Shown here: piece by piece, positions 1-20,694 of the stretch
Numbering within the stretch: position 1 is the first letter of the stretch
How the letters are laid out: each line of letters starts with the position of its first letter
The notes under the pieces: generated by a model
Seen by the model: the letters and a program-made list of their open reading frames with translations, nothing else
Database searches by the model: none
Told to the model about the DNA's origin: nothing
Position numbers and translations under genes: made by a program
Origin: a virus
Virus record (IMG/VR): IMGVR_UViG_3300042922_000212
Span: 1-20,694 of that record
Reading direction: 5' to 3' (one strand)
DNA length: 20,694 nt

Positions 1-232
1 GTATTTTGCCGAGAACTATGTAAGTTTCTGCCATTGGTATCATAAGTACCGTATCCCCTGTTGACGGAGTATAGCTGGCAAGATAACTATATTCTTTTTC
101 ACTCGGAGTATCCTCTCCGAAAAACTGTATTTTTACTGTTCCTGTTTCAAAAAGTTCGGTTACTTTCGCAAGTTTCATTCCTTTTTCATCTTGATTTTGA
201 TTTATTGCTATTAAGTCGGTTGCATCTACCAT
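1..232 (-). CDS. Tail-tip/baseplate-associated OB-like protein, C-terminus outside window
   Basis: An open frame starts with ATG at 232 and runs to the window edge (77 codons, no stop). The ATG follows an AAGGTG ribosome site by eight bases, and the start overlaps the stop of the upstream hub gene by seven bases, which implies translational coupling. The visible part begins MVDATDLIAIN and ends with a GDTVLMIP...TYIVLGKI pattern. That Gly-Asp-hydrophobic, then Tyr-hydrophobic-Leu-Gly-Lys-Ile layout resembles OB-fold proteins encoded after tail hub genes in other phages. Its position directly after the hub gene supports a tail-tip role. The family assignment is inferred from pattern and place only, and the rest of the protein cannot be seen. 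Confidence 0.6.
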   Translation of the reverse strand, partial: MVDATDLIAINQNQDEKGMKLAKVTELFETGTVKIQFFGEDTPSEKEYSYLASYTPSTGDTVLMIPMAETYIVLGKI

Positions 233-1332
233 AGTTCTATCACCTTCTTTACTTTATGGGTCATTGTTCCGTTTACTGATGCATTAATATTCCATGCTGT
301 TTCTACAACCTTTTCCATTACATCAAGATTCCTATTTCTGAATAAATAGCAGTCCATAAATGTATGGTGTGGCATTGGAAGAGTTGAAAATTCAAAACCG
401 CCATATACTAAGCTTAATTGTTCCGCTTCTTTCCTGACATAAGAGTCAAGTGTCTGCTGATCTGCGATATCAGTTACACTTTTAATATCTGTAATCACTC
501 GGCCTCGATTAACCGTAGATAATTTGTTACTGGCCTGGTCATTTGTCAGCGTAGATATAAGATATCCGGTTTCTGGATTTTCAACGTACCGGACAAATTT
601 GTTGGGGATATTAAAAGTGTCTAAGGTTTCAGATGCTCCGTAATATGTAACACTTTTATTGTTCGTGGAGTATTCATATTCGTAAGCTCTTTCTTTACCA
701 GGGATGTATTTTGTAACCATACAGGTGCCATGATAGTTAAACCATACCGAATTGTAATTTATGGCATTTAACAAACTATTGATTATTTCCAATTTGGGAG
801 TGCCTATTTCATATTCCTTATCCACACTTAATTCCAACTCTGATTCCTGAATACTTAAATCCGTAATTCCGGTAGAAAGTATTAAATTTCGTATTGCTAC
901 GCTGTAAGATGTCCCTTTTGGTATTAAATAGCGGTTGTAAACTCTATCCTCTCGTAAGATAACCGTTTTATCATAAGCTTCGATATTTCTGTAAATTCCA
1001 CCTTTATTTTCACTTCTATCGGGTGAATTGAGTAAATATATACCTTGCTCCCATTTGAGCCATTCTGTGCCTATTTTTAAGCAAAAATAAGGCTTGATTC
1101 TTTCTGAAAAGAAATCAACGTCTTTATATTCCCTTTCAGAAAGTTCAAACCGCGCACTTCCTTTTATTTCTGCTTCGGAATCCAATCCATATGAGCCTGT
1201 AATATCTTTTATTGTTCCGATATTTCTATCATTTTTATCTAAAAGCATATACTCCCATTTAATCGTTCTAGAGGAATGAAGGGCATTTTTAACTTGTTCT
1301 TGTGTATATCCTTGATTACTAAGTAATTGCAT
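226..1332 (-). CDS. Phage tail hub / tail-associated protein
   Basis: This 368-residue protein starts at ATG 1332 behind a strong GGAGGA site. It lies third in the block that follows the tape measure gene, the place of the tail hub (Tal/gp27-like) proteins in siphoviruses. Residues about 20-130 have a beta-rich N-terminal pattern (KWEYMLLDKNDRNIGTIKDI, then SARFELSEREYKDVDFFSERIKPYFCLK, then WEQGIYLLNSP). This resembles the first barrel domain of hub proteins, in which a segment about entering parameters is followed by 'G.YLL..P'. No peptidase or lysozyme domain is visible, so any cell-wall-cutting activity would have to be elsewhere. It is likely to form a trimer closing the tail tube. Recognition is by general pattern and gene order, not by a catalytic motif. 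Confidence 0.65.
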   Translation of the reverse strand: MQLLSNQGYTQEQVKNALHSSRTIKWEYMLLDKNDRNIGTIKDITGSYGLDSEAEIKGSARFELSEREYKDVDFFSERIKPYFCLKIGTEWLKWEQGIYLLNSPDRSENKGGIYRNIEAYDKTVILREDRVYNRYLIPKGTSYSVAIRNLILSTGITDLSIQESELELSVDKEYEIGTPKLEIINSLLNAINYNSVWFNYHGTCMVTKYIPGKERAYEYEYSTNNKSVTYYGASETLDTFNIPNKFVRYVENPETGYLISTLTNDQASNKLSTVNRGRVITDIKSVTDIADQQTLDSYVRKEAEQLSLVYGGFEFSTLPMPHHTFMDCYLFRNRNLDVMEKVVETAWNINASVNGTMTHKVKKVIELW

Positions 1333-1333
1333 A

Positions 1334-3409
1334 TCATTCCTCCAATCTTGATAATGAAAAGCTTACAGTATAGATATCCAGTTCAGTTTCATTAAGCTGA
1401 ATGCCGGTTATCTGCGCCGGGAATCGGTAACCTTTATCGTTTCTGTAATAAAGTTCAGACATTTCCAACATAGCCACTGTATGGTCAAGTTCGCTAAGTG
1501 TTATAGCATATTCGTGTGTTTCTGTATGTGTTAAAAATTCTGTTGATTGACTAATCGGATATACTCTGCCATTCAACTGTATCTGATACTGATCTTTTCC
1601 AATAGTGATATTCTTCCTCTTGTCAGAGTTAAGAGTTTTCCAAAGGTTGATATAATCACTTCCATTATTTAAGACGATACCAGCAAAATCTAACTTAACA
1701 GCAATAATATCTGAATCATTATATCCAGTACCGTTAATTGCCCTGGCGAAATATTGATTATCACCGCATCCAGCTAAAATATCGTTATATGTATTGGTTC
1801 CAATCGTAGCAATCAGGCTGAAAATTGTATCTTTAGGCCCCTTGTGGTAAATCAAGTTACTGGGTGTTATAGATTCTACCAAAAGTGCAATAAAATAATC
1901 CTCTGTGCTTCCGCCGCTTATTTTTGGTTTCTGTGGTCTGGTAAAAGATATTGTAAAGTTGTAGGCAGTTTCATCCGACCATAGTCCATATATATTGTTA
2001 ATTTTCAGTGCTAATGTATAATCACCAATGTCAATAAAATCTGGTATGGTATAGGAATTATTCTCCGCTATTTGCTCTCCGCTGTCATGCATCAGAATTC
2101 CGTATTTATAGATTTTCAACTCGAATAAATTTTGTCCAGTACTTTGCCATGTAACAAGCGGATGCATACTATTGCTTACACCTGTTATAACTGGTAGTTC
2201 TGGTTTACCGATAGAATAAAAGTTTTGCCAAGCTGTCCATGGTGATTCTTCGTAAAATGGATTCTGGGTCTTTACTCTCCAGCTATAATTTCCACCACTT
2301 ATAATACCTTTTTGTACTATGCTTATTGTTGATGTGGTAGATTGGGCAATGGTTATAGGTGTATCTGTGCCTTTACGTAACTCAATAGTGTATCTTGCTT
2401 GCGAATATCCGTAATCATCTACAAATTTCCAGCGAAAATATATATCGTCTGAACTGTTAACCGTTGTATCTACTGGACTTATCGGAGTAGGTGTTAAGGG
2501 AACTGTCGCGCCAATGTTAAAAGATGCGCTTTCACTGAATGGTGACCACGAATCCAACATATCCTTAATTCTTACTTTCCATGCTACGGTTTGACCGTTA
2601 TCAAATGCAAATGCTGGTATAGTGTAACCGTTTTCAGTTCCTCCGGTTGCTGTTGTATATGTTGCAAATCCGTTAGTACTAAACTGCACTTCAAAATTCT
2701 TTTGTATGCTTGTATTCTGCCAATTTAATTTTATTTGACCAGCCTTATTTCTTACTGTATTGCTCGGTACTAATCCAGTAGGTGCAACCGCCATAGGATC
2801 TTCATAAGTTACGGTAACAGATGGAATATAACTTCCCTCTCTGCTTGAAATATTGGCATAACACAATTGCATTTTCATGCTGTTTAGGTAATAACTGGTA
2901 TCACAGCGTAATCCAATAATAAGGTTTTTATCAACGAGCTTTGGACTGTTAATAGGCATTGTTACAACAGCGCCTGCCATTGCGGTAATGTTTAAAGAGC
3001 TATCTTGTCCAAGTGCATTGATATTTATGATATTATCTGCACTGCTGCTGTCTGCAACTTGTTTGTGCGTTAGAGTTGTCTCAATCTCAGCTTTATTTAA
3101 GGTTGTTAGACACCTTGCCCGGATAACAAATGGATAAGATGTATCATTTTCATATTGTGTACCAGATGAATCAACCGCCTGGAAACTATTCAGTTTAAAG
3201 CTAAATGTTACACCTGTAATCACCTTATCATCTGGTATAGAAGATAAATCAAAAGCGAAAACGTCCCTTGCGAACATCAGACCATTTATATAGGCAAGTA
3301 ATAAGGGATTTGATTGTCCGTAATTTGAAGTATAAGAAGAGGGAACTTGGCCTGTTGCATATAAATAGGTATCCGCCGAACAATTTATAACTGCTGTATG
3401 CTGTGCCAT
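1334..3409 (-). CDS. Large tail-tip structural protein with DNRLRE-like and fibronectin-III-like domains
   Basis: This 691-residue protein has an ATG at 3409 that overlaps the tape measure stop (TAATG), with GGTGAG just upstream. Residues about 10-205 look like a DNRLRE-type domain: SADTYLYATG, then an R..FAFDLSSIPD..ITGVTFSF segment. Three beta-sandwich, fibronectin-III-like repeats follow at about 208-300, 303-400 and 402-490, with recurring W, Y.V and 'W.V+' patterns (for example VAWKVRIKD and YSWRVKTQN). The last 190 residues end in a compact beta-rich part (QYQIQLNGRVYPIS ... YRNDKGYRFPAQITGIQ) of the kind found at the end of Dit-like proteins. It sits in the Dit position between tape measure and hub, but is far longer than usual Dit proteins. 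It probably forms the distal tail disc with added surface domains for carbohydrate or host contact; that role is inferred. Confidence 0.6.
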   Translation of the reverse strand: MAQHTAVINCSADTYLYATGQVPSSYTSNYGQSNPLLLAYINGLMFARDVFAFDLSSIPDDKVITGVTFSFKLNSFQAVDSSGTQYENDTSYPFVIRARCLTTLNKAEIETTLTHKQVADSSSADNIININALGQDSSLNITAMAGAVVTMPINSPKLVDKNLIIGLRCDTSYYLNSMKMQLCYANISSREGSYIPSVTVTYEDPMAVAPTGLVPSNTVRNKAGQIKLNWQNTSIQKNFEVQFSTNGFATYTTATGGTENGYTIPAFAFDNGQTVAWKVRIKDMLDSWSPFSESASFNIGATVPLTPTPISPVDTTVNSSDDIYFRWKFVDDYGYSQARYTIELRKGTDTPITIAQSTTSTISIVQKGIISGGNYSWRVKTQNPFYEESPWTAWQNFYSIGKPELPVITGVSNSMHPLVTWQSTGQNLFELKIYKYGILMHDSGEQIAENNSYTIPDFIDIGDYTLALKINNIYGLWSDETAYNFTISFTRPQKPKISGGSTEDYFIALLVESITPSNLIYHKGPKDTIFSLIATIGTNTYNDILAGCGDNQYFARAINGTGYNDSDIIAVKLDFAGIVLNNGSDYINLWKTLNSDKRKNITIGKDQYQIQLNGRVYPISQSTEFLTHTETHEYAITLSELDHTVAMLEMSELYYRNDKGYRFPAQITGIQLNETELDIYTVSFSLSRLEE

Positions 3410-5475
3410 TATCTCACCGTCCCTTGCCTTGATTTTTGCCTTAAATCATTGAAAACCTTAATTACCTTTTGTATTTCGTCTAAGTCAGATGCTGGAATTG
3501 TCATATGCTCAATATAAATATTTCCTCCGCCCATATTGCTTTCCGCATTGCTATATATTTTACTTCCTCTTGGAAGAACTACTTTCTCCGGGCCTCCCTC
3601 TCCCACCCAAGCTTCGCCCCCAGGATAAAAGTCTGTACCGGTTGCAAAACCTCTTGAACCGCTTGAATTGCTATAATCAACAGTCCAATAAGCGTTACCA
3701 TATTCCTCGGACCTTTTTTTAACCACGTTTACTTGATTAGATGCATTTTGTGCACTGCTTAAGGCTTTATTTGAACTATTAGCAAGGTCTGCAATGGAAT
3801 TTTTTGCATCATTCATAGCTTCTTTTACGCCTGCGCTTCTTCCGATTATCAGACCAATTATTCCAGCTACCGCTACTAAAATTAACAGATATGGTGCAAG
3901 TGCAATTGCTGCAGATGCTCCCGACACTCCCACTGCCGCATTCGAAACTGATAATAGGGTATTAGCCATAGTCATTCCGCCTGCTGCCATTGCAACGCTT
4001 CCTATAACCAAAGCCAATCCTCCAAGAACAACTCCGGCGGCTAAAACCTCCGGCGGCATACCACTTATTATATCTGCAAAAGTTTGGAATACTGGAAGAA
4101 GTGCTTCACCTAATTTATATTTTACAGCATCAAATTTTTTGTTCATTGCAACCATGGCATCATCCATGTTGTTGAATGACTGTATAGTTTCATTGTCCAT
4201 GACATACCCGGCTTCATGGGCTTGCTTTGCATATTCTTTTATTCCGTCACTGCCTTCGATTATTAAATTATTTAGGCTCATTGCGGATTTTCCAAAAACA
4301 GCCATCGATAAAGCATCTTTTTCGGTTTCATTTTTTACTTTTCCAAGGGCATCAATGGTGTCATAGAAAACTTCTTCGTTATCCCTTAATTGACCGCCTG
4401 CATCTTTTATCCTGACATGAAGTTTTGCAAAGGCTTCCGCCGCATCCCCTGTACCACTTCTGGCAGCATCCATGTTTTTAGTCATTTTAGCAATAGAACT
4501 ACCGATATCCTCTGCCGATATTTCAAGGTATTCCGCTGCATAATTGAACTCTTGTATGGTATCTGTGCTTAATCCAGTTTTATGCGATAGCTCATCTACT
4601 GCCCCAGCTGTTTCCGCTGTGCTAAGTGTTGCTTTTCCAAGTGCCGTTAATACAGTTCCAATGGTTAAAACTGCGGCTCCTGCTTTTTCACTTACACCAT
4701 CAAATTTACTGGCCAACGCTTCCACTGCTGGACTTACATCAACTCCAATTGCGCTTGCTACGCTGCGGATTGTATCACCGAAACTTCTTGTACTGGTTTC
4801 ACTATTTTTAACCTTTTCGTCATTGTCATGCAATTCGTTGTTCAGCTTTGAAAGGGCGGTTTCATTTTGTAGATAGGCAGAATATAAAGCATCCAACTGC
4901 TGCTCGTTCATTTCTCCGCTTGTTCTGGCATCATCGTAGGCTTTCTTTGTCATTTCGACCTTTTGTGTCTGCAAGGCTATTTTGTCAGATAGCAAGTTGC
5001 TCTTTTGAGTAAGCTGTTCGGTATCCGTTGCAAATTCCTTGGATTTTTCTGATGCAAGTTCAAACTCTTGCTGTAGCAATGCCATTTTTCTATCAATATC
5101 TGACATTGCTACTTGGTCCATTTTTTCTTTATTGGCTGCAAGCTCGTTATTAAGCTTTTCAAGGGCGGTTCTTTCCTTGAGGAGTGCTTTGTCGGCATCA
5201 TCGGTCTTTTTGTTATTTCTATCCTTAGACGACATTACATCATCGTATTTTTTCTTGGCTTCTTCCAGCTTTTGATTTTGGAGTGCAATTTTCTGCGTGA
5301 GCTGATCTTCCTTTATTTTTAGCTGGTCGGTTTCGCTACCATACTGCTTTGCCATTTCGGAAGCAAGCTTAAACTCCTGGTCTAATAATCCCATCTTACG
5401 GTTAACTTCCGTAATTCCGCCACTAAACTGGCTATAATCTAGTCCAAGTACTATTGTCTTTTTATTCGATGCCAT
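3409..5475 (-). CDS. Tail tape measure protein
   Basis: The protein has 688 residues from ATG 5475. A TTG five codons upstream is in frame, but GAGGGGTGG lies just ahead of the ATG and inside that extension, so the ATG is preferred. Residues 24-222 are highly charged coiled coil and contain two diverged copies of a roughly 97-residue unit, each starting with M.LL.QEF.LASE and ending in LNNEL. The middle (about 240-430) is amphipathic, and about 470-545 holds long hydrophobic stretches (VLAAGVVLGGLALVIGSVAM, APYLLILVAVAGIIGLIIG) typical of the part inserted in the host membrane. Near the C-terminus, GTDFYPGGEAWVGEGGPEKV and LPRGSKIYSNAE match the conserved tail-end motif of tape measure proteins. 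The protein sets tail length (roughly 100 nm at about 1.5 Angstrom per residue) and scaffolds tube assembly. It follows the chaperone genes, as expected. Confidence 0.92.
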   Translation of the reverse strand: MASNKKTIVLGLDYSQFSGGITEVNRKMGLLDQEFKLASEMAKQYGSETDQLKIKEDQLTQKIALQNQKLEEAKKKYDDVMSSKDRNNKKTDDADKALLKERTALEKLNNELAANKEKMDQVAMSDIDRKMALLQQEFELASEKSKEFATDTEQLTQKSNLLSDKIALQTQKVEMTKKAYDDARTSGEMNEQQLDALYSAYLQNETALSKLNNELHDNDEKVKNSETSTRSFGDTIRSVASAIGVDVSPAVEALASKFDGVSEKAGAAVLTIGTVLTALGKATLSTAETAGAVDELSHKTGLSTDTIQEFNYAAEYLEISAEDIGSSIAKMTKNMDAARSGTGDAAEAFAKLHVRIKDAGGQLRDNEEVFYDTIDALGKVKNETEKDALSMAVFGKSAMSLNNLIIEGSDGIKEYAKQAHEAGYVMDNETIQSFNNMDDAMVAMNKKFDAVKYKLGEALLPVFQTFADIISGMPPEVLAAGVVLGGLALVIGSVAMAAGGMTMANTLLSVSNAAVGVSGASAAIALAPYLLILVAVAGIIGLIIGRSAGVKEAMNDAKNSIADLANSSNKALSSAQNASNQVNVVKKRSEEYGNAYWTVDYSNSSGSRGFATGTDFYPGGEAWVGEGGPEKVVLPRGSKIYSNAESNMGGGNIYIEHMTIPASDLDEIQKVIKVFNDLRQKSRQGTVR
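4810..5406 (-). repeat. Diverged internal duplication in tape measure coding sequence
   Basis: Codons about 24-120 (5406-5116) and 126-222 (5100-4810) encode two similar coiled-coil units. Shared blocks are M.LL.QEF.LASE, DKIALQ.QK (QKIALQNQK in copy one), K.YDD, ETAL.KLNNEL (RTALEKLNNEL in copy one) and a closing D..EK or N.EK segment. The DNA copies have drifted, so this is an old duplication. Confidence 0.8.
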
Positions 5476-5476
5476 T

Positions 5477-6081
5477 TTACCACCCCTCAATCTCTTTAAG
5501 ACTGTTTATCTTTTTAGCTTTATTTCCACCAGAAAAATACTTTGACTGATACTGTTCATTTCGCATTGCATGTGCTTCCATGGCTTTTTTATCTGCATAC
5601 ATATCAATCATTTTAATTATTTTTGATAATCTGCTATTCCAGAATTCTTGTTCTGGCCTATTCATTTCAATGCAGTAGAAATAGTAAAGGTAATCAAGGT
5701 CTATTTCAATATCTTCTATTTCGATATTGCCTTTACTATCTCCTCTATTGTTTTTTTTTGAGCTTCATCGTCAATATCCCCACCATATGTAGCTTGGTAT
5801 TCCTGCACAATTTTTGTTACTACTTTTGGGCTCATTTGGCAAACTAAGGTTCGAGCTTTTTGTATTGTCATTTCCTCCCCGGCAGCCTTGGAAGTCATGT
5901 AAACTACTTTTGCACAATATTCTGGTACACTCGTCTGCTGCATTAGGCCTTTTAATCCACCAATAGCCTTGTCATTGATAAAAGAAAGAGCCCTAACATT
6001 AAAGGCTAAGTTAAGGCTCGTTTCATCTTTAAATTTTAATTCAATCTCTGTTGCATCTTCTACGTTAAGAGTTTTTTTCAT
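5477..6081 (-). CDS. Tail assembly chaperone, -1 frameshift fusion product (gpGT-like)
   Basis: The first frame (ATG 6081) can continue into the -1 frame at the run of nine A's on the coding strand (5759-5751). The zero-frame codons there are CAA AAA AAA ACA. A -1 slip after residue 110 gives AAC AAT AGA and then 91 codons without a stop down to TAA 5479, a product of 201 residues. The extension reads NRGDSKGNIEIEDIEIDLDY, then LYYFYCIEMNRPEQEFWNSR and further basic/coiled sequence, which looks like the T part of lambda gpGT-type chaperones. Tail chaperone pairs of long-tailed phages commonly use this mechanism. The fusion is thought to bring tail tube subunits to the tape measure protein. 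The T part has an internal ATG at 5665 but no ribosome site before it. The slip efficiency cannot be read from the sequence. Confidence 0.82.
5716..6081 (-). CDS. Tail assembly chaperone, zero-frame product (gpG-like)
   Basis: This is the 121-residue product that results when ribosomes do not slip; it ends at TAG 5718 shortly after the A-run. It starts at ATG 6081, which closely follows the major tail protein stop, with a GGGGG tract at longer spacing as a weak ribosome site. The sequence (TEIELKFKDETSLNLAFNVR, then ALSFINDK, then PEYCAKVVYMTSKAAGEEMT) is a mostly helical acidic protein, with no membrane segment. Its length and place between the major tail protein and the tape measure gene match gpG-type tail chaperones. 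It is not expected to remain in the virion. Confidence 0.85.
   Translation of the reverse strand: MKKTLNVEDATEIELKFKDETSLNLAFNVRALSFINDKAIGGLKGLMQQTSVPEYCAKVVYMTSKAAGEEMTIQKARTLVCQMSPKVVTKIVQEYQATYGGDIDDEAQKKTIEEIVKAISK
5750..5760 (-). promoter_or_regulatory. Programmed -1 ribosomal frameshift site
   Basis: The coding strand reads CAAAAAAAAAC, with an A AAA AAA heptamer in the zero frame. Both tRNAs can re-pair after a one-base backward slip. The shift joins the gpG-like frame to the 91-codon gpT-like frame, and the frame arithmetic (first codon positions 0 mod 3 to 1 mod 3 on the minus strand) fits exactly -1. I see no obvious strong downstream stem, so a simple slippery run may be enough. 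Confidence 0.8.
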
Positions 6082-6087
6082 ATTTTA

Positions 6088-6681
6088 TCAGCCCCCTGTT
6101 CCTGTTACTAAGGTTCCGCCTGGTATTGTATCAAGAAATGCATCTGCAACGGTTTTTGTAAATTCGGTATTAGCAGTATCACCAAATGAACGTAATCTTC
6201 CGTCAAATGTTCTCTGCACCAGTCCTACTGTAATAGAATCTGTGGAGAAATTAATATTGTCCGTGGATTGCTGTGTAGTCTGCGCTCCCATTCTTGGCTT
6301 TCCTTTGAAGAACCAGCACAATTCCCTGTTGTCCCCGGTTTCCTCTAATTCAATACCAATTGCGATATCTTTTGGCTGAGCCCCTACCACTTCATGCAGT
6401 GTTCCGTCAGTATAGGTGTTACCATAAATTTCAGCCCTGACTTCTATAAACACTTTATTAATATCAAGAGCCAGTTCCCCGCCGGTTAACCGGCTGATAT
6501 CCTCTTCCTTAACTCCTGCTCCGTATAATGTTCCGGTAGCCACTGTAGGAGTAAATTGAACCTGCATAGGCTTACCAAATTCCTTGATAGGGCCATGCTT
6601 AAATGAGGTTTTTGTATCCTCTAATACCATTGCATAAACGATTCTTTTAATATTAAATCTATTCGCTTTTCCGCTTGGCAT
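6088..6681 (-). CDS. Major tail (tube) protein
   Basis: This 197-residue protein begins at ATG 6681 after a GGAAGGGGA site. Its start (MPSGKANRFNIKRIVYAMVL), the phrase KEFGKPMQVQFTPTVATGTL, the LTGGELALDINK segment and a beta-rich body with PKDIAIGIELEE match the phi13-type major tail protein family. It would polymerise as stacked hexamers around the tape measure to form the tail tube. The C-terminus is Gly/Thr rich (PGGTLVTGTGG) and probably flexible. It lies between the tail-completion gene and the tail chaperones, exactly where major tail protein genes are found. High copy number is expected for this product, consistent with its strong ribosome site. Confidence 0.9.
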   Translation of the reverse strand: MPSGKANRFNIKRIVYAMVLEDTKTSFKHGPIKEFGKPMQVQFTPTVATGTLYGAGVKEEDISRLTGGELALDINKVFIEVRAEIYGNTYTDGTLHEVVGAQPKDIAIGIELEETGDNRELCWFFKGKPRMGAQTTQQSTDNINFSTDSITVGLVQRTFDGRLRSFGDTANTEFTKTVADAFLDTIPGGTLVTGTGG

Positions 6682-6682
6682 A

Positions 6683-7033
6683 TTATTCCCCTTCCTTTTT
6701 AATCAATTCAAACGTAAAATACGTATGATATATTTTTTTATCTGTTTCAAATAAGTGTTCTTTAACAGGGTGTGTAAATGTAGTCTCATTAACAATAGCC
6801 TGTTTTACGGCTGTAATAGCCTGTTTTATTTCTTCGGATTTAACCTTGTACCAAAAGTCTACTTGACAACTTGCCTTTTCGATTTCAGCTTTTCCACTTC
6901 CAAAAACGGCTCCTTCATCAGAATAGAAATGGTAGGTAATACAAGGAAATACATTCTTGCCCTGACCTTCATCAAATAAAATAGGTCGCAAATTAGTTGC
7001 AACCTCTAAGAATTCCATTATCCTATTTTCCAT
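6683..7033 (-). CDS. Tail terminator / tail-completion protein (DUF3168-like)
   Basis: This 116-residue protein starts at ATG 7033, or possibly at ATG 7018, which follows the upstream stop more directly; neither has a perfect ribosome site. The frame overlaps the end of the gp10-like gene. The sequence has an N-terminal helix (IMEFLEVATNLRPILF), then 'ITYHFYSDEGAVFGSGKAEI', a Gln-Val-Asp-hydrophobic strand (CQVDFWYKVKSEEI) and a helix of the ITAVKQAIVNE type. It ends in strands that read IYHTYFTFELI. This layout is that of small tail terminators which cap the tube beneath the head. Position between the gp10-like gene and major tail protein supports this. No catalytic residues are expected. 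Confidence 0.7.
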   Translation of the reverse strand: MENRIMEFLEVATNLRPILFDEGQGKNVFPCITYHFYSDEGAVFGSGKAEIEKASCQVDFWYKVKSEEIKQAITAVKQAIVNETTFTHPVKEHLFETDKKIYHTYFTFELIKKEGE

Positions 7034-7430
7034 TACTATCTACCGCCTTAAATATCGCACTATCCATAATTGCATCTATACTTGATTCTGATTCGCTCAG
7101 TGCCTTATCCGTAAAATGCTGTGCCTGTGTTTCAGAAGTACCATTGTCTACCAAGTGCCATTTATATGCCGTTTTTCTTCCACCACCAATAATAGCAATA
7201 ATTTCACCCTCATTATCATCCTTAATTCGGGTTTTAACATCGGTTTTCATGTGTTGGTACATCGGTTGGCTTACATCAGATTCCGGCAGGTTTTTTACCA
7301 CCGCAGCACTTACCACTTTTGCACAATCTTTTATTATTTTTACCCTTTGGCTGTACATACTTTCGGCAACGCTGTTAATATCCTGTTTAAAGAAATCTAC
7401 AGCTGATTGATAGCTTAAATCTACTTTCAT
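7023..7430 (-). CDS. HK97 gp10-like head-tail joining protein
   Basis: The gene encodes 135 residues from ATG 7430. An in-frame GTG at 7442 would add four residues but lies inside the end of the upstream gene. The stop TGA of the upstream gene (7437-7435) lies just before the ATG, so re-initiation is likely. The sequence has an N-terminal helix with conserved spacing (AVDFFKQDINSVAESMYSQR, then VKIIKDCAKVVSAAVVKNLP) and the gp10 hallmark of a hydrophobic strand with Gly and a W (IIAIIGGGRKTAYKWHLVDN, then GTSETQAQHFTDKALSES). The 'H.VD.GT....A..F...A' pattern is typical of HK97 gp10-family proteins. It acts at the head-tail interface or in tail completion. Gene order agrees. Confidence 0.85.
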   Translation of the reverse strand: MKVDLSYQSAVDFFKQDINSVAESMYSQRVKIIKDCAKVVSAAVVKNLPESDVSQPMYQHMKTDVKTRIKDDNEGEIIAIIGGGRKTAYKWHLVDNGTSETQAQHFTDKALSESESSIDAIMDSAIFKAVDSNGK

Positions 7431-7434
7431 ATTG

Positions 7435-7743
7435 TCACCCACATATCAGCTCAATTTCTTCGCTGTCTTTCGGCCTATATGTCCGAATAATATCATATTC
7501 AGCACCATCTACTTTAATTTTCGTTGCATACAACGGCCTATTAGTATCGGCTTCCAAATGCTTTGTAATGTCATAATCTATGGAGTTGAGAGTAAATACA
7601 ATAGATGGCGTCATTCCGGACTGTTGTGACACGTAAAATTCTTGTCTTGTAACCGAACCCTCGGAAACGTATACAGACTGTGATTTTCCAACTATTTCTC
7701 CATTTTCAATCAATTCCCAAAGAAGTATTGCATCTTTATCCAT
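7435..7743 (-). CDS. Phage head closure protein
   Basis: This 102-residue protein starts at ATG 7743, overlapping the stop of the connector gene, behind AAGGAGTGAGCTGA. It is rich in beta strands: WELIENGEIVGKSQSVYVSE, RQEFYVSQQSGMTPSIVFTL, YATKIKVDGAEYDIIRTYRP, and a short acidic tail (DSEEIELICG). The phrase with KVDG..YDIIRTY....EE.EL is usual for head closure (SPP1 gp16-type) proteins that sit as a ring under the connector and stop DNA from leaving the filled head. The position between connector and gp10-like genes supports it. Confidence 0.8.
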   Translation of the reverse strand: MDKDAILLWELIENGEIVGKSQSVYVSEGSVTRQEFYVSQQSGMTPSIVFTLNSIDYDITKHLEADTNRPLYATKIKVDGAEYDIIRTYRPKDSEEIELICG

Positions 7744-8029
7744 TCAGCTCACTCCTTGCTTTTACAATTCTATTTTTAATACGAATCTGTAAGTTTTGGG
7801 AAAGTGGTATATTCTCTGTCCTTTTTCGGTAACACCAGGCGGCATGGTCTGATAGTAGCATAATATCATCAATGCTGGCCGGCGTTTCCCCCTCTGCTTC
7901 TATTAATAGCTTAAAACCCTTCTTTTCGAGTTCGGCTTTTTGGGATAATATATAATTTGTAAAATATGTATCTCTTGCAGTGCTGGTTATACCGATGTCG
8001 GCTTTAAACATTGCTAATACTTGTTCCAT
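7736..8029 (-). CDS. Head-tail connector (adaptor) protein, gp6/gp15-like
   Basis: The gene encodes 97 residues from ATG 8029, with a good AGAAGGTG site. It is all-helical: an N-terminal 'VLAMFKADIGITSTARDTYF' helix, a second helix (YILSQKAELEKKGF), a stretch starting DDIMLLSDHAAWCYRKRTEN, and a C-terminal basic helix (LQIRIKNRIVKARSEL). The 'LSDHAAWCYRKR' segment is a hallmark of the small helical connector family of HK97-like and SPP1-like phages, which dock below the portal ring. It is the first gene after a terminator-like hairpin, so its mRNA level may be lower than that of the capsid gene. Confidence 0.85.
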   Translation of the reverse strand: MEQVLAMFKADIGITSTARDTYFTNYILSQKAELEKKGFKLLIEAEGETPASIDDIMLLSDHAAWCYRKRTENIPLSQNLQIRIKNRIVKARSELNG

Positions 8030-8043
8030 ACTTCACCTTCTTT

Positions 8044-8070
8044 AAAAGGCAGCAAGTTAACCCTGCTGCC
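8044..8070 (-). terminator. Hairpin plus short U-tract between head and connector genes
   Basis: The coding strand has GGCAGCA (8070-8064), a nine-base loop (GGGTTAACT), TGCTGCC (8054-8048), then TTTT. The seven paired bases are perfect. The hairpin covers the end and stop codon (8059) of the short frame at 8057. The U-tract is only four bases, so read-through is expected. It could act as an attenuator or as an RNA 3' end. Confidence 0.6.
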
Positions 8071-8161
8071 CTAAAAATTCATTTATGATATCACTTTTGA
8101 GTGTCTTGGTTATGCTATAGCCCAGCTCTGCGGCTAATGCCTTTATTTGTGAAACTGTCAT
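8057..8161 (-). CDS. Short HeH/LEM-like helical peptide, possibly the C-terminal extension of the capsid protein
   Basis: The frame from ATG 8161 gives 34 residues (MTVSQIKALAAELGYSITKT and the rest to GQQG). It matches the 'MTV.QLK.LA.E.GY..TKT.K..II' pattern of small HeH/LEM or Rho-N-like helix-extended-helix proteins found after capsid genes. The similarity appears to begin earlier (ADDLN before the Met), and there is no ribosome site before the ATG. Upstream there is no ATG, GTG or TTG in frame back to the overlap with the capsid gene. It may therefore be read as a -1 extension of the capsid protein (see findings). Function: unknown, perhaps DNA or protein binding. Confidence 0.5.
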   Translation of the reverse strand: MTVSQIKALAAELGYSITKTLKSDIINEFLGQQG

Positions 8162-8211
8162 TGTATTAAGGTCGTCAGCCGTATAACTGGCACTCTTTAG
8201 GCTATAGCTAT

Positions 8212-9474
8212 TTACCCCACCGGGTCAACTATAGTAACAAGTACAAATGCATCCGGCTTTGTGGGTTTTCCGTCAAATCTTCCCTTTCCGCGGAATGCCA
8301 TCTGGTCCTCTACAAATTTAACGTGTTCGGAAGTGTCTATCGTTACGCTTTCTCTTTCAACAAGCGTGTACTGGGAGAAGTCTCCGTACAGTACAGTGTC
8401 AGAATCCATATTATTGTTAAACACCACTCTTAATCCTAATAAATCTGGCTGTGTTAAATTCGGAAGTTTTCCAACTACCTGTCCGGCTGAATTTACATTA
8501 ATGGTGTATCCAAGAAATCTATTGTAGTATGTAGCTCTTTTCATCACCGCTACAATTTCTCCGATGGAATCAGCCCCGGTATCAATTAGGCTAATAGGCT
8601 TCACGATATCAACAAGCTTTCCGGTATTTGCCGTAACCTTGTGATTAGCTGCCAGTTTGGGAATTATTCCATCTGGCTGCTTATTGGTTACTCCTGTTCC
8701 CTTTAAGATAGCAAGGTCAAGTCCCAGTGCAATAGCACGGGCTATCTTCTTTGTCACATAATCATCCAGGTTGATGATGCTATCCTGTAACATGGAGTTA
8801 TCAACAAAAGTTACTTTGCCTATCTTGTATCCATCGAAGGAAATATCTGTAATGGTTCCTACGTCTCCTGTAGGGATAGGCGCTTTCATTTCAACCCATG
8901 TAGCTGCCGTGGTGTCGGTATCGATAAGGATTCTGGTTGTCCCACTTACTCTGATTTTGTCTACCAGAGGATAAAGAGTGGAATAATCACCTAAAATATC
9001 CATAATACGGTTTACTACGATTTCTGGTATTGTAAGTTCTCCTCCAGTTACAGCTCTTAAGTTCTTAAATTTGTCGTAGAACTCTTTTACTTCTGCCCTT
9101 TCATAGTAGGCACCAGTTTTAAGCAGCTCTCTTACCTGTAATTTATTCATTCCTTTTTCCCCTCTCTCTTTCTTAGGATTTTCTTTTTTTGTTTCTTCTG
9201 ATCTCTCATCTATTTCAGATAATTCTTTTTCAATATCTGCAATCTCATTTTCGATAGTTGCCGCCTTTTCATCGGCATTAGCTTCTTTTACTTCTTTTTC
9301 GAGGGTTTCAATTCCTTCATTCACCAGATTAATATCTTCATCCGTTTTAGCTTCCTCAAGAGCTGTAGCCAATTCTGTTTCTCTTGTCTTAAAACCTGTC
9401 TGTTGCTGTCTTAAGGATTCAAGCTGTGACTTTTTTACAGCTAAATCTTTTCGTAATTTTAATTGTTTAAGCAT
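8212..9474 (-). CDS. Major capsid protein, HK97 fold, with N-terminal delta-like scaffold domain
   Basis: The gene encodes 420 residues, starting at ATG 9474 and overlapping the protease stop. Residues 1 to about 108 are a charged coiled coil (LKLRKDLAVKKSQLESLRQQ and acidic repeats to KKERGEKG), which is the delta domain that serves as built-in scaffold and is normally removed by the prohead protease. The mature shell protein follows from about residue 109. It includes RAVTGGELTIPEIVVNRIMD, an SGTTRILIDTDTTAATWVEM segment, a TDISFDGYKIGKVTFVDNSM part typical of HK97-type capsids, then ARAIALGLDLAILKGTG and the closing MAFRGKGRFDGKPTKPDAFV segment. It forms the hexamers and pentamers of the head. 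An internal ATG (9150) with a purine-rich site lies exactly at the domain border. The gene ends GTG GGG TAA. Confidence 0.93.
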   Translation of the reverse strand: MLKQLKLRKDLAVKKSQLESLRQQQTGFKTRETELATALEEAKTDEDINLVNEGIETLEKEVKEANADEKAATIENEIADIEKELSEIDERSEETKKENPKKERGEKGMNKLQVRELLKTGAYYERAEVKEFYDKFKNLRAVTGGELTIPEIVVNRIMDILGDYSTLYPLVDKIRVSGTTRILIDTDTTAATWVEMKAPIPTGDVGTITDISFDGYKIGKVTFVDNSMLQDSIINLDDYVTKKIARAIALGLDLAILKGTGVTNKQPDGIIPKLAANHKVTANTGKLVDIVKPISLIDTGADSIGEIVAVMKRATYYNRFLGYTINVNSAGQVVGKLPNLTQPDLLGLRVVFNNNMDSDTVLYGDFSQYTLVERESVTIDTSEHVKFVEDQMAFRGKGRFDGKPTKPDAFVLVTIVDPVG

Positions 9475-10045
9475 TTATTTTACCTAACCTTTCCTTTAAC
9501 ATCTTTTTCCGTGTTTCAATTTTCTTTGTTATGTTGTTTCCAAAATCTTTTTTTCTAGCCTGTATTTCAGTTTGAGGATAGGCAGGGAAAGTACAAACGG
9601 AGACTTCCTCCGTATCTGCTTCTTTCACAGTCCAGTGGAATTCTCCATTCATTTCTTCGTATTCTTCTGATATAGGCCAAAATCCAAAGCTACATCCAGT
9701 TATATCACCTCTTTGCACTCTGGCGTACACCGCCACCGCTTGTGAATCTTCTTCATTGATTTTTACCCTTCCCCATAGGCCGTGATTGTCAGATTTTAAT
9801 TCAAGGGTTTGAGCAGATTGTCTGCCCAAAACAAAACCGCTGTCATGATTAAATAGGCAGCGGATATCATTATTTTTTATTGAATTGTCAAAAGCGCCTG
9901 GTGCAATCTGTTCATATGTTCCGGGCCATAATTCTGTTTCTTGGTTAAATACGGCCCAGTAACCTTCTATGTATTTATTTCCATCAGGCTCCGCCCTGGT
10001 TTCAAGTTTACTTTTAAAATAAGCCTGTCTCTTTTCTTTATCCAT
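9467..10045 (-). CDS. Prohead protease, HK97 (U35) family
   Basis: This 192-residue protein starts at ATG 10045 after AAGGTG, overlapping the portal stop. It carries the family's pattern: GYWAVFN (28-34), an acidic YEQIAPGAFD segment (44-53), FNHD with the catalytic His 67, and DITGCSFGFWP with the catalytic Ser 119. A late acidic strand (EVSVCTFPAYPQTEIQAR) follows. The basic C-terminal tail (KKIETRKKMLKERLG) may anchor it inside the prohead. It should cut the N-terminal delta domain from the capsid protein during maturation and then itself. Its location between portal and capsid genes is the usual one. Confidence 0.93.
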   Translation of the reverse strand: MDKEKRQAYFKSKLETRAEPDGNKYIEGYWAVFNQETELWPGTYEQIAPGAFDNSIKNNDIRCLFNHDSGFVLGRQSAQTLELKSDNHGLWGRVKINEEDSQAVAVYARVQRGDITGCSFGFWPISEEYEEMNGEFHWTVKEADTEEVSVCTFPAYPQTEIQARKKDFGNNITKKIETRKKMLKERLGKINA

Positions 10046-11222
10046 TTATATCACCTTCTTTTAATTTTTTCTGGTCCCCAACCTTATCAACCGGTATATA
10101 ATTTTCAAGGACAATATAATCGTTCATTCCATCATCATCAACCGGAGAATAATCGAATTCGTTTCTTCCTTCATTCCGGTTTAACATTCCACCAGCAACC
10201 ATATCCTTTACATGTGCTGTAAGTTCTGGGAGATCATATTGCAGCAGGCTCCTTGATTTCATTTTAAAATACATATCCGGCGAATAAAGAATACTTTTAG
10301 TTAGCACCTGTTGAATTATTTGTGAAAAGCTCGAACATATTCTTTTGACGAAATTGTTATATTCATCCTTTTTAAACTCCCCTACACCAACCATAAACGG
10401 AGGCACATCCATTGCAGTGGCTATGGACTTTTTATCCAACGTTATACTATCCTGTATTGCTAAATCTGCAAGGGTTAGTGGCTTAACTTCTTTTACATCT
10501 ATTTCACCCGCTGGAATTAACCAGGGTTCGCCTATTTCCGTTGTGTCAGTATAACTCCCTACAATTTTATTTCTAAGTTCCTTATCTTGTAACTGGTCAA
10601 TATCCGCCTGTATGGATATGATTAAGCTCGGCTTCCACTTTGATTTAAGAAATCCTGTTTTTGTAGCATTAGCCTGTAAAAGATTGTCTATTGATTCTTT
10701 TACTTGTTTTGCATATCCTACACCCATAAATGGCTTATCATCATCCGGTATAAAAGAAAAATGCACCACTTCGTCAGGGTTAAATACAGTGTTTCCGTAG
10801 CGTATCTGATATCCGTCTTTTGTTTCATCAAAATGCAATCTGTCAGCCTTTAAAATGTCCAGATTTTCTAGGTATTCTCCGCCATAAGTAGGAAGCCATA
10901 CTGAATTTCCATACAAAATCATGTCGGTAACAGTCTTGTAAATGAATTGTTTCCGTATCATAAGTTTATTTGGATTAATATCAATCTTTCTGGATAGTTC
11001 ATTTTTAATACGAACATCCCCATTATCACCATTAGCCATTAACATGATTGTCATATTAGACACTAAATCAGCTATTTTATGAGTACACTTTCTAACCTCT
11101 TCATTATCAATTAATCTGGTGTATCCTGTAGGACAAAGAATATCTCTCGCATCTCCTCCATTCACCCAATATACCGTTGTGTCTGCTCTAGTTTTTCTTT
11201 TATTTCGCTTCAAAATACCCAT
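10038..11222 (-). CDS. Portal protein, HK97-type family
   Basis: The gene encodes 394 residues from ATG 11222. An ATG four codons upstream (11234), directly after the terminase stop, is in frame, but GGAGGT lies between the two ATGs at the right spacing for the second. The sequence shows portal features: an early ARDILCPTGYTRLIDNEEVR region, 'TDMILYGNSVWLP' followed by LENLDILKADRLHF, the conserved 'DEVVHFSF' and 'GVGYAKQVKESIDN' segments, and 'SIATAMDVPPFMVGVGEF', typical of PF04860-type portal proteins. It forms the dodecameric ring through which DNA enters, and to which TerL and connector bind. The C-terminal part (ENYIPVDKVG) is usual. Confidence 0.93.
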   Translation of the reverse strand: MGILKRNKRKTRADTTVYWVNGGDARDILCPTGYTRLIDNEEVRKCTHKIADLVSNMTIMLMANGDNGDVRIKNELSRKIDINPNKLMIRKQFIYKTVTDMILYGNSVWLPTYGGEYLENLDILKADRLHFDETKDGYQIRYGNTVFNPDEVVHFSFIPDDDKPFMGVGYAKQVKESIDNLLQANATKTGFLKSKWKPSLIISIQADIDQLQDKELRNKIVGSYTDTTEIGEPWLIPAGEIDVKEVKPLTLADLAIQDSITLDKKSIATAMDVPPFMVGVGEFKKDEYNNFVKRICSSFSQIIQQVLTKSILYSPDMYFKMKSRSLLQYDLPELTAHVKDMVAGGMLNRNEGRNEFDYSPVDDDGMNDYIVLENYIPVDKVGDQKKLKEGDING

Positions 11223-11234
11223 ATTTACCTCCAT

Positions 11235-13001
11235 TTAAAACCATCCATTTAACTTGTTCTGCTTTTCCATAGCTTCTAACATTCTTACACATGCAAAAAC
11301 AGAGGCATCAAATATATCAATCCTCTGTTCTGGTTTAACTTTTTCATATTGAATCATATCATCTGTTTTTTCTATCGCAAGTACATTTTGAACACAATAT
11401 TCATAGGCATCAGAATGCATATAATATAACAACCCGTCTTTAGCTTTTTGTTCTATTCTTCGAAATCCCTCTGACTTTTTATAAAAATACTGTGGCTGAT
11501 CTATTATGTTAAATCCGGCCTTTTTCATATCTATAAAATATTCTCGGCAAAACTTCCTATCATGTCCTACCTGTTTTATTTTAAATCCTTCTTTTTTCTT
11601 GCCTATAAACCAATTGACAATTTCAGCATGATTTACTGTGGGGCTATTGCTCATATCTAACCACCCATCATCTTTCCATCCGAATAACGGTATATTATCC
11701 TCCTCTGCTTTTTTGGCAGCCATAACAATTGGAAACCATGCATGTGGTATAATGATGTCTACATCATAATTACCCTTATCACCTTTTGCGTTAGTGCATG
11801 GGTAATTGTGCAATGTTCCATATAACGCTCCTGCTGTCAGGTCGTGTAACTTAGATAAATCCGAACCTCCGTACCATTGTACCGGAAGTTTGGCTAATTC
11901 TTCTATGGTCCAGTTAAACTTGCGGTCACTGCGTCTAAATTCATCTATATTAAAATATGCTTTCATTGCTGCAGTAAAGATGTTAAGTGATTTTGCAAAG
12001 AAATCTTTTCTCTGCTGTGGATCGTTTTGTGCCTGTAAAGCATCATTCATAATATCGTCAGGCCTTATTGATACTCCATATGCTGGATTTGCCATTTCAT
12101 GAATTACAGGGTTAGTGTAATCTATATTTCCGCTTTCATCTTCATCGGCCTTACAAATAAATATAAAATACTTTTCATCTGGAACCGTCTTATCCAGTAT
12201 CTTTTTACAATACTGTAACCTCTGATAACAGAAGCTTGTCATATCATCACCGGCAGTAGTTATACCTATCATGAGCTTATTTGTATAAGCTTTCATGGCT
12301 TCCTTTATTATGTTATACTGTTTAGGTGTTTTATAAGCATGTATTTCATCAGCTATTCCAATATTGCAATTTAGTGAATCTTGCCTATCAGGACTTGCCG
12401 CCAAGGCTTGTATAAATATCGTTCCATCACCTAAATCACCCTTGATGCTGTGTTCCTGGTTGTTATCTATAACTCGGAAGTTTTCTTTTTCTCCCATATT
12501 ATCAAGGTTGAAATTAATAAAATTAAAGCTTTCAAGTGATTGTTTGAGGGCTGCACTTGTAATATATACTTTACTGCCACTTTTTCTTTCCAAAAGCGCC
12601 AAGGCCCATGCCAGAGCTGCAGCAAATGATGTCTTTATATTTTTTCTAGGGATAAAAATAAACGCTTCTTTAAAACGCCTGATTTGTGTTCCCTTTTCCT
12701 TGAATCCCAAAAGATTATATACTATAAATTTATGAAATGGCTCCAATAAAAAAGGCTCTCCCAATAATGGAGTGCCATCCAATTTTTCACCCTGCGCATG
12801 GCAGAACGTCTTTTCAATAATTTGTATAACAAATTCTGCATCTTTGGCATTAAAATCATATTTTTCATTTTCTAAATCTGTTAAAAATCTTTGACACCCC
12901 TGTATCAGCTCTTTACAAGCTATCTTTTTTTTATTAACTACGCTATTGGCATACTCCATAACAATATCATAGTTTTTATATTTTGAATTACTCTTGTCCA
13001 A
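11235..13001 (-). CDS. Terminase large subunit
   Basis: The gene encodes 588 residues from a TTG at 13001 that overlaps the end of the small-subunit gene. The nearest in-frame ATG is 14 codons further in, without a clear ribosome site, so the start is uncertain. Walker A-like motif: PRKNIKTS (118-125). Walker [11 protein letters not shown] (214-223). Coupling motif: TTAGDD (248-253). The nuclease half begins with [16 protein letters not shown] (around 379-393), with D381 in the first acidic position. [15 protein letters not shown] segment and the final [15 protein letters not shown] segment provide further conserved acids. The protein pumps DNA into the head with ATP and cuts it. It is a TerL of the type common with P27-like TerS in Firmicutes phages. 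Several Cys residues are present in the N-terminal region. Confidence 0.95.
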
Positions 13002-13353
13002 TACTACTTAAGGCCGCTTCCAATTTTGATTGTTTTTTCTTACCAGACAATGGATTATCTTTCATCATTGCCTTTGGATTTAATCCCAGCCTGTCCGAAT
13101 ATAGGAGTATGTCTTTTCTCAATGTTTCTATTGTCGATACTAGGGCCGATTTCTTAGTTCCTCCGGCTGCTGTGTATTCATCACATTTATATTTTTTATC
13201 TTTTAACTGCTTTGTATATAGTTCATATTGTTCTCTCATTTCACAATAAATATCAATTATCGGCTCATACTCAGCTTTATATACACCAAGTTTAGTCATA
13301 TCTGATATGGTATTTTTTTTAATACTTTCCTTACGGATAGCCTTTCCTGGCAT
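12988..13353 (-). CDS. Terminase small subunit, P27-like family
   Basis: The gene encodes 121 residues from ATG 13353, chosen because AGAGGTGAATAT stands directly before it; the frame is open a further 24 codons upstream without a better site. The N-terminus is basic ([14 protein letters not shown]). A long helical middle ([20 protein letters not shown]) and a final [12 protein letters not shown] segment fit the P27-type small terminases, which end in 'LG+.P.+R.+'. It recognises phage DNA and feeds it to TerL. The gene lies between HNH and TerL genes as expected, and its end overlaps the TerL start. Confidence 0.85.
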
Positions 13354-13445
13354 ATATTCACCTCTTTTCTCAAGCTTCAAAAAAAGTTTTAAAAACTTTG
13401 CTCTATTGGAATTATTTCCATCCAACGGTGATTTCCAAGTTAATT

Positions 13446-13733
13446 TTAAACCCTTGAGGGTGGGGGGATGGTCTTTCGTTTCAATTCTTCTCCCAATGCA
13501 GTGAGCTTTCCAGTCACACGGTCATGCATCATGTCATGAGCCTTTGCAGATAATGAAATCAAGTTCCAATCACACCATGCATACTCCGGATACTCGTCCA
13601 ACGGGTAGATATGATGTACTGTGTTAGCATCCCTTCTCTTCCCATATCGTTTGAAGTGTTGGCATATGTAACCGTCACGTCTTAATATGTATTCTCTTTT
13701 CTTTCTCCATCTTGTAGTTTCGTATAGCTTCAT
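13446..13733 (-). CDS. HNH endonuclease
   Basis: This 95-residue protein starts at ATG 13733 behind AAGGTGA. It contains WRKKREYILRRDGYICQHF (8-26), then a VHHIYPL core (42-48) with the catalytic His pair, and DWNLISLSAKAHDMMHDR (55-72), where Asn and the final His complete the HNH fold. The paired zinc-binding cysteines seen in many HNH proteins are missing: only C24 remains, and the later CxxC positions are S and A residues. Such HNH proteins beside the terminase assist cos cleavage and packaging in phages such as HK97. The place directly upstream of TerS supports this. Confidence 0.9.
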   Translation of the reverse strand: MKLYETTRWRKKREYILRRDGYICQHFKRYGKRRDANTVHHIYPLDEYPEYAWCDWNLISLSAKAHDMMHDRVTGKLTALGEELKRKTIPPPSRV

Positions 13734-13816
13734 GCAATCACCTTACTGTATATTTATAATATAACCAATGATATAACCCCATACATTTTGATATGTTTAT
13801 AAGTTACTATGTAAAA
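13734..13816 (-). other. Short AT-rich non-coding gap upstream of the HNH gene
   Basis: This 83-base gap lies between the small membrane protein gene and the HNH gene. It holds several TATA-rich motifs on the coding strand (for example TATATTATAAATATAC near 13750-13770). I see no -35 element at proper spacing, no convincing hairpin and no reading frame. It could hold a weak promoter for the packaging genes, but this is not shown. Confidence 0.3.
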
Positions 13817-13987
13817 TTATTCTGTGCAAGCTGTGCATATCAGTAATACCATACCCAACACAACAACTATAATTAGCCGAATAAGCTCTAATATTACATA
13901 CTTGAACGGTATAAAAGCAATAACTCCCATGAATATGATACATAATAAGATAATCAGATTAATTATTATCCTTTGCTTTAATCCCAT
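13817..13987 (-). CDS. Small two-segment membrane protein, unknown function
   Basis: The gene encodes 56 residues from ATG 13987, which has AGAGGTG five bases upstream; a GTG at 14002 is in frame but lies within that ribosome site. After a short basic start (MGLKQR) come two hydrophobic segments, about residues 7-27 (IIINLIILLCIIFMGVIAFI) and 33-52 (ILELIRLIIVVVLGMVLLIC), joined by a short FKY loop. It ends TACTE. It would be an integral membrane protein with a hairpin. It lies before the HNH gene and overlaps the preceding 48-residue frame by 29 bases. A holin-like role cannot be claimed because the gene is far from any lysis gene here. I do not recognise a family. Confidence 0.6.
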   Translation of the reverse strand: MGLKQRIIINLIILLCIIFMGVIAFIPFKYVILELIRLIIVVVLGMVLLICTACTE

Positions 13988-14105
13988 ACGAACACCTCTC
14001 ACCAGGAACTTTACTGTAACTTACCGCCCCACTACTACCCCGTATCTTAACAATAAAACCACACTTCCGGCTGCTTATATGTTTGCATCCTATACATTGT
14101 TTCAT
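13959..14105 (-). CDS. Small Cys-containing protein, unknown function
   Basis: A 48-codon frame begins at ATG 14105, just after the stop of the DUF3310 gene, and ends at TAA 13961. It starts MKQCIGCKHI, continues SSRKCGF, and has VPGERCSYGI later, so C4, C7, C15 and C38 make a possible zinc-binding set. This C..C.h....C and P..RC layout is common in short phage proteins. The ribosome site is weak (GGTAAT upstream), and the 3' end overlaps the next gene's start by 29 bases. Both points lower certainty. Function unknown. Confidence 0.5.
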   Translation of the reverse strand: MKQCIGCKHISSRKCGFIVKIRGSSGAVSYSKVPGERCSYGIKAKDNN

Positions 14106-14111
14106 AGGCCA

Positions 14112-14447
14112 TTACCATTCCTTATCAAGCTCGGGTTCTTCTTTCCTTACTTGCTCTGTAAGTTGTTCGACTGTGGCATCCAATTCCATACGGTCACTGT
14201 GCAGTAATCGGAGTAGTTTAGCCTTATCCCCTGATTCTATTTCATATATCAGTCGGTTTATGTACCATCTGGCTTTCTTGAGGTCCTCTGTTCCGTTTTT
14301 CCTATGCCACCTCCATAAGTATTTAATTGCATTGCCGGTGCATATTGCCATGATACCTCTTAGGTCGCATGTGGCTTCTTTGATTGCATCTATGCACTCT
14401 ATTGACCCACCTGTATAATGGCTGGGATGATTTACATTATCACTCAT
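14112..14447 (-). CDS. DUF3310 family protein
   Basis: This 111-residue protein starts at ATG 14447 behind a strong TAGGAGGT site which overlaps the stop of the metallophosphoesterase gene. It begins with the hallmark NHPSHYTGGSIECIDAI (6-22), then GNAIKYLWRWHRKNG (38-52) and EDLKKARWYINRLI (54-67), the conserved parts of the DUF3310 family common in phages of Firmicutes. These are sometimes annotated as nucleotide-kinase-like, but their biochemical role is not settled. The last 40 residues are charged and probably coiled. It forms part of the block between the metallophosphoesterase and packaging genes. Confidence 0.9.
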   Translation of the reverse strand: MSDNVNHPSHYTGGSIECIDAIKEATCDLRGIMAICTGNAIKYLWRWHRKNGTEDLKKARWYINRLIYEIESGDKAKLLRLLHSDRMELDATVEQLTEQVRKEEPELDKEW

Positions 14448-14457
14448 ACTCTACCTC

Positions 14458-15228
14458 CTATAGTTTTGCTGTGAAGTGTTTTCTTTCTCCGCTCAGATAT
14501 ATAACCGGAGTATCTTTACTTGCCGGCTTAAATTCGTATGTTTCCCCGTACCCTCCGTAGTTAAGAGTGGCAGAGGTATTTACAAATAGTTTGTCAACGC
14601 AATTGGCTGCACTGTTGCTTGTGTCTACCCGGTAAAATGCCTGTTTCATTATCATTGGGAGGTGGGTATGAGAATGGATATATATGTCTGCATCAACTAT
14701 ACTTGCCATATCTGCCAGCCTTATTGCCTTGGCTCCTTCTTTACGTCCTCCACCTGATCCGTGATTAGCAAATAAGGAATACCATTGCTTTCTCTTTCTT
14801 GCTTCATTCCATCCCATCCGGACAAATAAGAGTGCTGCGTTGTCTGAATACTTATCTACCAGACCTAACTCTCTCGCCATTACTTCCGTAAGGTCAATAC
14901 CTTCTTTCCGGTATGTCCTGGCTTCATGGTTACCACTTTGTATGGATAATATCTTTTTCTTAATCGGCTCTATCAGGTCAACCGCCTGTCCGATTTGTTG
15001 CATGGGCGTTAACTTCTCTGAGTAACTATCTGATACCGATGTCTTAGTAGCATTATTCATAAGGTCACCGTTTAATATCACATAAGCATTATCAGTGTCC
15101 TTTATATGCCTTATACGCTCCTGTATGGTCCTTATATCGCAATGTTTATCACCCAGGTGTAAATCTGCCAATGTATGCACTTCTATGTTCTTTAAATCTT
15201 CTGGTAAATCTATCTTAATACATTTCAT
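14458..15228 (-). CDS. Calcineurin-like metallophosphoesterase
   Basis: This 256-residue protein starts at ATG 15228, preceded by AGGTGA. All metal-binding motifs of the family are visible in order: DLH (D22, H24), NGD (D55), GNHE (N100, H101), NHG (H156), and HSHTH (H187, H189). It would hydrolyse phosphoester bonds using two metal ions. The substrate could be a nucleotide, nucleic acid or phosphoprotein and cannot be read from the sequence. It is the first gene after the regulator and the leader with promoter and hairpin, so it heads the late operon. In phages such enzymes are often found in the accessory zone next to packaging genes. No signal peptide or membrane segment is seen, so it should be cytoplasmic. 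Confidence 0.9.
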   Translation of the reverse strand: MKCIKIDLPEDLKNIEVHTLADLHLGDKHCDIRTIQERIRHIKDTDNAYVILNGDLMNNATKTSVSDSYSEKLTPMQQIGQAVDLIEPIKKKILSIQSGNHEARTYRKEGIDLTEVMARELGLVDKYSDNAALLFVRMGWNEARKRKQWYSLFANHGSGGGRKEGAKAIRLADMASIVDADIYIHSHTHLPMIMKQAFYRVDTSNSAANCVDKLFVNTSATLNYGGYGETYEFKPASKDTPVIYLSGERKHFTAKL

Positions 15229-15255
15229 TGTTCACCTGCTTTCAAACGTAGGAAA

Positions 15256-15287
15256 GCACCTGTAACCCATTTCTAAGTTACAAGTGC
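15256..15287 (-). promoter_or_regulatory. 11-bp leader hairpin upstream of the metallophosphoesterase gene
   Basis: The coding strand shows GCACTTGTAAC (15287-15277) pairing with GTTACAGGTGC (15266-15256), eleven pairs with one G-T wobble around a ten-base loop. It is followed by TTTCC rather than a clean U-run. It lies in the leader downstream of a likely promoter and 27 bases before the ATG at 15228. It may be a decayed or weak terminator or an RNA regulatory element. Confidence 0.6.
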
Positions 15288-15340
15288 CCATATAAGGAAT
15301 CTATGAATATGAAGGTTGTTGTTATAATCGTTCTATGGTA

Positions 15341-15349
15341 ATTATACCA
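15341..15349 (-). promoter_or_regulatory. Extended -10 promoter candidate for the late operon
   Basis: The coding strand reads TGGTATAAT, an extended -10 element (TG, one base, TATAAT). It overlaps the stop codon of the regulator gene. No good -35 box stands at 17 bases, as is common for promoters that need an activator or an extended -10. The expected start near 15334 gives a leader of about 105 bases before the metallophosphoesterase gene. Confidence 0.5.
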
Positions 15350-15779
15350 CACTATTTTTGTGATTTGTGTGAAACTTAAGGTAAATGCTGATTTTCTTTG
15401 ATATTCCACTGCGCTCAATATTTAATTGTTCTGCGATTTCCCTTTGCTTCATACCATCAATAAACCTTAGTTCAAATATTCTTCTTAATTCGCTTTCCGA
15501 AATATCTGATATAAATTCCTCAATTTCATTTGCAAGACTTCTGGCTTCTTTTAATCGGCTTTCCTTTTTTCTTATTAGCTTATGCAGCTCTTCCGCTTCT
15601 GTAGGGTCCTCCATTTGTACTCCTACCCTATATTCCGTGTAAGGAAAGTCTTTCATAGATGCCTTAACCTTGCCAGCTACAACCGTAACCTCCCTATCAT
15701 ACAATCTATCCAATCTTTTTTCTTGGTCCCTTATTTCGGCTTTTAAGCTCTTATATTGGCATAACTTTTCTTCGGTCAA
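15342..15779 (-). CDS. Phage late transcription regulator, sigma-region-4-like (RinA/ArpU-like)
   Basis: The gene encodes 145 residues from TTG 15779, with AAAGGATG upstream; no ATG is near, so the TTG start is well supported. Residues 1-30 and 58-90 form charged coiled-coil helices. Residues about 94-133 contain a sigma-70 region-4-like helix-turn-helix (ISESELRRIFELRFIDGMKQ, then REIAEQLNIERSGISKKISI), where 'L+FIDGM.Q.EIA..L......S' is typical. Proteins of this shape (RinA, ArpU, DUF1492-like) activate late gene transcription in Firmicutes phages. It lies just before the late operon and its 3' end contains an extended -10 promoter candidate. Such control is known for the family; the exact target here is inference. 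Confidence 0.8.
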   Translation of the reverse strand: MTEEKLCQYKSLKAEIRDQEKRLDRLYDREVTVVAGKVKASMKDFPYTEYRVGVQMEDPTEAEELHKLIRKKESRLKEARSLANEIEEFISDISESELRRIFELRFIDGMKQREIAEQLNIERSGISKKISIYLKFHTNHKNSVV

Positions 15780-15784
15780 TCACA

Positions 15785-16006
15785 TCATCCTTTCTCCAAT
15801 CTGGTAAGGTCTTTAAAATCAGCATATGTAAAACATTCCCTTGCACCGTTCTTTTCAGTCAGCACGAAATGAGGATAGAACCCCAATATAGTAATCTTAA
15901 ACCGTTTCACTATCTTATCTGTGTTAGAATCTCTTTTCCTCATATTGACTACTTGTCCAACACAATACCGGCTGTATATATCTTGTCTTAATTCATCTGT
16001 TGTCAA
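15785..16006 (-). CDS. Small conserved phage protein, unknown function
   Basis: The gene encodes 73 residues from TTG 16006; AAGGTGAAAATTA stands upstream, and the only nearby ATG is out of frame, so TTG is preferred. The sequence has a helical start (DELRQDIYSRYCVGQVVNMR) and then a beta segment with FKITILGFYPHFVLTEKNGA followed by RECFTYADFK. The 'YPH.VL.EKNG.RECFTY' pattern recurs in small phage proteins encoded just before late regulators in clostridial phages. Function is not known. It is directly followed by the regulator gene, whose ribosome site overlaps its stop, so the two are probably co-translated. Confidence 0.7.
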   Translation of the reverse strand: MTTDELRQDIYSRYCVGQVVNMRKRDSNTDKIVKRFKITILGFYPHFVLTEKNGARECFTYADFKDLTRLEKG

Positions 16007-16167
16007 TAATTTTCACCTTATTCCTTTCTCTAATTTTTTCCGCTTGTATTTCAGAACATTTGTTCATATAATATTATCAGAAGGAATTAAGTACACCCGG
16101 AATATCGATAGCGGTATATCTTACAGGGTTTACTATATGGCCGGAAACCAGCGCCGGGAGTGTTCGC
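16007..16167 (-). other. 161-base non-coding region with a LexA-box-like palindrome
   Basis: The region separates the small accessory genes from the regulator pair. It holds no supported reading frame. On the coding strand TATTAT (16073-16068) could serve as a -10 element without a good -35 box. Just downstream is the palindrome GAACATTTGTTC (16054-16065), followed by a purine-rich leader to TTG 16006. Confidence 0.5.
16054..16065. promoter_or_regulatory. LexA/SOS-box-like operator
   Basis: GAACATTTGTTC has perfect five-base arms and the GAAC-N4-GTTC form of the Firmicutes LexA (DinR) box. It lies 48 bases before the start of the small gene that leads into the late regulator and next to a possible -10 element. 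The outer C and G of the Bacillus consensus are absent. A single 12-base match can arise by chance. Confidence 0.35.
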
Positions 16168-16554
16168 TCAATTACTATCCGGCATTGAACACTTGGTATC
16201 TGGAAACATAGTCTTGAAATCTTCCTCCAGTATTTCGTCAATTGCTGGACCATATTTTGAGTGCCATATTCGCAGTATACCGAGCTGGTTGGCATATGTA
16301 ATGGCTTGCCTTTTCCATTGGTCACGTTCATTTTTTATTACCATCTTTGATATTGCATATTTAAGTAAGTTACTATTCGCATCACATAAATTAATTATTT
16401 CTTCTGGTGTACGGCCTGTATCAATGTATGAATCCAACGTATTTAATTTTGCTTCGATACTTCTAAAATCAGCTATAGACATTACTACAGTCGACTTATT
16501 TAAATTTTCAACATATTGTATTCCGTGTTTTGTACATGTATTAAATCTCTTCAT
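16168..16554 (-). CDS. Hypothetical phage protein, 128 aa
   Basis: The start ATG 16554 follows AGGTGAATGAT and overlaps the previous stop (ATGATATG). The frame is open further upstream but within the preceding gene, so this start is preferred. The protein has three visible parts: an N-terminal stretch with KHGIQYVENLNKSTVVMS, a helical 'RSIEAKLNTLDSYIDTGRTP' followed by EEIINLCDAN, and a C-terminal helical part (DQWKRQAITYANQLGILRIW). 'DTGRTPEEI..L' is a short motif shared by many small phage proteins. I cannot assign a function. It is the last gene of the accessory run before the non-coding region. Confidence 0.65.
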   Translation of the reverse strand: MKRFNTCTKHGIQYVENLNKSTVVMSIADFRSIEAKLNTLDSYIDTGRTPEEIINLCDANSNLLKYAISKMVIKNERDQWKRQAITYANQLGILRIWHSKYGPAIDEILEEDFKTMFPDTKCSMPDSN

Positions 16555-16555
16555 A

Positions 16556-16864
16556 TCATTCACCTGCCTTTTCATTAAGCCACCATTCAAGATTAATATA
16601 GATTGCTCCATCCTTGACCTGACTGTATCCATATTGGTCTAAAATAAATTTATATAGTTTCTCGGGGGATTCTGTAATTACATTAAAGTTGGTCTTTTCT
16701 TCCGGCTCTGACTGGATGAGTTTCATGTAGTTCTTGGTTTCTTCTATTTTCCCTTCAAGAAATGCCATTTCTTCGGCATCTCCTCCCTTGTATGCATTTT
16801 TATATTCTTCTTTTAAGTTCTCCACCCTTTCTTTTGTATAATCTATAAACTTATCCTTATTCAT
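16556..16864 (-). CDS. Hypothetical phage protein, 102 aa
   Basis: The ATG at 16864 follows CGAGGT and overlaps the stop of the preceding gene. The N-terminal 55 residues are highly charged and should form a coiled coil (FIDYTKERVENLKEEYKNAY, EEMAFLEGKIEETKNYMKLI). The C-terminal 40 residues (SPEKLYKFILDQYGYSQVKD then GAIYINLEWWLNEKAGE) form a small separate domain; similar 'L..FL....C..C....WLN' endings occur in phage proteins with two cysteines, which are absent here. Function unknown. Confidence 0.65.
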   Translation of the reverse strand: MNKDKFIDYTKERVENLKEEYKNAYKGGDAEEMAFLEGKIEETKNYMKLIQSEPEEKTNFNVITESPEKLYKFILDQYGYSQVKDGAIYINLEWWLNEKAGE

Positions 16865-17075
16865 TGGATACCTCGATTCTGGTTTCTACCGTTTCTACCG
16901 TAACAATCTTTTCAAATATACGGTAATATCCAGGTCTTCCTTGATTCATTTCTTTTACCCAAGCCATCAGTCCTTCTAGTTCCTCTTTTTCGATTCCGTC
17001 AAACCACTTTTTATGTGCTCTGCTATAATGCTTTGCAATATATGTAATTTTCTGCGTTACTGTTGTATTGCTCAC
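16857..17075 (-). CDS. Hypothetical phage protein, 72 aa, GTG start
   Basis: The start codon is GTG 17075; AGGAGGT sits seven to eight bases upstream and a TAA closes the frame directly before, so this start is secure. The sequence is helical and basic at first (VTQKITYIAKHYSRAHKKWF), then acidic, and ends in a YYRIFEKIVTVETVETRIEV strand. It overlaps the next gene's start. The gene is coupled to a 14-codon frame upstream whose TGA overlaps this GTG (GTGA). Function unknown. Confidence 0.6.
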   Translation of the reverse strand: MSNTTVTQKITYIAKHYSRAHKKWFDGIEKEELEGLMAWVKEMNQGRPGYYRIFEKIVTVETVETRIEVSNE

Positions 17076-17116
17076 TTATCTACCTCCTGTAATAGTTCTG
17101 GATTGCTGCGCTTCAT
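17072..17116 (-). CDS. 14-codon mini-cistron bridging two genes
   Basis: ATG 17116 overlaps the stop of the upstream gene (ATGA) and follows a strong AGGAGGTGCAACC site. The peptide is MKRSNPELLQEVDK and its TGA overlaps the GTG start of the next gene. Its end resembles the upstream protein's end (LLQEV in both), because each encodes a TTACAGGAGGT ribosome site. It may be a translational relay with no peptide function. Confidence 0.45.
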   Translation of the reverse strand: MKRSNPELLQEVDK

Positions 17117-17472
17117 GGTTGCACCTCCTGTAACAGCTTCTCAGCTTCTTCCTGCATGTATTCACGCATTTGATTGGCTTTGCGGAACGCTTCCACAATC
17201 TTATATTTTCTTGCGTCCCTATCATCTGCATAGCCGGCATATGTATATACCGCTTCTCCATTTTGGAGAAAGAAGAAATTCACGTCCAATGAATCACACA
17301 TCAAAAAGGATTGTTTATAAGGCATACCTTTTCTAAACCATCTTTTCATTAACTGGTCAGCCCATGTATGCAAATATTTTTTATAATCACAGTAATTTAT
17401 ATGTGCATCAAGTTTCAACCGCTTTGCAGCTCTTTCTATTGCTTCTGCCTGTATCTCATTGTTGTACTTCAT
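17113..17472 (-). CDS. Hypothetical phage protein, 119 aa
   Basis: The start ATG 17472 overlaps the upstream stop (ATGA), with AAGGAGGA seven bases before it. The protein begins with a helical part (EIQAEAIERAAKRLKLDAHI), has WADQLMKRWFRKGMPYKQSF in the middle, then a beta segment (NFFFLQNGEAVYTYAGYADD), and ends in a charged helix (REYMQEEAEKLLQEVQP). There is no recognised domain, signal or membrane segment. It is part of a tightly coupled run of small genes between the Cys-rich protein and the late regulator region. Confidence 0.65.
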   Translation of the reverse strand: MKYNNEIQAEAIERAAKRLKLDAHINYCDYKKYLHTWADQLMKRWFRKGMPYKQSFLMCDSLDVNFFFLQNGEAVYTYAGYADDRDARKYKIVEAFRKANQMREYMQEEAEKLLQEVQP

Positions 17473-17828
17473 AGCTGTTCCTCCTTCCAGGGTTTCGGAA
17501 TATAAAATGGCATCCAGGCAATCACAGTACCAATAATAGGGTCACCACTGTAATTTCCAAATCTATACTCATTGTTTGAATAAAACAAATGAAAGGGTCC
17601 TCCTGTAGAAGTGGTTACATATACTTGTGTATATTCATCCGGAATCCTACCACTCGATATGGGAATCCACTTATCGGCTTGCTGTGCTTCTAGGGCGGTT
17701 ATGGATAAATCATATACTTTAGCAAGCTCTATTGCTGCCAGTGTAGGTTGCTGTCCAGCCTCGGCATATAAGCAAATACCTTTAAGTGACTTTAATTCTT
17801 CAATAGCCTTTTCTATCTCTTTATTCAT
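17469..17828 (-). CDS. DUF551 domain protein
   Basis: The 119-residue protein starts at ATG 17828, overlapping the upstream stop (TAATG), with AAAGGTGG at a longer distance. After an N-terminal helix of about 50 residues (KAIEELKSLKGICLYAEAGQ) it has the DUF551 pattern: KWIPISSGRIPDEYTQVYVT (53-72) and, at the end, IGTVIAWMPFYIPKPWKE. DUF551 proteins are common in phages and prophages but have no known function. The fold is probably a small beta domain. Confidence 0.85.
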   Translation of the reverse strand: MNKEIEKAIEELKSLKGICLYAEAGQQPTLAAIELAKVYDLSITALEAQQADKWIPISSGRIPDEYTQVYVTTSTGGPFHLFYSNNEYRFGNYSGDPIIGTVIAWMPFYIPKPWKEEQL

Positions 17829-18103
17829 TACTCTAACCCACCTTTCAAAATTTTTACCGCTTCTGTTACAGGAATTAATAAATTACCACTGTTTACACTC
17901 CCGAAACATTGTACGGAGTCCGAATTTTCTAACTGTTCCACTACTTCGTCCACATCATAGGCAGTGGGCTGTTCTTGGATAATCTTTTCTGTTATAATAA
18001 AAGCTTCTGACAGTCCAGTTGGGTACATTCCTGTTTCGTTTGCGATATCGTATTTATTTTCCATTGCTTTTATTAATGCCTTACGGCTTATTAAATCACT
18101 CAT
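17828..18103 (-). CDS. Small conserved phage protein, unknown function
   Basis: The gene encodes 91 residues from ATG 18103, which overlaps the preceding gene's stop (ATGA), with TTGAGGT just before. The start LISRKALIKAMENKYD and the 'AFIITEKIIQEQPTAYDVDEVVEQLE' segment match a type of short protein frequent in prophages of Clostridia, where 'LISR..LI..+' and 'QPTAYDV+KV+..LE' recur. The C-terminal segment (GNLLIPVTEAVKILKGGLE) is the other common end. No enzymatic motif is visible. Confidence 0.7.
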   Translation of the reverse strand: MSDLISRKALIKAMENKYDIANETGMYPTGLSEAFIITEKIIQEQPTAYDVDEVVEQLENSDSVQCFGSVNSGNLLIPVTEAVKILKGGLE

Positions 18104-18261
18104 ACCTCAATCCGCCTTTCTGGATAAGGCTTTCTGTGTTCACAGCCTTTTATCCCTTCGGAGTAACAATTTACTTTTCCGGTTATGTACCTACAATGCT
18201 CGCAATCAGTACAAGTTTTCTTTTGATAGCAGTTATTACAATCACATGCTTTTACACACAT
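18100..18261 (-). CDS. Cys-rich small zinc-ribbon-like protein
   Basis: The frame from ATG 18261 to TGA 18102 encodes 53 residues and has a strong GGAAGGAGCTAT site. It has nine cysteines (positions 2, 6, 8, 11, 17, 20, 23, 32, 40) and contains CDCNNCYQKKTCTDCEHC in its first half, so it probably binds one or two zinc ions. The basic tail reads HRKPYPERRIEV. The stop overlaps the start of the next gene (ATGA), which supports real translation. Function unknown; nucleic-acid or protein binding is possible. Confidence 0.75.
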   Translation of the reverse strand: MCVKACDCNNCYQKKTCTDCEHCRYITGKVNCYSEGIKGCEHRKPYPERRIEV

Positions 18262-18289
18262 ATAGCTCCTTCCCGGTTATCCTAACCAT

Positions 18290-18790
18290 TCAATGAAATA
18301 TCGCAACCATGTTTGGAAATGGAGCTGCATCTTCACATCCTCCAAATTTTAACCGCCCTTTTACAAATCTTATTTCTGCATGATCCTTTATGTATTTGTG
18401 AAAAGCTTCTGTGTCTGTCCTTACAGGAATAAGCATTACCACTTTAGTATTTTGCTTAAGACTTTCTATATAGCATTTTCTTATCCAATCAACTTGTCCT
18501 GGCTTATACTCGGTAATATGGTGCCCTCTTTCTTGGCACTTTTTCTTTTTACAATTAGCCTTACATGGTTGTTCGGGTTTTGAGTAAGGAGGATTGCAGA
18601 ATACTACATTGCCCCCCCAGTCTTGTTTTAGTCCGTCCTGTTCTTCGGTATAATAATGATCACATTTATGATTTGTTTTATCAGCACAAGGATCCAGAGT
18701 AAAATTAAACTCCTTGTTCAGCTCATTGAAAAACCATTGTGGTGTTGCCCATTTATCTGTTTTACTGCTAAACATTAATTCTGTATTCAT
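18290..18790 (-). CDS. DNA N6-adenine methyltransferase, phage Dam-like (PF05869 type)
   Basis: The gene encodes 166 residues from ATG 18790 with AGGAGGAAAGA upstream. It has the family start KWATPQWFFNELNKEFNFTL, then DPCAD, the GLKQDW segment and the catalytic NPPY motif (66-69) that identifies amino-methyltransferases. The motif is followed by a roughly 30-residue insert with C76, C80, C85, H90 and H91, then 'WIRKCYIESLKQNTKVVMLI' and the closing GRLKFGG part. The SAM-binding region is circularly arranged, as in small phage Dam-like enzymes. It probably methylates phage or host DNA to evade restriction or mark DNA. Its recognition sequence cannot be read here. It is one of two methyltransferase-like genes flanking a PP-loop gene. 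Confidence 0.9.
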   Translation of the reverse strand: MNTELMFSSKTDKWATPQWFFNELNKEFNFTLDPCADKTNHKCDHYYTEEQDGLKQDWGGNVVFCNPPYSKPEQPCKANCKKKKCQERGHHITEYKPGQVDWIRKCYIESLKQNTKVVMLIPVRTDTEAFHKYIKDHAEIRFVKGRLKFGGCEDAAPFPNMVAIFH

Positions 18791-18807
18791 TCTTTCCTCC
18801 TAACCAT

Positions 18808-19596
18808 TCAACCATCGTAGCAGCCGCAAGGGGCTTCGTTATCATCGTCAAGGAATGAACATATGCCGATTTGTGCTTCCTCGGCTTCTATGTAACTTTT
18901 CCAGCTCCAATTACGGCCTAATCCTTTTACAGTTAATAGATTATCCTTTGCATTATCTTCGATTGATATTGCTCTTTCGTATAGATCAGGGTGATTTCGT
19001 TTAAGTTCCCTAATCTCATGCTTTTTCATGCTCGGACAGAAGAAACAACTACTCTTTCCCGGAAGTGGCAAACCTTCATCCTGTATTACCCTTTCGCAAT
19101 CCTCACGATACCATCCCCAATCAATAAGGGCATAGACCTTTTTGTACTTCTTATCCTGCAGGTCAATGGCAAAGGCATTGGTCTTTCTTCTCTCTTCACC
19201 TGCATCGTAACCGACATACTTAAAGACTTTTTCGCCTTGTTTCCATACTTCTTTGCAAGGCATATAATTATTACAATATTTGTCCTGCGGTCCAACTTTG
19301 TGCTTAAGCGAGCATTTTTTAAACCCATAAGCAATACTTGGCAAAGACTTACTTTTTAAACATTCATGCTCTAATGTATACACGTTCCCATCCTTATCAA
19401 CATTTCTAACCACCGTTATTTCTTTCAAATCATGCTCTTTAAGCCACTTATTAAATGTACCTATAAATTGGTACGTCTCTGGTCTCTCCCCCCCCGTATC
19501 GGCGAATAGGATAAGGTCTATGGGTATTTGCTTACGATACATACCTATTATCATCGCGGTGCTATTCGTTCCACCGCCAAAACTTACTATGTTCAT
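18808..19596 (-). CDS. PAPS reductase-like PP-loop protein
   Basis: This 262-residue protein starts at ATG 19596 with AAGGAGCGTG upstream. The N-terminus carries the PP-loop, SFGGGTNST (5-13), followed by ILFADTGGERPETY (29-42), typical of the adenylyl-activating PAPS reductase family. Later parts include KKCSLKHKVGPQDK (93-106), YVGYDAGEERR (127-137) and a CFFCPS motif (184-189). Ten cysteines in all (79, 95, 108, 113, 167, 184, 187, 246, 257, 259) hint at a metal site. The family activates a substrate with ATP and, in relatives, transfers sulfur (tRNA or DNA thiolation) or reduces sulfate. The phage members' substrate is not established. Sitting between two DNA-methyltransferase-like genes, a role in nucleic-acid modification is plausible but inferred. 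Confidence 0.8.
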   Translation of the reverse strand: MNIVSFGGGTNSTAMIIGMYRKQIPIDLILFADTGGERPETYQFIGTFNKWLKEHDLKEITVVRNVDKDGNVYTLEHECLKSKSLPSIAYGFKKCSLKHKVGPQDKYCNNYMPCKEVWKQGEKVFKYVGYDAGEERRKTNAFAIDLQDKKYKKVYALIDWGWYREDCERVIQDEGLPLPGKSSCFFCPSMKKHEIRELKRNHPDLYERAISIEDNAKDNLLTVKGLGRNWSWKSYIEAEEAQIGICSFLDDDNEAPCGCYDG

Positions 19597-19609
19597 TATT
19601 TCACGCTCC

Positions 19610-20287
19610 TTAATTCGGTATCACTTCGGGGTAATCATAGATTTCCATTTGTATACCATCATCCATATTCACTTTACCAGCCCATTGTTCTGCCATTGCT
19701 TTTGCTATTCCGGGAAAGGTCTTACTTCTCATTTTTGCCCTTTCAGGTCCCGGCGGCATCTTCCATACTCTTTGTTCTCTTCCTGATACTATGTCAGTAG
19801 GTGTTAATACAGGCAACCCCTTAAGCCATAAGCATGTTGCTTTGGTTTCTCCGTGTCCAAACTGCCAAGGCTGTATTATCTGGTCTGGTTTTCGGTAGTT
19901 AGTACTCATAATTCCGATAGGATTTTCTATTGCAATTCTAGGGCAATCTGCATTAGTAAATAATATGAAAAAGTCTATACCTTGCTGCTGTCTGCCATCT
20001 TTCTTTTTTTTATCAAAGTATCTTGCTCCGGATACTGCTAAATGCGTGCAAGGAGGAAAGGCTATTATCATGTCCCAATGATTCTGTGATAACTCCGTAT
20101 GTAGCACTCCGTCCATCGTATAGAAATATGTGCATCCATCAAGCAATGGCAAAACATTATTCTGTATGTGCCATTCCGGGTGTCCTCCACTGCAAGGCTC
20201 TATATCACAGCTATAAGCTTCATGTCCAAGCTTCCTGAGTTCAATCGTTACTGCCTGGCTCTCTTCGCAGGCTACTAATATTTTCAT
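19610..20287 (-). CDS. DNA (cytosine-5)-methyltransferase-like protein
   Basis: This 225-residue protein starts at ATG 20287; the ribosome site is weak (GTGAACG) and inside a hairpin. It begins with KILVACEESQ and CDIEPCSGGHPEWHI, has IIAFPPCTHL with the Pro-Cys motif (C80), and IAIENPIG with the ENP motif (121-123). These correspond to motifs IV and VI of C5-cytosine methyltransferases, but motif I is unusual and there is little room for a target-recognition domain; the usual length is 300 or more residues. It resembles short phage proteins annotated as DNA cytosine methylase. Catalysis is plausible, because PC and ENP are both present, but not certain. It may be a stand-alone enzyme or a partner of the next genes. 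Confidence 0.75.
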   Translation of the reverse strand: MKILVACEESQAVTIELRKLGHEAYSCDIEPCSGGHPEWHIQNNVLPLLDGCTYFYTMDGVLHTELSQNHWDMIIAFPPCTHLAVSGARYFDKKKKDGRQQQGIDFFILFTNADCPRIAIENPIGIMSTNYRKPDQIIQPWQFGHGETKATCLWLKGLPVLTPTDIVSGREQRVWKMPPGPERAKMRSKTFPGIAKAMAEQWAGKVNMDDGIQMEIYDYPEVIPN

Positions 20288-20312
20288 CGTTCACGTCTGA
20301 ACGAGCGCGCTC
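20288..20312 (-). promoter_or_regulatory. Two overlapping inverted repeats in front of the cytosine methyltransferase-like gene
   Basis: CGTTCA-CGTC-TGAACG (20288-20303) has perfect six-base arms and ends directly at the start codon. It abuts GAGCGCGCTC (20303-20312), a perfect ten-base palindrome. Either could bind a regulator, or the RNA hairpin could hide the start site. Confidence 0.5.
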
Positions 20313-20363
20313 TTATTATCTAGAATTATTCTTTTCCTTTCTTTTATTTTCCGGTGAACTGCT

Positions 20364-20465
20364 TCACCTTCTCCTTTTCTGCTTTCCGTAAATAAACTGG
20401 TTCATATTACCTTTCTTACCGTTCGTTACTATCTGTTTCTTTCCGGCTACTTTTACAAATTTCAT
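20364..20465 (-). CDS. Small basic protein, 33 aa
   Basis: The frame from ATG 20465 to TGA 20366 overlaps the preceding gene's stop (ATGA), with GAAGG eight bases upstream. The peptide (MKFVKVAGKKQIVTNGKKGN, then a second Met and QFIYGKQKRRR) is strongly basic, with a triple-Arg C-terminus, so nucleic-acid binding is possible. Coupled translation favours a real gene. I do not recognise a family. Confidence 0.55.
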   Translation of the reverse strand: MKFVKVAGKKQIVTNGKKGNMNQFIYGKQKRRR

Positions 20466-20689
20466 ACGGCTGCCTTCTTTCTCCGGGATAATATTCTGAA
20501 CGGTTTTACTGCATCCTCCCACCGGTTATCAAAATCGTATGGTCTCTTCCTGGAATTAATATTTCTCTTTTTTACTATTGCCCTTTCTATGGCGGCCTGT
20601 TCCGCTAAATATGTCTTGCTTGGCAATATTCCGACCTTTATTACCTTATATATTCCTTGTACTGGTTTATCTTTGTATATGTAGTTCAT
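20462..20689 (-). CDS. Small basic phage protein, unknown function
   Basis: The gene encodes 75 residues from ATG 20689; only five bases of its upstream region are in the window, so its ribosome site is not visible and the true start might lie further upstream. It is basic (many Lys and Arg), with a YKVIKVGILPSKTYLAEQAA segment, a central KKRNINSRKRPYDF, and a C-terminal ILSRRKKAAV. It overlaps the next small gene by ATGA. There is no recognised domain. Confidence 0.55.
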   Translation of the reverse strand: MNYIYKDKPVQGIYKVIKVGILPSKTYLAEQAAIERAIVKKRNINSRKRPYDFDNRWEDAVKPFRILSRRKKAAV

Positions 20690-20694
20690 AAAAG

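Follow-up and report, generated by a model that had tools for sequence, protein, structure and literature searches.

The question raised by this locus is how the second of two overlapping reading frames, located between the major tail protein and tape measure protein genes of a virus, is translated. The first-pass annotation had proposed that a programmed -1 frameshift fuses both into a single tail-chaperone product. The analysis covered the whole stretch of DNA, hereafter the window, with a length of 20,694 nt (IMG/VR record IMGVR_UViG_3300042922_000212, positions 1 to 20,694).

Genomic context

Tail assembly chaperones have their standard place between the major tail protein and tape measure genes, and it is here that the two overlapping frames were found, in a layout of the lambda G/GT type (Table 1). 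The upstream side of the first, G-like frame is occupied by the genes of a tail terminator, the phi13-type major tail protein and further head-tail proteins, and the terminase, portal, prohead protease and capsid genes are present elsewhere in the window. The start codon of G is preceded by a G-rich stretch resembling a ribosome site (AGGGGGC). Searches of the window for Rfam families and tRNAs produced no matches.

Table 1. Coordinates of the chaperone locus, its neighbours and the elements around the slip site (window numbering).
Feature	Position	Strand	Remarks
Major tail protein (phi13 type), upstream neighbour	6088..6681	-	TIGR01603 5e-20; phrog_88 1.9e-24
First frame (G-like)	5716..6081	-	Putative tail assembly chaperone, 121 aa; ATG 6081, TAG 5718-5716
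Slippery heptamer A_AAA_AAA within C-A9-C (5760-5750)	5752..5758	-	Canonical, in phase; homologous place in relatives
Spacer between heptamer and main stem	5744..5751	-	8 nt
Predicted stem-loop	5677..5743	-	14 bp: GGAGAUAGUAAAGG (5743-5730) with CCUUUACUAUUUCU (5690-5677)
-1 frame (T-like) extension	5477..5752	-	91 residues past slip; TAA 5479-5477
62-aa ORF from internal ATG 5665	5477..5665	-	Probably no separate gene
Tape measure protein, downstream neighbour	3409..5475	-	688 aa; phrog_1533 1.1e-41

Several other proteins of the window deserve mention. A 691-aa protein encoded directly after the tape measure gene (1334-3409, minus strand), with a match to an Ig-like (Rha78A-type) domain and no PHROG match, is a possible distal tail protein, and a 145-aa protein with a sigma-70 region 4-like domain (15342-15779, minus strand) is possibly a late-gene regulator. 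A Dam-type DNA adenine methyltransferase (18290-18790, minus strand) adjoins a PAPS-reductase-domain protein (18808-19596), beside which a 225-aa protein without a Pfam match is encoded (19610-20287, minus strand).

Predicted identity of the proteins

The structure model of the G protein (pLDDT 86) matched the predicted "Tail assembly chaperone protein" of Siphoviridae sp. cthL03 (E 2.1e-7, TM 0.73), and the top chain among the solved structures re-aligned by VIA was the HK97 chaperone 2ob9, with a weak match (Z 4.2 over 87 residues, rmsd 5.7, 6% identity). The structure search with the model of the T-like -1 frame gave no significant match; a weak one was seen to a 47-aa protein of phage cthL03, and the 195-aa tail assembly protein of Paenibacillus phage Wanderer matched both the G and the T models weakly. 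No Pfam or NCBIfam chaperone family was matched by G and T of the window or by nine members of the first frame, and the sequence search of solved structures returned just one unrelated weak match.

Slip site and reading frames

The nine A's after a C, which the first-pass annotation had placed at codons 108-111 of the first frame, were found with the coordinates and lengths given there: CAAAAAAAAAC occupies positions 5760-5750 of the minus strand and is read in phase as CAA AAA AAA ACA in ORF 6081..5716, with the heptamer at 5758-5752 as the only in-phase tandem heptamer at this site. A -1 frame open for 91 codons and ending just ahead of the tape measure gene was likewise confirmed, its TAA lying 1 nt before the tape measure ATG (5475-5473). 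From stop to stop this frame comprises 95 codons, compared with 52 codons for the longest -1-frame open run within the other genes. It opens just 6 nt upstream of the heptamer, so that a shift must fall within the few codons at or after the A run. The predicted fusion of 201 residues was computed at 23.1 kDa, close to the roughly 23 kDa expected previously, and the unshifted product of 121 aa at 13.4 kDa.

In-phase A_AAA_AAR occurred five times in the 4,552 codons of the other genes of the window, which makes the heptamer alone weak evidence; for the tripeptide QKK, synonymous codon choice alone yields A_AAA_AAR in about one third of cases. The A9 at the slip is the sole run of this length in the window, in which no enrichment of A runs of at least 8 nt was detected. 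Such a run at the frame junction brings in a different possible source of the fusion, namely slippage of the RNA polymerase, which would add an A and generate A10 mRNAs translated normally into the -1 frame; the bacterial polymerase does slip efficiently on nine A's or T's in vivo (PMC5009743).

Conservation in related loci

The decisive support for a frameshift is conservation in the relatives. Both frames were present in 14 IMG/VR loci (L005, L008-L015, L020, L025, L032, L034, L035), with L006, L002 and L003 being same-contig duplicates of L008, L009 and L010, respectively; the site sequences of L016-L018 and L033 are identical to those of L015 and L032, and hardly any difference separates L032 from L034. 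All 14 have kept the overlap, with an in-phase heptamer at the homologous position. The length of the first frame varied from 119 to 131 aa, and the two slip lysines belonged to the eight invariant columns of a nine-sequence G alignment. Homopolymers are generally error-prone, and a single gene might be split into two frames by a mistake in sequencing or assembling the A run; however, contigs that are divergent and have other sequences at the slip show the two-frame layout as well, with a distance from the slip to the zero-frame stop of 37-49 nt (in most, exactly 40 nt counted from the heptamer start), which leaves such an error hardly credible.

The heptamers of the relatives were A_AAA_AAA (within A9 or A8), A_AAA_AAG (within A7G or A9G) and A_AAT_TTT. 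The A9 run is shared by the window with L008, L009, L010, L015 and L025, while L005, L011-L014 and L020 have seven A's only, followed by G, and the A3T4 site of L035 contains no run over four at the homologous place. Because of this last form, the feature kept across the relatives is the in-phase tandem slippery heptamer and not a long homopolymer. The first-pass annotation had pointed to conservation of the A run in related phages as a check, and this held for the heptamer, in phase throughout, but not for the long run, which is present at the junction in the window and not kept across the family. Polymerase slippage may contribute at the A9 of the window, but it would fit the A7G members poorly and could not explain the AAATTTT member or the family. 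A mixed origin of the fusion in the A9 members, by ribosomal tandem slippage and RNA-polymerase slippage together, with the family shifting between a purely ribosomal (A7G, A_AAT_TTT) and a mixed (A9) signal, is conceivable, if rather unlikely.

The arrangement named beforehand as speaking against a frameshift, i.e. relatives with separated frames and a strong ribosome site before the second one, was looked for and not found. In the phage records, neither DNA-level and tblastn searches with both frames of the window nor a search with the first frame of L012 recovered relatives, and the first frame of L035 gave weak matches only (E 0.3-0.4), to features annotated mostly as tape measure. Searches of bacterial and archaeal genomes also produced no relatives of the frames. 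Locus L004 was rejected as a relative: it is without the G/T overlap and looks unrelated.

Coding selection and initiation in the second frame

Past the G stop, the relatives differed from one another mainly at third codon positions of the -1 frame. For the A7G group, the bias included the first 13 codons past the G stop, which are mostly located before the internal ATG. A conserved EIDFDYLxYxYCI block is also found upstream of ATG 5665. Eight of nine T sequences matched phrog_10988 (best E 1.3e-5), a family of unknown function.

A second gene separate from the first, initiated at ATG 5665 either from a ribosome site belonging to it or through coupling to the G stop, is suggested by the 62-aa ORF, which is present and would, as foreseen in the first-pass annotation, be listed separately by gene callers, and by the 47-aa piece of cthL03 that was filed as a protein of its own. 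However, no Shine-Dalgarno sequence was found before this ATG (TTTCTACTGCATTGAA), again as claimed earlier, nor any strong one before the first -1-frame start codons of the related loci; the conserved residues begin well upstream of the ATG, which is missing in L020 and L025, the latter having no ATG, GTG or TTG in the -1 frame until 150 nt past the slip. The second frame is, then, under protein-coding selection without an initiation signal of its own; internal initiation would not account for the conserved T protein, and a pair of independent genes is very improbable. With the overlap and heptamer in all related loci and no strong Shine-Dalgarno sequence, the earlier reading of a G/GT-type -1 frameshift is supported.

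Downstream RNA structure

The stem-loop predicted downstream of the heptamer (-22.6 kcal/mol, z -5.4) includes an inner 7-bp hairpin (5729-5723/5713-5707). In a folding scan of the window strand (1,032 segments), the two most extreme z-scores were located at this stem just past the slip, and by raw folding energy the region ranked ninth. L014 was the sole relative similar to the window, its predicted stem being strong (z -4.7) and equally spaced from the slip; many relatives lacked such a stem, and several had no excess structure downstream of the slip. As a group, the sites had a mean z of -1.08 against a background of -0.16 (p 0.004, or 0.04 without the window), and these p-values are to be taken as support, not proof, given that the sequences are related. 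No compensatory changes were found in the A7G group when it was checked for a shared downstream structure. As judged from these predictions, conservation does not extend to the strong stem. The first-pass annotation had not seen this stem and had not weighed polymerase slippage at A9.

Syntenic phages

Further cases were located via the tape measure protein. A first frame followed by a -1 frame was found in Butyrivibrio phage Arawn with the heptamer G_GGA_AAC, in Parageobacillus phage NIIg3.2 with G_GGA_AAG, and in phage NatCom_17901 and MT836035 with A_AAA_AAC. Single comparisons with the profiles suggest homology of Arawn T (E 4e-4, probability just 36%) and G (E 7e-4, probability just 26%) to the window pair. 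The probable T frame of Arawn itself (L037, 2244-2431), which would be reached by G_GGA_AAC, is unannotated and falls in a gap without listed genes.

The G_GGA_AAC and G_GGA_AAG sites, the short A7 and AAATTTT sites of the closer relatives, and the in-phase tandem heptamer of the window with a stem 8 nt downstream, features used by ribosomal slipping, all speak against RNA-polymerase slippage as the main source of the fusion, which we regard as improbable.

Proposed mechanism and known systems

The best explanation of the locus is a lambda G/GT-type tail assembly chaperone pair expressed via programmed -1 ribosomal frameshifting, with a probability of roughly 0.9. What the analysis shows is the sequence arrangement with its conservation, selection for coding in the T frame and a predicted stem; the slippage itself and the production of a G-T fusion are inferred from these. 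The majority of ribosomes would complete the 121-aa G protein. With two lysine tRNAs on AAA AAA at 5757-5752, a ribosome, probably paused by the stem, would occasionally slip back one base and read the 91 codons of the -1 frame to yield the 201-aa fusion. If the pair works as in lambda and TP901-1, the tape measure protein would be coated by the G part, with the T part recruiting the major tail protein.

The frameshift device is long known, and the case described here is an ordinary one, newly seen. Lambda gpG/gpGT is a pair of similar layout, and its slip sequence differs from the A_AAA_AAA of the window. The lambda products G and GT arise at about 30:1 and join the tape measure to the major tail protein (PMC5009743). 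TP901-1, a siphophage of a Gram-positive host, has the same gene order as the window, while slipping on GGGAAAG instead of A_AAA_AAA; loss of either its G or its T part abolishes tails, and a permanent fusion results in non-infectious particles (PMC4493119). In Paenibacillus larvae phages, AAAAAAG was tentatively named as the slip in the upstream tail assembly gene (PMC6003738, PMC6256684); this is the heptamer of relatives L005, L011-L014 and L020, in contrast to the A9 of the window, and the frameshift is a predicted one there as it is here.

The set of phages with frameshifted tail chaperones would thereby gain an uncultured group; in the phage records searched, neither window frame had a sequence match. 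In annotation terms, T domains are the probable identity of both the 62-aa ORF and phrog_10988 ("unknown function"). The natural series of slip sites at one homologous position, A9, A8, A7G and A3T4, serves for comparison of ribosomal and polymerase slippage.
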